In this document: positions 1 to 64,000 of the stretch, piece by piece
Position numbering within the stretch: the first letter of the stretch is position 1
Layout of the letters: every line of letters starts with the position of its first letter
Made by a program: the position numbers and the translations under genes
The notes under the pieces: generated by a model
The model's database searches: none
The model's input: the letters and a program-made list of their open reading frames with translations, nothing else
Told to the model about the DNA's origin: nothing
DNA from: Arthrobacter ulcerisalmonis
GTDB lineage: Bacteria > Actinomycetota > Actinomycetes > Actinomycetales > Micrococcaceae
NCBI RefSeq assembly: GCF_900609065.1
Contig: NZ_UXAU01000009.1
Location: forward strand, 310,001-374,000
Length of the DNA stretch: 64,000 nt
Reading direction: 5' to 3'

Positions 1-357
1 CAGCGAGTTGATCTGGCCAAACCAGGTGAGCGTGGCTGGATCATTGACCAAGGGGTAATAGATGGTGCCGTCTTTATGGGCGATGGCCGCGCGGGGCAGC
101 CACCCCGGTGCCGAGTGGTCAAGATTCTTCTGGAAGAACAGTTCACCCGGGCGTTCGGCGGTGCCAACACCATGCACCCAGCGCTTCTGGGTGGCCGGTC
201 GGTTCGAGGCCGCCGGGATGAGGACGTGCGCCACTGCAGCGTAGTAGGCCAGCACATCTGCCTTGGTGGTGCCGGTCTCCGGATAGATGACTTTGTCCAG
301 ATTGGTCAGCGTCAGCTCGCGGCCAGCAACCCGAACCCGGTCCCGCGTACCTGCCAT
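1..357 (-). CDS. ligD: ATP-dependent DNA ligase LigD, N-terminal polymerase domain (partial)
   Basis: Only the first 119 codons are in the window; the gene runs off the left edge. The reverse-strand frame starts MAGTRDRVRVAGRELTLTNL and continues with LDKVIYPETG and RWVHGVG, the opening of the LigD primase-polymerase domain (family knowledge). That domain fills gaps and adds (ribo)nucleotides during bacterial non-homologous end joining. The ATG at 355-357 has a strong GGAGGTG ribosome site about 8 bases upstream. A polymerase domain at the N-terminus matches the mycobacterial LigD order; whether nuclease and ligase domains follow cannot be seen here. The gene is divergent from ku with only 41 bp between start codons. 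Confidence 0.85.
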   Translation of the reverse strand, partial: MAGTRDRVRVAGRELTLTNLDKVIYPETGTTKADVLAYYAAVAHVLIPAASNRPATQKRWVHGVGTAERPGELFFQKNLDHSAPGWLPRAAIAHKDGTIYYPLVNDPATLTWFGQINSL

Positions 358-398
358 AGGGGCTTCACCTCCGGCCCAGTCTGTTGTTCACTTGAGGG

Positions 399-1451
399 AT
401 GAGAGCCATCTGGAAAGGTGCCATCGCGTTTGGCCTGGTCAACGTGCCCGTCAAGGTCTACAGCGCTACTGAAGATCATGACATCAGTCTGCACCAGGTA
501 CACAACGCCGACGGCGGCAGGATCCGCTACCAGCGCCGGTGCGAGGTCTGCAGCCAGGTTATCGACTATTCGGACATCGACAAGGCCTACGAGGACGACG
601 GCAGGACGGTCATTCTGTCCAAGGAGGAACTCAAGTCCATTCCGGCCGAGAACAGCCACGAGATCGAGGTGGTGCAGTTCGTCCCGTCGGAGCAGCTTGA
701 ACCCATGATGTTCGAGAAGAGCTACTACCTGGAGCCCGATTCGACCTCCCCCAAGGCCTACGTGCTCCTGCGGCGTGCCCTGGAAGACACTGACCGGGTG
801 GCCATTGTGCAGTTCGCGCTCCGCGAGAAGACCAGGTTGGGGGCGCTCCGGATCAAGGACGATGTGCTGGTGCTGCAGTCGCTGCTTTGGCCAGATGAGG
901 TCCGCGAAGCTAATTTCCCGGCACTTGAAGCGAGCATCAGGATTTCGGCGCAGGAGCGGGATATGTCTGCCGCGCTGGTGGAGTCCATGGCCGCCGACTT
1001 TGATCCGACCCACTTCACCGACGACTACCAGACCCAGCTGCGGCAGCTCATTGACGCCAAGCTCGAAAAGGGCGATTCGCTGGACACCGAGGAGACCTTC
1101 GGCGCCGAGCAGGGCGGCAGTGGCAGCGGCGAGGTCATCGACCTGATGGAAGCGCTGAAGCGCAGCCTCGAACGCAAGCGCGGCACTGCGGCGTCGGGGG
1201 ACGAGCCCGCATCGGGGACGGCAGAAGGGGCGGACGACGCCGACACCGGGAAGAAGGCGAGCGGCACCCGACGCGCTGCGGCCAAGAAGCCCGCTGCCGC
1301 GGCCTCGGGCGGCACGTCCAGCCGGGCCAGGGCCTCAACCAAGGCCAGCAGCACCGGGGCGGACAAGGAATCAACCGAGGCCGGCGCCAAGACGCCAGCC
1401 AAGCGAACAGCTGCGAAGGCGGCACCGAGCCGGGCCCGCAAACCGGCCTGA
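399..1451 (+). CDS. ku: Non-homologous end-joining protein Ku
   Basis: 350 aa. The first 250 residues are a bacterial Ku core: the start MRAIWKGAIAFGLVNVPVKV is the family's usual N-terminus, and RYQRRCEVC near residue 45 is also typical. Bacterial Ku is a homodimer that encircles broken DNA ends and recruits LigD. Residues 260-350 are a low-complexity tail rich in Ala, Lys, Arg and Thr with repeated AAKKP/AAKAA-type patches, like the histone-H1-like DNA-binding tails of longer actinobacterial Ku proteins. The gene is divergent from ligD, so both halves of the repair system share one short control region. A ribosome site is weak (GAGGG directly before the ATG). Confidence 0.95.
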   Translation: MRAIWKGAIAFGLVNVPVKVYSATEDHDISLHQVHNADGGRIRYQRRCEVCSQVIDYSDIDKAYEDDGRTVILSKEELKSIPAENSHEIEVVQFVPSEQLEPMMFEKSYYLEPDSTSPKAYVLLRRALEDTDRVAIVQFALREKTRLGALRIKDDVLVLQSLLWPDEVREANFPALEASIRISAQERDMSAALVESMAADFDPTHFTDDYQTQLRQLIDAKLEKGDSLDTEETFGAEQGGSGSGEVIDLMEALKRSLERKRGTAASGDEPASGTAEGADDADTGKKASGTRRAAAKKPAAAASGGTSSRARASTKASSTGADKESTEAGAKTPAKRTAAKAAPSRARKPA

Positions 1452-1508
1452 TCCAGATGGCTAGTTTTCCGGCGGCTATGCCGGGGTCAACGAAAAGGCG
1501 GTCAGAGA

Positions 1509-1940
1509 ATGAGCGAAGAATTCGTGTCCAGGTCCACCATCTCCATCGATGCTTCGCCGCAACAGGTCTGGGATGTGGTGACTGATCCGGCGGCGGTGAA
1601 GGAGTTCATGTTCGGCGCGGATCTTGAAACCGACTGGACTGTGGGCGGCCCGATTTTCTGGCGAGGCGAGTATGAGGGCAAGCCATACCAGGACAAGGGC
1701 GAAATCCTCGACGTCGAGCCGGCAGCGCGGCTCGTCCACACCCACTTCAGTCCCCTCGGCGGCGAGGCGGACGAGCCACAGAATTATCACACCCTCACCT
1801 GGATGTTGCATGCCCAGGACGGTGCCACGCAGCTCACGTTGACGCAGGAAAATAATCCCTCGGCCGACGCAGCGCAGCATTCGCAGGGTATGTGGGACAT
1901 GCTGCTGGCGGACGTCAAACGGATCACCGAAAGCCGCTAG
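1509..1940 (+). CDS. SRPBCC (AHSA1-like) domain protein
   Basis: 143 aa, one START/Bet v1-like fold of the activator-of-Hsp90-ATPase type. The N-terminal strand STISIDASPQQVWDVVTDP and the central GGPIFWRGEYEGKPYQDKG stretch are characteristic; the C-terminal helix ends MWDMLLADVKRITESR. Members bind hydrophobic ligands or act as small polyketide-like cyclases; no ligand can be inferred. It lies 57 bp after ku in the same direction with an AAGG-type ribosome site before ATG 1509, so it could be a distal gene of the ku transcript, but I see no functional link. Confidence 0.85.
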   Translation: MSEEFVSRSTISIDASPQQVWDVVTDPAAVKEFMFGADLETDWTVGGPIFWRGEYEGKPYQDKGEILDVEPAARLVHTHFSPLGGEADEPQNYHTLTWMLHAQDGATQLTLTQENNPSADAAQHSQGMWDMLLADVKRITESR

Positions 1941-1959
1941 CGGGAGCTGGGCTGCCTGT

Positions 1960-3387
1960 TCAGGGGAACCGGGTACCGGCAGCGCTCGGACCGTGGTTCT
2001 CGACGTCCGCATCGGCGTCACTGCCAAGAAGGCTTCGTGTGAGGGCCTCCCCATCGGCCATCAGGCCGTCCACAGCAGCTCCGAGGTGCCTGTCCTCAAC
2101 GGGCCCGCCTTCCATCACGGCAGCAACCACGGCCCGTCGCACCAGTTCTCGGGCGAATGAGGCGGTGGTCCCCGCTGTTCGTGCCGCCGCGTCCTGAAGG
2201 GCGCCGGCGCTGAAGGGAATCCCGCGCGCGTAAAGGTCGAGGAGGCTTGTCCGCTCTCCGAGAGCCGGCAGCGGGATCTCCACGGCAAGATCCACGCGCC
2301 CTGGGCGCTGGGCCAAAGCACGTTCCAGCATGTCCACGCGATTGGTGGTTAGGACAAAGGCGACGTCAGCATCCCGGTCCAGGCCGTCCATAGCGTCCAG
2401 CACCTCAAACAGTAACGGCTGCGGTCCATGCCCGAAACTCCGGTCCTCGGCGATCAGGTCGCAGTCTTCAAGGACAACAATTGACGGTTGCAACGCTCGG
2501 GCCATGGCAGCGGCTTCCGAGACTCTCGCCAATGATCCGCCCGACAAGAGGATGGCAGTTGTTCCCTCACTCTGACTGAGCAGATAGCGCACCGTGTGGG
2601 TTTTACCCGTTCCCGGGCTGCCATAAAGAAGAACGCCCCGCTTCAGGTGCTGGCCGTAGTCGCTGAGGGACGCCCGATGTTCGGCAATGCCAAGCACGTG
2701 ACCCGACACTTTCTGCAGTATCCCGTCGGGCAGGATGACATCGGACGCCTCCAGGACAGGCCTGGCATGGAACGTGACGCCCGAAGCGCTGGGGCCGTAC
2801 TCGCCCATGACCAAGGAAATGATCTGGCCTTTCAGGACGCTCTGGTGCTGCATCCGCAAGCGGAGCTCAGCAAGGAATTTCGCGGCAGTGGCGGTGTCCG
2901 CTGCGAGGACTTCGAGGGAAGCTGACGCTCGGCCAAAACGCGGGTTCGCGTCCCGCTGCCACACGGACAGTGGGCTGCCCCCATAGGTGAACAACCACAG
3001 CCCCATCGCGACCGCCTGACGCTGATCGTCGGGCCCGGTGGCGAGGTTCCTGTAGTCGGGCTGAGTCAGGGGAAAATGCGAGAAGACTTCCGACACCTGC
3101 AACATGTCGCTGAGCGATTGATGGTGCCGCTGGTCCCCGCCGCCGATGCCGACCAGCCGGAAATCGGCACTCTCGGCTGCGAGTTCGGCCATGACAATGT
3201 CAGCGTCAACGAATCGGTGCGGGGAGATCTCCTCCACCACGACGGACAGTGTCTCTGCCGGCAGACCGAGATGCGCAGTGAGCGTGGTCAACAGCTGCGG
3301 TCCCGTTGGCGGCCGGTGCCTGCCGGACTGTGCCAATTGCATGAGGTCCGCAAAATCGTCGATGAACTTCTCCAATTTTTCATCCAT
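1960..3387 (-). CDS. AAA family ATPase
   Basis: 475 aa. An N-terminal region of about 220 residues without a recognised domain precedes one AAA module: Walker A GSPGTGKT (256-263), Walker B IVVLED (303-308), sensor-1 TTNR and the arginine-finger-like RPGRVD. Such single-AAA proteins usually form hexamers that remodel or unfold proteins; the substrate is unknown. Transcription is convergent with the SRPBCC gene (19 bp between stops). The start has no Shine-Dalgarno; instead TAGGGT lies exactly six bases before ATG 3387, consistent with a leaderless mRNA. Confidence 0.8.
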   Translation of the reverse strand: MDEKLEKFIDDFADLMQLAQSGRHRPPTGPQLLTTLTAHLGLPAETLSVVVEEISPHRFVDADIVMAELAAESADFRLVGIGGGDQRHHQSLSDMLQVSEVFSHFPLTQPDYRNLATGPDDQRQAVAMGLWLFTYGGSPLSVWQRDANPRFGRASASLEVLAADTATAAKFLAELRLRMQHQSVLKGQIISLVMGEYGPSASGVTFHARPVLEASDVILPDGILQKVSGHVLGIAEHRASLSDYGQHLKRGVLLYGSPGTGKTHTVRYLLSQSEGTTAILLSGGSLARVSEAAAMARALQPSIVVLEDCDLIAEDRSFGHGPQPLLFEVLDAMDGLDRDADVAFVLTTNRVDMLERALAQRPGRVDLAVEIPLPALGERTSLLDLYARGIPFSAGALQDAAARTAGTTASFARELVRRAVVAAVMEGGPVEDRHLGAAVDGLMADGEALTRSLLGSDADADVENHGPSAAGTRFP

Positions 3388-3393
3388 GCGCAG

Positions 3394-3399
3394 ACCCTA
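3394..3399 (-). promoter_or_regulatory. Leaderless -10 element of the AAA ATPase gene
   Basis: TAGGGT on the minus strand followed by six bases and then the ATG, so transcription would start at or next to the start codon. Confidence 0.55.
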
Positions 3400-3498
3400 C
3401 CAGCACCAAGGGAAGAGCCCAGGGCGGTCTGTTCCCTGCCGGTCAGAGTCTGCTCCGGGCGAGCAAGCGCCCAAAGGCCCCGCAGGCGCACACGACGG

Positions 3499-3538
3499 CG
3501 GCCGGCCACCCCGAGGAAGTCTCGGGAGGGACCGGCCG
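3499..3538 (-). terminator. Hairpin terminator after ptsH
   Basis: A GC-rich inverted repeat of about 17 bp per arm (arms CGGCCGG...CCCGAG and CTCGGG...CCGGCCG, a few mismatches) around a 4-5 base loop. It lies between the stop of ptsH and the start of the AAA gene. No long T tract follows, as is common for actinobacterial terminators. Confidence 0.5.
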
Positions 3539-3555
3539 CGCGTACTGCGTTGCTG

Positions 3556-3834
3556 CTATTCGGCGTCGTGATCCGTTTCCAGGATCTCCACCAGGCGGGC
3601 CAGGGCCTCTTCTGCGCCGTCGCCTTCGGCGCGGAGCACCACAACGTCGCCGTGTGAGGCGCCCAGGCTCATCAGGGACAGGATGCTGGCGGCATCCATG
3701 GCCTCGTCAACCGGCTCACCCTCACGGGCGATGGTGATTTCGAGGTCGTACTCGCCTGCAGCCTCGGCGAAGATGGCGGCGGGGCGGGCGTGCAGGCCAA
3801 CGCGGCTTGCAATGGTGGCGTTACGTTCGGACAT
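3556..3834 (-). CDS. ptsH: Phosphocarrier protein HPr
   Basis: 92 aa. The active-site loop VGLHARPAA places the phospho-accepting histidine at His15, and ASILSLMSLGA near residue 50 is the second HPr signature. HPr accepts phosphate from enzyme I and passes it to EIIA of sugar permeases, here most likely FruA, encoded 68 bp upstream on the same strand. Length is normal for the family. The extended acidic C-terminal tail (LETDHDAE) is a minor feature. Enzyme I is not in the window. Confidence 0.95.
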   Translation of the reverse strand: MSERNATIASRVGLHARPAAIFAEAAGEYDLEITIAREGEPVDEAMDAASILSLMSLGASHGDVVVLRAEGDGAEEALARLVEILETDHDAE

Positions 3835-3902
3835 TTCTGCTCCTTGTGAATCAAACGACGACGTCGGAGGTGGGCTTTTCGGAAGGGATTTCCGGGGCCA
3901 GC

Positions 3903-5921
3903 CTAGACAGTTACGGGAACCTGTTCCACCGTATCAACGCGGGACTTCACAGCCCAGCGTTTGAGGGCCAACACGGAGAGCGCCGTAACAACGGTGCCGA
4001 TTGCGATAGCCACCGCAAACATCAGGAAGTTGTCGATGGCGAAGAAGACGAAGATGCCACCGTGGGGCGCCTTGGAACCTACGCCGGCCGCCATGGTGAT
4101 GGCGCCGGTGATGGCACCGCCCAGCATGCTGGCGGGGATGACACGGAGCGGATCGGCGGCGGCGAACGGGATGGCGCCTTCGGAGATGAAGGATGCGCCC
4201 AGCAGCCAGGCTGCCTTGCCGTTTTCCTGTTCAGTGACGCTGAAGCGCTTCTTGTCGAGGGTGGTGGCAAGGGCCATGGCCAGCGGCGGAACCATGCCGG
4301 CGGCCATGACAGCTGCCATGATCTGCCACGGCGCCTGGTTGGTCAAGGTAGCGGTACCCAGGCCTGCAACGGCGAAGGAGTAGGCCACCTTGTTGACGGG
4401 ACCACCCAGGTCGAAGCACATCATGAGGCCCAGGATGATTCCGAGGACCACTGCGGAGGCGCCGGTCATGCCGGAGAGCCAGCTGTTCAGGCCGGTGGTG
4501 ATCGCAGCGATCGGACCGCCGAGGACCAGGAACATCAGGCCGGAAGCCACAATGGAGGCCAGCAGCGGAATGATGACCACGGGCATCAGGCCGCGGAGCC
4601 AACGGGGAACTTCCCACTGGCCGATGACGTAGGCAACGTAGCCGGCCAGGAGGCCGCCCACAATGCCGCCCAGGAAGCCTGCGCCCGTGAATCCTGCTAC
4701 TGCACCAGCGACGAAGCCGGGCGCGATGCCTGGCCGGTCAGCGATGCCATACGCGATGTAACCTGCCAACGCTGGGACCAGGAAGCCCATGGACAGGGCG
4801 CCGATCTTGAACAGCACAGCGCCCAGGTAGGCACCCAGCGGGCCAACGGCGTTGTCCGGGTACTCGGTGGGAAGGTTGAAGAGGTTGTTCGTGGTCACGA
4901 TCGTGTCCGCGAAGTCGGTGATGAGGTAACCGCCCAGGAGGAAGCCCAAGGCGATCAGCAGACCGCCACCTGCCACGAACGGGATCATGTAGCTGACGCC
5001 GGTGAGGAGGGCCTTCTTCAGTTTCTGGCCGATGTGCTCGCCGCCAGCCGAGGACGCTGACTCGTCGCCTGCGCCGGAGCCGGAAGCCACCACGCGGCGG
5101 GCATTCGGGTTGGCCGCAGCGGCAAGTGCCTCTTCGACCATCTTGGTGGGTTCGTCAATGCCACGCTTGACCGGGGCCGAAATAAGCGGCTTGCCGGCAA
5201 AGCGTTCTTTGCCGCGGACGTCCACATCAACGGCGAAGATCACGGCGTCAGCGGCGGCAATGACGGCGGGATCCAGCGGCTTGGCACCTGAGGAACCCTG
5301 GGTTTCCACCTGGAGATCAACGCCCATTTCCTTGGCGGCAGCGACGAGCGAATCGGCGGCCATGTAGGTGTGCGCAATGCCGGTGGGGCATGCCGTCACA
5401 GCGACGATCCGCTTGGTGGCGGCTGTGCCGGAAGTCGCGGCTGCGGGAGCGGCGGCGGAGGCTGCAGGCTTGTCGGCCAGTGCACCGTCCACCAGCTCGA
5501 CGATTTCCTCACGGGACCCTGCAGCACGCAGGGCCGCAGTGAAATCCTTTTTGATGAGTGAGCGGGCCAGCTTGGAGAGGAGCTTCAGGTGGGCCTGGTC
5601 TGCGCCCTCCGGTGCTGCGATGAAGAAGATCAGGTCCGCGGGGCCGTCTTTGGCGCCGAAGTCCACTTTGGTGGACAGTCGGGCCATGGCGAGCGTGGGC
5701 TCGTTGACAGCTGCCGAGCGGCAGTGCGGAATGGCGATGCCGCCGGGGATTCCGGTGGCGGTCTTCTGTTCGCGGGCGAAGGCGTCATTGAAGAGGCCTT
5801 CAACCTCGGCAGCGCGGCCAGTAGCGGCAACTTTGCCGGCCAGGTGGCGGATCACTTCCTCGGGCGAATGGCCCAGGTTCTGGTCGAGCTCGACCAGGTC
5901 CGTGGTGATGAGCTGAGTCAC
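3903..5921 (-). CDS. fruA: PTS fructose transporter subunit EIIABC
   Basis: 672 aa from GTG 5921, chosen because AAAGGA lies 6-7 bases before it and because the frame upstream of it overlaps fruK. Domain order is EIIA (about 1-145, phospho-His66 in GIAIPHC), EIIB (about 170-265, phospho-Cys178 in CPTGIAHT) and EIIC (about 290-660, many membrane segments). It imports fructose and phosphorylates it to fructose-1-phosphate. Alanine-rich linkers join the domains. Start and fruK stop are only two bases apart, so translation is coupled; fruR-fruK-fruA form one operon, probably continuing into ptsH. Confidence 0.95.
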   Translation of the reverse strand: MTQLITTDLVELDQNLGHSPEEVIRHLAGKVAATGRAAEVEGLFNDAFAREQKTATGIPGGIAIPHCRSAAVNEPTLAMARLSTKVDFGAKDGPADLIFFIAAPEGADQAHLKLLSKLARSLIKKDFTAALRAAGSREEIVELVDGALADKPAASAAAPAAATSGTAATKRIVAVTACPTGIAHTYMAADSLVAAAKEMGVDLQVETQGSSGAKPLDPAVIAAADAVIFAVDVDVRGKERFAGKPLISAPVKRGIDEPTKMVEEALAAAANPNARRVVASGSGAGDESASSAGGEHIGQKLKKALLTGVSYMIPFVAGGGLLIALGFLLGGYLITDFADTIVTTNNLFNLPTEYPDNAVGPLGAYLGAVLFKIGALSMGFLVPALAGYIAYGIADRPGIAPGFVAGAVAGFTGAGFLGGIVGGLLAGYVAYVIGQWEVPRWLRGLMPVVIIPLLASIVASGLMFLVLGGPIAAITTGLNSWLSGMTGASAVVLGIILGLMMCFDLGGPVNKVAYSFAVAGLGTATLTNQAPWQIMAAVMAAGMVPPLAMALATTLDKKRFSVTEQENGKAAWLLGASFISEGAIPFAAADPLRVIPASMLGGAITGAITMAAGVGSKAPHGGIFVFFAIDNFLMFAVAIAIGTVVTALSVLALKRWAVKSRVDTVEQVPVTV

Positions 5922-5923
5922 TG

Positions 5924-6922
5924 TCAATCCTTTCGAAGGGCCGTGATGGTTACGGCATCCGGGGTTGTTTGGGAAACTGCCGGGACGGTAGATCCCGGCA
6001 GCGTAGCGGCGGCGGCCCCGTGGGCAACGGCCTGTCGGAGGCAATCGGCGGGAGCGGCGCCCCTGCCGTGGGCAAGCAGGTAGCCGGCCAGGGCGGAATC
6101 GCCTGCGCCTACCGTGCTGACTGCGGTGACCGGTGGATGCGTGGCCAGCCACGCGCCGTCGGCCGTTACCAGGACAGCTCCCTTGGATCCGAGAGTTGCC
6201 AGTACAGCTCCCACGCCAGTTCGGACGACGGCGGCGGCAGCTGCTGCGGCAGCCTCCGGGTCCGCTTCCAGTTCGTTGGCGGTGGCCGAGGCGAAGCCGG
6301 CAATGGCTGCCAGTTCCGCGAGTTCCTCGGCGTTGGGTTTGAGGAGGTCCGGTTTACCGGAGCCTGGGGTGGTGCCGTCGCCGTTGTCCGTGAGGGCGGC
6401 AGCGAGCGGGTCGCCGGAGGAGTCGACGGCGATCAAAGGGGCCGTGCCGTGGGCATCGGCGCGGAGGCGCCGGGCCACGGTGGCGTAGAAGTTTGCCGGG
6501 AATCCGGGTGGCAACGAGCCAGCCAAGACCACCCAGTTGGCGTGCTGGGCGCTCTCGAGCAGCAGCTTGATGAGGGCTTCTTGCTGATCTGCTGCCAGCA
6601 ACGGCCCGGGTTCGTTGATTTTGGTGGTGGTACCGTCCGGTTCGGTGAGCGCCACATTGGTCCGCAACGGCTCGTCAATGGGCAGGGCGGCGAAGGGGAC
6701 GCCACTATCGCGCAGGCCGGTGAGGACCGGATCCGCGTCGGCGCCCGGGAGCACTGCCAGGGACTCGAGCCCGGAGGCCACCAGGGCGCGGGACACGTTG
6801 ACGCCCTTGCCGCCGGATTCCTGGCTGACGGAAACCGCCCGCTGGACCTCGCCGCGTTCCAGCGGGCTGGGAAGGGCCACGGTGCGGTCCAGGCTGGGGT
6901 TGGCAGTGAAGGTGATGATCAT
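5924..6922 (-). CDS. fruK: 1-phosphofructokinase
   Basis: 332 aa PfkB-family sugar kinase: N-terminal MIITFTANPSLDRTV, the GGKGVNVSRAL motif near residue 40, and the C-terminal VGAGDSALAGYL loop carrying the catalytic Asp. It phosphorylates fructose-1-phosphate made by FruA to fructose-1,6-bisphosphate. The start overlaps the fruR stop by four bases (ATGA type), and the stop sits inside the ribosome-binding region of fruA. Slightly longer than many 1-PFKs (about 310 aa), with Ala-rich insertions. Confidence 0.95.
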   Translation of the reverse strand: MIITFTANPSLDRTVALPSPLERGEVQRAVSVSQESGGKGVNVSRALVASGLESLAVLPGADADPVLTGLRDSGVPFAALPIDEPLRTNVALTEPDGTTTKINEPGPLLAADQQEALIKLLLESAQHANWVVLAGSLPPGFPANFYATVARRLRADAHGTAPLIAVDSSGDPLAAALTDNGDGTTPGSGKPDLLKPNAEELAELAAIAGFASATANELEADPEAAAAAAAAVVRTGVGAVLATLGSKGAVLVTADGAWLATHPPVTAVSTVGAGDSALAGYLLAHGRGAAPADCLRQAVAHGAAAATLPGSTVPAVSQTTPDAVTITALRKD

Positions 6923-7794
6923 GCGATCACCACGTCTACGCCGGCTTCTTCCAATGCGGCCGCGAGTTCCGGGCCGGGTTCGCTGTCTGTAATCAAGGTG
7001 TCCAGATCTTTCAGGGAGGCGAACTGGACCAGGGTTTCCGTGTCCAGCTTGGAGGAGTCGGCCAACACCACAATGCGGCGGGCCGAACGGACGAAAGCTG
7101 CCTTCACGGCGGCTTCTTCGGGATCGGGAGTGCTCAGCCCGAAGCTTGCGGAGATTCCGTTGGTGCCTAGGAACGCGATGTCGGGGCGAAGCCGGACGGC
7201 GGCGTCTGCAGTTGCGTGGCCCACGGCCACCTGGGTGAGGCCGCGGACGCGGCCGCCCAGGACCTGCAAAGCGATGCCCGGGACGGTGGAGAGTTTTCCG
7301 GCGATGGGAACGGCGTGCGTGATGACCACCAGTTCGCGGGGTGCCTGGGCGGCGGAGGTATCTGCGGTCTCCGCCTGCGCGGCGGCTTCAGTCCCTTGGC
7401 GTTCGACGGCGGCGTGCGCGGCGGTGGCGTTGGTCACCGCGGCGCGGTGGGCGAGCAGGTCAGCCAGGACTTCGGTGGTGGTTCCGCCGTCGATCAGGAC
7501 GCTGCCGTCCCAGTGGGTCGGGACCATCGCCAGCGCTGCCTCGGCGATGCGGATTTTCTGGTCGGGGTGCTGGATGGCTCGTTCGGTGACGCTGGCCTCG
7601 GTGGTGCTGGCGCGATCGGCGGGGACGGCACCGCCGTGGACCCGGCGCAGTGTGCCGGCAGATTCCAGGGCGGCGAGGTCGCGGCGAACAGTTTCGGTGG
7701 TGATGCTGAAGCGTTCGGCCAACAGGGTCACACTGACCCGGCCGTTGCCGACGACAAGTTCGGCGATTTGCTGCTGGCGCTCTTCGGCGAACAC
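6919..7794 (-). CDS. fruR: DeoR-family transcriptional regulator of the fructose operon
   Basis: 291 aa. An N-terminal DeoR winged helix (about 1-57; FAEERQQQIAELV, then SITTETVRRDLAALESAG) precedes a sugar-phosphate-sensing domain with DGGTTTEVLADLL. I place the start at GTG 7794 because GGAGGG lies 3 bases ahead of it; a GTG at 7818 would add eight residues. First gene of the fru operon; in this family fructose-1-phosphate is the usual effector (family knowledge). A direct repeat overlapping the promoter is the likely operator. One insertion of about 25 residues rich in Ala, Glu and Thr interrupts the effector domain. Confidence 0.9.
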   Translation of the reverse strand: MFAEERQQQIAELVVGNGRVSVTLLAERFSITTETVRRDLAALESAGTLRRVHGGAVPADRASTTEASVTERAIQHPDQKIRIAEAALAMVPTHWDGSVLIDGGTTTEVLADLLAHRAAVTNATAAHAAVERQGTEAAAQAETADTSAAQAPRELVVITHAVPIAGKLSTVPGIALQVLGGRVRGLTQVAVGHATADAAVRLRPDIAFLGTNGISASFGLSTPDPEEAAVKAAFVRSARRIVVLADSSKLDTETLVQFASLKDLDTLITDSEPGPELAAALEEAGVDVVIA

Positions 7795-7870
7795 GTACCC
7801 TCCGTTGCGTAAGTTCACTGCTGGCCCCGCCCCGCGGCGTGACTCTCATCACATGATGTTGAGATAGTTG

Positions 7871-7900
7871 ACTTTATCTTTGTTTTCTTTGGTTTGTCAA
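7871..7900 (-). promoter_or_regulatory. fruR-fruK-fruA promoter
   Basis: On the minus strand a perfect -35 TTGACA (7895-7900) is followed by an 18-bp spacer and TAAAGT (7871-7876) as -10. The start point would be near 7864, giving a leader of about 70 nt before GTG 7794. This is the best sigma-70-like promoter in the window. Confidence 0.7.
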
Positions 7901-7918
7901 CAGAAACCAACATGAAAC
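7898..7918. promoter_or_regulatory. Candidate FruR operator, direct repeat
   Basis: Two adjacent near-identical units, CAACAGAAAC (7898-7907) and CAACATGAAAC (7908-7918), abut and overlap the -35 box of the fru promoter. DeoR-type repressors often bind tandem repeats; assignment to FruR is inferred from position. Confidence 0.45.
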
Positions 7919-7951
7919 AATATTTGCGCGTGGCGCCCCCGTCTGCCTCGC

Positions 7952-7957
7952 TAGGCT
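7952..7957 (+). promoter_or_regulatory. Leaderless -10 element of the esterase gene
   Basis: TAGGCT followed by six bases and ATG 7964. Confidence 0.55.
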
Positions 7958-7963
7958 GATGCC

Positions 7964-8581
7964 ATGGAAACTGTGGTGTGGTCAAAGCCGGAGGACCAGC
8001 GCGCGGGGACGCCGCTGTTGGTGATGATGCACGGTTACGGCACCGACGAATCCCGGATGGTGCGCCTTTTTGACCACCTGCCCGCGGAATTCACCTGTGC
8101 TGCGCTGCGGGCACCCATGGACATCGGCGATGCCTATGGCTGGTTCCTGCTGGACTACTTCCTTGCCAACGACTTCGCGGACGTCGTCAAGGTCACAGGA
8201 TCAGTGCACCAATGGATCACCTCACTGCGCGGCGGCCATAGCAGCGTGACCTTGCTGGGCTACTCCCAGGGCATGGCCATGGCCAGCACCCTCCTGCGGC
8301 TGCACCCCAAGGACTATTCAACGGTGGTAGGCCTGTCAGGCTTCGTCCTCGACAATGACCTCTTGGCCCTCACCGACTCTTTCGATGAGAAACCTGCCTT
8401 TTTCTGGGGGCGGGACAAAGCTGACCTGGTCATCAACGAGGACGCTACCGCGCACACGGCGGAGTGGCTGGAACACCATGTTCGTCTCACGGCCAGGACC
8501 TACCCGGGCATGGGGCATGCAATGTCCAAACCCGAAATGGCAGATGTGAGCGCCTTCCTGCGCCACTACGTCCTGGGCTGA
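7964..8581 (+). CDS. Alpha/beta hydrolase, phospholipase/carboxylesterase family
   Basis: 205 aa, the usual size of the YpfH/carboxylesterase group. MMHGYGTDES forms the oxyanion region, GYSQG (99-103) holds the nucleophile Ser101, and GMGHAMS near the C-terminus carries the catalytic His. No signal peptide, so it is cytoplasmic; the natural ester is unknown. No Shine-Dalgarno precedes the ATG, but TAGGCT lies six bases upstream (leaderless). It is divergent from the fru operon, without an obvious functional tie. Confidence 0.85.
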   Translation: METVVWSKPEDQRAGTPLLVMMHGYGTDESRMVRLFDHLPAEFTCAALRAPMDIGDAYGWFLLDYFLANDFADVVKVTGSVHQWITSLRGGHSSVTLLGYSQGMAMASTLLRLHPKDYSTVVGLSGFVLDNDLLALTDSFDEKPAFFWGRDKADLVINEDATAHTAEWLEHHVRLTARTYPGMGHAMSKPEMADVSAFLRHYVLG

Positions 8582-8726
8582 GCGTCGCGGCAAGGGTTGC
8601 CGCGGGGCGCGGGTTTGTCGCAGGGCACCGTCGCGCCGCATGATTAATGTAGAACATCGGTTCAGCCCCACCCCCGTCCCCACCTCTCGTAGGGGCTGCC
8701 TGCCGTCTGGAAGGACACGCACACTG

Positions 8727-9500
8727 ATGACCAAATCCACTTCGCCTGCCGATGCACCCGCTTCCCCGCAGGCACCGGGAACAGGATCCGCCGACTGGAC
8801 CAGCGCCCGCGCGGTGCTGTTCGACCTGGATGGTGTCCTGACCCCCACGGCCGTGGTGCACGAACAGGCCTGGCAGGAACTCTTTGACGGCTTCCTCCCC
8901 ACGCGTCCCGGCGCAGCCGCCTACAGCGAAGCCGACTACTTCGACCATATCGACGGCAAACCACGGTTCGACGGCGTCCGGGACTTCCTGGCCTCCCGCG
9001 GCATCGTGCTGGCCGAGGGGCCGCTCGACGACGACGCAGCCAACGAGACCGTCCAGGGCCTGGGCAACCGCAAGAACCGGATCTTCAACGACATTGTGAG
9101 CGCCGGCGTCGAACCGTTTGCCGGCTCCGTCCGCTACCTCGAAGCCGTGCTGGCCCGCGGACTGCAGGTCGCCGTCGTCTCCTCCTCGCGGAACGCCCCA
9201 GCAGTCCTGGCGGCCGCAGGACTTGCCCACCATTTCACCGTCGTGGTGGACGGCGTGGTGGCCGCAGATGCTGGCCTGCCTGGCAAACCCAGCCCCGCCA
9301 CCTACGAATACGCTGCTCAACTGCTCGAGTTGCCCAGCGAGGACTGCGTGGTGGTGGAGGACGCCGTCTCCGGTGTCCAGGCCGGCAGCGCCGGGTCTTT
9401 CCACTCCGTGATCGGCGTGGACCGGGGCGCAGGCCGCCAGACGCTCCTCGACGCCGGCGCCACCCTGGTGGTCAACGGCCTCGAAGAGCTCCTGCCCTGA
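8727..9500 (+). CDS. HAD-family beta-phosphoglucomutase
   Basis: 257 aa from ATG 8727 (GGAAGGA 11 bases upstream; the frame opens earlier but has no better start). HAD motif I is FDLDGVLTPTAVVHEQAW, motif II VVSSSRNAP, and the lysine/acidic end is GLPGKPSP then VVVEDAVSGVQAG. The pattern fits beta-phosphoglucomutases that interconvert beta-glucose-1-phosphate and glucose-6-phosphate. The adjacent GH65 phosphorylase makes beta-glucose-1-phosphate, so the pair forms a complete phosphorolytic route. The first 25 residues are a Pro/Ala-rich extension. Confidence 0.88.
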   Translation: MTKSTSPADAPASPQAPGTGSADWTSARAVLFDLDGVLTPTAVVHEQAWQELFDGFLPTRPGAAAYSEADYFDHIDGKPRFDGVRDFLASRGIVLAEGPLDDDAANETVQGLGNRKNRIFNDIVSAGVEPFAGSVRYLEAVLARGLQVAVVSSSRNAPAVLAAAGLAHHFTVVVDGVVAADAGLPGKPSPATYEYAAQLLELPSEDCVVVEDAVSGVQAGSAGSFHSVIGVDRGAGRQTLLDAGATLVVNGLEELLP

Positions 9501-9501
9501 C

Positions 9502-9542
9502 CCAGCCGCCGCGGGCAGCTGCCCGCTGAGCCGCCCTGGCTG
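9502..9542 (+). other. Hairpin between phosphoglucomutase and GH65 genes
   Basis: A 16-bp perfect palindrome (9511-9526, GCGGGCAGCTGCCCGC) sits inside outer arms CAGCC/GGCTG. There is no T tract. It may reduce transcription into the GH65 gene or stabilise the upstream mRNA. Confidence 0.3.
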
Positions 9543-9651
9543 GCGCCCCCCCGCCGGCCAACTCCAGCATTACCCTGCCCTTGAATTCATCAGCATGCCC
9601 AGCCGGCCTTGCGCCCGCTGCCCAGCAAAACCCCCGAAGGATCCACACATC

Positions 9652-11991
9652 ATGGCCCTGATCTCCGCGGACCGCGACAGGTTCCCCAATACTCCCTGGC
9701 AGCTTGTCGAAACCCGGCACGAGGCAGGCCAGGCCGGCACGCTGGAAACCCTCTTCGCGCTCGGCAACGGCCACCTCGGCATCCGCGGTGCGCACTGGGC
9801 CATGAACGACGCCGACCTGCCCGGCAGCTTCATCAACGGCCTGCACGAAATTTGGGACATCAAGCACGCAGAGAACGCGTTCGGTTTTGCCCGGACGGGT
9901 CAGCGGATCATCTACATCCCCGATGCCAACAACTTCACCGTGATGATCGACGGCGAAGCGTTGAGCCTGGCCGAGTCTGAGGTCATCGACTACCACCGGT
10001 CGGTGGACTTCAGCACCGGCATTTACGAATGCCGGATCAGCTGGCAGTGCCGTTCCGGCGCCGTGGTCAGCACCACCGAGCGCCGGGCGGTGGGGTTCGC
10101 GTCCCGGGGCAGCCTGGGTATCTCCCTTGAGGTGGCCGCCGACCGCGAGGTCTCCCTGGACGTGACCTCCACCATGAGCAACCGCCAAGACGCGCCCGTT
10201 GAAGACCACTCCGAGCACGATCCCCGCCGGGCCGGACGTCACGCCGGACGTGTCCTGCTCCCACTGCGGCTCGACGGCGGCGACGGATCCCTGCGGCTGT
10301 CCTGGGAAGCCGCAGAATCAAAGCAGCGCGTTGGCGTTGCCGTGGACCACTGGACCTCCCCATGCCACCAGCCTTTCGACACCCAGGTGGACCAAGACGA
10401 AAGCAGCGTCCGCTATGTCTTGGCGGCAAACCCGGACGAGCCGTTCCGGCTCGAAAAGAGCGTCAGCTACGCCGCCGGGCCAGCGGTGCAGGACGACGAC
10501 ATCGACGCCGCAGAAGTTGCCGAAACGGGCTTGCGGGCAGTCCAGGACATCTTCGATGAGAGCGTCGCGCATTACCGGGACTACTGGGCTACCTCGGACA
10601 TTGTGGTGGACGGCCCGGCCGAATTGCAGCAGGCCATCCGCTGGAACCTCTTCCAGTTGGCGCAGGCAACAGCGCGCGCGGACGTGGCTGGCATCCCGGC
10701 CAAGGGTGTCACCGGCTCCGGCTATGAAGGGCACTACTTCTGGGACCAGGAGGTCTACATCCTGCCCTACCTGACGTACACCAATCCGGTGGCAGCCCGC
10801 CAGGTGCTGGAGTACCGGCACGGCATCCTGCCCGACGCGCAGATCCGCGCCAAGGAGCTCAGCGTGGACGGTGCACTTTTCCCGTGGCGGACCATCAACG
10901 GCCTGGAGGCCAGCGCCTACTACGCTGCCGGCACCGCGCAGTTCCACATCGCGGCAGCCATTGCGTTTGCCACCAACCGCTACCTTTGGGCTACCGGCGA
11001 CGATTCCTTCCGTGAGGGACTCGGTGCCGACCTGCTGATCGAGACGGCCCGGATGTGGATTTCATTGGGCTTCTTCGGTAAGGACGGCCTCTTCCATATC
11101 CACGGGGTGACCGGCCCGGATGAGTACACCGCCGTGGTCAACGACAACCTGTACACAAACGTCATGGCGCGGTTCAACCTGCGGACGGCCGTGGCCCTGG
11201 AACACGCCAACATCACCCAGGAGGAACGGCAGTTGTGGGCGGCCGCGGCCAACCTGATGCACCTGCCTTTCGACGACCGGATGCAAGTCCACTCGCAGGA
11301 CAACGACTTCATGACCCTGGAGCCGTGGGATTGGACCACACCCCGTTCCAAGTACCCGCTGCTGCTGCACTTCCACCCGCTGGTGATCTACCGCCACCAG
11401 GTCCTCAAGCAGGCAGACACCGTGCTGGCCATGTTCCTGCAGTGGCAGGATTTCTCCGCTGAAGAGAAGCAGCGTGCCTTCGATTTCTATGACCCCATCA
11501 CCACCGGAGACTCCACCCTCTCCGCCTGCGTGCAGGGCATCATGGCCGCCGAGGTGGGCTACGGGGACGAGGCCCTGAAGCACTTCACCAACGCTGCCTT
11601 CATCGACCTGGACGACACCCATGGCAACACCATTGATGGTGTCCACATCGCGTCCACCGGCGGCGTGTGGAGCTCGCTGGTCTGCGGGTTCGCAGGCCTG
11701 CGGGACCAGGGTCCCCTGCCGCTTTTCGACCCGCGCCTGCCGGCCGACTGGAAGGGGCTCGACTTCCACTTTCGGATCAGGGGCCGCCTCCTGCACGTTC
11801 AGCTCGCTCCCGGGGCCATCACCCTGGCGGTCCAGGACGGTGCAGCCCTGGACATCGACGTACGCGGCGAGACGTACACGGTGGGCAACGATCGCGTCAC
11901 CGTGGAGTTGGCACCTATTGCCGAGCCCGAGCCCACCCTTTTCCCCTCCGGACCGCCGACGGCGTCCATCCCCATGGTGCTCAGCCGGTAG
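9652..11991 (+). CDS. Glycoside hydrolase family 65 disaccharide phosphorylase
   Basis: 779 aa from ATG 9652 (GAAGGA ribosome site). A GH65 N-terminal beta-sandwich (about 1-280), a linker and the (alpha/alpha)6 catalytic barrel are followed by a short C-terminal beta domain. The motif GVTGPDEYT places the general-acid Glu at residue 491; GSGYEGHYFWDQEVYILPYL is the substrate and phosphate region. Family members phosphorolyse maltose, trehalose, kojibiose or nigerose, yielding beta-glucose-1-phosphate. Which disaccharide is used cannot be told from sequence. It pairs with the upstream beta-phosphoglucomutase. No signal peptide: cytoplasmic. Confidence 0.92.
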   Translation: MALISADRDRFPNTPWQLVETRHEAGQAGTLETLFALGNGHLGIRGAHWAMNDADLPGSFINGLHEIWDIKHAENAFGFARTGQRIIYIPDANNFTVMIDGEALSLAESEVIDYHRSVDFSTGIYECRISWQCRSGAVVSTTERRAVGFASRGSLGISLEVAADREVSLDVTSTMSNRQDAPVEDHSEHDPRRAGRHAGRVLLPLRLDGGDGSLRLSWEAAESKQRVGVAVDHWTSPCHQPFDTQVDQDESSVRYVLAANPDEPFRLEKSVSYAAGPAVQDDDIDAAEVAETGLRAVQDIFDESVAHYRDYWATSDIVVDGPAELQQAIRWNLFQLAQATARADVAGIPAKGVTGSGYEGHYFWDQEVYILPYLTYTNPVAARQVLEYRHGILPDAQIRAKELSVDGALFPWRTINGLEASAYYAAGTAQFHIAAAIAFATNRYLWATGDDSFREGLGADLLIETARMWISLGFFGKDGLFHIHGVTGPDEYTAVVNDNLYTNVMARFNLRTAVALEHANITQEERQLWAAAANLMHLPFDDRMQVHSQDNDFMTLEPWDWTTPRSKYPLLLHFHPLVIYRHQVLKQADTVLAMFLQWQDFSAEEKQRAFDFYDPITTGDSTLSACVQGIMAAEVGYGDEALKHFTNAAFIDLDDTHGNTIDGVHIASTGGVWSSLVCGFAGLRDQGPLPLFDPRLPADWKGLDFHFRIRGRLLHVQLAPGAITLAVQDGAALDIDVRGETYTVGNDRVTVELAPIAEPEPTLFPSGPPTASIPMVLSR

Positions 11992-13304
11992 TTACCCGGG
12001 GTGGCGTGTCCAGGGGATGCGCAAGTTCGTCTGCTGGCATTTTGGCGATCACCAGGGCAATGACCGCCACGATGGGGCAGACGCACCCTGCCACCAGGAA
12101 GATCAGCCAGATGGGTAGAACTTCCGCGACTGGCCCCGCCAAGGCCATGGACACCGGCATCAGTGCCAGCGAGACGAAGAAATCCAGGCTGGAGATACGG
12201 CCCAGCAGGTGCGGCGGGACGCGGCGCTGCAGCAGCGTGCCCCAGATGACCATGCCCACGCTGCCGGTGGCGCCGAAGATGAACAACGCCGCGGCGATCG
12301 CCCAGAAATTGGTGAAGACGCCCACGGCGGCCAGTGGCAGGCTGCCAGCGCCCCAGGCCACCATCATTACCGTGAGGTAGCGTCGGGGAAGCCTGAAGGA
12401 GGCCGTCAGCAACGAACCCAAGGCCGCGCCGACGCCCATGACGGCGAGCAGGAAACCGAACGTGCTCGAATCCCTGCCCATCTGATCGCGGACCACGAAG
12501 GGCAGCAGCACCTCGATGGGGCCGATCAGGAACAATACCGAGATGCAAGCCCAGAGCAGGGTCCAGAGCAGCCACGGTGTACGGACGGTGTAGCTGACGC
12601 CTTCTCGGAGGTCCTGGAAAAAGGGTGGACTGTTGGTGTTGCCCGCCGGCTTCGTTGGAGCTGCTGTCCTCGGTGCCGTTGGTACCAGCCCCGCCAGTGC
12701 TGATGCCGGACAGCGGCGCGCGGCTGAGGAAATTAAGGACCACGAATGCCACCAGATGGCAGGCAGCCACGGCCGTGACGGCATGCGAGGGCGAGAGGGC
12801 TGCCACCACCAGCCCCGCGACGGCTGGACCGGCGGCCTGCTGTAGCACTGGCCGCATGGACCCTTCCATGCCGTTGGCGGCGAGGAGGTCCTCGGGAGGC
12901 AGGATCCGCGGCAGGATGGCCGAATACGCAGGGAAGAAGAACGCTGCGCCCACGCCAAGCACGAACGCGCCAAGCGCAACATGCCAGAGTTGCAGCAGCC
13001 CGGTCATGGCAAGGCCGCTGATCGCCGCGATGACGGCAAGGTTGGCGCCTTCCACCGCGATGATGAGGGTGCGTTGCGGGAAGCGGTCCGCGGCAATGCC
13101 GCCGGCCAGGACGAACGCCACCAGCCCGACGCTGCCTGCCGCCGCTACCAGGGACAGCTCCAGCGGACCGCCGCCCAGATGAATCACCTGGTAGACCATG
13201 CCCACAGCCCACATGCCGGAGCCAAAGATGGAAATCGCCAAGGCAGCGATCAACACCCGATACTCCCGATAGGCAAAGGGACGCAGGGCATAAAGAGCGG
13301 GCAT
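11981..13304 (-). pseudogene. MFS transporter interrupted by a frameshift
   Basis: The N-terminal half (MPALYALRPFAYREYRVLIA..., six membrane segments) reads in one frame from ATG 13304 to about 12690; the C-terminal half (YTVRTPWLLWTLLWACISVL... to VTTG) reads in the next frame and ends at 11981. Together they make a normal MFS of about 440 aa resembling enterobactin-exporter-like actinobacterial transporters. The switch falls in the hydrophilic central loop between about 12610 and 12690 and needs one extra base removed (or two added), perhaps in the GGCGGG run. It may be a real mutation or a sequencing error. Leaderless start (TAGAAT, six bases, ATG). The stop overlaps the GH65 stop by 11 bp. 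Confidence 0.75.
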
Positions 13305-13310
13305 GCCCCA

Positions 13311-13316
13311 ATTCTA
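13311..13316 (-). promoter_or_regulatory. Leaderless -10 element of the MFS gene
   Basis: TAGAAT on the minus strand, six bases before ATG 13304. Confidence 0.5.
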
Positions 13317-13424
13317 GGCGCGCTCCTTATGCGGGTCCGAGGGGCCCACGGGGGAGGCCTGACGTGAAGCAGCCTTAGTATTGAAGGAGGCCGCAACCGG
13401 CGCGCCAGACCAACAGAGGTGACA

Positions 13425-14234
13425 ATGGCCAAGCGCAGCAACCCCGCAGTACGAATCGCCCAGGAGACGGCGCACAGCGCAGTTTTTGATGCTGAGGGCA
13501 AGCCGAAACCTGGGGTGCACAATGTCCTCCTCAAAGCCGTTGAGGTTCAGCGTCCGCTGGTTCTGGCGTACCTCCGGCGGCTGCGGAAGCGGCACCCCGA
13601 GGCCACGGCAGCCCAGCTGGCCACGTTCCTGGAGCGGGACTACATCCGCGCCGTGACGGGCGGCGGAGCGCTGGTAGGAGCCACCGCCGTCGTCCCCGGG
13701 ATCGGGACTATCGCCTCGCTGGGGCTTTCCGCCGCCGCCACCGTGGGCTTTCTAGAGACGACCGCGCTTTACGCAACTTCCCTCGCGGAGCTGCACGGGA
13801 TTCGGATGACCAATCCAGACAAGGCGAGCACCATGGTCATGGCCATCATGCTGGGCGAGGAGGGGACCTCGCTGCTCAGTGGCCTCAGCAGCCAAGCGGC
13901 CGGTGGTGCGGGCATCAGCTCGTCGAAGTCGTTGGGAAGCATCCTGACCAAGGCAATGCCCGGATCAGGGTTCGGCGCGGTCCGGAACAAGATCCAGAAG
14001 GCCTTCCTCAAGAACCTCCTCCGGCGCCAGGGAACGGCCTTCTTTGGCAGGGCGCTCCCGTTCGGGATCGGCGCCGTGGTGGGTGGAGCCGGTAACCTCA
14101 TGATGGGACGCGCAGTGGTGTCCAACGCCAAGGAAGCGTTTGGGCCACTGCCGGACACCATCCCTGGGGAACTGACGGCTACCGCTGCAGGCTCCGATCA
14201 ACAGCCGCTGGAAGGCAAAACTCTTGGATCTTAA
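13425..14234 (+). CDS. Hypothetical membrane-associated protein (EcsC-like style)
   Basis: 269 aa from ATG 13425, preceded by GAGG at a 5-base spacing. Not assigned to a family with certainty. The N-terminal 75 residues are basic and helical (FLRRLRKRHPEATAAQLATF-like region), then a Gly/Ala-rich hydrophobic stretch (VTGGGALVGATAVVPGIGTI and following), and a second one near residue 220 (ALPFGIGAVVGGAGNLMMG). The arrangement recalls EcsC-type proteins, but I would not transfer that function. It overlaps the start of pxpA by 11 bp, implying cotranscription. Confidence 0.65.
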   Translation: MAKRSNPAVRIAQETAHSAVFDAEGKPKPGVHNVLLKAVEVQRPLVLAYLRRLRKRHPEATAAQLATFLERDYIRAVTGGGALVGATAVVPGIGTIASLGLSAAATVGFLETTALYATSLAELHGIRMTNPDKASTMVMAIMLGEEGTSLLSGLSSQAAGGAGISSSKSLGSILTKAMPGSGFGAVRNKIQKAFLKNLLRRQGTAFFGRALPFGIGAVVGGAGNLMMGRAVVSNAKEAFGPLPDTIPGELTATAAGSDQQPLEGKTLGS

Positions 14235-14973
14235 CGCTGACCTCGGCGAATCATTCGGTTCATGGACCATGGGCGATGATGCGCGCATGTTCCAACTGGT
14301 CACCAGCGCCAACGTGGCGTGCGGCTTCCACGCCGGCGACCCCATCACCATGCTGGACAGCTGCCGCGCCGCGTACGAACTGGACGTCACCGTGGGCGCG
14401 CACGTGGGCTACCGGGACCTCGCCGGGTTTGGCCGCCGCGCCCTTGACCTGAGCTTTGACGAGCTGTTCGGTGACGTCCTCTATCAGCTCGGAGCGCTCG
14501 ACGGCGTGGCCCACGCTGTCGGCGCATCCGTGGACTACGTGAAACCGCACGGTGCCCTGTACAACCGGCTGGTCCACGACGCCGAGCAGGCATCTGCCGT
14601 GGTGGCGGCCGTGAACGCCTACGATCCCGGCCTTCCCATCCTGGGCCTCCCGGGTTCGGAACTGTTGGAGCAAGCCAAAGCCGCCGGCCACCCGGTGTTC
14701 GTTGAGGCCTTCGTGGATCGTGCCTACCTGCCTGATGGGACGCTCGTGCCGCGCTCGCAGGATGGCGCCGTGCTGCACGACGTTGATTCGATCGTTGAGC
14801 GCGCTGTCCGGCTGGCCACCAAGGGCGAGGTCGTTGCCGTTGATGGCACGGTTGTCCAGGTCCGCCCGGACTCCCTCTGCATCCATGGCGACACCCCCGG
14901 CGCTGTGGAGATGGCTGCCGGAGTCCGTGCCGGTCTCGAAGCCGCGGGGCTCGAAATGGCTCCGTTCGCCTAA
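14224..14973 (+). CDS. pxpA: 5-oxoprolinase subunit A (LamB/YcsF family)
   Basis: 249 aa. The start MDLNADLGESFG and the segments SANVACGFHAGDP, VGAHVGYRD and VKPHGALYN are hallmark LamB/YcsF motifs. PxpA works with PxpB and PxpC to hydrolyse 5-oxoproline to glutamate using ATP. No pxpB or pxpC lies in the window, so this copy is an orphan here. The start is an unusual TTG (14224) with GGAAGG eight bases upstream; the start lies inside the end of the previous gene. The final segment VQVRPDSLCIHGDTPGAV is intact. Confidence 0.9.
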   Translation: MDLNADLGESFGSWTMGDDARMFQLVTSANVACGFHAGDPITMLDSCRAAYELDVTVGAHVGYRDLAGFGRRALDLSFDELFGDVLYQLGALDGVAHAVGASVDYVKPHGALYNRLVHDAEQASAVVAAVNAYDPGLPILGLPGSELLEQAKAAGHPVFVEAFVDRAYLPDGTLVPRSQDGAVLHDVDSIVERAVRLATKGEVVAVDGTVVQVRPDSLCIHGDTPGAVEMAAGVRAGLEAAGLEMAPFA

Positions 14974-15009
14974 AGGTCTCTCAAAACTGGGCCATTTTGT
15001 GCTCGGAAC

Positions 15010-16350
15010 TCAGCCGAAGATGAAGTGCGCCACCGTGAAGATCACCAGTCCGGCGAGCGAGCCCACCACTGTGCCGTTGATCCGGATGTACTGCAGGTCC
15101 TTGCCTACCTGCAGCTCGATCTTCTGCGAGGTCTCCTCGGCGTCCCACCGGGCCACCGTGTCTGTGATGACGCCGGCAATGTCTGAGCGGTAGGTCCGCA
15201 CCAGGTAACCTGCGGCGTCCCCGATCCAGGTGTTGACCTTGCCTGCCAGCTCCGGGTCCTCCACCAGGCGCGACCCGAAGTCGCGGACGGCGGTCTTGAA
15301 CCTGACGGACAGCTCACTGTCGGGATCTTCCACGGCAGCCAGCAGCGCGTTCTTGACGGTGCCCCAGGTCTTCGAAGCCAGTTCGCGGACCTCGGGGTCG
15401 CCCAGCACTTGGGCCTTCACGTCCTCGGCGCGGGCAATCATGGTCGGATCGTGTTGGAGGTCCTGGGCGAGGTCCCTGAGGTATTTGTCAATCGCCTGCC
15501 GCACCTGGTGGTTCTGGTCGGACTGCACCGCACGGGCAAACTTCAGCATCTCCACGTAAACCTTGTCACCCACGATGCCGTCGACAAACTGCGGTACCCA
15601 AGTGGGCGAGCGCCCCGAGACGATCCGGGAGACCACCTCATGGTTCTCATCGACCCAATCGGCGGCGCGGTCCACCAACAGGTCCACGAGCTGGTGATGG
15701 TGTCCGTCGGCGAAAACGCGTTCGGCAATCTTTCCTATCGGGGGTCCCCACGGCGGGGCCAACAGATGCTGGCGTACCAGGCCCTCGATGACGGCCTGGA
15801 CGTCGTCGTCGTTCAACACAGTGAACGCGCCCCGGATGACGGCCGCGCCTTCCTTGGCCACCCGGTCGCCGCCCTTCTCGGAGGCCAGCCATTCACCGGC
15901 CCGGCGCGCCACATTGACGCTGAGTAGTTTGTCCTGGACCACCTGTTCGGACAGGAAATTTGTTTCCACGAATTCGCCCAGTGAAGCGCCAATCTGGTCC
16001 TTGCGCCGCGGAATGATGGCAGTATGCGGAATCTTCAGGCCCATGGGGTACTTGAACAAAGCCGTCACGGCGAACCAGTCCGCCAGCGCACCCACCATGC
16101 CGCCCTCCGCTGCCGCCCGCACATACTGCAGCCACGGGTACTCCTTCTGCAGGGCGAACGCGACAACGAAAATCACCGCCATCACCAGCAGGAGCGCCAA
16201 CGCCAGCCCCTTCATCCGGCGCAGGGCAGCGGCTTTCTCGGCGTCACCGTTGTAAGGTCCGACGCCGGCACTCGGCACCGCGCCGGGCCGCGCCTCCGGC
16301 TCGTCGGACGCAGCGGATTCCTGGGTAATTGGCTCAGAGTTCACCTGCAT
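15010..16350 (-). CDS. DUF445 family membrane protein
   Basis: 446 aa. A Pro/Ala/Glu-rich N-terminus is followed by a membrane segment (LALALLLVMAVIFVVAFAL, about 50-68), the DUF445 signature AAEGGMVGALADWFAVTALF, a long amphipathic helical middle, and a C-terminal membrane segment ending VAHFIFG. Function of this family is not established. The start is leaderless in style (TAGGCT, six bases, ATG). It is convergent with pxpA and divergent from the phosphodiesterase, whose start lies 50 bp away. Confidence 0.85.
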   Translation of the reverse strand: MQVNSEPITQESAASDEPEARPGAVPSAGVGPYNGDAEKAAALRRMKGLALALLLVMAVIFVVAFALQKEYPWLQYVRAAAEGGMVGALADWFAVTALFKYPMGLKIPHTAIIPRRKDQIGASLGEFVETNFLSEQVVQDKLLSVNVARRAGEWLASEKGGDRVAKEGAAVIRGAFTVLNDDDVQAVIEGLVRQHLLAPPWGPPIGKIAERVFADGHHHQLVDLLVDRAADWVDENHEVVSRIVSGRSPTWVPQFVDGIVGDKVYVEMLKFARAVQSDQNHQVRQAIDKYLRDLAQDLQHDPTMIARAEDVKAQVLGDPEVRELASKTWGTVKNALLAAVEDPDSELSVRFKTAVRDFGSRLVEDPELAGKVNTWIGDAAGYLVRTYRSDIAGVITDTVARWDAEETSQKIELQVGKDLQYIRINGTVVGSLAGLVIFTVAHFIFG

Positions 16351-16356
16351 GTGCCA

Positions 16357-16362
16357 AGCCTA
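16357..16362 (-). promoter_or_regulatory. Leaderless -10 element of the DUF445 gene
   Basis: TAGGCT on the minus strand, six bases before ATG 16350. Confidence 0.55.
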
Positions 16363-16387
16363 GCCCCGCGGAACAGGGCCCCTCGGC

Positions 16388-16393
16388 TACCGT
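16388..16393 (+). promoter_or_regulatory. Leaderless -10 element of the phosphodiesterase gene
   Basis: TACCGT followed by six bases and ATG 16400. It faces the DUF445 promoter with 25 bp between the two -10 boxes. Confidence 0.5.
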
Positions 16394-16399
16394 GTGAGC

Positions 16400-17308
16400 A
16401 TGACACCCATCGAGTCAGCTCCCCAGCGGCCCTTGGTCTTCGCCCACCGAGGCGCCAGCGGAGCCTTCGCAGAACATACCCGCGCCGCCTATTTGCAGGC
16501 TTTGGCTGACGGGGCGGACGGGGTGGAATGCGACCTCCACCTCACCAGGGACCAGCACCTGGTGCTGCTGCATGATGCCACCCTGGACCGCACCTCGGAT
16601 GGCACAGGCCCCGTGGCGGACAGGACGTTGAGCGAGCTGCAGGACCTGGACTTTTCCTCCTGGAAGGGCGCCCGGATCCCTGACGATTTCGGCGCCAAGT
16701 CCGAGCAGTTGCTGACCCTGCCGGACCTGTTGGATCTGCTGCGCGGTGCTGGCCGGCCCGTCGCGCTGGCCATTGAACTGAAGCACCCCAGCCCTTACCA
16801 GCTCAAGCTTGAGGACACCGTGCTTGAGGTGCTCCGCAGCGAAGGCTGGGACGCGGCCACTTCCACGGTGGACAACATTGCGGTCACTTTCATGAGCTTC
16901 GATCCGGATTCGGTTCGCTACCTCCTGCAGAGCGTCCCCGCCCAGTTCATCTGCCAGCTGGTTGATGACCTGAGCGTGCACGAGATCCGCGGTGGACTGG
17001 GCCTGGGCCCGATCGCTGGCGGGGCCGTGGCCAACGTGATGAAGGCTGCCCAGACAGAGGCCGAAGACATCCTGGACAACGGCGATGTTGGCCTGGCCGG
17101 CCCGGGGATGGACTACGTCAAGGAGTACCAGAGCACCATCCGGCACTGGGTTGAGGCAGGCAGGCGGCTCAGGGTCTGGACCGTGGACGCTGCTGAAGAC
17201 GTAGTATTGTGCCAGCAACTGGGGGTCCACGAGATCACCACCAACGTCCCGGCGCAGGTCCTGGCGCAGCTGAACGAGCCGTCGGTGGAGCTGTCCCACA
17301 GAAAGTAG
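16400..17308 (+). CDS. Glycerophosphodiester phosphodiesterase
   Basis: 302 aa from ATG 16400, preferred over GTG 16394 because TACCGT sits six bases before it. TIM-barrel GDPD motifs: FAHRGASGAFAEHT, then GVECDLHLTRDQHLVLLHD with the metal-binding Glu/Asp and catalytic His. The C-terminal VWTVDAAEDVVLCQQLGVHEITTN is typical. It cleaves deacylated phospholipids (glycerophosphodiesters) to glycerol-3-phosphate and an alcohol. No signal peptide, so it acts in the cytoplasm. The CoA transferase starts 4 bp after its stop. Confidence 0.9.
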   Translation: MTPIESAPQRPLVFAHRGASGAFAEHTRAAYLQALADGADGVECDLHLTRDQHLVLLHDATLDRTSDGTGPVADRTLSELQDLDFSSWKGARIPDDFGAKSEQLLTLPDLLDLLRGAGRPVALAIELKHPSPYQLKLEDTVLEVLRSEGWDAATSTVDNIAVTFMSFDPDSVRYLLQSVPAQFICQLVDDLSVHEIRGGLGLGPIAGGAVANVMKAAQTEAEDILDNGDVGLAGPGMDYVKEYQSTIRHWVEAGRRLRVWTVDAAEDVVLCQQLGVHEITTNVPAQVLAQLNEPSVELSHRK

Positions 17309-17312
17309 CGGC

Positions 17313-18734
17313 ATGGACGGACAGGCAGAAGCTCGCAGGTGGTGGGGTGGCGCCTTGGACGTGGAAGGGTTGGCGCTGGGATCCGTCGCCGCCGTTGCCA
17401 CGGCCCTCAACGACTTCACCGAGTCGCCTGGCCGTTTCGGGACTGCGCCTGCACTGACCGCGGCCGCGTTCGATTCGTTCGGTCACCTGCGGATCGATGG
17501 CCGAAAACTGCAGGGCTTCGCGCCGCTGTCCGGATTCAAGCAGACCGCTGACGGCTGGATCCGGATCCACGCCAACTATCCGCACCACGAGCGGCGGCTG
17601 CTGCAGGCCCTCAACGCCCAATCCGCTGCCGACGTGGATGCCGCGCTCCGCTCGCTGCCCGCCCTGGTTGCCGAAGAGCTGATCCAGTCCCACGGGGGAG
17701 TGGCGGCCGCGGTTCGCACCCGCGCTGCGTGGTTGGGCTCTGCCCTGGGCCAAGCTGCCGCGCGTGGTCCTTGGGTGGAATTGACGACGGCGGCGGGGGA
17801 CCCGTTGCGGAACCTCGCCTCGGTGCCGCGCTGGCTGAACGATGGTGCTGTGGGCGGCGCGGCGGATGGCGGTCTAGCGGGAGGTGGCAGTCTTCTCGGG
17901 GCAGGTGCGCCTGCTTCGAACACGGTTCGTGCCCGCGAACTTCCCCTGGCTGGCATCCGAGTGCTGGACCTGACCCGGGTCATTGCCGGGCCGGTGGCCA
18001 CGAGAGTGCTTGCCGCCCTGGGCGCCGATGTCCTCCGGCTGGACCCGCCGGCGCTGCCCGAGATGGTGGAGGCGTTCGCGGACACGGGCTTCGATAAGCG
18101 CAGTGCCGAGGCCGATCTGGCGGACGCAACCACCAGCGCCCGGGTTCGTGAGCTCCTAGCGAGTGCCGACGTCGTGGTGGCCGGGTACCGGGGCGGCGCG
18201 CTGGAACGGTTTGGCCTTTCGCCTGAGACACTGTTGGCGGACCGGCCCGGGCTCGCCGTGGTGACGCTCAACGGTTGGGGGCACACGGGACCCTGGCGAG
18301 AAGTGCGGGGGTTCGACAGCATCGTGCAGGCCGCGGCAGGCATCGCGGACGTGTACGGCACGGACCCAGAGTCTGACCAGGCTGGCCCGAATCCAGGGTC
18401 CACTTGGCGGCCGGGAGCGCTGCCCGTCCAGGCGCTCGACCACGCCACCGGCTATGGCTGCGCAGCCGCTGCCGTGACCTTGCTCGGGAACCGGCGGAGC
18501 ACGGGTGCGGGAGGTGTTGCCCGGCTGTCGTTGGCCCGGACGGCGGAGGAATTGTGGTCCCTGCCCTCGATCGATGACGAGGTTCTCGAGGTGGCGTCGC
18601 CCCTGCGTTCGAGGTTGGACAGCAGTTTTGGTGCCCTCGAATTCGTCGAGCCGCCGCTCGTGGACTCCGGCGCCCAGGTCCGGCATCGGCACGCACCGCC
18701 ACCGTACGGCAGTTCAGCTCTGGCCTGGGCGTGA
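17313..18734 (+). CDS. CaiB/BaiF-type (class III) CoA transferase
   Basis: 473 aa. The classic CaiB N-terminal signature LAGIRVLDLTRVIAGP begins near residue 210, followed by GADVLRLDPP, the TLNGWGHTGPW region and QALDHATGY, whose Asp (near 376) fits the conserved catalytic position. The first 200 residues look like a CaiB C-terminal part (SGFKQTADGWIRIHANYPHH, AVRTRAAW). The order is therefore C-half-like then N-half-like, ending with a tail (APPPYGSSALAW) seen in CaiB small domains. Such enzymes move CoA between carboxylic acids; substrates unknown. Probably cotranscribed with the phosphodiesterase. Confidence 0.8.
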   Translation: MDGQAEARRWWGGALDVEGLALGSVAAVATALNDFTESPGRFGTAPALTAAAFDSFGHLRIDGRKLQGFAPLSGFKQTADGWIRIHANYPHHERRLLQALNAQSAADVDAALRSLPALVAEELIQSHGGVAAAVRTRAAWLGSALGQAAARGPWVELTTAAGDPLRNLASVPRWLNDGAVGGAADGGLAGGGSLLGAGAPASNTVRARELPLAGIRVLDLTRVIAGPVATRVLAALGADVLRLDPPALPEMVEAFADTGFDKRSAEADLADATTSARVRELLASADVVVAGYRGGALERFGLSPETLLADRPGLAVVTLNGWGHTGPWREVRGFDSIVQAAAGIADVYGTDPESDQAGPNPGSTWRPGALPVQALDHATGYGCAAAAVTLLGNRRSTGAGGVARLSLARTAEELWSLPSIDDEVLEVASPLRSRLDSSFGALEFVEPPLVDSGAQVRHRHAPPPYGSSALAWA

Positions 18735-18769
18735 CACCGCCTGCTGCGTGCTTGTGATTGAGTGGACCC

Positions 18770-19216
18770 ATGCCTTCTCTTCCAGCGGTTGTCACCGTCC
18801 AGAATGTCTCGGCTGCGGCCATGGGCGCGCTGCTGCTGACCAGCGCCGTCAACCACTTCCGCAACCCCGGGTTCTACCGCCAGGTGGTGCCCAGCTACCT
18901 CTGCCGCGAGGACACCGCCGCCCAGCGTCCCCTGGCTGTCCTCTCGCGCGAGGAGTGGATTGCGGCGAGCGGCCTGCTGGAACTGGGTGCCGCCGCGGGA
19001 ATTCTGGTGCCTGCCACCCGGAAGTTCACCGCCACCGGGCTCGCCGCAATGTACACCGCATTCCTGGCGGGGCACGTTGACGCCCTGCAGCGCGCCTACG
19101 GGCCCAAAGGTACGCCTGAGCAGCGGAAGGTTCACACCATCCGGCTGCCGTTCCAATTGCCGCTCATTGCCTGGGCCTGGAGCCTGCGTAAACCGGGACG
19201 ATCAGCAGCGGCATGA
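18770..19216 (+). CDS. DoxX-like membrane protein
   Basis: 148 aa from ATG 18770. Four hydrophobic segments: VTVQNVSAAAMGALLLTSA, GLLELGAAAGILVP, a Gly/Ala-rich TGLAAMYTAFLAGHV, and LPFQLPLIAWAWSL. The NHFRNPGFYRQVVPSYL stretch after the first helix is common in small DoxX-like proteins. The role of this family is poorly defined. The stop overlaps the azlC start by four bases, so it is translated with azlCD. Confidence 0.75.
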   Translation: MPSLPAVVTVQNVSAAAMGALLLTSAVNHFRNPGFYRQVVPSYLCREDTAAQRPLAVLSREEWIAASGLLELGAAAGILVPATRKFTATGLAAMYTAFLAGHVDALQRAYGPKGTPEQRKVHTIRLPFQLPLIAWAWSLRKPGRSAAA

Positions 19217-19968
19217 CCCTGCTGCAGTCACCTGCGGTGCGGGTGGGCCTGTCCATCAGCATCGCAACTGGACTTTACGGTGTCTCGTTTGGCGCGTTGG
19301 CTGTGACGTCGGGACTGGATTTCTGGCAGACCATGGTGCTCAGCCTGTTGCTGTTCAGCGGCGGTTCGCAGTTTGCGTTCATCGGCGTGGTGGCAGGTGG
19401 CGGCTCGGGCCTGGCCGCCATGAGCGCCGCGACTTTGCTGGGCATGCGCAACGGAATTTACGGAATGCAGTTGAACGCCCTGCTGCGGCCCAGAGGGTGG
19501 CGGAAGTTCGTCAGCGCCCATCTGACCATCGACGAATCAACGGCCACCAGCACCGGCCAGACCGACCCCGTAGAGCAGCGCCGCGGGTTTTGGGCGGCCG
19601 GAATTGGGATCTACGTCTTGTGGAACCTGTTCACAGCTGTTGGTGCGCTGGCCGGCAGCGGCCTGGGCGATCCGAAGCAGTGGGGCCTGGATGGTGCTGC
19701 CGTGGCAGCGTTTCTCGCCCTGTTGTGGCCTCGCCTTAAGGGCCGCGAACCTGTCGCCATCGCCGCTGTCTGCGCCGTGGCCACCGTCATTGCCGTCCCG
19801 TTTGTTCCCGCGGGGGTGCCGATCCTGGTCGCGGCCGTGGTGGCCGCGGTGATCGGCTGGTTCAGCCACGGCCGCCAGGACGAGGGCCTCGAGCCAGACG
19901 TGGAACCCTACGCCGAGCACAAGCGCCATCATGGTCCCGCCGCAACTGAAGGGCCGGTGGAACCATGA
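19213..19968 (+). CDS. azlC: AzlC-type branched-chain amino acid exporter, large subunit
   Basis: 251 aa polytopic membrane protein with AzlC hallmarks: LYGVSFGALAVTSGLDFWQT, LLLFSGGSQFAFIGV and GMRNGIYGMQLNALLRP. It pairs with AzlD to export branched-chain amino acids or analogues. The C-terminal 40 residues (HGRQDEGLEPDVEPYAEHKR...) are a charged His/Glu-rich tail not needed by the family. It overlaps azlD by four bases. Confidence 0.88.
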   Translation: MTLLQSPAVRVGLSISIATGLYGVSFGALAVTSGLDFWQTMVLSLLLFSGGSQFAFIGVVAGGGSGLAAMSAATLLGMRNGIYGMQLNALLRPRGWRKFVSAHLTIDESTATSTGQTDPVEQRRGFWAAGIGIYVLWNLFTAVGALAGSGLGDPKQWGLDGAAVAAFLALLWPRLKGREPVAIAAVCAVATVIAVPFVPAGVPILVAAVVAAVIGWFSHGRQDEGLEPDVEPYAEHKRHHGPAATEGPVEP

Positions 19969-20276
19969 ACCTCTGGATCTGGCTGCTGATCGCCTGCGCG
20001 CTGTCCTACGCCTGGAAAATTTCTGGCTACCTGGTGCCCGCGAAACTCCTGGAAAACCCCAAAATGTCCAGGGTGGCCGGAACCATGACCATCGGGCTGC
20101 TGGCGTCGCTGACCATGGTGAACGCCGTGGCAACGGGGCAGTCCCTGGCCGCCGACGCCCGGCTTGGTGCGCTTGCTGCGGCGGCCATTGCCCTCGCCCT
20201 GCGCGCACCGTTCCTGGTGGTGGTCCTGGTAGGTGCCGGGGCTGCCGCCGCGCTGCGGTTCATCGGCTGGAACTAG
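19965..20276 (+). CDS. azlD: AzlD-type transporter small subunit
   Basis: 103 aa, three to four membrane segments: NLWIWLLIACALSYAWKI, TIGLLASLTMVNAVA, and LRAPFLVVVLVGAGAAAALRF. Size and pairing with AzlC identify it as AzlD. The ATGA overlap with azlC indicates coupled translation. Confidence 0.85.
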   Translation: MNLWIWLLIACALSYAWKISGYLVPAKLLENPKMSRVAGTMTIGLLASLTMVNAVATGQSLAADARLGALAAAAIALALRAPFLVVVLVGAGAAAALRFIGWN

Positions 20277-20535
20277 GCGGGTTCACCCCCTCAATGCGGG
20301 CCGGGAAGAGCGGGAGTAGCATGAAAATGGTTAAGCAGATGGCCATGGGCCCATCGGACGATGGGCGTCACGCGAGCCTTGCCGGCCTTGCCGACGAGGA
20401 ACTCCGCTTGTGCGCACCTGCTCATGGGTGGCAGCGGGGGAGGCCCCGCCGTCGTCGGTCGGGTTGCGTTGCAGGCCGTGGTGAACCGAAAAATCCGGCG
20501 CCGAACATGAAGAACCACCACTTTGGAGGGAACGC

Positions 20536-20823
20536 ATGAATTCCGAGACCGAACCCCTTGAACCGACCGAACCGAGCCACCCTGGCGAGAACACGCCTGG
20601 CGACAGCACGCCCGACGGCGGTACGCACCACGCCGAGGCGGGCACCGGCGGCCACGGGAAGGCGCGGCCGGCCTACTTCGACGCCAGCGGCTCGGAGGCG
20701 AGCAGGGAATTGCGCGACACAGCCCGCCGTCGTCGGGATTCCGAGGAGAAACTTCAGCAGCACCTGATGGCGGCCCGGGACCACGTACCCAACGAGGAGC
20801 CGGAGGAGATGCTGGGTAGCTAG
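20536..20823 (+). CDS. Small hydrophilic protein of unknown function
   Basis: 95 aa, no recognised domain. The N-terminus is acidic and rich in Pro, Thr and Gly; residues 55-95 form a charged helix (SREL, RDTARRRRDSEEKLQQH, NEEPEEML). A strong ribosome site GGAGGG precedes ATG 20536. Its stop codon TAG (20821-20823) lies within the six-base target duplication of the IS481 element, so the insertion left the reading frame intact. Confidence 0.65.
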   Translation: MNSETEPLEPTEPSHPGENTPGDSTPDGGTHHAEAGTGGHGKARPAYFDASGSEASRELRDTARRRRDSEEKLQQHLMAARDHVPNEEPEEMLGS

Positions 20824-20824
20824 C
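20819..20824. repeat. IS target-site duplication, left copy
   Basis: GCTAGC, identical to the right copy at 21885-21890. It matches the NCTAGN target preference of the IS481 family (recalled). Confidence 0.85.
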
Positions 20825-20852
20825 TGTACTCAGCCAGCAGGTTGGTTACATC
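20825..20852. repeat. IS481 terminal inverted repeat, left
   Basis: 28 bp starting TGTACTCAGCCAG; three mismatches to the right repeat. It overlaps the last codons of the transposase gene. Confidence 0.85.
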
Positions 20853-21792
20853 TGCTGATGGGTGGTCGTCCTCCGAGGGCTGCGTGGTTTCGGCGGTGGT
20901 TGTAGAAGTCTAGCCAGCCGGTCAGTGCCTGTGTTCGGTGGTTGCTGGAGTCGTAGGCGTTCTTGTAGGCCCAGCCTTCTTGCAAGGTGCGGTTGAATCG
21001 TTCGGCTTTGCCGTTTTGCCACGGGCTGCGGGGCTTTGTGCGCCGATGTTTGGCGCCGAGGTCCTTCATGACGGTCGCGAAGGCTGTAGACCGGATGTAG
21101 GCCAGGGCGTTATCGGTCATGACTTCTTGAACGGGTGCCCCGTTCGCGGCCATGAACGCTGCGGCGTTGGCCAGAAACGCTGCGCAGGTCGGGCCCTTTT
21201 CGTCCGGGAGGACCTCGACATAGGCCAGGCGTGAGTGGTCATCGACGGCCACGTGGACAAAGTCGTAGCCGAGTCCGCGGCCTTTGACGGCTTCGGACCG
21301 GCCATGAACACGCCAGCCGCCGCCGGCTGGGATTCTCCCGAGTTTCTTCACGTCAATGTGGAGCAGTTCACCGGCGGTGTCGCGTTCGTAGCGGTGGTCG
21401 GTAGCCCGGCCTGCCCTGATGCGTTCGCCGCTGATCGGGTCCAGCTCCCACAACCGGGCCATCCCGGCCCGGGCGATGATCCGGGAGACCGTCCGGGGCC
21501 GGACGTGGCACCGTTCGGCGAGTTGGACCGGGCCCTCGCGGTGCTCGGCACGAGCGGCGAGGACCTCATCGATCTTCCTCGCGGGGGTGGCGTGCGGGCA
21601 GGAACGCGGACGTGAAGACCTGTCCTCCATCCCGTCCCAGCCGTACTCCAGATAACGTCGGAACCACCGGTGGGCGCAGGTCCGGGAGACACCCATTTCC
21701 TTCGCCACGTGGGCCACGGGGCGGCCCTCCAGAACACGCTGGACAAGGATGCCTCTACCGGCAGGAGTCAGACGGGCATTACGGTGGACCAT
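20830..21792 (-). CDS. IS481-family transposase
   Basis: 320 aa. The N-terminal helix-turn-helix region (RGILVQRVLEGRPVAHVAKE, MGVSRTCAHRWFRRY) is followed by an rve integrase core with the DDE residues in HIDVKKLGRI, VMTDNALAY and SPWQNGKAERFNRTLQ. The C-terminal LDFYNHRRNHAALGGRPP is typical of IS481. No frameshift or stop. The ATG (21790-21792) is preceded by AGAGG that is buried in a long hairpin, predicted to limit translation of read-through mRNA. Confidence 0.95.
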   Translation of the reverse strand: MVHRNARLTPAGRGILVQRVLEGRPVAHVAKEMGVSRTCAHRWFRRYLEYGWDGMEDRSSRPRSCPHATPARKIDEVLAARAEHREGPVQLAERCHVRPRTVSRIIARAGMARLWELDPISGERIRAGRATDHRYERDTAGELLHIDVKKLGRIPAGGGWRVHGRSEAVKGRGLGYDFVHVAVDDHSRLAYVEVLPDEKGPTCAAFLANAAAFMAANGAPVQEVMTDNALAYIRSTAFATVMKDLGAKHRRTKPRSPWQNGKAERFNRTLQEGWAYKNAYDSSNHRTQALTGWLDFYNHRRNHAALGGRPPISRCNQPAG

Positions 21793-21846
21793 GAAGACCT
21801 CTTAGTCGTTCGGTGTGTGTGGTAACCACCAACCTAAGAGGTCTTC
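21793..21846 (-). promoter_or_regulatory. Hairpin sequestering the transposase ribosome site
   Basis: Perfect 13-bp arms GAAGACCTCTTAG (21793-21805) and its complement (21834-21846), with extra pairing in the interior. On the transposase mRNA the 3' arm contains AAGAGG, the only Shine-Dalgarno candidate, ending directly before the ATG. Transcripts entering from outside would fold and hide it. Confidence 0.65.
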
Positions 21847-21856
21847 ACCCTTTTAC

Positions 21857-21884
21857 GATGTAACCAACGTCCTGGCCGAGTACA
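21857..21884. repeat. IS481 terminal inverted repeat, right
   Basis: 28 bp; its complement begins TGTACTCGGCCAG and ends GTTGGTTACATC. Confidence 0.85.
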
Positions 21885-21890
21885 GCTAGC
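21885..21890. repeat. IS target-site duplication, right copy
   Basis: GCTAGC. The CTA at 21886-21888 is the complement of the TAG stop of the TetR gene. Confidence 0.85.
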
Positions 21891-22497
21891 CGCTGGGCAC
21901 CGGCATGCTGGGCGGCAGTGGCCGGGCCGGGCGCGTGGTGCGGATGGCGTCCTCCATCAGCGCCAGTGGCCGGCGCCAGGCGTCCGAACCGGGTTCCATG
22001 GTGTCCACCACGCCGATCAGCATGGCGAGCAACCGGAACATGTCGGTCATGGAGATGTCTGGGCGCAGGTTGCCTTGGCCCTGACCACGCATCAGCAGGA
22101 TTCCCAGCGAGTCCATCAGGGAACCGGTGATCCCGGGCAGTAGTTCGCGGCGGCCGGCGACGGCGCCCAGCAGGTTGGCGTCGGCGCTGGCTGCAGCCAT
22201 CAGCGCTTCAAGGACCCGCAGCAGACCAGCCGTGGCGTCGATGTCCGCCAAGGCTTCGGAAAGGACGGGATCAACGCTGACCCGGAGCTGCCGGTTGAGG
22301 GCGGCGAGGACCAGTTCCTCTTTGTCGGCGAAGTTCCTGAACAGGGTGGCGGGCCCTACCCCTGCCGTGGCGGCGATGGTCTGCAGCGGTACATCGGGGC
22401 CAAAGTCACGAAAACACTGGCGCGCCGCGGTGATGATTTTGTCCACATTTCGCGCGGCGTCAGCGCGGAGTGGTTTGCGGGCAACAGCGAGATTCAT
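21886..22497 (-). CDS. TetR-family transcriptional regulator
   Basis: 203 aa. Residues 12-60 form the TetR helix-turn-helix (RNVDKIITAARQCFRDFGPD, then LQTIAATAGVGPATLFRNFADKEELV). The ligand domain contains an Arg/Leu-rich stretch and ends PPSMPVPSG. Targets are unknown; the neighbouring thiamine-binding gene is divergent and could be controlled. Its promoter looks leaderless (TAATCT, six bases, ATG) with an 8-bp palindrome GAGCGCTC upstream. Its stop codon lies in the IS target duplication. Confidence 0.85.
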   Translation of the reverse strand: MNLAVARKPLRADAARNVDKIITAARQCFRDFGPDVPLQTIAATAGVGPATLFRNFADKEELVLAALNRQLRVSVDPVLSEALADIDATAGLLRVLEALMAAASADANLLGAVAGRRELLPGITGSLMDSLGILLMRGQGQGNLRPDISMTDMFRLLAMLIGVVDTMEPGSDAWRRPLALMEDAIRTTRPARPLPPSMPVPSG

Positions 22498-22503
22498 GCA
22501 GAA

Positions 22504-22523
22504 AGATTAGCAATCGAGCGCTC
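22504..22523 (-). promoter_or_regulatory. TetR gene promoter and possible autoregulatory palindrome
   Basis: TAATCT (22504-22509, minus strand) lies six bases before ATG 22497. GAGCGCTC (22516-22523) sits in the spacer between -10 and -35, a common site for TetR autorepression; binding is inferred. Confidence 0.45.
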
Positions 22524-22618
22524 TCACATCATGGTTACCGAAGGGTAGCGGCTTATGTGACGGCCGCCGATTCCGGCCACAGCATGCGGGGAGCTTGGCC
22601 CCGTGGCACACTGGCTGC

Positions 22619-22942
22619 ATGTTGCTAGCGTTCTCCGTTGCCCCTTCGGGCGCACCCCGCGAAGGTTCCCCGTCCACTGACGCCTCGGTGCATGATGCCG
22701 TGGCTGCCGCCGTGAAAATTGTCAGGGAGTCAGGCCTGCCCAACCACACCGACTCCATGTTCACCACCATTGAGGGTGAATGGGACGAGGTGTTCGACGT
22801 GGTCAAGCGGGCCACCGACGCCGTGGGTCAGTTCGGGAGCCGCGTCTCCCTGGTGATCAAGGCAGATATCCGCCCCGGCTATGCGGGCGAACTGACCGCC
22901 AAGGTTGACCGGCTGGAAAGCGCCATCAGCGAATCCTCCTGA
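22619..22942 (+). CDS. Thiamine-binding protein (MTH1187/YqgV family)
   Basis: 107 aa from ATG 22619. Ferredoxin-like fold family: MLLAFSVAPSGAP, then VHDAVAAAVKIVRESGLPNH, MFTTIEGEWDEVFDVVKRA, and RVSLVIKADIRPG. Homologues bind thiamine or a derivative as tetramers (family knowledge); the cellular role is unsettled. No clear ribosome site; CACACT lies six bases before the ATG, a weak match to the leaderless pattern. Confidence 0.82.
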   Translation: MLLAFSVAPSGAPREGSPSTDASVHDAVAAAVKIVRESGLPNHTDSMFTTIEGEWDEVFDVVKRATDAVGQFGSRVSLVIKADIRPGYAGELTAKVDRLESAISESS

Positions 22943-22966
22943 AGAACTCCGGCTCAGCCAGTGAAC

Positions 22967-22972
22967 TAGGCT
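22967..22972 (+). promoter_or_regulatory. Leaderless -10 element before the spermidine-synthase-like gene
   Basis: TAGGCT six bases before ATG 22979, the start of a seven-codon ORF whose stop overlaps the GTG start of the long frame. Confidence 0.5.
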
Positions 22973-22978
22973 TGATTC

Positions 22979-23002
22979 ATGACTGAAGCGCGGCGCGGCT
23001 AG
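22979..23002 (+). CDS. Seven-codon ORF overlapping the next start
   Basis: Reads MTEARRG then TAG. The last base of the TAG is the first base of GTG 23002 (TAGTG), a termination-reinitiation arrangement. It sits exactly where a leaderless transcript would begin. It may be a leader peptide, or the true N-terminus of the downstream protein separated by a frameshift. Confidence 0.35.
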   Translation: MTEARRG

Positions 23003-23964
23003 TGGCCAAAAAGGGACGAGCCGCAGGCCGAAGCAACCGTGCGGCCGCTGGTGTGGTGGAGATCCCCAAGGGGACCCGGCCGGACGGCCCCGTGGAGGGC
23101 GTGTATTACGTCGCCACCGGTGACTGTGAATTGATCGCGGACCAGGACAACTCCACCGGCTGGCTGCTGAAGATCAACGGCGTGATGAGCTCGCACATCG
23201 ACCTGGCCGATCCGTTGTTCCTCGACTTCGAGTACATGCGGTGGATGGCCGCGTTGATCGAGTCGCGGTGGCCGCCGTCGAGCTCTGCTGCCAGCGAGCC
23301 GGCGGGACGGCTGCGCGGCCTGCACCTTGGCGGTGGGGCGTGCTCCATGGCCCGCTACTTCGCCGCCGCCTACCCGGACGCCCGCCAGGTGGTGGTGGAA
23401 CTGGACGGAAAGCTGGCCGAGTACGTCCGCGGCTGGTTCGACCTGCCCAAAGCGCCGCTGCTTCGGCTGCGGGTGGGTGAGGCCCGCTCGGTCACCGAGA
23501 CGCTCACGGACCACACCCGCGATTTCATCATCAGGGATGTCTTTGCCGGCGCCTTGACTCCACGGCCGCTGACCACCATTGAATTCAACGCCCACGCATC
23601 CCGGGTGTTGGCGCCAGGTGGCATGTACGTGGTGAACTCCGGTGACGCGCCGGACCTCAAGAACGCTCGCGAGGACGCGGCCGCGATCGCCGCCACGTTT
23701 GCGCACACCGTCATCATCGCCGATCCGGCCATGCTGAAGGGACGGCGCTACGGCAACATGGTGATGGCCGGCAGCGATGTCCCCTTTGACGACGACCCGC
23801 AGCTTGTCCGCAGACTCCTGGGTGGCGGGGTTCCCGCCCACCTCTGGGACGATGCCAAGGTCCGCGCCTTCGCCGCCGGTGCCCCGCTACGCCACGATCC
23901 TCCCCACCCGCACCCTCACCTCGCAAGCTCGGTCAGGGAACCCGGCGGGCGTGGGCCCACGTAG
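23002..23964 (+). CDS. Spermidine-synthase-like SAM-dependent protein
   Basis: 320 aa. A Rossmann methyltransferase fold of the polyamine-synthase type: GLHLGGGACSMARYFAAAYP (glycine loop), VVVELDGKLAEYVRGWF (acidic end of strand 2) and RDFIIRDVFAGALTPRPLTT. Proteins of this type in actinobacteria are annotated as fused or stand-alone spermidine synthases; actual aminopropyl transfer is unproven. The last 30 residues are His/Pro-rich. GTG 23002 has no ribosome site; see the short ORF that overlaps it. Confidence 0.75.
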   Translation: MAKKGRAAGRSNRAAAGVVEIPKGTRPDGPVEGVYYVATGDCELIADQDNSTGWLLKINGVMSSHIDLADPLFLDFEYMRWMAALIESRWPPSSSAASEPAGRLRGLHLGGGACSMARYFAAAYPDARQVVVELDGKLAEYVRGWFDLPKAPLLRLRVGEARSVTETLTDHTRDFIIRDVFAGALTPRPLTTIEFNAHASRVLAPGGMYVVNSGDAPDLKNAREDAAAIAATFAHTVIIADPAMLKGRRYGNMVMAGSDVPFDDDPQLVRRLLGGGVPAHLWDDAKVRAFAAGAPLRHDPPHPHPHLASSVREPGGRGPT

Positions 23965-23973
23965 TTACCGTTT

Positions 23974-24867
23974 TCAGCGACCCAGCAGCTTCTCGCGGTG
24001 TTGGGACATCTGTTCCCGCAGTGCATGGACCACCGCCGCAACGGCCGGTTGGCGCATCGAATCCGGGCGCAGCACCATCCAGTAGGGGAGCAGTTCGCCA
24101 ATCTCGCGGGGGAGAAGCCGGACCAGGTCATCGTGCAGGTCCGCCATGAAGCAGGGCAGGAAGCCAATGCCCGCGCCCGCGCGGGTGGCCTCGACATGGA
24201 CAAACACGTTGGTGGACGTCAGCCCGTCGCGCATGGTGGGCACCAGGCGGCGGGGTGCGTCCAGGCTGTCCACCTGCAGCATCGAATCCACGAAGTACAC
24301 CAGCGGATGCCCGCTCAGCCCCGCCACGCTCTCCGGCGTCCCCTGCTCCGCCAGGTAACTGCGGGACGCATACATGCCCAGCCGGTAGTCGCCCAGCCGC
24401 ACGGCTTCGGCCCGGTGCACCTGCGGCTCACCCACCACCACCTCGATGTCCAGCCCCGAGCGCTGCTGCAGGGCCCGCCGGGTCATGGTCACCACCTCAA
24501 CGCTCAGCCCAGGGTGCTCGCGCCGCAGCCGCGCCACCGCCGGGGCCACGATGTAGGCACTGAAGCCATCCGTTGCGGTCATGCGGACGACGCCGGCAAT
24601 CGGGTCGGGTGCCGCGCCCGTGGGTCCCAGCGTGGCAAGGACAGTCTCGACCTCCTCGGCGGCTCGGACCGCCCTTGCTCCCAGCTCCGTTACCTCCCAA
24701 CCGCCAGCTGCCCGGGCCAGGACCCGCCCGCCGAGCGACTTCTCCAGGGCGGCAATCCGCCGCGAGACCGTGGTGTGGTTGAGTCCCAAAGCCTGTGCCG
24801 CCGTCGTAAATTTAGCCGAACGGGAGACGGCGAGAAGGACCAGCAGATCATCTGGGTTGGCTTTCAT
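23974..24867 (-). CDS. LysR-family transcriptional regulator
   Basis: 297 aa from ATG 24867. The N-terminal winged helix (DDLLVLLAVSRSAKFTTAAQ, ALGLNHTTVSRRIAALEKSL) and the substrate-binding-type C-terminal domain are complete. It is divergent from the MHS permease and 3-hydroxybutyrate dehydrogenase genes, so it most likely controls them. No ribosome site precedes the ATG; CACAAT lies seven bases upstream and might be the -10 of a leaderless mRNA. A longer frame to 25011 is open but its extra residues look non-coding. Confidence 0.88.
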   Translation of the reverse strand: MKANPDDLLVLLAVSRSAKFTTAAQALGLNHTTVSRRIAALEKSLGGRVLARAAGGWEVTELGARAVRAAEEVETVLATLGPTGAAPDPIAGVVRMTATDGFSAYIVAPAVARLRREHPGLSVEVVTMTRRALQQRSGLDIEVVVGEPQVHRAEAVRLGDYRLGMYASRSYLAEQGTPESVAGLSGHPLVYFVDSMLQVDSLDAPRRLVPTMRDGLTSTNVFVHVEATRAGAGIGFLPCFMADLHDDLVRLLPREIGELLPYWMVLRPDSMRQPAVAAVVHALREQMSQHREKLLGR

Positions 24868-24870
24868 ATC

Positions 24871-24950
24871 TGCAATTGTGCACATATGTGGTGCTGGATT
24901 GGGCATTGATGGTGCATGTTTGTGCAGCAATACTCGAGGGAGCCATTTGT
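24871..24950. promoter_or_regulatory. Divergent control region with LysR-type sites
   Basis: Contains the palindrome TGTGCACA (24877-24884) and two related stretches with TTGTGCACATATG and GTGCATGTTTGTGC, spaced about four helical turns apart. Position between a LysR gene and its divergent partner suggests regulator binding; this is inference. Confidence 0.4.
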
Positions 24951-24996
24951 GCTGGACATCACAGCACGTGTCGACGTGGACACTAAGGAGAAACCA

Positions 24997-26379
24997 ATGA
25001 GCGTAGGACAACGCTCGGCAGACAATGCCGCCGGACCCGCAGCCAAGGGATCAGGACTGAAAAAGATCGTCGCCGCCTCGATGGTGGGGACGGTGGTGGA
25101 GTGGTACGAATTCTTCCTCTATGCCACCGCAGCAACCCTGGTGTTTGGGAAGTACTTCTTCCCCTCCACAGGTAACGAGCTGGACGGCATCATCCAGGCG
25201 TTCATCACTTACGCAGTGGGCTTCATCGCCCGCCCACTCGGTGGCATCGTGTTTGGCCAGATCGGCGACAAGCTGGGCCGGAAACCCACTCTGCAGCTGA
25301 CCATCGTGATTGTCGGTGTGGCCACGTTCCTGATGGGCTGCCTGCCCGGCTTCGCGGAAATCGGATACCTGGCGCCTGCCCTGCTGGTGACGCTGCGGTT
25401 CATCCAGGGCTTCGCGTTGGGCGGGGAATGGGGCGGCGCCGTGCTGCTGGTCGCCGAACACAGCCCCAATAATTCGCGTGGCTTCTGGTCCAGCTGGCCG
25501 CAAGCCGCCGTGCCGGTGGGCAACCTGCTGGCCACCCTGGTCTTGTTCGTCATGTCCACCACCCTCAGCCCGGAAGCTTTCCTGGGGTGGGGCTGGCGCG
25601 TAGCGTTCTGGCTCTCCGCGGTGATCGTGTTTGTTGGCTACTACATCCGCACCCACGTCACCGAAGCACCCATCTTCCTCGAAGCCAAAGCGCTGCTGGA
25701 GAAGGAGCAGGCCGTCAGCTATGGCGTGTTCGAGGTGGTGCGCAAGTACCCCAAGGGCATCCTGCAGGCCATGGGACTCCGGTTTGCCGAAAATATCATG
25801 TACTACCTGGTGGTCAGCTTCGCGATCGTCTACCTCAAGAGCGTGCACAAATACGACACGTCGTCGCTCCTGCTGGCGCTGCTCATTGCCCACGTCATCC
25901 ACTTCCTGGTGATCCCGCAGGTGGGGCGCCTGGTGGACACCGTCGGCCGGAAGCCGGTGTACCTCTTCGGCGCCATTACCGGGGCAACGTGGCCGTTCTT
26001 CGCCTTCCCCATGTTCGATACCCGCAACGCCGTGGTGATCGTCGCCGCAGTAACCATAGGCCTGGTCCTGCACGCCTTGATGTACGCTGGCCAGCCGGCC
26101 ATCATGGCCGAACTCTTCCCCACCCGGATGCGGTACTCAGGCGTCTCACTGGGCTCGCAGGTGACCTCCATCTTCGCCGGCTCCCTCGCTCCGCTGCTGG
26201 CAACCCAGTGGCTCAAGGACACCGGGTCCTGGCTGCCCACGGCCATCTATCTGGTGGTGGCCTGCGCCATCACCACGGTGGCGGTGCTCAGCCTCAAGGA
26301 AACCAAGGGCATCGCACTGGAAGACGTGGACAAGGCCGACGCCGTCCGCGAAGGCCTGCTGCCGGCCCGGTCCCACTGA
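24997..26379 (+). CDS. MHS-family (MFS) metabolite:proton symporter
   Basis: 460 aa from ATG 24997, with AAGGAG seven bases upstream. Twelve membrane segments; MHS signatures are GTVVEWYEFFLYATAATLVF, GQIGDKLGRKPTL and FIQGFALGGEWGGAVLLVAE. The family takes up organic acids such as citrate, shikimate, ketoglutarate or betaines with protons. Because the next gene encodes a 3-hydroxybutyrate-type dehydrogenase, a hydroxy- or keto-acid is the likely cargo. It is controlled with that gene by the divergent LysR. Confidence 0.9.
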   Translation: MSVGQRSADNAAGPAAKGSGLKKIVAASMVGTVVEWYEFFLYATAATLVFGKYFFPSTGNELDGIIQAFITYAVGFIARPLGGIVFGQIGDKLGRKPTLQLTIVIVGVATFLMGCLPGFAEIGYLAPALLVTLRFIQGFALGGEWGGAVLLVAEHSPNNSRGFWSSWPQAAVPVGNLLATLVLFVMSTTLSPEAFLGWGWRVAFWLSAVIVFVGYYIRTHVTEAPIFLEAKALLEKEQAVSYGVFEVVRKYPKGILQAMGLRFAENIMYYLVVSFAIVYLKSVHKYDTSSLLLALLIAHVIHFLVIPQVGRLVDTVGRKPVYLFGAITGATWPFFAFPMFDTRNAVVIVAAVTIGLVLHALMYAGQPAIMAELFPTRMRYSGVSLGSQVTSIFAGSLAPLLATQWLKDTGSWLPTAIYLVVACAITTVAVLSLKETKGIALEDVDKADAVREGLLPARSH

Positions 26380-26431
26380 CCGGCCGCAGCCGTATCAGCT
26401 GGCGAAATACGCGATAGGAAGCGGAACTGCA

Positions 26432-27181
26432 ATGGAAAACACTCTAAATGGACGCAAAGCCCTGGTCACCGGCGGTGCCAGTGGGATTGGCGCGGCCTGC
26501 GTGCGCGAATTCGCGGCCAGGGGCGCGAAAGTGGTGGTGGCCGACGTCGACGCCGCCGGAGCTGCGGCGCTCGCCGATGAGGTGGGCGGCACTGCCTGGG
26601 CCGTGGATCTGCTCGACGTCGACGCTCTGGCCACCACCAGCCTGGACTGCGACATCCTGGTGAACAACGCCGGGATCCAGCGCATCAGCCCCATCGAGGA
26701 GTTCGATCCACTGGAGTTCCGGCGCATCCTGGCGCTCATGCTGGAGGCGCCGTTCCTGTTGATCCGGGCAGCGTTGCCGCACATGTACGCCAACGGATTT
26801 GGCCGGATCATCAACCTCTCCTCCGTTCACGGGCTGCGCGCCTCTCCCTTCAAGAGCGCCTATGTTTCGGCCAAGCACGGGCTGGAGGGCCTGAGCAAGG
26901 TCACGGCCCTCGAGGGTGGCGAGCACGGCGTCACGTCCAACTGCATCAATCCCGGGTACGTGCGGACCGCCCTGGTGGAAAAGCAATTGGCGGACCAGGC
27001 GCTCCGGCATGGCATCCCCGAGTCCGAGGTGCTGGCCAAGGTGCTGCTGACCGAGTCTGCCGTGAAGCGACTCGTGGAGCCGGCCGAAGTCGCCTCGCTG
27101 GCCGCCTGGCTAGCCTCCGAGAACGCCGGCATGGTGACCGGGGCCAGCTACACCATGGACGGCGGCTGGTCCGCCCGCTGA
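26432..27181 (+). CDS. SDR oxidoreductase, probable 3-hydroxybutyrate dehydrogenase
   Basis: 249 aa classical short-chain dehydrogenase: cofactor loop TGGASGIG (13-20), NNAG (78-81), catalytic Ser131, Tyr144 and Lys148 (YVSAK). The segment GIQRISPIEEFDPLEFRRIL and the C-terminal MDGGWSAR resemble D-3-hydroxybutyrate dehydrogenases, which make acetoacetate with NAD. Substrate identity is inferred. The last 34 bp overlap the convergent HxlR gene on the other strand. Confidence 0.82.
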   Translation: MENTLNGRKALVTGGASGIGAACVREFAARGAKVVVADVDAAGAAALADEVGGTAWAVDLLDVDALATTSLDCDILVNNAGIQRISPIEEFDPLEFRRILALMLEAPFLLIRAALPHMYANGFGRIINLSSVHGLRASPFKSAYVSAKHGLEGLSKVTALEGGEHGVTSNCINPGYVRTALVEKQLADQALRHGIPESEVLAKVLLTESAVKRLVEPAEVASLAAWLASENAGMVTGASYTMDGGWSAR

Positions 27182-27582
27182 CTTCCAGCACTGGGCTCTG
27201 CGCCGTTGATGATTTCCTCGGCGTGGACGAAGGACCAGTTGACCAGCGGCAGCAACAGCGCGCTGAGTTCTTCACCCCGCTCGGTGAGGCGGTAGTCAAC
27301 GCGGGGCGGGATGACGGCGTGGGCTTTTCGACACACCAGGCCATCCCGTTCGAGTGTCTTGAGGGTCTGGGCGAGCATCTTTTCGCTGATGCCTTCGGCC
27401 CGTCGCCGCAGCTCACTCCACCGCATTTCGCCCTGCGAGAGCGATGCCAGGATGAGCACACCCCATTTGCTGGTCACGTGGTCCAGCAGTGTGCGGCTGG
27501 GGCAACCTGCCTCGAAGACGCCGTTGGCCAGCTGCGCAGGCAAACTGTTCTGGGCGGTGAGTGATTGCAGAATCGTCTCCAT
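27148..27582 (-). CDS. HxlR-family (DUF24) transcriptional regulator
   Basis: 144 aa from the second ATG (27582), chosen because TAAGAT is exactly six bases upstream; the first ATG at 27588 touches the -10 box. Winged helix of the HxlR type: CPSRTLLDHVTSKWGVLILA, LRRRAEGISEKMLAQTLKTL and VDYRLTERG. Cys24 or a nearby position in CPSR fits the redox-sensing cysteine found in YodB and QorR (family knowledge). It is divergent from an NAD(P)H:quinone-reductase-like gene, the typical target of such regulators. Confidence 0.85.
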   Translation of the reverse strand: METILQSLTAQNSLPAQLANGVFEAGCPSRTLLDHVTSKWGVLILASLSQGEMRWSELRRRAEGISEKMLAQTLKTLERDGLVCRKAHAVIPPRVDYRLTERGEELSALLLPLVNWSFVHAEEIINGAEPSAGSQRADQPPSMV

Positions 27583-27588
27583 CTCCAT

Positions 27589-27594
27589 ATCTTA
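27589..27594 (-). promoter_or_regulatory. Leaderless -10 element of the HxlR gene
   Basis: TAAGAT on the minus strand, six bases before ATG 27582. Confidence 0.5.
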
Positions 27595-27604
27595 CTTTTC
27601 GGTC

Positions 27605-27629
27605 AGTACCTTACTTCAAAGTGCGTACT
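27605..27629. promoter_or_regulatory. Candidate HxlR operator
   Basis: A 25-bp imperfect palindrome with AGTAC at one end, GTACT at the other, and an ACTTCAAAGT core. It lies between the divergent HxlR and NmrA-like genes. Confidence 0.45.
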
Positions 27630-27703
27630 CTCTTTGCGGAAGTAAAGCAGAAGGCACCGGGTTATACCTTTCGACAGAGCAGGAAATTCTCGAAAGGACC
27701 ATC

Positions 27704-28564
27704 GTGAGCATCGTCGTAACTGGAGCAACCGGACAACTCGGCCGTCATGTCATCACAGCGTTGTTGGCAGGTGGCGTCCCCGCAGCAGAGATCGTGGCTA
27801 CCGGTCGTGCCGTTGAGAAGCTGGCGGAGTTCGCCAGCCAAGGCGTGCAGGTCAAGGCCGTTGACTATTCCGACGCCGACTCCGTGGTGGCTGCAGTAGA
27901 GGGCGCCACCCGCGTGCTGCTGATTTCTGGCAGCGAGGTGGGCCAACGACTAGCTCAGCATCAGACTGTCATTGACGCGGCGAAGGCCGCCGGCGTGGAA
28001 CTCCTGGCGTACACAAGCATCGCCAACGCAGACACCACAGGCATGAAGTTGGCCGGCGAGCACCAGGAAACCGAAGCCCTGCTCCGCGAATCAGGCGTGC
28101 CGTTCGTTTTGCTGCGCAACGGTTGGTACCTGGAAAATTACACCGAACAGCTCCAGGGCACCCTGGCTCAGGGCGGCCTGGCTGGCAGCGCTGGCGACGG
28201 AAAGGTCAGCGCCGCATCACGGGCCGACTACGCCGCAGCCGCCGCCGCAGTCCTTACCGCCGATGATCAGGCAGGCAAAGTCTACGAATTGGGTGGCGAC
28301 GTTGCGTTCAGCCTGCCCGAGCTGGCGGCAGAGATCTCGGCTGCCACGGGTCAGGACATTGCCTACAACGACCTGCCGGCCGCTGACTATGCCGGCCTGC
28401 TCGTCAGCGTCGGCGTTCCCGAAGGGTTTGCTGCCATCCTTGCAGACTCGGATCTGGGAATTGCCCGCGGTGACCTCTTGGTCAGCAGCGGCGACCTGGC
28501 TCGCCTGATTGGCCGCCCCACCACCTCGCTGGCCGAATCGGTGCGCGCGGCAACAGCTGGCTAA
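27704..28564 (+). CDS. NmrA-like NAD(P)H:quinone oxidoreductase
   Basis: 286 aa from GTG 27704 (AAAGGA seven bases upstream). Atypical SDR with the nucleotide loop VTGATGQLGRHV near the N-terminus, the SGSEVGQR segment, and LLRNGWYLENYTEQL, the pattern of QorB/YtfG-type quinone reductases. It probably reduces quinones or electrophiles with NADPH. The divergent HxlR regulator suggests induction by quinone or disulfide stress. A hairpin with a T tract follows the stop. Confidence 0.85.
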   Translation: MSIVVTGATGQLGRHVITALLAGGVPAAEIVATGRAVEKLAEFASQGVQVKAVDYSDADSVVAAVEGATRVLLISGSEVGQRLAQHQTVIDAAKAAGVELLAYTSIANADTTGMKLAGEHQETEALLRESGVPFVLLRNGWYLENYTEQLQGTLAQGGLAGSAGDGKVSAASRADYAAAAAAVLTADDQAGKVYELGGDVAFSLPELAAEISAATGQDIAYNDLPAADYAGLLVSVGVPEGFAAILADSDLGIARGDLLVSSGDLARLIGRPTTSLAESVRAATAG

Positions 28565-28595
28565 TACCCCGTTGGCCTTGGGCTGACTGTTGTTT

Positions 28596-28643
28596 GAGGG
28601 TTGGTATCCGGTCTCTTGAGGAGCCGGGTGCCAACCCTCTTTT
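28596..28643 (+). terminator. Intrinsic terminator after the NmrA-like gene
   Basis: Arms GAGGGTTGG (28596-28604) and CCAACCCTC (28631-28639) with further internal pairing (CCGG/CCGG region), then TTTTC. Confidence 0.7.
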
Positions 28644-28672
28644 CGTGACACCGGTCGCCGCAAACTGGGCTG

Positions 28673-28690
28673 AATCTGATATCCCAGACA
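28673..28690. promoter_or_regulatory. IclR-type operator, copy 1
   Basis: AATCTGATATCCCAGACA shares TCTGN2ATNCCAGACA with the perfect palindrome before hutU. It is about 90 bp upstream of the IclR gene. Confidence 0.45.
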
Positions 28691-28740
28691 AGATTGCCGC
28701 GCGTCCGACTGGCGCGCGCCGCACGCTGTGGCCATCCTTG

Positions 28741-28758
28741 AGTACGGGATACCGGACA
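28741..28758. promoter_or_regulatory. IclR-type operator, copy 2 (weak)
   Basis: AGTACGGGATACCGGACA, a degenerate version of the same motif 22 bp before the IclR start codon; likely autoregulatory if bound. Confidence 0.35.
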
Positions 28759-28780
28759 CGTGTGACGAACAGGCGGGGAA

Positions 28781-29578
28781 ATGACCACCACAGCTACCAA
28801 GGCGCCATCGAAGGTTCCGGCGGCAGAGAATACGCTGCGAATCCTCAAACTCTTGGCTTCCCGGAGAGGTCCCATGGCGGCTTCGCAAATTGCCACGTCC
28901 TTGGGCCTGCCGCGGTCCAGCGTGTATCACCTGTTGGGGGTGATGGAAGCAAACGGGTTCGTCCTGCACCTGCACGAGGAGCAGAGATATGGCCTGGGCA
29001 TCAGCGCCTTTGAACTCAGCTCGGCCTATTCCCGGCAGGAGCCACTGTCCAGACTGGGGCGGCCGCTGCTGGCTGCACTGGTGGACGTGCTCGGCGAAAG
29101 CGCCCACTTGGCCGTCCTCCACGGCCGGGACGTGCTCTACATTGTGGAGGAGCGGGCCAAGAATCGGCCGTCGCTGGTGACCGACGTCGGCGTCCGGCTT
29201 CCCAGCCACCTCACGGCCAGCGGGCGGGCCATTCTGGCGGCGCTGCCCAAATCCCAGGTCCGGGCGCTGTATCCCAACGCCGCGGCGTTCACTGCCCGGC
29301 ACGAGGTGGAGTCGCCGATCATGAAGTACTCAGCGCTGTCATCCCACTTGGACCAGGTCCGCCAGCGCGGCTACGCCACCGAACATGGCGAGGTGACCCC
29401 TGGGTTCGGATCCATCGCTGCCGCCGTCACGGATCATCTGGGCTGGCCCACGGCCGCCGTCGCCGTGACGTTCCTGGAGGAGAAGGTGCCGGCAGGTGAC
29501 TGGGCAAACCTGGCCGCCCGGGTGCAGAAGGCAGCGGACGATCTCTCCCTCCGCATCCACGGCCGCCCCGCCACCTGA
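28781..29578 (+). CDS. IclR-family regulator, probable control of histidine use
   Basis: 265 aa. The N-terminal winged helix (ENTLRILKLLASRRGPMAAS, LGLPRSSVYHLLGVMEANGF) is followed by the IclR effector domain (LPSHLTASGRAILAALP, MKYSALSSHLDQVRQRGYAT). It stands just ahead of hutU and hutH in the same direction. An 18-bp palindrome between it and hutU recurs in weaker form upstream of its own gene, supporting it as hut regulator. The effector may be urocanate or histidine; that is inference. Confidence 0.88.
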   Translation: MTTTATKAPSKVPAAENTLRILKLLASRRGPMAASQIATSLGLPRSSVYHLLGVMEANGFVLHLHEEQRYGLGISAFELSSAYSRQEPLSRLGRPLLAALVDVLGESAHLAVLHGRDVLYIVEERAKNRPSLVTDVGVRLPSHLTASGRAILAALPKSQVRALYPNAAAFTARHEVESPIMKYSALSSHLDQVRQRGYATEHGEVTPGFGSIAAAVTDHLGWPTAAVAVTFLEEKVPAGDWANLAARVQKAADDLSLRIHGRPAT

Positions 29579-29604
29579 CCTGCCCGCCGGGGAGAAGCTG
29601 GCTA

Positions 29605-29622
29605 TGTCTGGCATTCCAGACA
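29605..29622. promoter_or_regulatory. IclR-type operator before hutU
   Basis: Perfect palindrome TGTCTGG-CATT-CCAGACA, 143 bp before the hutU start. Best member of the three-site set. Confidence 0.6.
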
Positions 29623-29764
29623 AGACCCAGCTTGCAGGCCTGTCGAACTGGGTCCGGAGGGGCTTTAGTAGAGGGAGAACCTCTTCCGCACCTGAGCCGC
29701 TGAACAGCAGAGCCGCTGAGCCGTTGCAGGAGCGGAAGCCGCACTGAAGCACAAAGGAGTCATC

Positions 29765-31462
<1,698 letters not shown>

Positions 31463-31499
31463 CCACAGCCCGCCCCGCGGAATCACCGAAGTAGGAATC

Positions 31500-33092
31500 A
31501 TGACCGTCACCACCCCCGCATCCCGCACCGTAGCTCTTGGATCCCAGGGCGTCACGCCCCAGGATGTCATCGCCGTGGCCCGCCACAACGCCACGGTGAT
31601 CATCGCCGAGGAGGCGCTGGCCGCCGTCGCGAGCGTCCGGGCGCACATCGATGGGCTGGCTGCCAGCGACACCCCTGCCTACGGGATTTCCACCGGGTTC
31701 GGGGCGTTGGCCAACCGCCACATCCCCAACGACATGCGCACGCAACTGCAGAAATCGCTGATCCGAAGCCACGCGGCCGGGATGGGGCCGGCCGTGGAGC
31801 GCGAGGTGGTCCGCGGCATCATGTTCCTGCGCGCCAAGACCCTGGCATCGGGCCGCACGGGTGTCCGCCCGGTGGTCCTGCAGACCATGGTTGACGTCTT
31901 GAACGCAGGCATCACCCCGGTGGTCCGCGAATTTGGCTCGCTGGGCTGCTCGGGCGACCTCGCGCCGCTCTCCCACTGCGCGCTGGTCCTGATGGGGGAA
32001 GGCGAGGCGGAGGGGCCCGACGGTGTCCGTTACGGCGGGCGCGGACAGGAACCGGTCGCCGCGCTGCTGGCAGCCCACGGCATCACCCCGGTGGTCCTCG
32101 CCGAAAAGGAAGGCTTGGCCTTGGTCAACGGCACCGAGGGGATGCTGGGGATGCTCCTGATGGCCATCGCCGACATCAGTAAATTGCTGACGACGGCGGA
32201 CATCACCGCGGCGCTCAGTGTCGAGGCGCTTCTGGGTACCGACCAGGTGTTCCGGCCGGAGTTGCACGGCGCTCTCCGGCCGCACCCGGGCCAGGCGGCT
32301 AGCGCGGACAACATTTTCAGGGTGCTGGCTAATTCGCCCATTGTGGCCTCGCATCGGGTGGGGGACTCCAGAGTCCAGGATGCCTACTCGTTGCGCTGCG
32401 CCCCACAGGTGGCCGGCGCGGTGCGGGACACCGTCACGCATGCTGAACTGGTGGCCTCGCGTGAACTTGCTGCCGCCATCGACAATCCCGTGGTGCTCCC
32501 GGATGGCCAAGTGAGCTCCAACGGCAACTTCCACGGTGCGCCGGTGGCGTACGTGCTGGACTACCTGGCAATCGCGGTGGCCGATCTGGGTTCCATGGCC
32601 GAACGCCGCACGGACCGCATGCTCGACCCCGCCCGGTCCCACGGCCTGCCCGCCTTCTTGGCAGCCGATCCCGGTGTGGACTCCGGCCTGATGATCGCCC
32701 AGTACACGCAAGCTGGCCTGGTGTCCGACTCGAAGCGGCTGGCCGTACCTGCCTCGGTGGATTCGATTCCCAGCTCGGCCATGCAGGAGGATCACGTGTC
32801 CATGGGCTGGCATGCTGCCCGGAAACTCCGCAAGGCGGTAGAAAATCTGCGCCGGATCCTTGCGATCGAGCTGGTGACAGCCGCACGTGCCTTGGATATT
32901 CGGACGCAGCTTTCCGGCGGTGAGCTGACGCCGGGTCCTGCTGGGGTCGCCGTCGTGGACGTCCTGCGGGCCGTGGTAGACGGGCCGGGCGCGGACCGTT
33001 TCCTTGCCCCGGAGCTGGAAGCGGCGGACGCCCTGGTGGGTTCCGGGGACGTGGTTTTGGCGGCCGAATCCGCCGTTGGTCCACTGGCCTGA
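31500..33092 (+). CDS. hutH: Histidine ammonia-lyase
   Basis: 530 aa. The MIO cofactor loop reads GSLGCSGDLAPLSH, with Cys150-Ser151-Gly152 in place of the commoner Ala-Ser-Gly; the family pattern allows Cys there. Tyr61 in YGISTGFG is the conserved catalytic Tyr, and SSNGNFHGAP and QEDHVSMGW are also present. It deaminates histidine to urocanate, the substrate of HutU. Imidazolonepropionase and the later enzymes are not encoded nearby. Some length above the 510-aa norm lies at the N-terminus. Confidence 0.96.
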   Translation: MTVTTPASRTVALGSQGVTPQDVIAVARHNATVIIAEEALAAVASVRAHIDGLAASDTPAYGISTGFGALANRHIPNDMRTQLQKSLIRSHAAGMGPAVEREVVRGIMFLRAKTLASGRTGVRPVVLQTMVDVLNAGITPVVREFGSLGCSGDLAPLSHCALVLMGEGEAEGPDGVRYGGRGQEPVAALLAAHGITPVVLAEKEGLALVNGTEGMLGMLLMAIADISKLLTTADITAALSVEALLGTDQVFRPELHGALRPHPGQAASADNIFRVLANSPIVASHRVGDSRVQDAYSLRCAPQVAGAVRDTVTHAELVASRELAAAIDNPVVLPDGQVSSNGNFHGAPVAYVLDYLAIAVADLGSMAERRTDRMLDPARSHGLPAFLAADPGVDSGLMIAQYTQAGLVSDSKRLAVPASVDSIPSSAMQEDHVSMGWHAARKLRKAVENLRRILAIELVTAARALDIRTQLSGGELTPGPAGVAVVDVLRAVVDGPGADRFLAPELEAADALVGSGDVVLAAESAVGPLA

Positions 33093-33218
33093 TCGCGAAG
33101 AAAGTTCAGCACGGGTCGACTGTGGGGTCATAGGGCGGAATATCCGGCGGTCCGGCGCCAGCTGATTCGCGAAGTGTAGTACAACTGAAGGTGTTGTCGA
33201 TGTCACATCAAGGATGCT

Positions 33219-33491
33219 GTGGCGCAGAACGTATACAAAGGGGTAGTAGTTCGTATGAAAGCACGCGGGGCCGTACTGTCGAGGCGCACGGCGCAATCAA
33301 CTGCGGTAGCCAACTGGAAGACGCTTCACGTGGGGGACAGCGTGGAAATCGTCAAGCACGCGCATGTGGTGGCTTCGGGGGAGGTGGCGGAAGTGTCGCA
33401 GAGCGGCAACGTTCTGTGGCTCGTTCCCTCAGGTCCGGCGGAGGAACTGCTTTTCCTGAAGTCCGACGGCGTGCAGGTTCGTCGCGGCTGA
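33219..33491 (+). CDS. Small protein of unknown function, beta-rich
   Basis: 90 aa from GTG 33219 (AAGGA five bases upstream); an internal ATG at 33255 would give 78 aa. No family recognised. The alternating pattern LHVGDSVEIVKHAHVVASGE, VAEVSQSGNVLWLVPSG suggests a small SH3- or KOW-like beta barrel. It is followed by a strong bidirectional terminator. Confidence 0.6.
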   Translation: MAQNVYKGVVVRMKARGAVLSRRTAQSTAVANWKTLHVGDSVEIVKHAHVVASGEVAEVSQSGNVLWLVPSGPAEELLFLKSDGVQVRRG

Positions 33492-33532
33492 AGGCCACCT
33501 AAGCGCTGAGGTGCTCCGGCGCCGAAACACCG

Positions 33533-33570
33533 AAATCCCCGTTCTGCCGTTGGCAGGGCGGGGATTTTCT
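33533..33570. terminator. Bidirectional intrinsic terminator
   Basis: Arms AAATCCCCG (33533-33541) and CGGGGATTT (33559-33567), an inner CTGCC/GGCAG stem, and A/T tracts at both ends. It lies between two convergent small genes and can serve both. Confidence 0.75.
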
Positions 33571-33591
33571 TTGGTGGGGGTGCCAGTGAGG

Positions 33592-33852
33592 CTACGCGGC
33601 GAAGGCTTCGAAGGTCTGGCCGAATGGGACGGACTCGTCCAAGGCGACGGTGTAGCGGCCGGGGTGCAGCCGGGTGACAAGAATGCCACAGCCAGCGTCC
33701 AGGGCGGGACCTTCGATCAGTTCGGCGACTGCTTCTTCCAGACCAGCGTGGACGTCCAGTGCGCTGGAGAATTCCAGGTCAATCGACAGGGCTGGAGCGG
33801 TTGCGGTGGGGGCGGCAACGACGTGCAGTCGGTCCATGGTGGCGGTAGTCAT
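33592..33852 (-). CDS. Small protein of unknown function
   Basis: 86 aa from ATG 33852; an open frame to 33888 exists but its first residues look non-coding. Predicted alpha/beta sequence: MDRLHVVAAPTATAPALSID, LEFSSALDVHAGLEEAVAEL, ILVTRLHPGRYTVALDESVP. No family recognised; no membrane segment or signal. Upstream lies a 16-bp palindrome centred on CTAG. Confidence 0.55.
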   Translation of the reverse strand: MTTATMDRLHVVAAPTATAPALSIDLEFSSALDVHAGLEEAVAELIEGPALDAGCGILVTRLHPGRYTVALDESVPFGQTFEAFAA

Positions 33853-33897
33853 AGTGATGATCTTTCTGGGTTTTCTGCCGAGGGGCAACGTTGATTC

Positions 33898-33913
33898 TAC
33901 CTTCTAGTAGGTA
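33898..33913. promoter_or_regulatory. Palindrome, possible operator
   Basis: TACCTTCTAGTAGGTA, 14 of 16 positions symmetric, located 45 bp upstream of the small minus-strand gene and 164 bp upstream of the FAH gene. Confidence 0.4.
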
Positions 33914-34077
33914 CATATGTCAGATGAATGCCACTCAAGGGGGTGTCACGGGCGCAACTTTCCTCGCTTTGGGGGCAACGAAACGGGAGCCGTTGGTCAC
34001 AATCGGCTGCGTTGGAAACGGCTCGTAGGTCTGGGTCACCATGGAAGCAGAACCACTGGACCGAAGGAGATCCCTCG

Positions 34078-34950
34078 ATGAAAATCATGCGTTTGGGCGC
34101 AATCGGCAGTGAACAGCCTGCCGTCATGGTGCCCGCCGAAGATGGCTCTGAGCAGTACTTCAGCCTGTTGGCACTCACGGCAGATATCGACGGCGCCTTC
34201 CTGGCCTCCAGTGGGGTGGCGGCGGTGCGGGATGCTTTGGCCGCTGGCACGCTGCCCCTGATTGCCGACGCCGGATCGCTTCGCGTGGGATCCCCCGTGG
34301 CCCGCCCCGGGTCGGTGGTGGGAATCGGCTTGAACTACGCCGCGCACGCCGCTGAATCGGGGGCCACGCCGCCGGAGTCTCCCGTGGTGTTCCTCAAGCC
34401 CAGCAACACCGTGGTGGGTCCGTATGATTCCACTCCCATGCCGCCGCACTCCGAAAAGTTTGACTGGGAAGTGGAGCTGGGGATCGTCATCGGCAAGGAA
34501 GCGAGCTACTTGGCTTCCCGTGACGAGGCGCACCAATGCATTGCCGGTTATGTCACGGCCAACGATTTTTCTGAGCGTGAATACCAGTTGTCGGGCGCGG
34601 GTGGGCAGTGGACCAAGGGCAAATCCCAGCCAGGTTCCACTCCGCTGGGGCCCTGGTTGGTCCCGGCGGAGGACGTGGAGGCCGGTTCGCTCCCGCTGCG
34701 GACCTGGGTCAACGGCGAAGTGCGCCAGGACTCGGCCACGTCGGATCTGATCTTCGACGTGGCCACCCTGGTGCACCACCTCAGCCAGTACATGCGGCTC
34801 GAACCCGGTGACGTCATCATTTCCGGCACCCCTGCGGGCGTGGCCGCCAGCGGCCGGTTCCGGTTCCTTCAGCCCGGCGATGTGGTGGAGGCGGAGGTAG
34901 AGGGATTGGGGCGCCAACGCGCAGAGCTGTTCCGCACCGCACCTTCGTGA
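34078..34950 (+). CDS. Fumarylacetoacetate hydrolase family protein
   Basis: 290 aa from ATG 34078 (GAAGGAGA ribosome site). FAH fold motifs: VVGIGLNYAAHAAESG, PVVFLKPSNTVVGP, FDWEVELGIVIGKEA with the metal-binding Glu residues, and GYVTANDFSEREYQL, GDVIISGTPAGV. Relatives cleave or decarboxylate 2-oxo or dioxo acids from aromatic breakdown; the true substrate is unknown. It stands alone between unrelated small genes. Confidence 0.88.
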   Translation: MKIMRLGAIGSEQPAVMVPAEDGSEQYFSLLALTADIDGAFLASSGVAAVRDALAAGTLPLIADAGSLRVGSPVARPGSVVGIGLNYAAHAAESGATPPESPVVFLKPSNTVVGPYDSTPMPPHSEKFDWEVELGIVIGKEASYLASRDEAHQCIAGYVTANDFSEREYQLSGAGGQWTKGKSQPGSTPLGPWLVPAEDVEAGSLPLRTWVNGEVRQDSATSDLIFDVATLVHHLSQYMRLEPGDVIISGTPAGVAASGRFRFLQPGDVVEAEVEGLGRQRAELFRTAPS

Positions 34951-35002
34951 AACGGGCCGGGGCGGCACCGTGGTGGTGCGCCCCAGCCCGTTAGTTGAAC
35001 TT

Positions 35003-35383
35003 CTAGGCGGCGAGGGCCACCCAGCCTGAACAGCCGTAAATTCCGGTGTTTGCGCTGCGGTTGTTCAGGCATGCGCGAAGGTAGACAGTTCCCCGGATGC
35101 CGCTGTTCTGGACGGCGGATGTGGTGCCAGTTCCGTTGCTGTTGGTCAGCGTTGCGGTGTAGGTCCCGCCGTTGAGGGTGTAGCGGAGCTGCGCCACGGA
35201 CGAGACGCCGTCCTTGCGCGTATCTGTGCTTGAGAGGGTATTCGAGGCTGAGTTCCAGTACGCGGAAGAGCCTCCCACCGATGCTCCCCCACTTGCGAAA
35301 GCCATTGACGGTGTTGCAAACAACGTAATTCCCACAGCCCCTGCCACTGTGGCTGAGGCAATTCCCCATTTGGATTTGCGCAT
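35003..35383 (-). CDS. Small secreted protein
   Basis: 126 aa from ATG 35383, picked because GGAAGGA lies eight bases upstream. The N-terminus is a signal peptide: MRKSKWG, a hydrophobic stretch IASATVAGAVGITLF, then ATPSMAFA-SG as cleavage site. The mature part is Ser/Thr/Asn/Gly-rich with two cysteines near the end (RACLNNRSA, YGCSGWVALAA) that could form a disulfide. No family recognised. It could be a surface or spore-coat-like filler protein; no function is claimed. Confidence 0.7.
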   Translation of the reverse strand: MRKSKWGIASATVAGAVGITLFATPSMAFASGGASVGGSSAYWNSASNTLSSTDTRKDGVSSVAQLRYTLNGGTYTATLTNSNGTGTTSAVQNSGIRGTVYLRACLNNRSANTGIYGCSGWVALAA

Positions 35384-35533
35384 TTCGTTGATCCTTCCCA
35401 TGATCGATTTCCGATGAGAACGGCTCACGAAATGACAAATATGTCAGCCGCTCTGTCACATAGTGACAGCCCCTTCTAGGTTAATCAAGACTTTTGATAA
35501 AACCTCACGGGGAAATGCTCCGCCATGCACACA

Positions 35534-35571
35534 CCCCGGCTTCCACGGCTGTAATGGCCTGGAAGCCGGGG
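35534..35571 (-). terminator. Hairpin terminator after the Usp gene
   Basis: Perfect 12-bp arms CCCCGGCTTCCA (35534-35545) and TGGAAGCCGGGG (35560-35571) around a 14-base loop, just after the stop of the minus-strand universal stress gene. No T tract. Confidence 0.65.
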
Positions 35572-35587
35572 CGGAGGAAGTGCAGGA

Positions 35588-35980
35588 CTAGCTTGCTTTG
35601 ACGGCCAGCACCGGGCAGTCGGCCTCGAGCAGGATCCGCTGCGAAACGCTGCCCATGATGAGTTTGCCCACCGGACTCCGGCGGCGGAGCCCAATGACGA
35701 TCAACTCGGCGTTGTGCTCCTCGGCGGCGTCGAGGACTTCCGCCGCAGCATCATGGCCGCGGACCGGCTGCTTGATGACGTGCTTGATGCCCTGCGTGGC
35801 CAGTCGATCCTCAATGGTTTGGATTTCGGCGTCCTGGGCGTACCGGTTATCCACCAGCGCATCACCCTTGGATGAGTTGATGACCAGCATGGTGGTGTCG
35901 GTCTTGCGGGCTTCGGCGATGGCCTGGGTCAGGGCCGCCTCGCCCTCGGGGGTGGGGACGTATCCCACAACGATCGTCAT
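35588..35980 (-). CDS. Universal stress protein (single domain)
   Basis: 130 aa. UspA fold: MTIVVGYVPTPEGEAALTQA, the AELIVIGLRRRSPVGKLIMG ATP-loop-like segment (GLRRRSPVGKLIMGS), and ILLEADCPVLAVKAS. AAGGAG precedes the ATG. It follows tctA by 32 bp on the same strand, so it is the last gene of the tricarboxylate transporter operon, an arrangement seen with other solute importers. Confidence 0.9.
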   Translation of the reverse strand: MTIVVGYVPTPEGEAALTQAIAEARKTDTTMLVINSSKGDALVDNRYAQDAEIQTIEDRLATQGIKHVIKQPVRGHDAAAEVLDAAEEHNAELIVIGLRRRSPVGKLIMGSVSQRILLEADCPVLAVKAS

Positions 35981-36012
35981 GCTTACTCCTTGGGGTTGCT
36001 CACAGTAAAGGG

Positions 36013-37545
36013 TCAGTCGCTGTAGTCGGCCGCGCCGGAATTGGCGGGAAGCAGTGGCTTTTTGGCGGGTCGGTTGCCCCGGATCAGCTTGAACAGCAGG
36101 GGCCAGAGCAGGACGATCGCCACGATGATGTAGACGACGACGGCGATCGGCTCACTGAACAGGCCGGCCGGATCGCCGCTGGAGAGTTGGAGCGACTTGC
36201 GGAGCTGGTCCTCGAGCCGTGGGCCCAGGATCACGCCGAGGATCAACGGCAGGACGGGGAGGCCAAACCTGCGCATCATGAACCCGAGGGCGCCAAACAC
36301 CAGCAGCAGCACCAGGTCGAACGCCTGCAGGTTCACCGAGTAGGCGCCCAGGGTGGCGAAGAACAGGATGCCGGCGTAGAGGTACGGGCGGGGAATCTGC
36401 AGCAGCTTGGCCCACAGCGGAGCCAGCGGCAGGTTGATGACCAACAGCAGCAGGTTGCCGATGAAGAGGCTGGCAATCAAGGCCCATACCAGGGGGCCTT
36501 GGGTGGCGAACAGCTGCGGGCCCGGCTGGATGCCGTAGCCGGTGAAGGCCGCCAGCATCACCGCTGCGGTGGCGTTGGTGGGCAGGCCCAGGGCCAGCAT
36601 GGGGGTCAAGGTGCCGGCAGCAGCAGCGTTGTTTGCAGCTTCCGGTCCGGCGACGCCCTCGATGGCACCCTTGCCAAACTCTTCGGGGTACTTGGTGAGC
36701 CGCTTCTCCGTGACGTAGGAGAGGAAGGTAGGAATTTCAGCGCCACCGGCAGGGAGTGCGCCGAAGGGAAAGCCGAACGCCGTGCCACGGAGCCAGGGCT
36801 TCCATGACCGTTGCCAGTCCTTCTTGCCCATCCAGGGCGCGCCGACAGGGATGGCCTGGGCAGGGGTGCGGCGCAGATGGGCTGCCACCCAGAGAGCCTC
36901 GCCAACGGCGAAGATGGCTACAGCAACCACCACGATGTCCAGGCCGTCGGCCAGCAGGGGAATCCCGAAGGTGAGCCGGGCCTGGCCGGAACTCATGCCC
37001 ACCAGGCCGATGGCCAAGCCAAGGCCAAGGGCGGAGAAGCCACGCAGCCTGGAGGAACCCAAGACGGCAGTAACGGCCAGCAGGGCCAGGACCATGATGG
37101 CGAAGTAGCTGGGTGCGCCGAGGCTGACGGCGAACTTGACCACCACCGGTGCGCAGACTGCGAGGAGGGCGGTGCCGATGGTGCCGGCGACGAACGAGCC
37201 GATGGCCGCCGTCGCGAGTGCTTGGGCTGCCCTGCCCGCCTTGGCCATTTTGTTGCCTTCAATGGCTGTCACCACGGACGAGGATTCCCCGGGGGTGTTG
37301 AGGAGGATCGAGGTGGTGGAGCCGCCGTACATGCCGCCGTAGTAGATGCCCGCGAACATGATGAACGCACTGGTGGGTTCGAGGACCTGGGTTACGGGAA
37401 GCAGCAGGGCAACGGTCATGGCCGGTCCCAGTCCAGGCAGGACGCCGACGGCCGTGCCCAGGATGACGCCGATCACGGCATAGAGAAAATTCATGGGGGT
37501 CAGGGCGGTGGCGAAACCGTCCATGAGTGAGGACCAGACGTCCAT
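36013..37545 (-). CDS. tctA: Tripartite tricarboxylate transporter, large membrane subunit TctA
   Basis: 510 aa polytopic protein. TctA family signatures: [40 protein letters not shown] and [39 protein letters not shown] lies in the middle. It forms the channel of a sodium- or proton-driven uptake system for citrate-like acids with TctB and TctC. The start touches the tctB stop (TAATG type overlap at 37545). Confidence 0.95.
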
Positions 37546-38048
37546 TACAGGACCCCTTCCAGAAGGCCCGCGGGCAGTAATATGCCGAGGCCAAGGTAGA
37601 AGCCGTAGAAAGTCAGCACCGACAGTGCAAGGGCGATGAGGCCATCACGGAGGTAATGCCTGCTGCCCAAGGCCCAGGCGCTGCCCCAGAAAAGGATGGT
37701 TCCGGAAATGACCCAGCCAGCCCAATCGATAAGCAGGATATTAAGGATGAAAGCACCCGCCAGGGGGATGACTGTTTTCCAGTCGGCGGGGTGCTCCAGG
37801 TCGACGTCCTCGCCGCCTTCGGCCTCTCCCTTGCCACCGCGCAGCACGTCGATGGCCAGGAATACGGCGCAGACCACCAGGAGGCCGGCCACAAGGTAAG
37901 GAAGTGTTTTCGGCCCTACCGGATCGGTGCGGGAGTACGTGATGGCCAGGCGACTGGCGTCGAGGAAGACGATCACCCCAGCCGCTCCGAGCAGGAGTGC
38001 AACCCCCAGCTCGGAGCGGCCTTTGAGGCGGGTGGCCAGTGAACTCAC
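37545..38048 (-). CDS. tctB: Tripartite tricarboxylate transporter, small membrane subunit TctB
   Basis: 167 aa, four membrane segments ([36 protein letters not shown], the [18 protein letters not shown] region, and [18 protein letters not shown]) with a charged loop between two and three. Size and position identify TctB. The stop overlaps the tctA start, and its start overlaps the tctC stop by four bases. Confidence 0.88.
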
Positions 38049-39055
38049 GTCAAGCCAAGCTTGGTCAGGACATCAGCCACCCGCTTGTCCTGCTCGGTGA
38101 GGAAGGTCGTGAATTCGTCTCCGGTGATGAAGGCGTCAGACCAGCTGTGCGTCTTGAGTGCCTGCTTCCAGGCGTCGGTGCCGTGCATCTTCTCCAGGGC
38201 CGCGATAAGGGAAGCCTTCTGTGCGTCCGTGATTCCGGGAGGAGCCACCACGCCGCGCCAGTTGGTGAAGACTAGGTCGATGTTGGATTCCTTCAGGGTG
38301 GGGGCGTCGACGCCGTCGAGCCGCTCGGCGCCACTGGTGGCAAGGACGCGTACTTCGCCGGATTCGATCTGCTGCAGATATTCGCCTGCACCTGAGGCTG
38401 CGAAGCCCAGCTTGTTGCCGAGGATTGCGGGGAGCAGGTCGCCGCCGCCGTCGTAGGAGACGAAGTTGACCTTGGTGGCGTCAATTCCCACAGCGCCGGC
38501 CAGTTGCATCGGCAGCAGGTGGTCCGGTCCGCCCGGTGAGGAGCCGCCGCCTACGGAGATGGAACCCGGGTTCGCCTTCCAGGCGGTGACCAGGTCGTCA
38601 ATGGTCTTGTAGGGGGAGTCCTTGCTGACCATGATGGCGCCGGGCTCTTCGATCAGCCGGGCCAGCGGGGTGGTGGCGGTCAACTTGGACTCGGACTTGT
38701 TGGTGTAGCTTGCGCCCACCACGCCCAGGCCCATCAGCATGGCGAGGTCACCGTTGCCCTTTTCGTTGACGACGCGGGCAAGGCCCACCGTGCCGCCGGC
38801 ACCGGCAAGGTTGAAGACTTCGGTGTTGGTGGTGATTTTCTCGTCGTCCAGCACCTTCGCAGCGGCGCGGGCGGTTGTGTCGTACCCGCCACCGGGGGTG
38901 TTGGGGACCAAGATTTGGAGGCCGGTGATGGGGCCGGCGGCGGCGCCGGTGCCGTCTGTTCCGGTGGAGCTCTTGCCGGTGGCACCGCAGCCGGTGGCCA
39001 TCAGGGCGATGCCGGCGGCGACGGCGGCAATTCGCAATGCGCGGATCTGGCGCAT
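38045..39055 (-). CDS. tctC: Tripartite tricarboxylate transporter, substrate-binding lipoprotein TctC
   Basis: 336 aa. Lipoprotein signal MRQIRALRIAAVAAGIALMA followed by lipobox ATGCG. The mature part has the Bug/TctC pattern: LQILVPNTPGGGYDTTARAA near its start and GGGSSPGGPDHLLPMQLAGA. It captures the carboxylate outside the membrane. Promoter-proximal gene of tctCBA, divergent from a CitA/CitB-type two-component system. Confidence 0.93.
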   Translation of the reverse strand: MRQIRALRIAAVAAGIALMATGCGATGKSSTGTDGTGAAAGPITGLQILVPNTPGGGYDTTARAAAKVLDDEKITTNTEVFNLAGAGGTVGLARVVNEKGNGDLAMLMGLGVVGASYTNKSESKLTATTPLARLIEEPGAIMVSKDSPYKTIDDLVTAWKANPGSISVGGGSSPGGPDHLLPMQLAGAVGIDATKVNFVSYDGGGDLLPAILGNKLGFAASGAGEYLQQIESGEVRVLATSGAERLDGVDAPTLKESNIDLVFTNWRGVVAPPGITDAQKASLIAALEKMHGTDAWKQALKTHSWSDAFITGDEFTTFLTEQDKRVADVLTKLGLT

Positions 39056-39115
39056 GGTGTTCCTCTCATGAAAACTTTTCAGCGTTACTGACTGGTGCTC
39101 CGATGCTAGGACCGG

Positions 39116-39172
39116 CCGTGACCCGGGTCACTCTTATGTACGCAGAGAAAGTTAAGTACATTGTGGTCACGG
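39116..39172. promoter_or_regulatory. Nested inverted repeats in the tctC/sensor intergenic region
   Basis: Outer arms CCGTGACC (39116-39123) and GGTCACGG (39165-39172) enclose arms ATGTAC (39136-39141) and GTACAT (39156-39161). The left outer arm is also part of a perfect 14-bp palindrome GTGACCCGGGTCAC (39118-39131). Probable binding site for the response regulator. Confidence 0.5.
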
Positions 39173-39214
39173 TTCCGGGGTTCAACCGGCGGCCCAGGGG
39201 GTTCCGGCCTGCGA

Positions 39215-39220
39215 TATAGT
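39215..39220 (+). promoter_or_regulatory. Possible -10 box of the sensor kinase gene
   Basis: TATAGT, 51 bp before GTG 39272; no good -35 is visible, which is usual for an activated promoter. Confidence 0.35.
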
Positions 39221-39271
39221 TCCGGTACCCCGGCGGTGTCTGGGGCCACCCCCACTGAAGGATCCATCAGC

Positions 39272-40864
39272 GTGACTCGACGAAGAGGAATGTCCCTTGC
39301 TGGACAGTACCTGCTGTTGCAGCTGCTCATTGTGCTGGCGGTATTGGTGGGCGTGGTGGCCATTTCGCTGGCGCAGTCCGCCGCTACCTTTGAACGGACC
39401 GAAGGTCGGCGGGCACTTTCAGCCGCTGAGGCTTTGGGTAACAACCCCGCGGTGCGGGAGCTCCTCCCGGACGCGGAACCGCGGGCGGGCGCAGCCCTGA
39501 CGGCTGTTGCCGAATCGGTGCGGACCGTTTCCGGGTCTGCCCAGGTGGCGCTGGCCAAGCTGGACCTGACAGTGGTGGCGACCTCCGATCCCGGACTGCT
39601 GGCACGGAAACTTGATCTGGGCCAGAGCCGTGTCCTGGAGGGCAGGGCGTGGACCGGGGTGGTTGCCGGGGACGGGCCTGATGTTCTCTCCGCCCACGTT
39701 CCGGTCCTCAGCGAAGAGGGCACCCTGATCGGCGTCGCGTCGATCAGCAGGAATTACCCCACGGTCCTGGAACGGCTGGGTGACGCTGTGCCCAACCTGT
39801 TGACCTACCTGGGAGTGGCCAGTGTCTTGGGTGTGGCCGGCTCCCTGCTGCTGTCGCGCCGGGTCAAGCGGCAAACTCTGGGGATGGAGCCCAGCGAAAT
39901 CACCGGACTCGTTGAGAACCGTGAGGCCATGCTGCATGGGCTCAAGGAAGGCGTAGTGGCGCTGGATCCCAATGAGCGGGTGACGGTGGCCAACGACAGC
40001 GCACGGGAATTGCTGGGACTACCGGAAGACTGCGTGGGCCGGCGGCTTGCTTCTCTTTCTGTTGATCCTGCCCTGAAGGTGGTCCTGACCAGGGAGCAGG
40101 CTGAGGCTGACCAGCTGGTGCTGGTGGGGGAGCGGCTGGTGGTCTTGAACCGGGTGCCCATCCGCGCCCGCGGGAAAGAGATCGGTTCCGTGACCACGTT
40201 GCGTGACCGGACCGAGCTGTCCTCACTGGAGCGCGAACTTGGCACCACGCGCACCGCTACGGACACGCTGCGGGCGCAGGCCCACGAGTTCGCCAACCAG
40301 CTGCACGTCATTTCGGGCCTCATCCAGATCGGCGAGTACGATTCCGTGGTGCAGTTCGTCAATGGGGCCACGGTGGACCGGACCAGGCTCACCGACGAGG
40401 TGACCGACCGCATCCATGATCCCGCTCTTGCAGCGCTGCTGATCGCCAAGTCCAGCCTGGCTGCGGAACGGGGGGTCGCTCTGCAGCTCGACGCCGAATC
40501 GTCGCTGGGCACGGTGGATGAGGAGCTGTCCCGGGACCTGGCCACGGTGGCCGGAAACCTGGTGGACAACGCCCTGGATGCGCTCGCCGGGATCGCGGAG
40601 GCAGAGGTTCGGGTCCTGGTGGCGGAGGACGCCGCAGCGGTCACCGTGACTGTCAGCGACAACGGGCCGGGCGTTCCGGCGGAGGGCCGGGAAGAGATTT
40701 TTCGGCAGGGGTTCAGCACTAAAGACCACCGCCAGGACGGCGGCCGTGGCTTCGGCCTTGCCCTGTCTCGGGTGCTTTGCCGCAGGTCAGGTGGCGATCT
40801 GACGGTGTCCAATCATGACGGCGCAGTGTTTACTGCGCGCTTCCAGAGAGGTGCAGGGGAATGA
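39272..40864 (+). CDS. CitA/DcuS-type sensor histidine kinase
   Basis: 530 aa from GTG 39272 (GAAGGA upstream; ATG 39290 has no room for a ribosome site). One membrane helix (LLLQLLIVLAVLVGVVAISL), an extracytoplasmic PAS-like sensor to about residue 170, a second helix (LLTYLGVASVLGVAGSLLL), a cytoplasmic PAS domain, then the DHp helix with HEFANQLHVISGL (phospho-His) and the ATPase N box NLVDNALDAL, G boxes DNGPGVP and GRGFGLALSR. This architecture senses extracellular di- or tricarboxylates and fits control of the divergent tctCBA. Confidence 0.9.
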   Translation: MTRRRGMSLAGQYLLLQLLIVLAVLVGVVAISLAQSAATFERTEGRRALSAAEALGNNPAVRELLPDAEPRAGAALTAVAESVRTVSGSAQVALAKLDLTVVATSDPGLLARKLDLGQSRVLEGRAWTGVVAGDGPDVLSAHVPVLSEEGTLIGVASISRNYPTVLERLGDAVPNLLTYLGVASVLGVAGSLLLSRRVKRQTLGMEPSEITGLVENREAMLHGLKEGVVALDPNERVTVANDSARELLGLPEDCVGRRLASLSVDPALKVVLTREQAEADQLVLVGERLVVLNRVPIRARGKEIGSVTTLRDRTELSSLERELGTTRTATDTLRAQAHEFANQLHVISGLIQIGEYDSVVQFVNGATVDRTRLTDEVTDRIHDPALAALLIAKSSLAAERGVALQLDAESSLGTVDEELSRDLATVAGNLVDNALDALAGIAEAEVRVLVAEDAAAVTVTVSDNGPGVPAEGREEIFRQGFSTKDHRQDGGRGFGLALSRVLCRRSGGDLTVSNHDGAVFTARFQRGAGE

Positions 40865-41529
40865 TCAAGGTCCTGATTGTCGACGACGACTTCATGGTGG
40901 CCAAGGTCCATGCTGGTTTCATCCAACGGACGGCTGGATTTGCCGTGGTGGGAGCGGCCCATACCGGGGCGCAGGCGGTGCTCGAGACGCAGCGGCTGCA
41001 ACCCGATCTGGTCCTCCTGGACATCCACCTCCCGGACATCAACGGCCTGGACCTCATGCAGCGGCTGCGGGATGTGGCACCGGAGCTCGACGTGCTGGTC
41101 ATCAGCGCGGCCCGGGAAGTGGAGACCGTTCGCAGGGCACTCCGCGGCGGCATTGTGCACTACCTGATCAAGCCGTTTTCGCAGGCGGATCTGCAGGAAC
41201 GGCTGGAGCACTACCGGAACGCGTATCACGGGCTTGATTCGGCAAAGGATGTGGCGGAGCAGGCGGACGTGAACAGGGTTTTCGGCCTGGATCACAGTGA
41301 GCGGCCGCTTCCCAAAGGCTGCAGTGTGGAGACGCTGAAACTCGTGGAAGCGGCGCTCCATGCGGCGGCCGGCGACTTTTCTGCCGGTGAACTGGCAGAG
41401 CAGTTGGGGACATCACGGGTCAGTGCCAGGCGCTACCTGGAGTACCTGCATGACGTAGGTACCCTGGATGTCCGGCTCAAGTACGGCGTTGGCCGGCCGG
41501 AGCGACGCTACGTCCTAGCCGGGCACTGA
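40861..41529 (+). CDS. CitB/DcuR-type response regulator
   Basis: 222 aa. Receiver domain with acidic pocket VDDD (7-10), phospho-acceptor Asp54 (LLDIHLPD) and YLIKPF. The C-terminal region (AAGDFSAGELAEQLGTSRVS, ARRYLEYLHDVGTL) is the helix-turn-helix of the DcuR/CitB group. Start overlaps the kinase stop by four bases. It likely activates tctC through the inverted repeats upstream. Confidence 0.92.
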   Translation: MIKVLIVDDDFMVAKVHAGFIQRTAGFAVVGAAHTGAQAVLETQRLQPDLVLLDIHLPDINGLDLMQRLRDVAPELDVLVISAAREVETVRRALRGGIVHYLIKPFSQADLQERLEHYRNAYHGLDSAKDVAEQADVNRVFGLDHSERPLPKGCSVETLKLVEAALHAAAGDFSAGELAEQLGTSRVSARRYLEYLHDVGTLDVRLKYGVGRPERRYVLAGH

Positions 41530-41539
41530 CCACCTGCCA

Positions 41540-42979
41540 CTACATTCCGAGTGCGGCCTCGATGGGTCCCACGGCGAAGAACAGCAGGAAGGCTGCTGCC
41601 ACGGCCCACATCAGCGGGTGGATTTCCTTGATCCTGCCCTGGAACGTCCGGATCAGGACAAAGGCGATGAAGCCGGCGCCAAGGCCGTTGGCGATCGAGT
41701 AGGTGAACGGCATCAGCGTGAAGGTCAGGAACGCGGGGATGGCAATGCCCCAGTCCTGCCAGTCGATCTTGCCAACCTGCGAGACCATCATGAAGCCCAC
41801 CACCACCAGGGCGGGCGCCACGGCCTCGAACGGGACCAGGTTGATCAGCGGCGTGAAGAACATGGCCACCAAGAACAGCAATCCGGTGATGATTGACGCG
41901 AACCCAGTGCGGGCGCCTTCGCCAATTCCGGCACCCGCCTCGACGAAGATCTGGTTGGAGGAGACGGACGCGCCGCCGCCCACAATGGCACCGAGGGCAT
42001 CCACCTGGAGGACGCGGTCGACGTCGGGAATGTTGCCGTTCTCATCCACCGTGCCGGCCTCGTTGGCTAGGCCCACCATGGTGCCCATGGCGTCGAAGAA
42101 GATGCTCAGCAGGATCACAAAGGCCAGGAGCGTGGCGGCGACGAAGCCCAGGTGTTCAAAGGCGCCGAACGGGTTGGCCTTGCCGATCAGGGACAGGTCC
42201 GGGGCCGCCCAGCCGCTGAAGGTCGGAGCCACCAGGGACCAGCCTTGCGGGTTGGCCGTCTTGCCGTCGAAGCTGGGACCGATGTGCAGTGTCATTTCCA
42301 GGATCACTGAGATCACCGTGGAGGTGATGATGCCGATCAGGATGGCGCCCTTGACCTTGCGCACCACCAGGCCGATGGTCAGGATCAGCCCAAAGACGAA
42401 CACCGCAGTGGGCCACCCCAGGAGCTTGCCGTCAAAGCCCAGTCCCACCGGGACCGTGGTGCCGGCAACGTCCGGAATCCGCCGGACGAAGCCGGCGTTG
42501 ACCAAGCCGATGAGGGCGATGAAGAGCCCGATGCCCACCACGATCGCAGTTTTGAGTCCGTCCGGAACGGCCTTGAAAACAGCGGTCCGGAAGCCGGTGA
42601 GGACCAGGATCAGCATGGTGACGCCGGAGAGCACCACGAGGCCCATCATGTCGGGCCAAGTCAGGCCCGGGTTGGTGGACACCGTGACGGCCACGAACGC
42701 GTTGACGCCCAGACCCGTGGCGAGTGCGAAGGGGTGCTTGGCCCAGGCGCCCATCAGGATGGTCAGGATGCCAGCCACGAACGCGGTGACGGCGGCGACG
42801 GCAGTGAAGCCCAGCGTGGTGCCGTTGGAGTCGGCGCCGGACAGGATAAGTGGGTTCAAGACCACGATGTAGCTCATCGCGAAGAAGGTGGCGAAGCCGC
42901 CCCGGATTTCGCGTGAGAGATTGGAGCCGCGTTCGGTGATCTTGAAATACCGGTCCAGGGCAGAGCCTTGCTTGAGCAT
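41540..42979 (-). CDS. NCS2 (AzgA-like) purine permease
   Basis: 479 aa from ATG 42979 (GGAGG five bases upstream; the frame is open to 43015). AzgA/PbuG-type features: RYFKITERGSNLSREIRGGF, ATFFAMSYIVVLNPLILSGA, FALATGLGVNAFVAVTV and the second-half SSNQIFVEAGAGIGEGARTG. It imports guanine, hypoxanthine or adenine with protons; the exact base is not resolved. Its stop is 10 bp from the response regulator stop, so it is convergent and unrelated to the tct genes. Confidence 0.9.
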   Translation of the reverse strand: MLKQGSALDRYFKITERGSNLSREIRGGFATFFAMSYIVVLNPLILSGADSNGTTLGFTAVAAVTAFVAGILTILMGAWAKHPFALATGLGVNAFVAVTVSTNPGLTWPDMMGLVVLSGVTMLILVLTGFRTAVFKAVPDGLKTAIVVGIGLFIALIGLVNAGFVRRIPDVAGTTVPVGLGFDGKLLGWPTAVFVFGLILTIGLVVRKVKGAILIGIITSTVISVILEMTLHIGPSFDGKTANPQGWSLVAPTFSGWAAPDLSLIGKANPFGAFEHLGFVAATLLAFVILLSIFFDAMGTMVGLANEAGTVDENGNIPDVDRVLQVDALGAIVGGGASVSSNQIFVEAGAGIGEGARTGFASIITGLLFLVAMFFTPLINLVPFEAVAPALVVVGFMMVSQVGKIDWQDWGIAIPAFLTFTLMPFTYSIANGLGAGFIAFVLIRTFQGRIKEIHPLMWAVAAAFLLFFAVGPIEAALGM

Positions 42980-43053
42980 TGGTCCTCCGGGGGAAGTCTG
43001 TGGGGATACCTGCATCTTATGGCCGCGGCGCCCGGCCCAGCCCTCCTTTCACC

Positions 43054-43059
43054 TAGTCT
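43054..43059 (+). promoter_or_regulatory. Possible -10 box of the copC-like gene
   Basis: TAGTCT, 33 bp before ATG 43092, with AAGGAG in between. Confidence 0.3.
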
Positions 43060-43091
43060 GTAAGGAAGCCAACACAAGGAGCAGTGCCCGC

Positions 43092-43733
43092 ATGCGATCC
43101 ATCCGTCACCTGATGCTGAGCGTTCTCCTCGGCGTCGTCGTCTCCACTGCCGCGGTTTTGGGCGTTGCCGGTCCGGCCGCAGCGCACGATGCTGCCGAGT
43201 CCAGCACTCCCGCCCAGGGGACAGTGGTTGCCTCGGTTCCGGACATGGTGTCCGTGACGTTCAACAACAAGCCGCTGGGCGTTGGGCCGGCATTTTCGGT
43301 CAAGGACGCGAGCGGCACTGAATGGGCAGAGGGCCCTGTGGAGATCGTCGACAATGTGGCGTCGCAGCGGGTCAGGGCGGGTGGTCCGGCCGGGGAGTAC
43401 GTGGTGTCATGGCGCGTGGTCAGCTCCGATTCACACCCCATCGAGGGAACGTTCAGTTTCACCGCCACCGCGGGTTCTGCCCCTTCGGCAGGTTCCGGAA
43501 CTGAGGGTACGACGACGGCGCCCGCCGCGCCCGGGATGGGCACCGCCCAGCCCGGAACCACAGCCGCTCCGGACAACGCGGTCAGCGCTGCCCCGCCATT
43601 CCAGTGGAGCCTGGTGATTTTTGCGGTGGTGGCAGTGGGCCTGCTCATCGCGCTGGGCGTCTTGGCCCGGCGTCGGCTCTCAGCTGGCGACCGTGATGCC
43701 GACGATACGGGCAGCAACGACACCGGGAAGTAG
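43092..43733 (+). CDS. CopC-domain copper-binding protein with C-terminal anchor
   Basis: 213 aa. A signal peptide (MRSIRHLMLSVLLGVVVSTA... AGPAAA) is cleaved before HDAAESSTPAQG, so the mature N-terminus is His, the Cu(II)-binding end in CopC proteins. The conserved VVSSDSHPIEGTFSF supplies the other ligands. A Thr/Pro/Ala-rich linker (150-175) leads to a C-terminal membrane helix (WSLVIFAVVAVGLLIALGVL). CopD-like membrane permease is not fused or adjacent. The protein would sit on the outer face of the membrane. Confidence 0.88.
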   Translation: MRSIRHLMLSVLLGVVVSTAAVLGVAGPAAAHDAAESSTPAQGTVVASVPDMVSVTFNNKPLGVGPAFSVKDASGTEWAEGPVEIVDNVASQRVRAGGPAGEYVVSWRVVSSDSHPIEGTFSFTATAGSAPSAGSGTEGTTTAPAAPGMGTAQPGTTAAPDNAVSAAPPFQWSLVIFAVVAVGLLIALGVLARRRLSAGDRDADDTGSNDTGK

Positions 43734-43756
43734 CGCTAACCCACAGAGTCCCGCGT

Positions 43757-44458
43757 TCAGGCGGGCAGGATGGCCAGCCCGCCTGTTGTGGGGAAGGTGG
43801 TGCCGAGGGGGTTGACCTTCCCGGCAATGGCCTGGCCGACTGTCTTGGCCTGGCGAAGGACGTCCCGGGGAGTTGGTGTGATGAGTTCGCCCACGCCCAC
43901 CAGGTACATGCCGATGGCCTGCATGGCGGCGGCGAGGTTGCGGCCCATGGCGATGCCGAATTCGGTGAGCATGCTCCGGAGCTGACCTTGGGCGCAGCGG
44001 GTCAAAACCAGGTGGTCTGCGACCAAGATGCCGGTGGGGGTCTGGACTTCCCAGTGCGCCGTTCCTGGGAGAGCCGGCGTCTGGTCCACCTTGGTGACCT
44101 GGGTGGCACGGGTGCTATTGCGCACGTCTACGTGGCGGCTGGCCGTGTAGTGGCGGAGGTGCCTGATGATCTCGTTACGTTCCTGCATGACGGCAGAATC
44201 GGCGGCTTCGCAGCGCTGCAGGGCCGCTGTGACCACAGGCAGGGCGGCGCCCAGCACATCGAGGCTGTCCACCACGATCGACTCAACCCCGCGGCGTCGC
44301 AGTTCGGCGGCTACTGCCAGGCCGGACAGGCCGGTGCCGATGATGACTGCCGTTGTCTGTTCAGTCAGAGGGCCAACTGCGGCCGGCGCGGAAGGCTGGG
44401 GCTTTTCCATCTCTGCTCCGGGAGCAATGGTCCCGGCAGCCAGGGGCAGGCTTGTCAC
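43757..44458 (-). CDS. Shortened FAD/NAD(P)-binding oxidoreductase-like protein
   Basis: 233 aa from GTG 44458 (GGAAGGA eight bases upstream). After a Pro/Ala leader, residues 36-60 carry a Rossmann loop GTGLSGLAVAAELRRRG, as in flavin monooxygenases (CzcO type). The next motifs jump at once to a mid-protein part (RNEIIRHLRHYTASRHVDVR, then WEVQTPTGILVADHLVLTRC), and the end resembles the final segment GRNLAAAMQAIGMYLVG. About half of a normal 350-400 aa enzyme is missing, without frameshift. It may be a vestigial enzyme or a redox-sensing protein. Confidence 0.6.
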   Translation of the reverse strand: MTSLPLAAGTIAPGAEMEKPQPSAPAAVGPLTEQTTAVIIGTGLSGLAVAAELRRRGVESIVVDSLDVLGAALPVVTAALQRCEAADSAVMQERNEIIRHLRHYTASRHVDVRNSTRATQVTKVDQTPALPGTAHWEVQTPTGILVADHLVLTRCAQGQLRSMLTEFGIAMGRNLAAAMQAIGMYLVGVGELITPTPRDVLRQAKTVGQAIAGKVNPLGTTFPTTGGLAILPA

Positions 44459-44879
44459 AACGGATTTCCTTCCTCAGGATCTTGATGTCGGTGCCGACAA
44501 CCTTGCCGACGTGCGCCACGCCTTCCCCGAAGTTTTGGCCGCAGTATTAGTCCGGCTGCCTCACCAGTGGTTCACGGCAGATTCTCCGGACTAACAATGT
44601 GCTGAAGACTACCGAACAAATGGGGTGCTGGATACCCCGTCGCAGATACATTCTGCCCGCAGCGTAGGACGGGGCGCCAGGGCAGGCTTCTGGGCTGTGG
44701 ATAACGTCTCCATTACGGTCCTGAACAGGCTTGCCATGCCCGCGGCGACAGAGAATAGTGGACAGTGCGGGCAGGTTGGCGCTGGGATACCCGGTGACTT
44801 ATCAGGGTGTTCTCAGGAACGGTCCGCACTCTGGCAGAATAGCCGGAACATCAGGCAGTATTGCGAGGAGGCGGGCCCC
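44459..44879. other. 421-bp intergenic region with long inverted repeat
   Basis: No convincing gene. It holds a bulged inverted repeat at 44547-44594 and otherwise no clear promoter box. The frame of the downstream Usp gene stays open for about 85 codons upstream of ATG 44880, but residues there look non-coding. Confidence 0.5.
44547..44594. repeat. Inverted repeat / hairpin
   Basis: Arms TTAGTCCGG (44547-44555) and CCGGACTAA (44586-44594), extended inward by CTGCC/GGCAG with a five-base bulge. No T tract on either strand. Confidence 0.55.
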
Positions 44880-45917
44880 ATGGGAGCACACGAGTTGCAG
44901 CCGGAACCGGTTGGTGCGGACGGCTTTGCTCCGGCCAGTCCACAAGGAATTGTTGTGGGGGTGGACGGTTCCGAGCACGGCCACTGTGCCCTGGTTTGGG
45001 CGGCGAGGGAGGCTAAGCGCCGCAACCGGCCGCTGCACATCGTCTCGGCATACTCGGTGCCGATTTTTGCGGCCTCAGGGCTCGACGGCGGGTATGCCAC
45101 CATTGACGATTCGGTGGTCCGCGAGGGCGCCGAGACCATCCTGCAGCAGGCCAGGGACAAGATTTCCGGCTATGACATTGAGTTCACCGCCACCGTGGAA
45201 AACGGCGATGCATCGGGCGTGCTCCTAGAACTTTCCGAATCGGCAGAGCTGTTGGTGTTTGGCACCCGGGGCCGCGGCGGCTTCGTGGGCCGGTTGTTGG
45301 GCTCGGTCAGCAGTGCGCTTCCCGCCCACGCCAAGTGCCCAACAGTGACTGTGCCGCTGGTGTGTTCCGACCGGTTGGGGGAGCCCACGGAGGACCGCAG
45401 GATCAAGGCCGAACAGGCAAAGTCCGCCCATCAGGCAGTGGAAAACGTCGTGGTGGTGGGTGTTGACGGCTCAGAGCAGGCGCGCGTCGCCGTCCTGGAA
45501 GCTGCAGACCAGGCCACCCGGCTTGGCGCAACCCTGCGGATCGTGTGCGCCATTCCCCAGTTCAGCGGATCGTTGGCGTGGGTACCCGCACCGCTGGACC
45601 GGAAGGCCCTCGCCGCGGACATCCAGGTGACGCTCGACGCCGGGATGGACTGGCTGCGCAGCCACTACCCCAACCTGCCTGCCGAATCGAAGCTTGTGGA
45701 CGGGTCCGCCGTGGAAGTCCTGGTCGCTGAAAGCCGGCACGTGGAGTTGGTGGTGGTGGGCACCCGGGGCCGGGGCGGTTTTGCCGGAATGTTGTTGGGC
45801 TCAACCTCTGACGGCGTGCTGCACCACTCGAAGGGGCCCGTCATGGTGGTGCCCGATCGTGACGATGCGCGCCTGGCAGATCGGGACAAGTTCGGTCCCA
45901 TCCTTGGCGCCGCCTGA
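44880..45917 (+). CDS. Tandem universal stress protein
   Basis: 345 aa from ATG 44880 (GAGGAG ribosome site). Two Usp domains: about 20-155 (GIVVGVDGSEHGHCALVWAA ... GTRGRGGFVGRLLGS) and 180-325 (VVVVGVDGSEQARVAVLEAA ... GTRGRGGFAGMLLGS). Both contain the G-2x-G-9x-G-S ATP-binding pattern, so both probably bind nucleotide. Two-domain Usp proteins are common in actinobacteria in hypoxia and stationary phase. Confidence 0.92.
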   Translation: MGAHELQPEPVGADGFAPASPQGIVVGVDGSEHGHCALVWAAREAKRRNRPLHIVSAYSVPIFAASGLDGGYATIDDSVVREGAETILQQARDKISGYDIEFTATVENGDASGVLLELSESAELLVFGTRGRGGFVGRLLGSVSSALPAHAKCPTVTVPLVCSDRLGEPTEDRRIKAEQAKSAHQAVENVVVVGVDGSEQARVAVLEAADQATRLGATLRIVCAIPQFSGSLAWVPAPLDRKALAADIQVTLDAGMDWLRSHYPNLPAESKLVDGSAVEVLVAESRHVELVVVGTRGRGGFAGMLLGSTSDGVLHHSKGPVMVVPDRDDARLADRDKFGPILGAA

Positions 45918-45927
45918 CCTGGCTGGA

Positions 45928-46848
45928 CTACGCGTGCTGGTGTGACTCGTGCTCTGAGTGGCTGGCCGGTTCCAACTGGAACGTGCAGTGCTCGGTGTCG
46001 AAATGTGAGCCGAGGCAGGTCACCAGTTTGTCCAAGATCTGGTCTGCGCCGCGCGCGTTCAAAACACCATCCTCCACCACCACGTGGGCAGAAAACACGG
46101 GCACGCCGGAGGTGATGGTCCAGATGTGGATGTCGTGGACATCGCTCACGCCCTCCACGGACAGGATGTGCTCGCGGATCATCTGCACATTGACGCCCTT
46201 GGGGGTAGCCTCCAGCAACACGTCCACCACATCCCGCAGGAGGCTCCAGGCCCGGGGCAGGATCATCAGTGCGATCAGAACCGAGGCGATGGTGTCGGCG
46301 GCGGCGAAGCCGGTCAGCATGATCACGACGGCGGCCACAATCACCGCGATCGAGCCCAGCAGGTCGCCCAGGACTTCCAGGTAGGCGCCGCGCACGTTCA
46401 GGCTCTCTTCCTGGGCGCCGCGCAGGATCATCAGGGAGACCAGGTTGGCGACGGCGCCGATGATGGCGGCGAAGAGCATGATGTCCGTCTGGACCTCTGG
46501 GGTGGACCCGATGCGACGGATGGCCTCGGTGAAGATGATCACGGAGATGACGATCAGGATCAGCGCGTTGGCCAGGGCTGCCAGCACTTCGGCGCGTTGG
46601 TAGCCGTAGGTTCGTTGATCGTTGGCGGGCCGGTTGGCGATCCAGGCCGCCAGCAGCGCGATGGTGACGCCGGCAGCGTCCGAGAGCATGTGTCCGGCGT
46701 CGGCGAGCAGGGCGAGTGAGCCCGAAAGGAGCGCGCCCACCATCTGGATGACCACCACCGAGAGGGTGATCGCCAGAACGATGACCAGCCGTTTGCGGTG
46801 CCGTCCGGTGGCTGTGATGCCGTGTGAGTGGTCGTGATCGTGTCCCAT
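45928..46848 (-). CDS. Cation diffusion facilitator (CzcD/ZitB-like)
   Basis: 306 aa from ATG 46848, which gives the His-rich start MGHDHDHSHG; an open frame to 46920 overlaps the upstream gene. Six membrane helices; transport-site motif in helix 2 is HMLSD, while helix 5 reads YLEVLGDLLGS, with Glu where E. coli ZitB has His (from memory). The C-terminal cytoplasmic domain contains HDIHIWTITSG. A His-rich tail ends SEHESHQHA. It exports zinc or a similar divalent metal. It starts 10 bp after the metallopeptidase stop. Confidence 0.92.
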   Translation of the reverse strand: MGHDHDHSHGITATGRHRKRLVIVLAITLSVVVIQMVGALLSGSLALLADAGHMLSDAAGVTIALLAAWIANRPANDQRTYGYQRAEVLAALANALILIVISVIIFTEAIRRIGSTPEVQTDIMLFAAIIGAVANLVSLMILRGAQEESLNVRGAYLEVLGDLLGSIAVIVAAVVIMLTGFAAADTIASVLIALMILPRAWSLLRDVVDVLLEATPKGVNVQMIREHILSVEGVSDVHDIHIWTITSGVPVFSAHVVVEDGVLNARGADQILDKLVTCLGSHFDTEHCTFQLEPASHSEHESHQHA

Positions 46849-46858
46849 GCCCAAGTTC

Positions 46859-47284
46859 CTATCCCCAGCCCAGTTCATGCAGCCGGTCATCAGAGATCCC
46901 AAAGTGGTGTGCCACTTCATGGACCACGGTGACGGCCACTTCGTAGATGACGTCCTCGCGGGATGCGCAAATCTCCAGGATGGACTCGCGGTAGATGGTG
47001 ATCCGGTCTGGCAGCGAGCCGGCGTCCCACCAGGAATCCCGTTCCGTCAGGGGCACGCCTTCGTAGAGGCCAAGGAGGACCGTGTCTGGATCCTCACCCG
47101 GAGTAGGAACGTACTTGTCCTCGATGAAGATCGCCACGTTATCCATGGCGCGGGCCAGCTTCGGCGGGATGCTGCCCAATGCTTCCTGGACGGCCGCTTC
47201 AAACTGGTCTGCAGGCATGGCGAAGCCAGAAGGGTGGGTACCGTCGGGAATGATCGGAAGGCCAGGCGGCAGGGCGGCATGCAT
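46859..47284 (-). CDS. Metallopeptidase family protein (zincin-like, DUF1025 type)
   Basis: 141 aa. The zinc motif HEVAHHFG near the C-terminus, followed by ISDDRLHELGWG, is the family's hallmark; the N-terminal FEAAVQEALGSIPPKLARAM is also typical. Proteolytic activity in this family is mostly unproven. TAAAGT sits six bases before ATG 47284, so the mRNA is probably leaderless; the CDF gene follows in the same operon. Confidence 0.85.
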   Translation of the reverse strand: MHAALPPGLPIIPDGTHPSGFAMPADQFEAAVQEALGSIPPKLARAMDNVAIFIEDKYVPTPGEDPDTVLLGLYEGVPLTERDSWWDAGSLPDRITIYRESILEICASREDVIYEVAVTVVHEVAHHFGISDDRLHELGWG

Positions 47285-47290
47285 ACCAAG

Positions 47291-47296
47291 ACTTTA
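47291..47296 (-). promoter_or_regulatory. Leaderless -10 element of the metallopeptidase gene
   Basis: TAAAGT on the minus strand, six bases before ATG 47284; it overlaps the stop of the DMT gene. Confidence 0.5.
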
Positions 47297-48304
47297 GCGC
47301 CCGGAGGCCTCCGCTGGCTGTGTCCTGCGCCTCACCTTGCGCCTGGTCAGTCCCACGCCGACCAGGCAGATCACGCCGCCCACCAGACCCCAAAGGGTGG
47401 GAATTTCGCCGAGCAGGACCCAGGAGATCAGCACGGTGGTTCCGGGCACCAGGTACGTTGTGGCGGCGAGCTTGCCGGCATCAATGAGGGAGAGCGCATA
47501 CGCCCAGGTGGTGAAGGCGATCGCCGTGGGAAAGACGCCCAGGTACACCAGCCCCCAGGTAGCTTCCGGTGGCGCAGCGGCCACTTCGGCGCCCAATTGG
47601 CCGGCGAAGGGAAGGCAGCACACCGCGCCCACCAGGATGCCAAACCACGTCGCTTCCGCTGCCGGAATCTTTCGCAGGACCGGCTTCTGGATGATGACGC
47701 TGACGGCGGCGAGGACTGCGGCGAGGAGGCAGAGCAACACTCCTACCGCGTCCGGCGTCGTACCATCCCCTGATTGCGCCGGCTGGGCTGATCCGAAGGC
47801 GATCACTGCCACCCCGGCGAAGGCGATGGTGCTGCCGATCAGGAGCCACCGTGGGAAGCCTTCCTTGAGGATGACGCCTGCCATGATGGCGATCAGGATC
47901 GGGTTGACGTTGATCAGGAGAGCGCTGGTGCCGGCATCCAGGATGTGTTCCGCGGCGTTGAGGGCGATGTTGTAGCCGCCAAACCACATGATCCCGTAGG
48001 CCAGGATGGGCAGCCATTCCCGGCCGCGAGGGAGCGATCGGCTCCGGAGCAAGTGCGGGATCACCACGACTCCCAGAACGACGGCGGCCACGGACAGCCT
48101 GCCCAACGTCAGTGATCCGGGGGAAAAGTGCGGCCCAATCGCGCGGATTCCCACGAAGGCGGAGGCCCAAAGCACCACGGTGATGACCATCGCTGCGATG
48201 CCCAGGGCTGGTACGCGCTGCGTGTTGGCGTCGCCCGCCGGGGTTATGGACAGGGCGCGGTGGGCGCGTGGTGAGGTGCTGGAGTGGGGACCGGTTCGGG
48301 GCAT
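47294..48304 (-). CDS. EamA/DMT-family transporter
   Basis: 336 aa, ten membrane helices in two EamA repeats: ALGIAAMVITVVLWASAFVG (helix 1) and a second repeat starting near VLLCLLAAVLAAVSVIIQKP. PGTTVLISWVLLGEIPTLWG is the usual end of repeat two. The basic tail (TRRKVRRRTQPAEASGR) is cytoplasmic. Substrate unknown; relatives export amino acids or drugs. TAGATT sits six bases before ATG 48304 (leaderless). Confidence 0.88.
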   Translation of the reverse strand: MPRTGPHSSTSPRAHRALSITPAGDANTQRVPALGIAAMVITVVLWASAFVGIRAIGPHFSPGSLTLGRLSVAAVVLGVVVIPHLLRSRSLPRGREWLPILAYGIMWFGGYNIALNAAEHILDAGTSALLINVNPILIAIMAGVILKEGFPRWLLIGSTIAFAGVAVIAFGSAQPAQSGDGTTPDAVGVLLCLLAAVLAAVSVIIQKPVLRKIPAAEATWFGILVGAVCCLPFAGQLGAEVAAAPPEATWGLVYLGVFPTAIAFTTWAYALSLIDAGKLAATTYLVPGTTVLISWVLLGEIPTLWGLVGGVICLVGVGLTRRKVRRRTQPAEASGR

Positions 48305-48310
48305 GAGGTA

Positions 48311-48316
48311 AATCTA
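48311..48316 (-). promoter_or_regulatory. Leaderless -10 element of the DMT gene
   Basis: TAGATT on the minus strand, six bases before ATG 48304. Confidence 0.5.
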
Positions 48317-48416
48317 GCGGTGCCGGCCGCTTGGAGGCTGGCGGAAATCGGTCGGCTTAGGAGGTGGCTGGGATTCCGCAGGGCCACTGTCCTGCGCGGT
48401 CAGGCCGTGGCAGTCC

Positions 48417-49484
48417 TCACCCTTGGCTTTTCGAGCTCGCTGCCCAGTCCAGAAGCTGGTCCAGTGGCCAAGTGGTGATGATGCGTTCCGCCGGGACCCC
48501 ATTTTTCGTCGCGCGCTCCGCACCGTACTGGAGGAAGTCCAACTGGCCGGGTGCGTGGGCGTCGCTGTCGATCGAAAACAGGCAGCCGGCGTCCAGGGCG
48601 AGCTGGATCAGCGCATCCGGCGGGTCTTGCCGTTCGGGCCGCGAGTTGATCTCCACAGCGACGTTGCTTTCGGCGCAGGCACCAAATACCGCCTTGGCGT
48701 CGAAATCCGACGGCGGTCGGGTGCCACGGGACCCCTCCACCAGGCGCCCGGTGCAGTGGCCCAGGATATTCGTGTGCGGATTGCGGATACCGCCCAGCAT
48801 CCGCTTCGTCATGGTGACTGAATCTGCCCGGAGCTTTGAATGCACGCTCGCCACCACAATATCGAGCCGGTCCAGGAGCTCCGGCGACTGGTCCAGCTCG
48901 CCGGTTTCGAGGATGTCCACCTCGATTCCAGAAAGCAGCCTCGTGACGGTCGGGCCGCCGTCGTGCGTCCCGTCCTTGCCCGCGGGCGCGTTCAAGGCTG
49001 CCACGATGTCCAGCTGCTCGGTCAGGCGTTCTGCGGTAAGGCCGTTGGCAATGGTGAGGTTGGGGGAGTGGTCGGTGAGCGCCTGGTACTCCCGGCCCAA
49101 GATGGTGGCGGCCCCCAGCATGAGATCGATGGGGGAGCCGCCGTCAGACCAATCGCTGTGGCTGTGCAGGTCGCCGCGGAGCTTGGCTGCCAATTCGTGT
49201 CCGCCGGTGGTCAGCGGGGCTGCACCTTTGTCGCGGAGGTCCGCCAGGTAGTCGGGGACCTGCCCGGCCAGCGCTTCCTGGATCACTTGGTGGGTTCGGT
49301 CGCCGATGCCCTTCATCGACTTGAGTCGTCCCGTCCGGGCCCGGGCAGCGAGCTCGTCCGGCGCCAGCACCCTGATGACGCCGGCCGCTTTCCGGAAGGC
49401 CTGAACCTTGAAGGTGGCGGCGCGGCTGCGCTCCAACCAGAAGGCGATTTCGTCGAGGGCTGCAACGGCGTCCATACTCACCAT
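48417..49484 (-). CDS. PHP-domain phosphoesterase with helix-hairpin-helix N-terminus
   Basis: 355 aa. Residues 1-95 are like the 8-kDa/HhH part of PolX (FWLERSRAATFKVQAFRKAA, LKSMKGIGDRTHQVIQEALA). A PHP domain follows with metal ligands DLHSHSDWSDG, LTDHSPNLTIANGL, GIEVDI, HCTGRLV and SDAHAPGQL. The nucleotidyltransferase part of PolX is absent, so it is likely a 3'-exonuclease or phosphatase acting on DNA ends or small phosphates. ATG 49484 or ATG 49475 could be the start; neither has a strong ribosome site. Confidence 0.82.
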   Translation of the reverse strand: MVSMDAVAALDEIAFWLERSRAATFKVQAFRKAAGVIRVLAPDELAARARTGRLKSMKGIGDRTHQVIQEALAGQVPDYLADLRDKGAAPLTTGGHELAAKLRGDLHSHSDWSDGGSPIDLMLGAATILGREYQALTDHSPNLTIANGLTAERLTEQLDIVAALNAPAGKDGTHDGGPTVTRLLSGIEVDILETGELDQSPELLDRLDIVVASVHSKLRADSVTMTKRMLGGIRNPHTNILGHCTGRLVEGSRGTRPPSDFDAKAVFGACAESNVAVEINSRPERQDPPDALIQLALDAGCLFSIDSDAHAPGQLDFLQYGAERATKNGVPAERIITTWPLDQLLDWAASSKSQG

Positions 49485-49527
49485 CTTGGTCCGCCCGGAA
49501 GCTTTCTGGGGCAGGATGTGCTCGATT

Positions 49528-49556
49528 TTGGTTTATTCCCAGGTAGGCCCTATAGT
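49528..49556 (+). promoter_or_regulatory. Promoter of the tRNA cluster
   Basis: TTGGTT (49528-49533), 17-bp spacer, TATAGT (49551-49556), about 90 bp upstream of tRNA-Glu. Confidence 0.55.
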
Positions 49557-49607
49557 TTTAGAGTCCAGTTCGGAGCTAATGCAGACGGGAAAGATGGAGA
49601 GCCTGAC

Positions 49608-49624
49608 GGCTTGAAGCCTTTTTT
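49608..49624 (+). other. Short stem plus T6 before tRNA-Glu
   Basis: GGC-TTGAA-GCC followed at once by TTTTTT; an alternative AGCC-TGAC-GGCT hairpin starts at 49600. It looks like a weak terminator or a processing site inside the tRNA leader. Confidence 0.35.
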
Positions 49625-49645
49625 ATTTGTGCCGAACGGGTTCTG

Positions 49646-49718
49646 GCCCCCATCGTCTAGCGGCCTAGGACACCGCCCTTTCACGGCGGCGGCACGGGTT
49701 CGAATCCCGTTGGGGGTA
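49646..49718 (+). tRNA. tRNA-Glu (TTC)
   Basis: 73 nt. Acceptor GCCCCCA pairs with TGGGGGT (one G-U); anticodon loop CTTTCAC in a CCGCC/GGCGG stem; T loop GGTTCGAATCC. CCA not encoded. Confidence 0.95.
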
Positions 49719-49808
49719 CGCAAGGAACTGGTCTGGCAGGCAGAAATTGTCTGGTAAGCTAGAAGCCTTGAAAAAAGCAGTAGCGATACTGCTGAAGCAA
49801 GAAATCAA

Positions 49809-49882
49809 GGCCCTGTAGCGCAGTTGGTTAGCGCGCCGCCCTGTCACGGCGGAGGTCGCGGGTTCAAGTCCCGTCAGGGTCG
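49809..49882 (+). tRNA. tRNA-Asp (GTC)
   Basis: 74 nt. Acceptor GGCCCTG with CAGGGTC; anticodon loop CTGTCAC; T loop GGTTCAAGTCC. CCA not encoded. Confidence 0.95.
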
Positions 49883-49930
49883 CTCTGATAGTTGAAAGCA
49901 GTTTCAGCTGTCATGGTGACTAGTCACCAA

Positions 49931-50006
49931 GGCTCTGTAGCTCAGTTGGTAGAGCGTTCGACTGAAAATCGAAAGGTCACCGGATCGACGCCGGTCGGAG
50001 CCACCA
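49931..50006 (+). tRNA. tRNA-Phe (GAA)
   Basis: 76 nt. Acceptor GGCTCTG with CGGAGCC; anticodon loop CTGAAAA between TTCGA and TCGAA; the 3' CCA is encoded (50004-50006), unlike its two neighbours. The T loop reads GATCGACGCC. Confidence 0.95.
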
Positions 50007-50011
50007 CTGGG

Positions 50012-50043
50012 AAGCATCAGTTCACACGAACTGGTGCTTTTCT
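50012..50043 (+). terminator. Intrinsic terminator of the tRNA cluster
   Basis: Arms AAGCATCAGTTC (50012-50023) and GAACTGGTGCTT (50028-50039), one G-T pair, four-base loop, then TTCT. Confidence 0.75.
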
Positions 50044-50202
50044 GCTTAACACACCCCTTCTGAACGTTGCGATCCGGCATCGTTGTCAGCTTTGCGCCGC
50101 TTGGGCACGACAATGCCCTTGCCGTTTCCGTAGACTCCAAGGCTGCACCTTGACCATAGAAAGCAGACTGAGCGTTGCATAGCGCCTAAGGAGAAACTGG
50201 GA

Positions 50203-52068
50203 ATGTCCGCCACACCAGGCACACGGACCATCAGCCAACCGAACGAGGACCAACCCCCGAAAGCGGGAGAACCGGGGCATGCGCCGCCGGGGAACGGCGG
50301 CTCAAAACTTGCCCCCTGGGTTTTTTGGCCCGCCGCGGCCGTCATCCTGATTTTTGTCCTGTTCGCCACGATTTTCCCGAGCACGGCCACCGATGCCTTT
50401 GGGGCCATTCAGACCAACGTCATTAAATGGTTCGGCTGGTATTACGTTGCTGCCATTGCCCTGTTCGTCGCGTTCGCACTCTGGATTGGGCTGAGCCGCT
50501 ACGGCGACATCAAACTGGGTAAAGACGAGGACGAACCTGAGTTCTCCGTCATGTCGTGGTTCGCTCTGCTGTTCGCTGCCGGAATGGGCATTGGCCTGGT
50601 CTTCTTCGGCGTCGCAGAGCCACTGAACCACTTCGCCTCGCCTCGACCCGGCGTCGAGGGTTCCCCCTTCGCCTTGGCACAGCAGGCACTGACGCAGACG
50701 TACCTCCACTGGGGCCTGCACGCCTGGGCCATCTACGTGGTGGTGGGCGTGTCCATTGCTTATGCCGTGCATCGGAAGGGCCGCCCAATTTCCATCCGCT
50801 GGACGCTGGAGCCGCTGCTTGGCAAGAAGCGGGTCACGGGCGGTTGGGGCAACCTGATCGATGTGGTCGCGCTGGTGGGCACGCTGTTCGGTGTCGCCAC
50901 GTCGCTGGGCTTAGGTGTCTTGCAGATCTCGGCTGGCCTGGACCACGCAAACATTGTCCAGGCCACCACCATGACGCAGATCGGACTCATTCTCTGCATC
51001 ATCACCCTGACCATCGTCTCCGTGGTCTCCGGCGTGGGAAAGGGAATGAAATGGTTGTCCAACATCAACTTGATGCTGGCCGCCGGACTGCTTCTGGTGG
51101 TCCTCTTTACCGGACCCACGTTGTTCCTGCTTCGCGAGTTCGTGCAATCGATCGGTAACTACCTGCAGAACGTTGTGGGCTTGACCTTTAATACTCTGGC
51201 ATTCTCCGGGGCCGAAGGCGAGGCCTGGCAGGCGGCCTGGACCACGTTCTACTGGGGCTGGTGGATCTCCTGGGCGCCGTTCGTGGGGATTTTCATCGCC
51301 CGCATCTCGAAGGGACGCACGGTTCGGCAGTTCGTGGCCGGCGTTCTGCTGGTTCCCACCATGGTGGGTTTCCTGTGGTTCGCAGTTTTGGGCGGCGCAG
51401 CCATTCACCGGGAACTCTTTGGCTCGGGCGGGCTGGTGGTCGACGGCGCAGTGGACACGGAAGGTGCGCTTTTCTCGCTCCTCGGTGACCTGCCCGGCGG
51501 TGCTGTCCTCACCATCGGGGCCATCATCCTGATTGCCATCTTCTTCATCACCTCCGCCGACTCCGGGGCGCTGGTGATGGGCATGATTTCCACGGGCGGA
51601 GATGTGGAGCCGAAGAACTGGCTCCGAATTTTCTGGGCCCTCGCAGCAGCAGCTGCCGCAATCGCGTTGCTGCTCGCCGACGGATTGCAGGCGATTCAAA
51701 CGGCAGCCATCCTCACTGCGGTGCCCTTCAGCGTGGTCATCATCCTGATGTGTGTCGCCACGGCCAAAGCATTCCACCTTGAACACGCCGCGCTGCTTCG
51801 CGGGCAGCGGAAGGTCGCCCGTGATCAATTGACGGCACACGTCACCGAACATGTGCAGGACTCTGTTCACGATTCGGTGCAGGAACACTACGAGGAGCAT
51901 CTCGCTGATCGGGTCCAGGACCAGATCGCGGAGGCTGTCCACGCTCAGCTCAGTGACGCATCGGAGCCGCAGGGCGGGCCGGGGTCTACAGGTGAAACCC
52001 GACCGGACCCTCGACCGGAAGCTGCCCCCGGTTCTTCAACGGGTTCGGACACGGGCCGGCGCCGCTGA
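50203..52068 (+). CDS. BCCT-family osmolyte (betaine/choline/proline) transporter
   Basis: 621 aa, AAGGAG before ATG 50203. Twelve membrane helices with BCCT signatures: FALLFAAGMGIGLVFFGVAE, the Trp-rich WTTFYWGWWISWAPFVGIFI and ARISKGRTVRQF. It imports compatible solutes, driven by sodium or protons. The N-terminal 40 residues and the C-terminal 90 residues are cytosolic; the latter (EHVQDSVHDSVQEHYEEHLA, then VQDQIAEAVHAQL) predict a charged helix, which in BCCT proteins acts in osmosensing. Confidence 0.92.
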   Translation: MSATPGTRTISQPNEDQPPKAGEPGHAPPGNGGSKLAPWVFWPAAAVILIFVLFATIFPSTATDAFGAIQTNVIKWFGWYYVAAIALFVAFALWIGLSRYGDIKLGKDEDEPEFSVMSWFALLFAAGMGIGLVFFGVAEPLNHFASPRPGVEGSPFALAQQALTQTYLHWGLHAWAIYVVVGVSIAYAVHRKGRPISIRWTLEPLLGKKRVTGGWGNLIDVVALVGTLFGVATSLGLGVLQISAGLDHANIVQATTMTQIGLILCIITLTIVSVVSGVGKGMKWLSNINLMLAAGLLLVVLFTGPTLFLLREFVQSIGNYLQNVVGLTFNTLAFSGAEGEAWQAAWTTFYWGWWISWAPFVGIFIARISKGRTVRQFVAGVLLVPTMVGFLWFAVLGGAAIHRELFGSGGLVVDGAVDTEGALFSLLGDLPGGAVLTIGAIILIAIFFITSADSGALVMGMISTGGDVEPKNWLRIFWALAAAAAAIALLLADGLQAIQTAAILTAVPFSVVIILMCVATAKAFHLEHAALLRGQRKVARDQLTAHVTEHVQDSVHDSVQEHYEEHLADRVQDQIAEAVHAQLSDASEPQGGPGSTGETRPDPRPEAAPGSSTGSDTGRRR

Positions 52069-52218
52069 CCCTCGACGGTTGGCATAGCCGCCCGCCGCCG
52101 TCGAACGTTCCCAAGGACTCAGGAGCGGAAGGGTTCCAACAAACCTGGCCCCCAGCTCATCCGACACATCATCGCAGGCTAGCGATAGGGTAAAGAGCAA
52201 CAGAAGGGGGAGTTCCTG

Positions 52219-52698
52219 ATGGAGTACCCGAACGCGCGGCCAGGTCAGAGCCCAGCGGCCGCCACCACCGATATTGCTGCCCTCCCCGACCCTGCCCTGG
52301 CACCTGAGCTGGGGCAGGCCGTGGGCAGGACGGTTATCGCCGAAACGGCCGTGGCGAAGGTCGCGGGCATTGCCGCACGGTCCGTCGCAGGAGTCCATTC
52401 CCTGGGGTCCGCCCCGTCGCGAGCGCTGGGCGCCATCCGCGACGCCGTCGGCAGCACCGACCATGCCTCCGGGGTCCGCGCGGAGGTCGGCGAGACCCAG
52501 GTGGCCGTGGATATCAATCTGGTGGCATCCTACGGTTCGCCGTTGCACTCCTTGGCGAATCAGGTGCGTGCAGCCGTGTACGGAGCCATCACCGACCTGG
52601 TGGGGTTGCAGGTCATCGAGGTCAACATCGAAGTCACGGACGTCTACGTTCCGCCGCCCGCCAAGACCACTACCCCTGATCGGGAGGCCCTGCAATGA
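52219..52698 (+). CDS. Asp23/Gls24 family envelope stress protein
   Basis: 159 aa. Core of about 110 residues: TVIAETAVAKVAGIAARSVA, VGETQVAVDINLVASYGSPL, ALANQVRAAVYGAITDLVGL-like helix and VIEVNIEVTDVYVP. Asp23 proteins coat the inner membrane face through AmaP and respond to alkaline and cell-wall stress. First gene of a five-gene string whose starts overlap (four-base overlaps). GGGGGAG precedes the ATG. Confidence 0.9.
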   Translation: MEYPNARPGQSPAAATTDIAALPDPALAPELGQAVGRTVIAETAVAKVAGIAARSVAGVHSLGSAPSRALGAIRDAVGSTDHASGVRAEVGETQVAVDINLVASYGSPLHSLANQVRAAVYGAITDLVGLQVIEVNIEVTDVYVPPPAKTTTPDREALQ

Positions 52699-52886
52699 AT
52701 TTCACCTTGGCTGGCATCGCAGTCGGCGCTTTCGTAGCGTTCATGTCTCTTCAATTCGGCCTGTGGGGCTTCCTCATCTCGCTGATCTTCATGGCAATTG
52801 GCGCTGTTCTGGGCCGCGCCGCCGAGGGCAAACTTGACCTTCGCGGCGTCCTCGACGCCCTCACCGGCAGGCGCTCGTCCTCATGA
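52695..52886 (+). CDS. Small DUF2273-like membrane protein
   Basis: 63 aa with two hydrophobic helices (FTLAGIAVGAFVAFMSLQFG, LWGFLISLIFMAIGAVLGRA) and a basic tail. Size and position in an Asp23 operon fit DUF2273. Start and stop overlap the neighbours by four bases. Confidence 0.8.
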   Translation: MNFTLAGIAVGAFVAFMSLQFGLWGFLISLIFMAIGAVLGRAAEGKLDLRGVLDALTGRRSSS

Positions 52887-53254
52887 GCGTCTCCGTGTCG
52901 CCCGATCAGGCCTTCAACGGCCACAACCGCATCAGTACGCAGGCGTTGACCAGCCTCGCCAAAGTAGCTGCGGCCCAAGCCCTGGGCGTTGATGCCCAAG
53001 AGGTGCGGGCAGATTGGACGGACGACGACGGCCTCCTGGCTCTCTCGATCCTGGCACCCATCAGCGTCCCGCCGTTGCGCGCTGCCTCGGCTGCGCGCGC
53101 CAGTGAACTCAGCAGCGGCTCCATCTGGGACCGCACCGTGCAGGCCAAGGCGCTCATCCTGGAATCAGTCAGCGAACTCAGCGGCGCGAGCTTGAGCAGG
53201 GTGGACATCCGGATCAGTGGCGCCAAGATCAGCGAAGGGGAACGCGTTCGATGA
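52883..53254 (+). CDS. Second Asp23-like protein
   Basis: 123 aa, predicted alpha/beta. ISTQALTSLAKVAAAQALGV and DDDGLLALSILAPISVPPLR match the strand-helix order of Asp23 but the sequence is diverged. It overlaps both neighbours by four bases, so it is one unit with them. Role as a partner of the first Asp23 protein is inferred. Confidence 0.65.
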   Translation: MSVSVSPDQAFNGHNRISTQALTSLAKVAAAQALGVDAQEVRADWTDDDGLLALSILAPISVPPLRAASAARASELSSGSIWDRTVQAKALILESVSELSGASLSRVDIRISGAKISEGERVR

Positions 53255-53907
53255 CCAGCACGATGGACAGCGGGACCGCACGGGACGAACAGCAGGCCCC
53301 GCGAGCCGCGGCATCAGCAGGGCCGCTGCTGCGCAGGGTGGTGCGCCGCGAAACGCACTCAAACCGTGCCACGATCGCCATTATGGCGGCAGTCCTTGTC
53401 ATTTGCCTGGCCGCGTACGGGCTCCTTGAATCGGCAGTACACGCCATCGGCCAACCTCCGTGGTTGATTGATCCGCAGGAAGCGATGGAACGCATCGTTG
53501 CGTTGCCCGCAGGTATCTCGCCAGTGCTTCTTGGCGCTATCGGTGCTGTTGTGGCCATGCTTGGCTTGGTCTTTTTCTTCAATGGCGTCCTTCCCGGAAG
53601 ACGCGCCCGGCATTCCCTGACGTTGGCCAGCAACGCCGCTCCACATCACGCAGTGGTGGTGGATGACGAGGTCATCGCCTCCTCCCTGGCCCGCCGCGCC
53701 CGCTTGGCCGCGAACGTTACGCCAGCGCAGGTGATGGTAGTGGTGTCGCAGCGTCACGTCCAGGTGAATCTACGCCCCACCTCCGGCGTTCCGGTGTCGC
53801 ACGATGCCGTCCAATCTGCAGTCCAGGACGAGCTGAACCAGATGGCGTTGGTACCCAGCCCAGAAGTCCGTATCCACATCACACCGGCGGGAGTGATCGG
53901 CGCGTGA
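53251..53907 (+). CDS. DUF6286-type two-helix membrane protein
   Basis: 218 aa. Two membrane segments (AIMAAVLVICLAAYGLLESA, PVLLGAIGAVVAMLGLVFFF) followed by a soluble domain of about 95 residues (VVVDDEVIASSLARRARLAA, VVVSQRHVQVNLRPTSGVPV). The same architecture (helices then Asp23-like strand pattern) occurs in the next gene. Function unknown; part of the envelope module. Confidence 0.7.
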   Translation: MTSTMDSGTARDEQQAPRAAASAGPLLRRVVRRETHSNRATIAIMAAVLVICLAAYGLLESAVHAIGQPPWLIDPQEAMERIVALPAGISPVLLGAIGAVVAMLGLVFFFNGVLPGRRARHSLTLASNAAPHHAVVVDDEVIASSLARRARLAANVTPAQVMVVVSQRHVQVNLRPTSGVPVSHDAVQSAVQDELNQMALVPSPEVRIHITPAGVIGA

Positions 53908-54515
53908 ACAGTACACCCAGTGCCCTCAATCGGATCCTGATCATTCTCCTGGGTCTGGTGCTTCTGGCCCTCGGCCTGTCGCTCGTCGCCTTGGCTGCAG
54001 TTCCCGCGGCCGCAGCCTGGTGGCAGGCCAATACCCCCGGCGTCTGGCAGGGCCTCAACAACGCTTTCAATCAGACCCGTTTCCCGGGCCGCACCGAAAG
54101 TTGGCTCTGGATTGTGGCCGCGGTGGTCCTCCTGATCCTGATCGGGCTCATGGTGGCGTGGGTTGCGCAGCAAGGTAAGGGCAGGTCCAGCCTGCTCGCC
54201 TCGGCCTACGATCCGGGCGACGTCCCAGGGGATGTGCGCATCGGCGCGGGCGTCGCCGAACAGGCCTTGAAGCACGCACTAGCTGGCCGCCCCGACCTCG
54301 CCGGGGCCACCATTTCCACGTACAGCATCAAGGGCACGCCGGCCCTGAAGGTCAAGCTCCTGCCGCGCCAGGGCGTCGCGCCGCATCTACTCGCCGCGGA
54401 GGTATCTTCACTCCTTGAAGCGTTGGACTCGGTGGTGGGCAAGGAAACGCCAGTCCTGATCCACATCGGTGCTGGGGCCAGGGCCCGCTTTGCCCGCGCC
54501 GAAAGGGTCCGCTGA
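53904..54515 (+). CDS. amaP: AmaP-like alkaline shock response membrane anchor
   Basis: 203 aa. Two helices (ILIILLGLVLLALGLSLVAL, ESWLWIVAAVVLLILIGLMV) enclose an external loop with paired Trp residues; the cytosolic domain (DVRIGAGVAEQALKHALAGR, LKVKLLPRQGVAPHLLAAEV) resembles AmaP of firmicutes, which ties Asp23 to the membrane. Last gene of the overlap string. Confidence 0.75.
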   Translation: MNSTPSALNRILIILLGLVLLALGLSLVALAAVPAAAAWWQANTPGVWQGLNNAFNQTRFPGRTESWLWIVAAVVLLILIGLMVAWVAQQGKGRSSLLASAYDPGDVPGDVRIGAGVAEQALKHALAGRPDLAGATISTYSIKGTPALKVKLLPRQGVAPHLLAAEVSSLLEALDSVVGKETPVLIHIGAGARARFARAERVR

Positions 54516-54650
54516 CGCCATACGGGTGGACCCCAGCGTCACCTGCACGCTTCATCCGGTAATTTACCCCGTTGAGGGAGGCAGCTCGGCTGCGCGTTCG
54601 GCTTTCAACGCGCAGCCGGCCAGGTCCGTTCCCGCATCGTTACATTTTCT

Positions 54651-54670
54651 AAATGTAAACGCTTGCATTT
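54651..54670. promoter_or_regulatory. LacI-type operator of the sugar ABC operon
   Basis: AAATGTAAACGCTTGCATTT, palindromic around a central CG, typical of LacI/CcpA-class sites. It overlaps the -35 box, so binding would repress. Confidence 0.7.
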
Positions 54671-54692
54671 TCGTGTGACACTTGGCTACTGT
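54663..54692 (+). promoter_or_regulatory. Promoter of the sugar ABC operon
   Basis: TTGCAT (54663-54668), 18-bp spacer, TACTGT (54687-54692); transcript start near 54699, leader of about 63 nt. Confidence 0.55.
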
Positions 54693-54761
54693 GATGGTTA
54701 CCACAAGAACTCACCTTAGTAACCGCACATTTCTTGTCACTCAGCGAGGAGCCTCAAGCAG

Positions 54762-56045
54762 ATGAAAACTCCGAAATTCCTACTTCCCGTAGCCACGGTC
54801 GGCGTCTTGGCCCTGACCCTTTCCGCATGTGCGGGCGGCGGCGGAACCACTGACAGTGGCGGCGGCGACGCCGCAGCAAACCTCGAGGGCCGCGGGCCCA
54901 TTACCTACGTCCAGGGTAAGGACAACAGCAACGTTGTCCGCCCCTTGGTGGATAAGTGGAATGCCGCCCACCCGAACGAGAAAGTCACGTTCAAGGAACA
55001 GACCGATTCGGCTGACCAGCAGCACGATGACCTGGTGCAGAACTATCAATCAAAGAACGCCAACTATGACGTTGCCAGCGTGGACGTCGTGTGGACGGCC
55101 GAGTTCGCGGCCAAGGGTTGGTTGCAGCCGCTCAAGGACACCATGGCAGTTGACACCTCAGCCATGCTCAAGCCCACGGTCGAGGCGGGTTCGTACAAGG
55201 GCACCCTCTACGCGGCCCCGGTGTCCTCTGACGGTGGCATCCTCTACTACCGCAAGGACCTGGTTCCCACCCCGCCCAAGACGTGGGACGAAATGATGGG
55301 CATGTGTTCCATCGCCAAGACCAACAACATTGACTGCTACTCCGGCCAGTTCAAGCAGTACGAAGGCCTCACGGTCAACGCCTCCGAGGCTATCAACTCC
55401 GCTGGTGGGTCAGTGCTGAACTCGGACGGCAAACCCAACCTGAACACGCCAGAGGCTAAGGCTGGCTTGGAGAACCTGGTTGCCGCTTTCAAGGATGGCA
55501 ACATCCCGGAACAGGCTATTACGTACCAGGAAGAGGAAAGCCGCCGGGCGTTCCAGGACGGCAACCTGCTGTTCCTGCGCAACTGGCCTTACGTGTACAA
55601 CCTCGCCAGCACTGAAGGATCGTCCAAGGTCAAGGACGTTCTGGGCATGACTGCGCTCCCCGGCAAGGACGGCCCCGGCGCCTCCTCACTGGGCGGCCAC
55701 AGTGCAGCCATCAGCGTCTACTCCAAAAACAAGGCCACCGCGCTGGATTTTGTGAAGTTCCTGACGGCCGAAGAGCAGCAGAAGTTCTTCGCCACCCAGG
55801 GTTCGCTGGCTCCGGTGCTGGGTGCCCTGTATGAGGATCAGGCACTGGTCTCCAAGCTGCCGTACCTGCCGGTCCTGAAGACCTCGATCGAGAACGCTGT
55901 CCCACGCCCGGTCACGCCGTTCTACCCGGCCGTCACCAAGGCCATCCAGGAGAATGCCTACGCAGCGCTGAAGGGCGACAAGACCGCCGAGAAGGCGCTG
56001 GCTGACATGCAGGCCTCCATCGAATCCGCTGGCGCGGGATCGTAG
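54762..56045 (+). CDS. Sugar ABC transporter substrate-binding lipoprotein
   Basis: 427 aa. Signal peptide MKTPKFLLPVATVGVLALTL with lipobox LSAC (cysteine near residue 23). The mature part is a type 1 sugar-binding protein: ITYVQGKDNSNVVRPLVDKW at the start, YDVASVDVVWTAEFAAKGWL and LFLRNWPYVYNLA. Relatives bind trehalose, maltose or similar oligosaccharides. GAGGAG lies before the ATG. First gene of the operon with two permeases and a small protein. Confidence 0.92.
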   Translation: MKTPKFLLPVATVGVLALTLSACAGGGGTTDSGGGDAAANLEGRGPITYVQGKDNSNVVRPLVDKWNAAHPNEKVTFKEQTDSADQQHDDLVQNYQSKNANYDVASVDVVWTAEFAAKGWLQPLKDTMAVDTSAMLKPTVEAGSYKGTLYAAPVSSDGGILYYRKDLVPTPPKTWDEMMGMCSIAKTNNIDCYSGQFKQYEGLTVNASEAINSAGGSVLNSDGKPNLNTPEAKAGLENLVAAFKDGNIPEQAITYQEEESRRAFQDGNLLFLRNWPYVYNLASTEGSSKVKDVLGMTALPGKDGPGASSLGGHSAAISVYSKNKATALDFVKFLTAEEQQKFFATQGSLAPVLGALYEDQALVSKLPYLPVLKTSIENAVPRPVTPFYPAVTKAIQENAYAALKGDKTAEKALADMQASIESAGAGS

Positions 56046-56052
56046 CCTAACC

Positions 56053-57093
56053 ATGGCAACCGAAGCAGGCCCGGCGTCAGCAACAAAGCTGGCGCCGGGC
56101 GGGACCCCTGGCAAGCAGGGCCCCAAAGGCGTGGGGGAAGACAAGAAGAACGCCAGCCAAGGCAGGTGGGCTGCCTGGCTTCTGGCTCCCACCGTGGTGG
56201 CACTGGGTATTGTTATCGTCTACCCGATCATCAGTGCCATCGTCATGTCGTTCCAGAAGGACGCAGGGCTGGACCCTGTAACGGGGCTCTTCGCCCCCGG
56301 CGGCCCAGCTGGTCTCCAGAACTACGTGAACTGGGTATTGCAGCAGTGTGCCTCGCCGAATGGCGGATCCGTTGCCTGTCCTCCCGGCACCCTGGGTGGC
56401 CAGTTCTGGACAGCCACTGGCACCACCTTCTTCTTCACCGTGGTTACAGTGGCACTAGAAACGGTGCTCGGTTTCTGGATGGCCATCATCATGGCCCGTA
56501 CCTTCAAGGGCCGCAGCCTGATCCGTGCAGCTGTCCTGGTTCCGTGGGCCATCCCCACGGCTGTGACCGCCAAGCTCTGGCTCTTCATCTTCGACTATGA
56601 AGGCATCGCCAACAACCTGTTCAATGTCTCCATCCTCTGGACAGGCAGCGAGTGGCCAGCGAAGTGGGCGGTGATTATTGCTGATACGTGGAAGACCACG
56701 CCGTTCATGGCGTTGCTCATCCTGGCCGGCCTGCAGATGATCCCGGCGGATGTGTACGAAGCGGCAAAGGTTGACGGCACCACCACCTGGCAGCGTTTCC
56801 GGCTGATCACGCTCCCGCTGGTCAAGCCGGCGCTCATGGTTGCTATCCTCTTCCGCACCCTGGACGCCTTGCGCATGTTCGACCTGCCGTACATCCTGAC
56901 CCAGGGCGCCAACAACACCACAACGTTGTCCATCCTGGTGATCAACCAAATCAGACAAGGGTTCAACGCGGCGGCGGCGCTCTCGACAATTACCTTTGTG
57001 ATCATCTTCCTGGTGGCGTTCATCTTCGTCAGATTCCTGGGAGCTAACGTGGTGGAGCAAAGCGGCGCTCCCAGTAAGGGGAAGAAGAAATGA
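56053..57093 (+). CDS. Sugar ABC transporter permease (MalF type)
   Basis: 346 aa, six membrane segments after a 35-residue Gly/Lys-rich N-terminus. The ATPase-contact EAA loop is YEAAKVDGTTTWQRFRLITL. Extra periplasmic loop with two cysteines (QQCASPNGGSVACPPG) between helices 1 and 2 is unusual and may form a disulfide. Overlaps the next permease by four bases. Confidence 0.9.
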   Translation: MATEAGPASATKLAPGGTPGKQGPKGVGEDKKNASQGRWAAWLLAPTVVALGIVIVYPIISAIVMSFQKDAGLDPVTGLFAPGGPAGLQNYVNWVLQQCASPNGGSVACPPGTLGGQFWTATGTTFFFTVVTVALETVLGFWMAIIMARTFKGRSLIRAAVLVPWAIPTAVTAKLWLFIFDYEGIANNLFNVSILWTGSEWPAKWAVIIADTWKTTPFMALLILAGLQMIPADVYEAAKVDGTTTWQRFRLITLPLVKPALMVAILFRTLDALRMFDLPYILTQGANNTTTLSILVINQIRQGFNAAAALSTITFVIIFLVAFIFVRFLGANVVEQSGAPSKGKKK

Positions 57094-57986
57094 GCGCAAC
57101 CACAGCCACTAGTGCTCTGCGGGCACGCCAAGACGCAGGCCGCAAGGTGGCGCAGAACAGGGAAAAGTGGGCGCAATTCAGGACCTACGTCAGCGCCGCC
57201 GTCATCCTGATCTGGTGTCTGGCACCGGCGTACTGGATGGTGGTGACCGCGTTCCGCGACGTGGGCTTCACCTACGACACCACGCCGTGGCCAACGCACG
57301 TGACGCTGGACAACTTTGCTACCGCCTTCGATACTTCGTTCGGCAACAGGTTCGGCCAGGCACTGCTGAACAGTATTTTCATCGGTGTGGTGGTTACGGC
57401 CGTTTCGCTGCTGATTGGTGTCTTTGCCGCTTACGCACTGGCTCGGCTGAACTTCCGCTTCAAGTTCCTGGTTCTGGGTTTCATCCTGGGCGCTTCGATG
57501 TTCCCGGGCGTAGCCCTCATCACCCCGCTGTTCCAGCTGTTCACCAACATCGGCTGGATGGGCACGTACCAAGCGCTGATCATCCCGAGCATCTCGTTCG
57601 TGCTGCCCCTGACGGTCTACACGCTGACTTCATTCTTCCGCGAAATGCCGTGGGAGCTTGAAGAAGCTGCCCGCGTGGATGGCTGCACGCAAGGCCAGGC
57701 GTTCCGGAAGGTCATTATGCCGTTGGCCACGCCGGCCATCTTCACCACGGCAATCCTGGCCTTCATCTCCTCCTGGAATGAATTCCTGATTGCCAGTCAG
57801 CTCTCCAGCGATGCGACGCAGCCGGTCACGGTGGCAATCGCCAGCTTCGCAGGAGCGCAGCCCAACCAGATCCCCTACACGGCCATCATGGCGGCAGGCA
57901 CCATCGTCACCATTCCGCTGGTGATCCTGGTCTTGGTGTTCCAGCGCAAGATTGTGGCTGGCCTGACGGCAGGCGCCGTGAAGTGA
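57090..57986 (+). CDS. Sugar ABC transporter permease (MalG type)
   Basis: 298 aa, six membrane segments; EAA loop EEAARVDGCTQGQAFRKVIM. Partner of the MalF-type permease. The stop overlaps the start of the small membrane protein by four bases. No ATP-binding subunit is encoded here; a shared MsiK-type ATPase elsewhere is expected (known for actinobacteria). Confidence 0.9.
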   Translation: MSATTATSALRARQDAGRKVAQNREKWAQFRTYVSAAVILIWCLAPAYWMVVTAFRDVGFTYDTTPWPTHVTLDNFATAFDTSFGNRFGQALLNSIFIGVVVTAVSLLIGVFAAYALARLNFRFKFLVLGFILGASMFPGVALITPLFQLFTNIGWMGTYQALIIPSISFVLPLTVYTLTSFFREMPWELEEAARVDGCTQGQAFRKVIMPLATPAIFTTAILAFISSWNEFLIASQLSSDATQPVTVAIASFAGAQPNQIPYTAIMAAGTIVTIPLVILVLVFQRKIVAGLTAGAVK

Positions 57987-58234
57987 CGGAGAACGTCCAC
58001 CCATCGCGGAAGTCGAGGCCAGCCGGAAACGGCCGTCGGCTGGCTCGCTCCGGCGAGGACTTCGACATCCTCATTGGCATCCTTGGCTTTTGGGCCCTGG
58101 TGCTGGTGGTCGTCACCATCTGGGCCGAAGTCACGGACCAGTCGGGGCTCTGGTGGGCCCTTGGCCTGCTGGCAACCGTCCTGGCCCTCGCTGGCTTGGT
58201 GCGGATCCGGAAGAAGCTCCCGGAACGCAGATGA
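57983..58234 (+). CDS. Small membrane protein of the sugar ABC operon
   Basis: 83 aa. A basic N-terminus (RKSRPAGNGRRLARSGED) and two hydrophobic segments (FDILIGILGFWALVLVVVTI, WWALGLLATVLALAGLV), then a basic tail. No family recognised; overlap with the permease gene shows that it belongs to the operon. Confidence 0.65.
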   Translation: MTENVHPSRKSRPAGNGRRLARSGEDFDILIGILGFWALVLVVVTIWAEVTDQSGLWWALGLLATVLALAGLVRIRKKLPERR

Positions 58235-58244
58235 CGTGGTGGTC

Positions 58245-58277
58245 CTCGCCGCGGGTTCGTCATGAACCTGCGGCGAG
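58245..58277 (+). terminator. Hairpin after the sugar ABC operon
   Basis: 14-base arms CTCGCCGCGGGTTC and GAACCTGCGGCGAG with one mismatch around a five-base loop, 10 bp after the stop. No T tract. Confidence 0.55.
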
Positions 58278-58355
58278 GCTGGCGGTTCAACGCCGTCGTG
58301 AAAATATGGGGGCTGGCGCGGGATTTTCGCGCTCAAGGAGGCGGCGAGGTAGACC

Positions 58356-59423
58356 ATGGGACGCGGTACAGAGAGATCCCTCCGCGGTGGCCACAGCGGC
58401 ATCAGTATTGAAGATGTTGCTGCTGCCGCCGGGGTGTCGACCGCAACCGTCTCCCGCGCAGTGCGGGGGCTGCCGAAAGTTTCCCCGGCTACCAGGGAAA
58501 AAATTCTTGGAGTGGCGGCCGATCTCGGCTATGTAGCCTCCTCTTCGGCGTCCGGGCTGGCCACCGGACGGACCAAAACCATTGGCGTGCTTGCACCGTT
58601 CGTGAGCCGATGGTTCTTCTCCAAGGCCATTGAGGGGGCCGACCGGGAGTTGCACGCCCGGCAGTACAACCTCTCCCTGTTCAACCTGGGCGGGCACGGT
58701 AGCAACCGGGAACGCCTGTTCAGCAAAACCATGGTCTACAAGCAGATCGACGCCCTGCTGGTTCTCTGTATGGCGCTCACGCCGGAGGAACTCGACCATC
58801 TGCAGAAGATCGACATTCCGCTGATGGTGGTGGGCGGCCACGTGGAGGAGTGCGCGTATATCGGCATCGATGACTACGCGGCGGCCTCGACGGCGGTCCA
58901 GCACCTCATCGACCTGGGGCACCGAGACATCGCTCTGCTCCATGGCGACGACGAAACGGACCTGAACTTCGATGTTCCCCGCGTCCGGATCCTTGCTTTC
59001 AAGGACGTGATGGCCGCAGCCCAGTTGGCCGTGCAGGATGAATGGGACGAATGGGGAGACTTCACGCTCCACAGCGGTCAGGCCGCATTCAGACGGCTGT
59101 GGAGCCAGCCCGGCCCCAAACCAACGGCCATTTTCTGTGCGTCAGACGAGATGGCCATGGGCGTGGTGTTCGAGGCGCCGTTGCACGGCGTCCGGATTCC
59201 AGAGGACCTCTCCGTGGTGGGCATCGACAACCACGAGTTCGCCGCAGCCCTTGGACTCACCACCGTGGGCCAACGCCCGGACGAGCAGGCCGAGCTTGCC
59301 ACGAAGATGCTGCTCGACGAATTGGATGGCCATCTCGGATCGGTGAAATCCGCCGTCGCCCCGCACGAGCTGATTATCCGCCGCACCACGGCAGCACCAC
59401 CGGGCCGCCAGCGGCTGAACTAG
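58356..59423 (+). CDS. LacI-family transcriptional regulator
   Basis: 355 aa. HTH and hinge at 10-65 (ISIEDVAAAAGVSTATVSRA, VRGLPKVSPATREKILGVAA), then a sugar-binding core (TIGVLAPFVSRWFFSKAIEG ... GIDNHEFAAALGLTTVGQRP). It lies directly after the ABC operon in the same direction and probably recognises the palindrome at 54651-54670. A GAGG-type ribosome site precedes ATG 58356. Confidence 0.92.
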   Translation: MGRGTERSLRGGHSGISIEDVAAAAGVSTATVSRAVRGLPKVSPATREKILGVAADLGYVASSSASGLATGRTKTIGVLAPFVSRWFFSKAIEGADRELHARQYNLSLFNLGGHGSNRERLFSKTMVYKQIDALLVLCMALTPEELDHLQKIDIPLMVVGGHVEECAYIGIDDYAAASTAVQHLIDLGHRDIALLHGDDETDLNFDVPRVRILAFKDVMAAAQLAVQDEWDEWGDFTLHSGQAAFRRLWSQPGPKPTAIFCASDEMAMGVVFEAPLHGVRIPEDLSVVGIDNHEFAAALGLTTVGQRPDEQAELATKMLLDELDGHLGSVKSAVAPHELIIRRTTAAPPGRQRLN

Positions 59424-59443
59424 CGGCTGACTAGCCGGGAACG

Positions 59444-60304
59444 CTAGGACGCGCGCGCCAACTGCCGGATGGGGACCCACCGCGAGGCGAGCCGCCGATA
59501 GGCCGCCGCTGCGCCGGTCATGTCACCTTCGGCAAGGCACTCGATGCCTAACCGGATGTCCAGGGGGGAGTCGTCCGGGTAGACCTTGTCCGCCACGGCG
59601 CCGTAGTCCAATTCCACCATCGACTCCGCGTGGAACGTTTCGAGCCACGTCGTGAGCTGGGCCAGGTCGTCCAGCATGTCGAGGTCGGGGGCGGCAAGCG
59701 CCAGGTTGGCCACGGCGTATCGCGCCCGGTCCAAGGCGTCGGTGATGGACGCCCACACCCGCACAGTAACAATCCGCCCGTCGGCCTCCACCACGTCCTT
59801 GTGGTCAGATTCCATGAACAGCGAGAACCAGCTGAAAGGGATGCCCCAGGTCGCTGCGCGGGTGTGGACCCGCACCGTGCCGTTCTGGGCTTTCGCCCTG
59901 TCGATCCGGCCTTGGTGCACATCGCGTTGCGGCTCCGGGATGAGCAGCTGGGCCAGTTGGCCATGCACGCCTTCCATCAACGCATTCGCGGCGAGGCCGG
60001 CGCGCAGGACCAGCTGGCTGGGGCAATACAGCAGCGTGGTTGACTCGGGGACCTCTGGCGTCGTGCTGGTGACGCGCACGGTGTCCGTGGCTCCGGTGGG
60101 GAAGGGGTCGCCGCCAGGGCGGGTGATCCGTCCCAGCGATGCCATCAGTTCGGCATTTTCGACGGCGGCGCGCGAGGCTACCCGGGCCCCGGCGGCTTTG
60201 ATGCTGTCCTGCTGGTCCTCGGGGAACGCGCTCAACGGTTCATAGATGCGCAGGGTCGATGAAAACGGCAGCCCGGACTGCCCGCGGTAGAGGTTTCCCG
60301 TCAT
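59444..60304 (-). CDS. Conserved-looking protein of unknown function
   Basis: 286 aa from ATG 60304; a longer open frame overlaps xthA and is rejected. Begins MTGNLYRGQSGLPFSSTLRI, with later segments TTLLYCPSQLVLRAGLAANA, RVHTRAATWGIPFSWFSLFM, and IRLGIECLAEGDMTGAAAAY, the last like a tetratricopeptide-type helix pair. No membrane or signal segment, no catalytic motif I can name. It follows exonuclease III by 34 bp, likely in one transcript. Confidence 0.65.
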   Translation of the reverse strand: MTGNLYRGQSGLPFSSTLRIYEPLSAFPEDQQDSIKAAGARVASRAAVENAELMASLGRITRPGGDPFPTGATDTVRVTSTTPEVPESTTLLYCPSQLVLRAGLAANALMEGVHGQLAQLLIPEPQRDVHQGRIDRAKAQNGTVRVHTRAATWGIPFSWFSLFMESDHKDVVEADGRIVTVRVWASITDALDRARYAVANLALAAPDLDMLDDLAQLTTWLETFHAESMVELDYGAVADKVYPDDSPLDIRLGIECLAEGDMTGAAAAYRRLASRWVPIRQLARAS

Positions 60305-60338
60305 TGTGGCCTGCCTGCGAAGTTCCGGGGTGGTTGCA

Positions 60339-61145
60339 TTAGTCCGCCAGGTCCACCAGGACGGGTGCGTGGTCCGACGCGCCCTTGCCCTTGCGTTCTT
60401 CACGGTCGATCGAGGCACCCGTGACGCGTGCTGCCAGGGCCGGGGAGGCCAGCGCAAAGTCGATCCGCATGCCTTCCTTTTTGGGGAAACGCAGCTGGGT
60501 GTAGTCCCAGTAGGTGTAGACGCCAGGGCCGGGAGTGTAGGGCCGGACCACGTCGGTGTAGCCGGCGGATTCAAAGGCGTGGAAGGCTTCTCGCTCTGGT
60601 GGGCTCACGTGGGTGTAGCCGCCGTTGACGAACAGGTCGATGTCCCAGACGTCCTCGTCCAACGGCGCAATGTTCCAGTCGCCCATCAACGCCACCTGGG
60701 CGGCGGGATCGACGGCCACCAGCTCCTGGGCGTGGGTTTTGAGGTTTTCCAGCCACTTGATCTTGTACGGCATGTGCTCGTCGTCGAGGGAGCGCCCGTT
60801 GGGAACGTACAGGCTCCAGATCCGGACGCCCCCGCAGGTGGCGGCAATGGCCCGCGCTTCCTGCACAGGGTCCTTGCCTGCTTTTCCAAACGTGGGCTGG
60901 TCAGGGAAGGTACGCTCCACATCCGTGAGGCCCACGCGGGAGGCGATCGCCACACCGTTCCATTGGCTCAGGCCGAAATGCGCCACCTCGTAGCCCATCC
61001 GCTCGAAAAGCTCCCACGGGAAGTTTTCGTCCTTGCATTTGGTCTCCTGAATGGCCAGGACATCGCAATCGCTGCGCTGCAGCCACGCCTCCACACGGTC
61101 GGCGCGGGCACGGAGCGAATTCACATTCCAGGTAGCAATCTTCAC
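60339..61145 (-). CDS. xthA: Exodeoxyribonuclease III
   Basis: 268 aa from GTG 61145. EEP-family nuclease: VKIATWNVNSLRARADRVEA, DVLAIQETKCKDENFP (catalytic Glu), RIWSLYVPNGRSL, LMGDWNIAPLDEDVWD, and SDHAPVLVDL (catalytic Asp-His). It removes 3'-blocks and cuts at abasic sites in base-excision repair. TAAGTT lies seven bases before the GTG, so a leaderless mRNA is likely. An open frame to 61505 upstream is non-coding. Confidence 0.93.
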   Translation of the reverse strand: MKIATWNVNSLRARADRVEAWLQRSDCDVLAIQETKCKDENFPWELFERMGYEVAHFGLSQWNGVAIASRVGLTDVERTFPDQPTFGKAGKDPVQEARAIAATCGGVRIWSLYVPNGRSLDDEHMPYKIKWLENLKTHAQELVAVDPAAQVALMGDWNIAPLDEDVWDIDLFVNGGYTHVSPPEREAFHAFESAGYTDVVRPYTPGPGVYTYWDYTQLRFPKKEGMRIDFALASPALAARVTGASIDREERKGKGASDHAPVLVDLAD

Positions 61146-61152
61146 ACTCCCT

Positions 61153-61158
61153 AACTTA
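61153..61158 (-). promoter_or_regulatory. Leaderless -10 element of xthA
   Basis: TAAGTT on the minus strand, seven bases before GTG 61145. Confidence 0.45.
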
Positions 61159-61257
61159 CCGTGGCGATGCGGCGCCGGGTAAAGCGGGGTCCGGCAGGTA
61201 TATTCGCAACCAAGCCCACCCCGCAAAGCATGACAGCCTGCCGGAAGGATCCCCGTG

Positions 61258-62376
61258 ATGCCCGCACCGATTGATCGCCACGCGCCTGAGCAGGGCGAGT
61301 ACGACGCCGACTCCGAGGTCGTGGTGGAACGTCGCGGCCAGCTGGGGGTACTGACGCTCAACAGGCCGCGCGCCGTCAACGCACTGAACGCCGGCATGGT
61401 GGAGACGCTCCTGGCCACGCTCACCGAGTGGGCCACGGATGACGGCGTGGCAACAGTCCTCATACAAGGCGCCGGTGGGCGCGGGTTATGCGCCGGCGGT
61501 GACATCGTGGCGATCTACCGCGACATGCTCGCCGAGGGTGGCCGCACGGAGCAGTTCTGGCGGACGGAGTACCAGCTCAACGCCGTGATCGCCGCCTACC
61601 CCAAGCCCTACGTTGCCCTCATGGACGGGTTGGTGCTGGGCGGCGGCGTTGGCGTTTCGGCGCACGGCTCGGTCCGGGTGGTCACCGAGCGGACCAAGCT
61701 GGGCATGCCGGAGACCACCATCGGGTTCGTCCCTGACGTAGGTGGCACCCACCTGCTCTCACGTGCTCCCGGAGAGGCGGGCACACACGCTGCACTGACG
61801 GCGGCACACGTCGACGCTGGCGACGCCTTGTTCCTTGGCCTGGCCGACCATTTTGTCCCCTCGGCCACACTGCCCGAGCTGGTGGGTGCCTTGGAAACCG
61901 AAGCCGCGGCGTCCGCCGTCGCGCGTTTATGTGAACATGCGCCGGATTCGGTTCTTGCCCGTTCCCGGACATGGATCGATTCCTGCTATGCCAGCGACGA
62001 GGCAGCAGAAATCGTGCGGAACCTGCGCAGTTATCAGGGTGACCACCAGGAAGCCGCCCACGCCGCAGCCGATTCCATCGAGCAAAAATCGCCCACGGCC
62101 GTGAAAGTGACGCTCGCATCGCTCCGAAAAGCCCGGCACCTGCAGCTCGAGGAGGCGCTGGCGCAGGAGTATCGGGTGGGGTTGCGGTGCCTGGCCGCCC
62201 CCGATTTTCGTGAGGGCATCAGGGCCCAGGTCATCGACAAGGACCGCTCGCCCCGGTGGACACCAGGTGATCTGGACCTCGTGAGCGCACAACAGGTGAC
62301 GGACTTTTTTGCCCCCCTTGGCGACCGCGAACTTCAGCTGACGCCGCCAGCAACCAGCCGTTCGACGAACAGCTGA
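61258..62376 (+). CDS. Enoyl-CoA hydratase/3-hydroxyisobutyryl-CoA hydrolase family protein
   Basis: 372 aa from ATG 61258 (AAGGA nine bases upstream; GTG 61255 also possible). Crotonase fold: [40 protein letters not shown] (oxyanion loop), [20 protein letters not shown], and the hydrolase-type [20 protein letters not shown] with the catalytic Glu. The C-terminal extension ([40 protein letters not shown]) is typical of hydroxyisobutyryl-CoA hydrolases of valine breakdown. An adjacent hydratase supports this. Confidence 0.87.
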
Positions 62377-62398
62377 CCCGACCATCACAGGAGCCACC

Positions 62399-63175
62399 AT
62401 GACGGATTACCAGAACATCCTGTTTGAAGAGCGCGGCCGAGTCGGCTTGGTCACGCTCAACCGACCGACTGCCCTGAATGCCCTCAATAAAGCCACCATG
62501 ACCGAACTCGTGACTGCGGTGACGGCACTCGATGCTGATCCCGGCATCGGCGCCGTGGTGATCACCGGGTCCGGGAAGGCCTTCGCAGCCGGCGCGGACA
62601 TCAAGGAAATGGCTGGCCAGAGCTACATGGACATGTACCTGGCCGACTGGTTCCGCGGCTGGGAAGACTTCACCCGGCTGCGGATCCCCACCATCGCCGC
62701 CGTGTCAGGCTTCGCCCTGGGCGGCGGCTGCGAGCTGGCCATGATGTGCGATCTGATCATCGCCGGCGACAACGCCAAGTTTGGCCAACCCGAAATTAAC
62801 CTCGGCGTGATCCCCGGCATGGGCGGCTCGCAGCGCCTCACCCGGGCTGTGGGCAAGGCCAAGGCCATGGACATGATCCTCACCGGGAGGTTCATTGGCG
62901 CCGAGGAAGCTGACCGGCTGGGACTGGTGTCCCGGGTAGTGCCAGCCGACGACGTGGTGGCCGAAGCCCTCAAAGCCGCCGACGTCATCGCCGCGAAGTC
63001 GCTGCCCGTCGCCATGGCCGCCAAGGAAGCGGTGAACGCCGCCTTCGAGTCTGGCTTGGCACAAGGAGTGGTGTTTGAGCGCAGGCTCTTCCACTCCCTA
63101 TTCGCCACCGAAGACCAGAAAGAAGGAATGGTGGCGTTCACCGAAAAACGCCACCCCGACTTCAAACACCGGTAA
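62399..63175 (+). CDS. Enoyl-CoA hydratase
   Basis: 258 aa crotonase: [40 protein letters not shown] (oxyanion hole), [20 protein letters not shown] with one catalytic Glu and [20 protein letters not shown] with the second. Hydrates trans-2-enoyl-CoA in fatty acid or branched-chain degradation. GGAG lies before ATG 62399. The stop overlaps the convergent flavin oxidoreductase by 14 bp. Confidence 0.94.
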
Positions 63176-64000
63176 GCGCTGCGCTGCTCCGTTCCCGGTA
63201 GTCGCGGAGGTCAGCTTCCATCTCGTCGGCCATCAGCGAATTGTTGATCACGACGGCGGTCCAGGCCGCCGCCGCCGCGGACGCCATCACCTGGGCGGAG
63301 AGATTGGTGACGTTTCCCGCTGCCCAGATGCCGGGCACGTCCGTGGCCCCGTCAGCATCGGTGGCCAGGTAGTCGCCCATGCCCATGGGATGCTCAACGG
63401 CCGTGAGGCCGAGATCCTCGAAGGCTGCCAGCCGGGCATGGACGCGGGCTCCCACCACCACTGCCTGCACCGGCACGGCGGACTCGGGGCCCAGATCGCT
63501 GGCTGCAGACTCCTGCTCACCTTGATGTTGGGAGCGTCCTTCGGCCACCCCACCGACCAGAACTCCCGTCACTGCATCGCGGTCAACGGTAATGCCGGTG
63601 ACAGGTCCAGCGATCACCCGGACGCCACGGGCCGCAAGCTGCTCCAGTTCCGTCTCTGTAGGCGTCACCCGATCGTTCAGGAACAAGGTGATCTTGCTGC
63701 TCCACTGCCGGAACAACAAGCTTTGATGGATGGACCAGGGGCCATTTCCCAGCACGCCGATGGCCTGGTCCTGGACCTCCCAGCCATGGCAGAACGGGCA
63801 GTGCAGCACGTCCTTGCCCCAGCGGTCCCGCAGCCCGGGAATCTCCGGCAGTTCGTCCACCAGCCCCGTCGCGATGAGGAGCCGGCGGCCCCTGAGCTGC
63901 CGGCCGTCGTCGAGCGTTACCGAAAAGCCTGCCGCCAGGGAACCGGTAGCGCTGACCACCTGGCCCGGGACGATCGCGCCGCCGTAGCGTTCGGCCTCCT
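63162..64000 (-). CDS. NAD(P)/FAD-dependent oxidoreductase, thioredoxin-reductase-like (partial)
   Basis: About 279 C-terminal residues; the gene continues past the right edge (the frame reads [19 protein letters not shown] at its open end). [20 protein letters not shown], then [20 protein letters not shown]: the CPFC motif sits where thioredoxin reductase has its redox-active [24 protein letters not shown] is the FAD-binding end. A linker with extra residues ([20 protein letters not shown]) lies in the middle. Actinobacterial homologues are annotated as FAD-dependent oxidoreductases with unknown partner. Confidence 0.85.

Follow-up and report, generated by a model that had tools for sequence, protein, structure and literature searches.

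A five-gene Asp23/AmaP-type module in Arthrobacter ulcerisalmonis, probably the housekeeping copy of an actinobacterial envelope-homeostasis module

Background

What do five overlapping genes that begin with asp23 and end with a candidate membrane anchor do in Arthrobacter ulcerisalmonis, and do they belong with the osmolyte transporter gene that lies just upstream? The Asp23 family is widespread in Gram-positive bacteria (PMC5437119, excerpt), and the molecular function of Asp23 has been described as unclear (PMC6954212, excerpt). In Staphylococcus aureus, AmaP anchors Asp23 to the membrane and Asp23 is able to assemble into filaments; the loss of either protein induces the cell-wall stress response (PMC6954212, excerpt); deletion of asp23 leads to a thinner wall and more autolysis (PMC11350273, excerpt). 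YloU and YqhY of Bacillus subtilis are of the Asp23 family too, but belong to other operons, yloU-yloV and accBC-yqhY (PMC5437119, excerpt). Among the matches listed in our search of the open-licence literature, no description of a five-gene actinobacterial module was found. We analysed such a module in a stretch of 64,000 nucleotides of the A. ulcerisalmonis genome (contig NZ_UXAU01000009.1, positions 310,001 to 374,000), hereafter the window, in whose numbering all coordinates are given unless a contig or locus is named.

Results and Discussion

Organization and conservation of the module

Genes A to E are called as five plus-strand open reading frames (ORFs) arranged head to tail at 52219-54515. 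Gene A (52219..52698) encodes 159 amino acids, gene B (52695..52886) 63, gene C (52883..53254) 123, gene D (53251..53907) 218 and gene E (53904..54515), which has a GTG start, 203. An overlap of four bases at all four junctions had been noticed from the sequence alone, and both the ORF coordinates and the count of junctions across the genus agree with it: ATGA on the plus strand at 52695..52698 (A/B), 52883..52886 (B/C) and 53251..53254 (C/D), and GTGA at 53904..53907 (D/E). These overlaps fit the accompanying proposal of a single translational unit. According to a reading of the flanks, the genome holds three such five-gene modules, namely that of the window and two paralogs of it, here called modules I and II; three modules in one genome are new here.

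Protein A was searched against 59 genomes, its own included, and matched in 40. Of 36 same-genus relatives, 35 match protein A and 34 hold an ortholog of the window gene; the two exceptions are G032, which has no match, and G027, whose match is of the module II type. The five genes stand in the same order in all 34 same-genus loci, and the four-base overlap is kept at 135 of 136 junctions, the exception being found in L047, where the frame of D looks broken. Gene A is also broken in another locus, L078. Median omega for A to E is 0.12, 0.10, 0.22, 0.23 and 0.22 (pairs with Ks under 1.5), values that point to purifying selection on all five genes.

A wider scan of a genome collection gave 460 confirmed candidates, the best 80 of which, biased to close relatives, are referred to as the named loci. 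By profile thresholds, all five genes occur in order in 66 of these 80 (best 80 of 460) and gene A occurs alone in 9, and the order is kept in Micrococcaceae, Microbacteriaceae and Promicromonosporaceae. All four overlaps are present in 49 of the 66 five-gene loci, and 240 of their 264 junctions overlap by four bases (best 80 of 460). The description of the module as larger than the firmicute asp23-amaP pair needs amending on two counts. The staphylococcal cluster already comprises four genes (PMC7698506, excerpt), and in the nearest relatives found five genes are the norm and no peculiarity of the A. ulcerisalmonis genome. Given the kept order, the four-base overlaps, the low omega and the presence of all five genes in most named loci (best 80 of 460), the module is not a chance arrangement.

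Protein families, membrane topology and fold models

The protein sets exclude sequences with a broken frame (D and E of L047, A of L059 and A of L078). L121, a record labelled Vibrio cholerae, and L109, with D in two pieces, were left out of the alignments and the tree; L125 (a 28-aa fragment) was dropped from the C alignment and L155 from that of E, and the D alignment omits 11 of the 55 filtered sequences. Alignments limited to the genus were too shallow (A against C, probability 1.9) and were replaced by wider ones.

Protein A was correctly recognized as Asp23: it scores 80.4 bits against PF03780 (E 1.6e-22), well over the curated cut-off of 28. A crude hydropathy scan finds no hydrophobic segment in 32 of 33 A sequences, that of the window included. 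Protein B is 63 residues long in 35 of 35 sequences, with two hydrophobic segments in 29 of them and a single one in the other 6 (crude scan), in keeping with its reading as a two-helix protein. At 21.5 bits (E 2.3e-4) it stays below the cut-off of 25.4 for DUF2273 (PF10031) and is best called a DUF2273-like two-helix membrane protein; its paralog in module II, 70% identical, passes that cut-off with 29.6 bits.

Protein C had been taken for a diverged Asp23. A Pfam scan gives no PF03780 match for the window protein, and only 1 of 54 members of the C alignment matches this family at E <= 0.01. Profile-profile comparison with A nonetheless supports the assignment (probability 83, E 8.5e-6, 108 columns; the best of 20 shuffles reaches probability 1.6). 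In a search of the phylum the C profile finds matches in 32 of 246 genomes, and in its own genome it finds the Asp23 proteins of modules I and II at E about 9e-5. The C protein of module I is a plain member of PF03780 (2.4e-12), which by position supports window C as a diverged Asp23. The model of C (pLDDT 87) has the order alpha-beta-beta-alpha-beta. We therefore call C Asp23-like, a probable distant relation that falls outside the formal family. Of 35 C sequences, 30 show one hydrophobic stretch in the crude scan, and the other 5, which include that of the window, show none. In the window protein this stretch corresponds to residues 51-68, which the model folds into a strand and the beginning of a helix, and on that ground C is read as a soluble protein; the scan alone would leave room for a membrane segment at 51-68, and this we count against our preferred reading.

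Protein D passes the cut-off of 35 for DUF6286 (PF19803) with 40.1 bits (E 5.4e-10), as the sequence-only reading had it, and has two hydrophobic segments in 34 of 34 sequences; protein E has two in 31 of 34 and three in the other 3 (crude scans, window included in both). The label AmaP given to E fared less well than the resemblance behind it. E has nothing near a cut-off in Pfam, and both E (27 bits) and D (23 bits) miss the equivalog cut-off of 55 bits for AmaP (NF033218), the match of D being about as good as that of E and extending over more of the model. At E <= 0.01, 49 of the 54 sequences aligned for E match NF033218, as do 25 of the 45 aligned for D. E is thus described here as AmaP-like.

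Both D and E had been credited with two helices and an Asp23-like domain. The helices are borne out; the Asp23-like core appears only in the model of E (pLDDT 84, pTM 0.58), which combines membrane helices with a domain whose core follows the order alpha-beta-beta-alpha-beta common to it and the model of C. The profiles are unclear on this point: against A, the C-terminal domain of D reaches probability 1.6 (best of 20 shuffles, 1.1) and that of E 4.3, below its best shuffle of 13.4. From sequence we claim no shared origin of these domains with Asp23. In both D and E, basic residues follow the second helix, at the end nearer to the C-terminal domain. By the positive-inside rule a basic flank marks the cytosolic side of a membrane, so the C-terminal domains of both proteins would lie in the cytosol.

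For neither C nor E did a Foldseek search with the model return a hit at E <= 0.001, and a profile search found no solved Asp23 structure for comparison. Structural alignment pairs both models with a number of small alpha/beta domains, including ring-building motifs. For E, the zinc-transporter C-terminal domain 8j7u_B (Z 8.7, rmsd 2.6, 78 residues) and, equally high, OsmC stand beside EscJ 1yj7_C (Z 8.6, rmsd 3.5, 77 residues) and PrgK 4oyc_A (Z 8.1, rmsd 4.1, 77 residues). The ring-building motifs (EscJ, PrgK, FliF) span Z 7.3 to 8.6, tied with the other folds, and the likeness is one of the model only. These Z values may reflect a common arrangement. With the E model about equally like a zinc-transporter domain, OsmC and a ring-building motif, and the C model structurally like the MamM C-terminal domain, Era and a tautomerase, homology to any of them was not assumed.

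The adjoining BCCT transporter gene

The BCCT gene (PF02028, E 3.9e-184) occupies 50203-52068 and ends 150 bp upstream of asp23, exactly where the sequence-only reading had placed it; a tRNA Glu-Asp-Phe cluster lies upstream of it. This position invites the explanation that the module acts in osmotic stress together with the adjoining transporter, as the staphylococcal cluster opuD2-amaP-DUF2273-asp23 might suggest. That cluster, too, brings together Asp23, a DUF2273 two-helix protein and an AmaP-type anchor, and in Staphylococcus xylosus its four genes, opuD2 among them, were overexpressed together (PMC7698506, excerpt). The A. ulcerisalmonis module differs in having an additional, diverged Asp23 (C) and an additional anchor (D), in beginning with asp23 and in the four-base overlaps of its genes. 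Expression in Staphylococcus saprophyticus gives the idea mixed support: one of two listed Asp23/Gls24 genes goes up with salt, but the other goes down, as do the three listed BCCT genes (PMC8870806, excerpt).

The distribution of the transporter gene speaks against a lasting association. Of the 34 relatives, one has a BCCT gene within about 6 kb upstream of the module; in this locus, L049, another ORF intervenes. Of the 80 named loci (best 80 of 460), three have one within 8 kb: it lies directly upstream in L097 and about 2.2 kb away in L100 and L101. The distance from tRNA-Phe to the matched asp23 start ranges from about 120 bp, as seen in three relatives, to over 4 kb, and the intervening ORFs differ among relatives; at the module loci of 7 of 34 relatives no tRNA was seen. 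The BCCT gene thus occupies a slot of variable content after the tRNA cluster. Because it is so rarely near the module and its slot varies, the adjacency is a local feature of a few strains, and the transporter is probably a chance neighbour. The module moreover has a separate promoter-like box (described below). We conclude that the parallel to the opuD2 cluster is real as anatomy and is not supported here as a conserved link; the osmotic connection drawn from the BCCT neighbour is not upheld, and joint osmotic action with the transporter is very unlikely.

Sister modules and their ECF sigma factors

Five places in the genome exceed the PF03780 cut-off. Module II (contig C21, L013 7008-9403) is followed by genes for CsbD, an ECF sigma factor and a partner protein that matches Asp23 in its C-terminal part at a sub-threshold 17.8 bits, and by one more ORF. 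Module I lies on the minus strand in L012 (contig C69), from 7101 to 4554. CsbD comes after it, and its surroundings also hold a divergent ECF gene, an Asp23-matching partner and one more ORF; here the C-terminal Asp23 match of the partner, 32.2 bits, is above the cut-off of 28. In the window, tblastn finds no match to the ECF, partner or CsbD proteins of either module (E <= 0.01, all 64 kb). Upstream of asp23, a GTGA-N6-TCAC palindrome, which we take to be CRP/GlxR-like, occurs at 7 of 7 module II loci and 2 of 5 module I-type loci, and a loose ECF promoter motif, GTGA[CG]G-N-[CT]GTC, at 6 of 7 and 3 of 5, respectively.

Asp23 proteins encoded beside ECF286 and ECF292 are predicted anti-sigma factors (PMC8999054, excerpt). 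Modules I and II resemble those loci in carrying an ECF gene and an Asp23-matching partner next to the same kind of five genes, and their partners are putative anti-sigma factors with an Asp23-like part; the window module differs in having no ECF gene, partner, CsbD match or ECF-type promoter. One might then suppose that Asp23 proteins titrate or modulate the putative anti-sigma factors of the sister modules and that the window copy sets the threshold of the ECF circuits. In favour of this, the ECF factor of each sister module comes with a downstream partner that matches Asp23 in its C-terminal part, but module II was seen in six of the same-genus relatives and module I in two (one of them cut by a contig end). 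With 34 of 36 relatives holding the window module, it is far commoner than either and must do something else in most of them, which makes a regulatory purpose unlikely.

The surroundings of module I also bear on a third explanation, control of lipid synthesis at the membrane. YqhY of B. subtilis, of the Asp23 family, affects acetyl-CoA carboxylase (PMC5437119, excerpt), and a biotin-carboxylase-like ORF, recognized by reading its translation, lies near module I at L012 1565-3301. The accBC-yqhY arrangement, however, is not conserved in Actinobacteria (PMC5437119, excerpt), and reading of the translations revealed no carboxylase-like ORF at 49.5-64 kb of the window. We regard such a function of the window module as highly improbable.

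Among the named loci, an ECF gene lies within 5 kb in 33 of the 66 five-gene loci (best 80 of 460). In five of the 33 without one, the sequence on one side is shorter than 5 kb; in L156 it stops 342 bp after E. In a quick tree of 67 concatenated rows the window falls in a 22-row clade without ECF (SH-aLRT 99), and five changes of the ECF label are needed in all. Loss of ECF would be the simplest reading of this pattern, on a tree whose root rests on one very long branch.

The putative promoter of the window copy

A -10-like box, TAGGGT, lies on the plus strand at 52186..52191 and is invariant in 34 of 34 anchored upstream regions, that of the window and those of 33 relatives, at a distance of 31 to 34 bases from the ATG; L059, in which the anchor was not found, was left out of this count. 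It is followed on the same strand by a ribosome-binding site, GAAGGGGGAG, at 52203..52212, which is conserved in the relatives, and the pattern of the whole TAGGGT and ribosome-binding-site block has a single site in the window, at 52186-52212. The surroundings of TAGGGT resemble an actinobacterial extended -10. No -35 box is conserved in the 34 regions upstream of window-type asp23 genes, and a scan with the sigma-70 consensus found no promoter there, both of which count against our preferred reading.

The loose ECF motif is absent within 300 bp at all 35 window-type loci of the genus, the window included. With one mismatch allowed, the ECF pattern has 9 occurrences in the 64-kb window, against 5.7 expected by chance, and all of them lie more than 5 kb away from asp23. 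The two kinds of signal separate the named loci (best 80 of 460) as well: of the 33 ECF-linked loci 23 carry the loose ECF motif, against 3 of the 33 others (about 0.5 expected per set in shuffles), and the counts for the strict motif are 11 and 1, whereas TAGGGT occurs at 0 of 33 ECF-linked and 16 of 33 other loci (about 2 expected in each). The three loci without ECF that carry the loose motif are L156, whose sequence ends just after E, L149, which is sister to ECF-linked loci, and L097, a window-type locus. Neither TAGGGT nor the ECF motif occurs in the scanned region of L113-L118, the six basal loci of the window clade; the missing TAGGGT is counted against our preferred reading. The window copy would be read from a primary-type promoter, to judge from its box. 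This box is of another kind than the SigB promoter of staphylococcal asp23 (PMC7698506, excerpt).

A candidate scaffold at the inner face of the membrane

The window module is probably the housekeeping copy of an actinobacterial Asp23/AmaP-type envelope-homeostasis module. In Arthrobacter-like soil bacteria its five genes most likely build a small-protein scaffold on the inside of the membrane. A single promoter just upstream of asp23 would give one transcript, and the ATGA and GTGA stop-start overlaps would couple translation and so keep the five products at fixed ratios. A and C would be small cytosolic proteins of the Asp23 type, B a short membrane hairpin, and D and E two-helix anchors, each holding a small domain against the membrane on its cytosolic side. 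By way of D, E and B, proteins A and C could bind the membrane layer and form patches or filaments beneath it that help to balance wall and membrane. The sister modules, for their part, would be switched on by an ECF sigma factor held by the putative anti-sigma factor with its Asp23-like part, and the window copy would stand outside this circuit, under its primary-type promoter.

Taken together with the work on Asp23 and AmaP of S. aureus, a membrane-anchored Asp23 layer that serves the balance of wall and membrane is the likeliest function. Of the osmotic or envelope-stress lattice proposed from sequence, the envelope part thus survives as the best reading and the osmotic part does not. The S. 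aureus parallels come from another phylum, which weighs against our reading, and actinobacterial reports point both ways: Asp23/Gls24 and CsbD genes of a Curtobacterium go up on drying (PMC12029717, excerpt), and an Asp23/Gls24 gene of Streptomyces venezuelae goes down, not up, after ethanol shock (PMC9769785, excerpt), the latter again counted against it.

An extension of the scaffold idea would make the Asp23 layer a stress sensor, with the putative anti-sigma factors of modules I and II docking into the standing lattice built by the window module; a disturbance of membrane or wall would rearrange that lattice and release the ECF factor. We hold this to be quite unlikely. If true, the freed ECF factor would lead to more lattice, and the window module, made constitutively, would serve as a detector that stands apart from the very circuit it feeds.

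For the Micrococcales, these results describe a recurrent five-gene set whose ECF-linked and uncoupled forms can reside in one genome (best 80 of 460 loci). The response of the Curtobacterium, whose genes are matched here by family name only, suggests survival of drying as a phenotype (PMC12029717, excerpt). The two forms in one genome allow a clean comparison, both of the role of an Asp23 layer and of whether the Asp23-like parts of the putative anti-sigma factors read that layer.

Genomic surroundings of the module

Directly downstream of the five-gene module, the translations read as a sugar-type ABC importer with a LacI-type regulator (window 54762-59423), and the importer's binding protein is found downstream in 29 of the 34 same-genus relatives at 71% identity or higher. 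Upstream lies a tRNA Glu-Asp-Phe cluster with a variable slot beside it (window 49646-50202). Among the relatives the slot differs in gene content, holding the BCCT osmolyte transporter, a large secreted-looking protein (15 loci) or a small lipoprotein-like ORF (9 loci), and it looks like a local hot spot. Arthrobacter-like five-gene modules also occur in records labelled Vibrio cholerae 35D (L121) and Acidobacteria MAG (L114), which are probably mislabelled or contaminated contigs.

Sister modules in the same genome

The window module and module II of the same genome are most alike in the two-helix membrane hairpin protein B (window 52695-52886; L013 7589-7780), at 70% identity versus 51% for the Asp23 protein A and less for the remaining proteins; the tail C-terminal of the hairpin is nearly identical. 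All seven module II loci (L013 and L085-L090, the latter from other genomes) carry a CRP/GlxR-like GTGA-N6-TCAC palindrome upstream of asp23 and of its ECF-type promoter.

Near module I is a biotin-carboxylase-like ORF (L012 1565-3301), of interest because acetyl-CoA carboxylase in B. subtilis has a link to YqhY, itself an Asp23-family protein (PMC5437119). Both sister modules adjoin an ECF sigma gene followed by a protein with a C-terminal Asp23 match and a small ORF (L012 7290-9104 at module I; L013 9811-11338 at module II), the match scoring above the cut-off in L012 and below it in L013. These two gene sets are candidates for an Asp23-based stress circuit.
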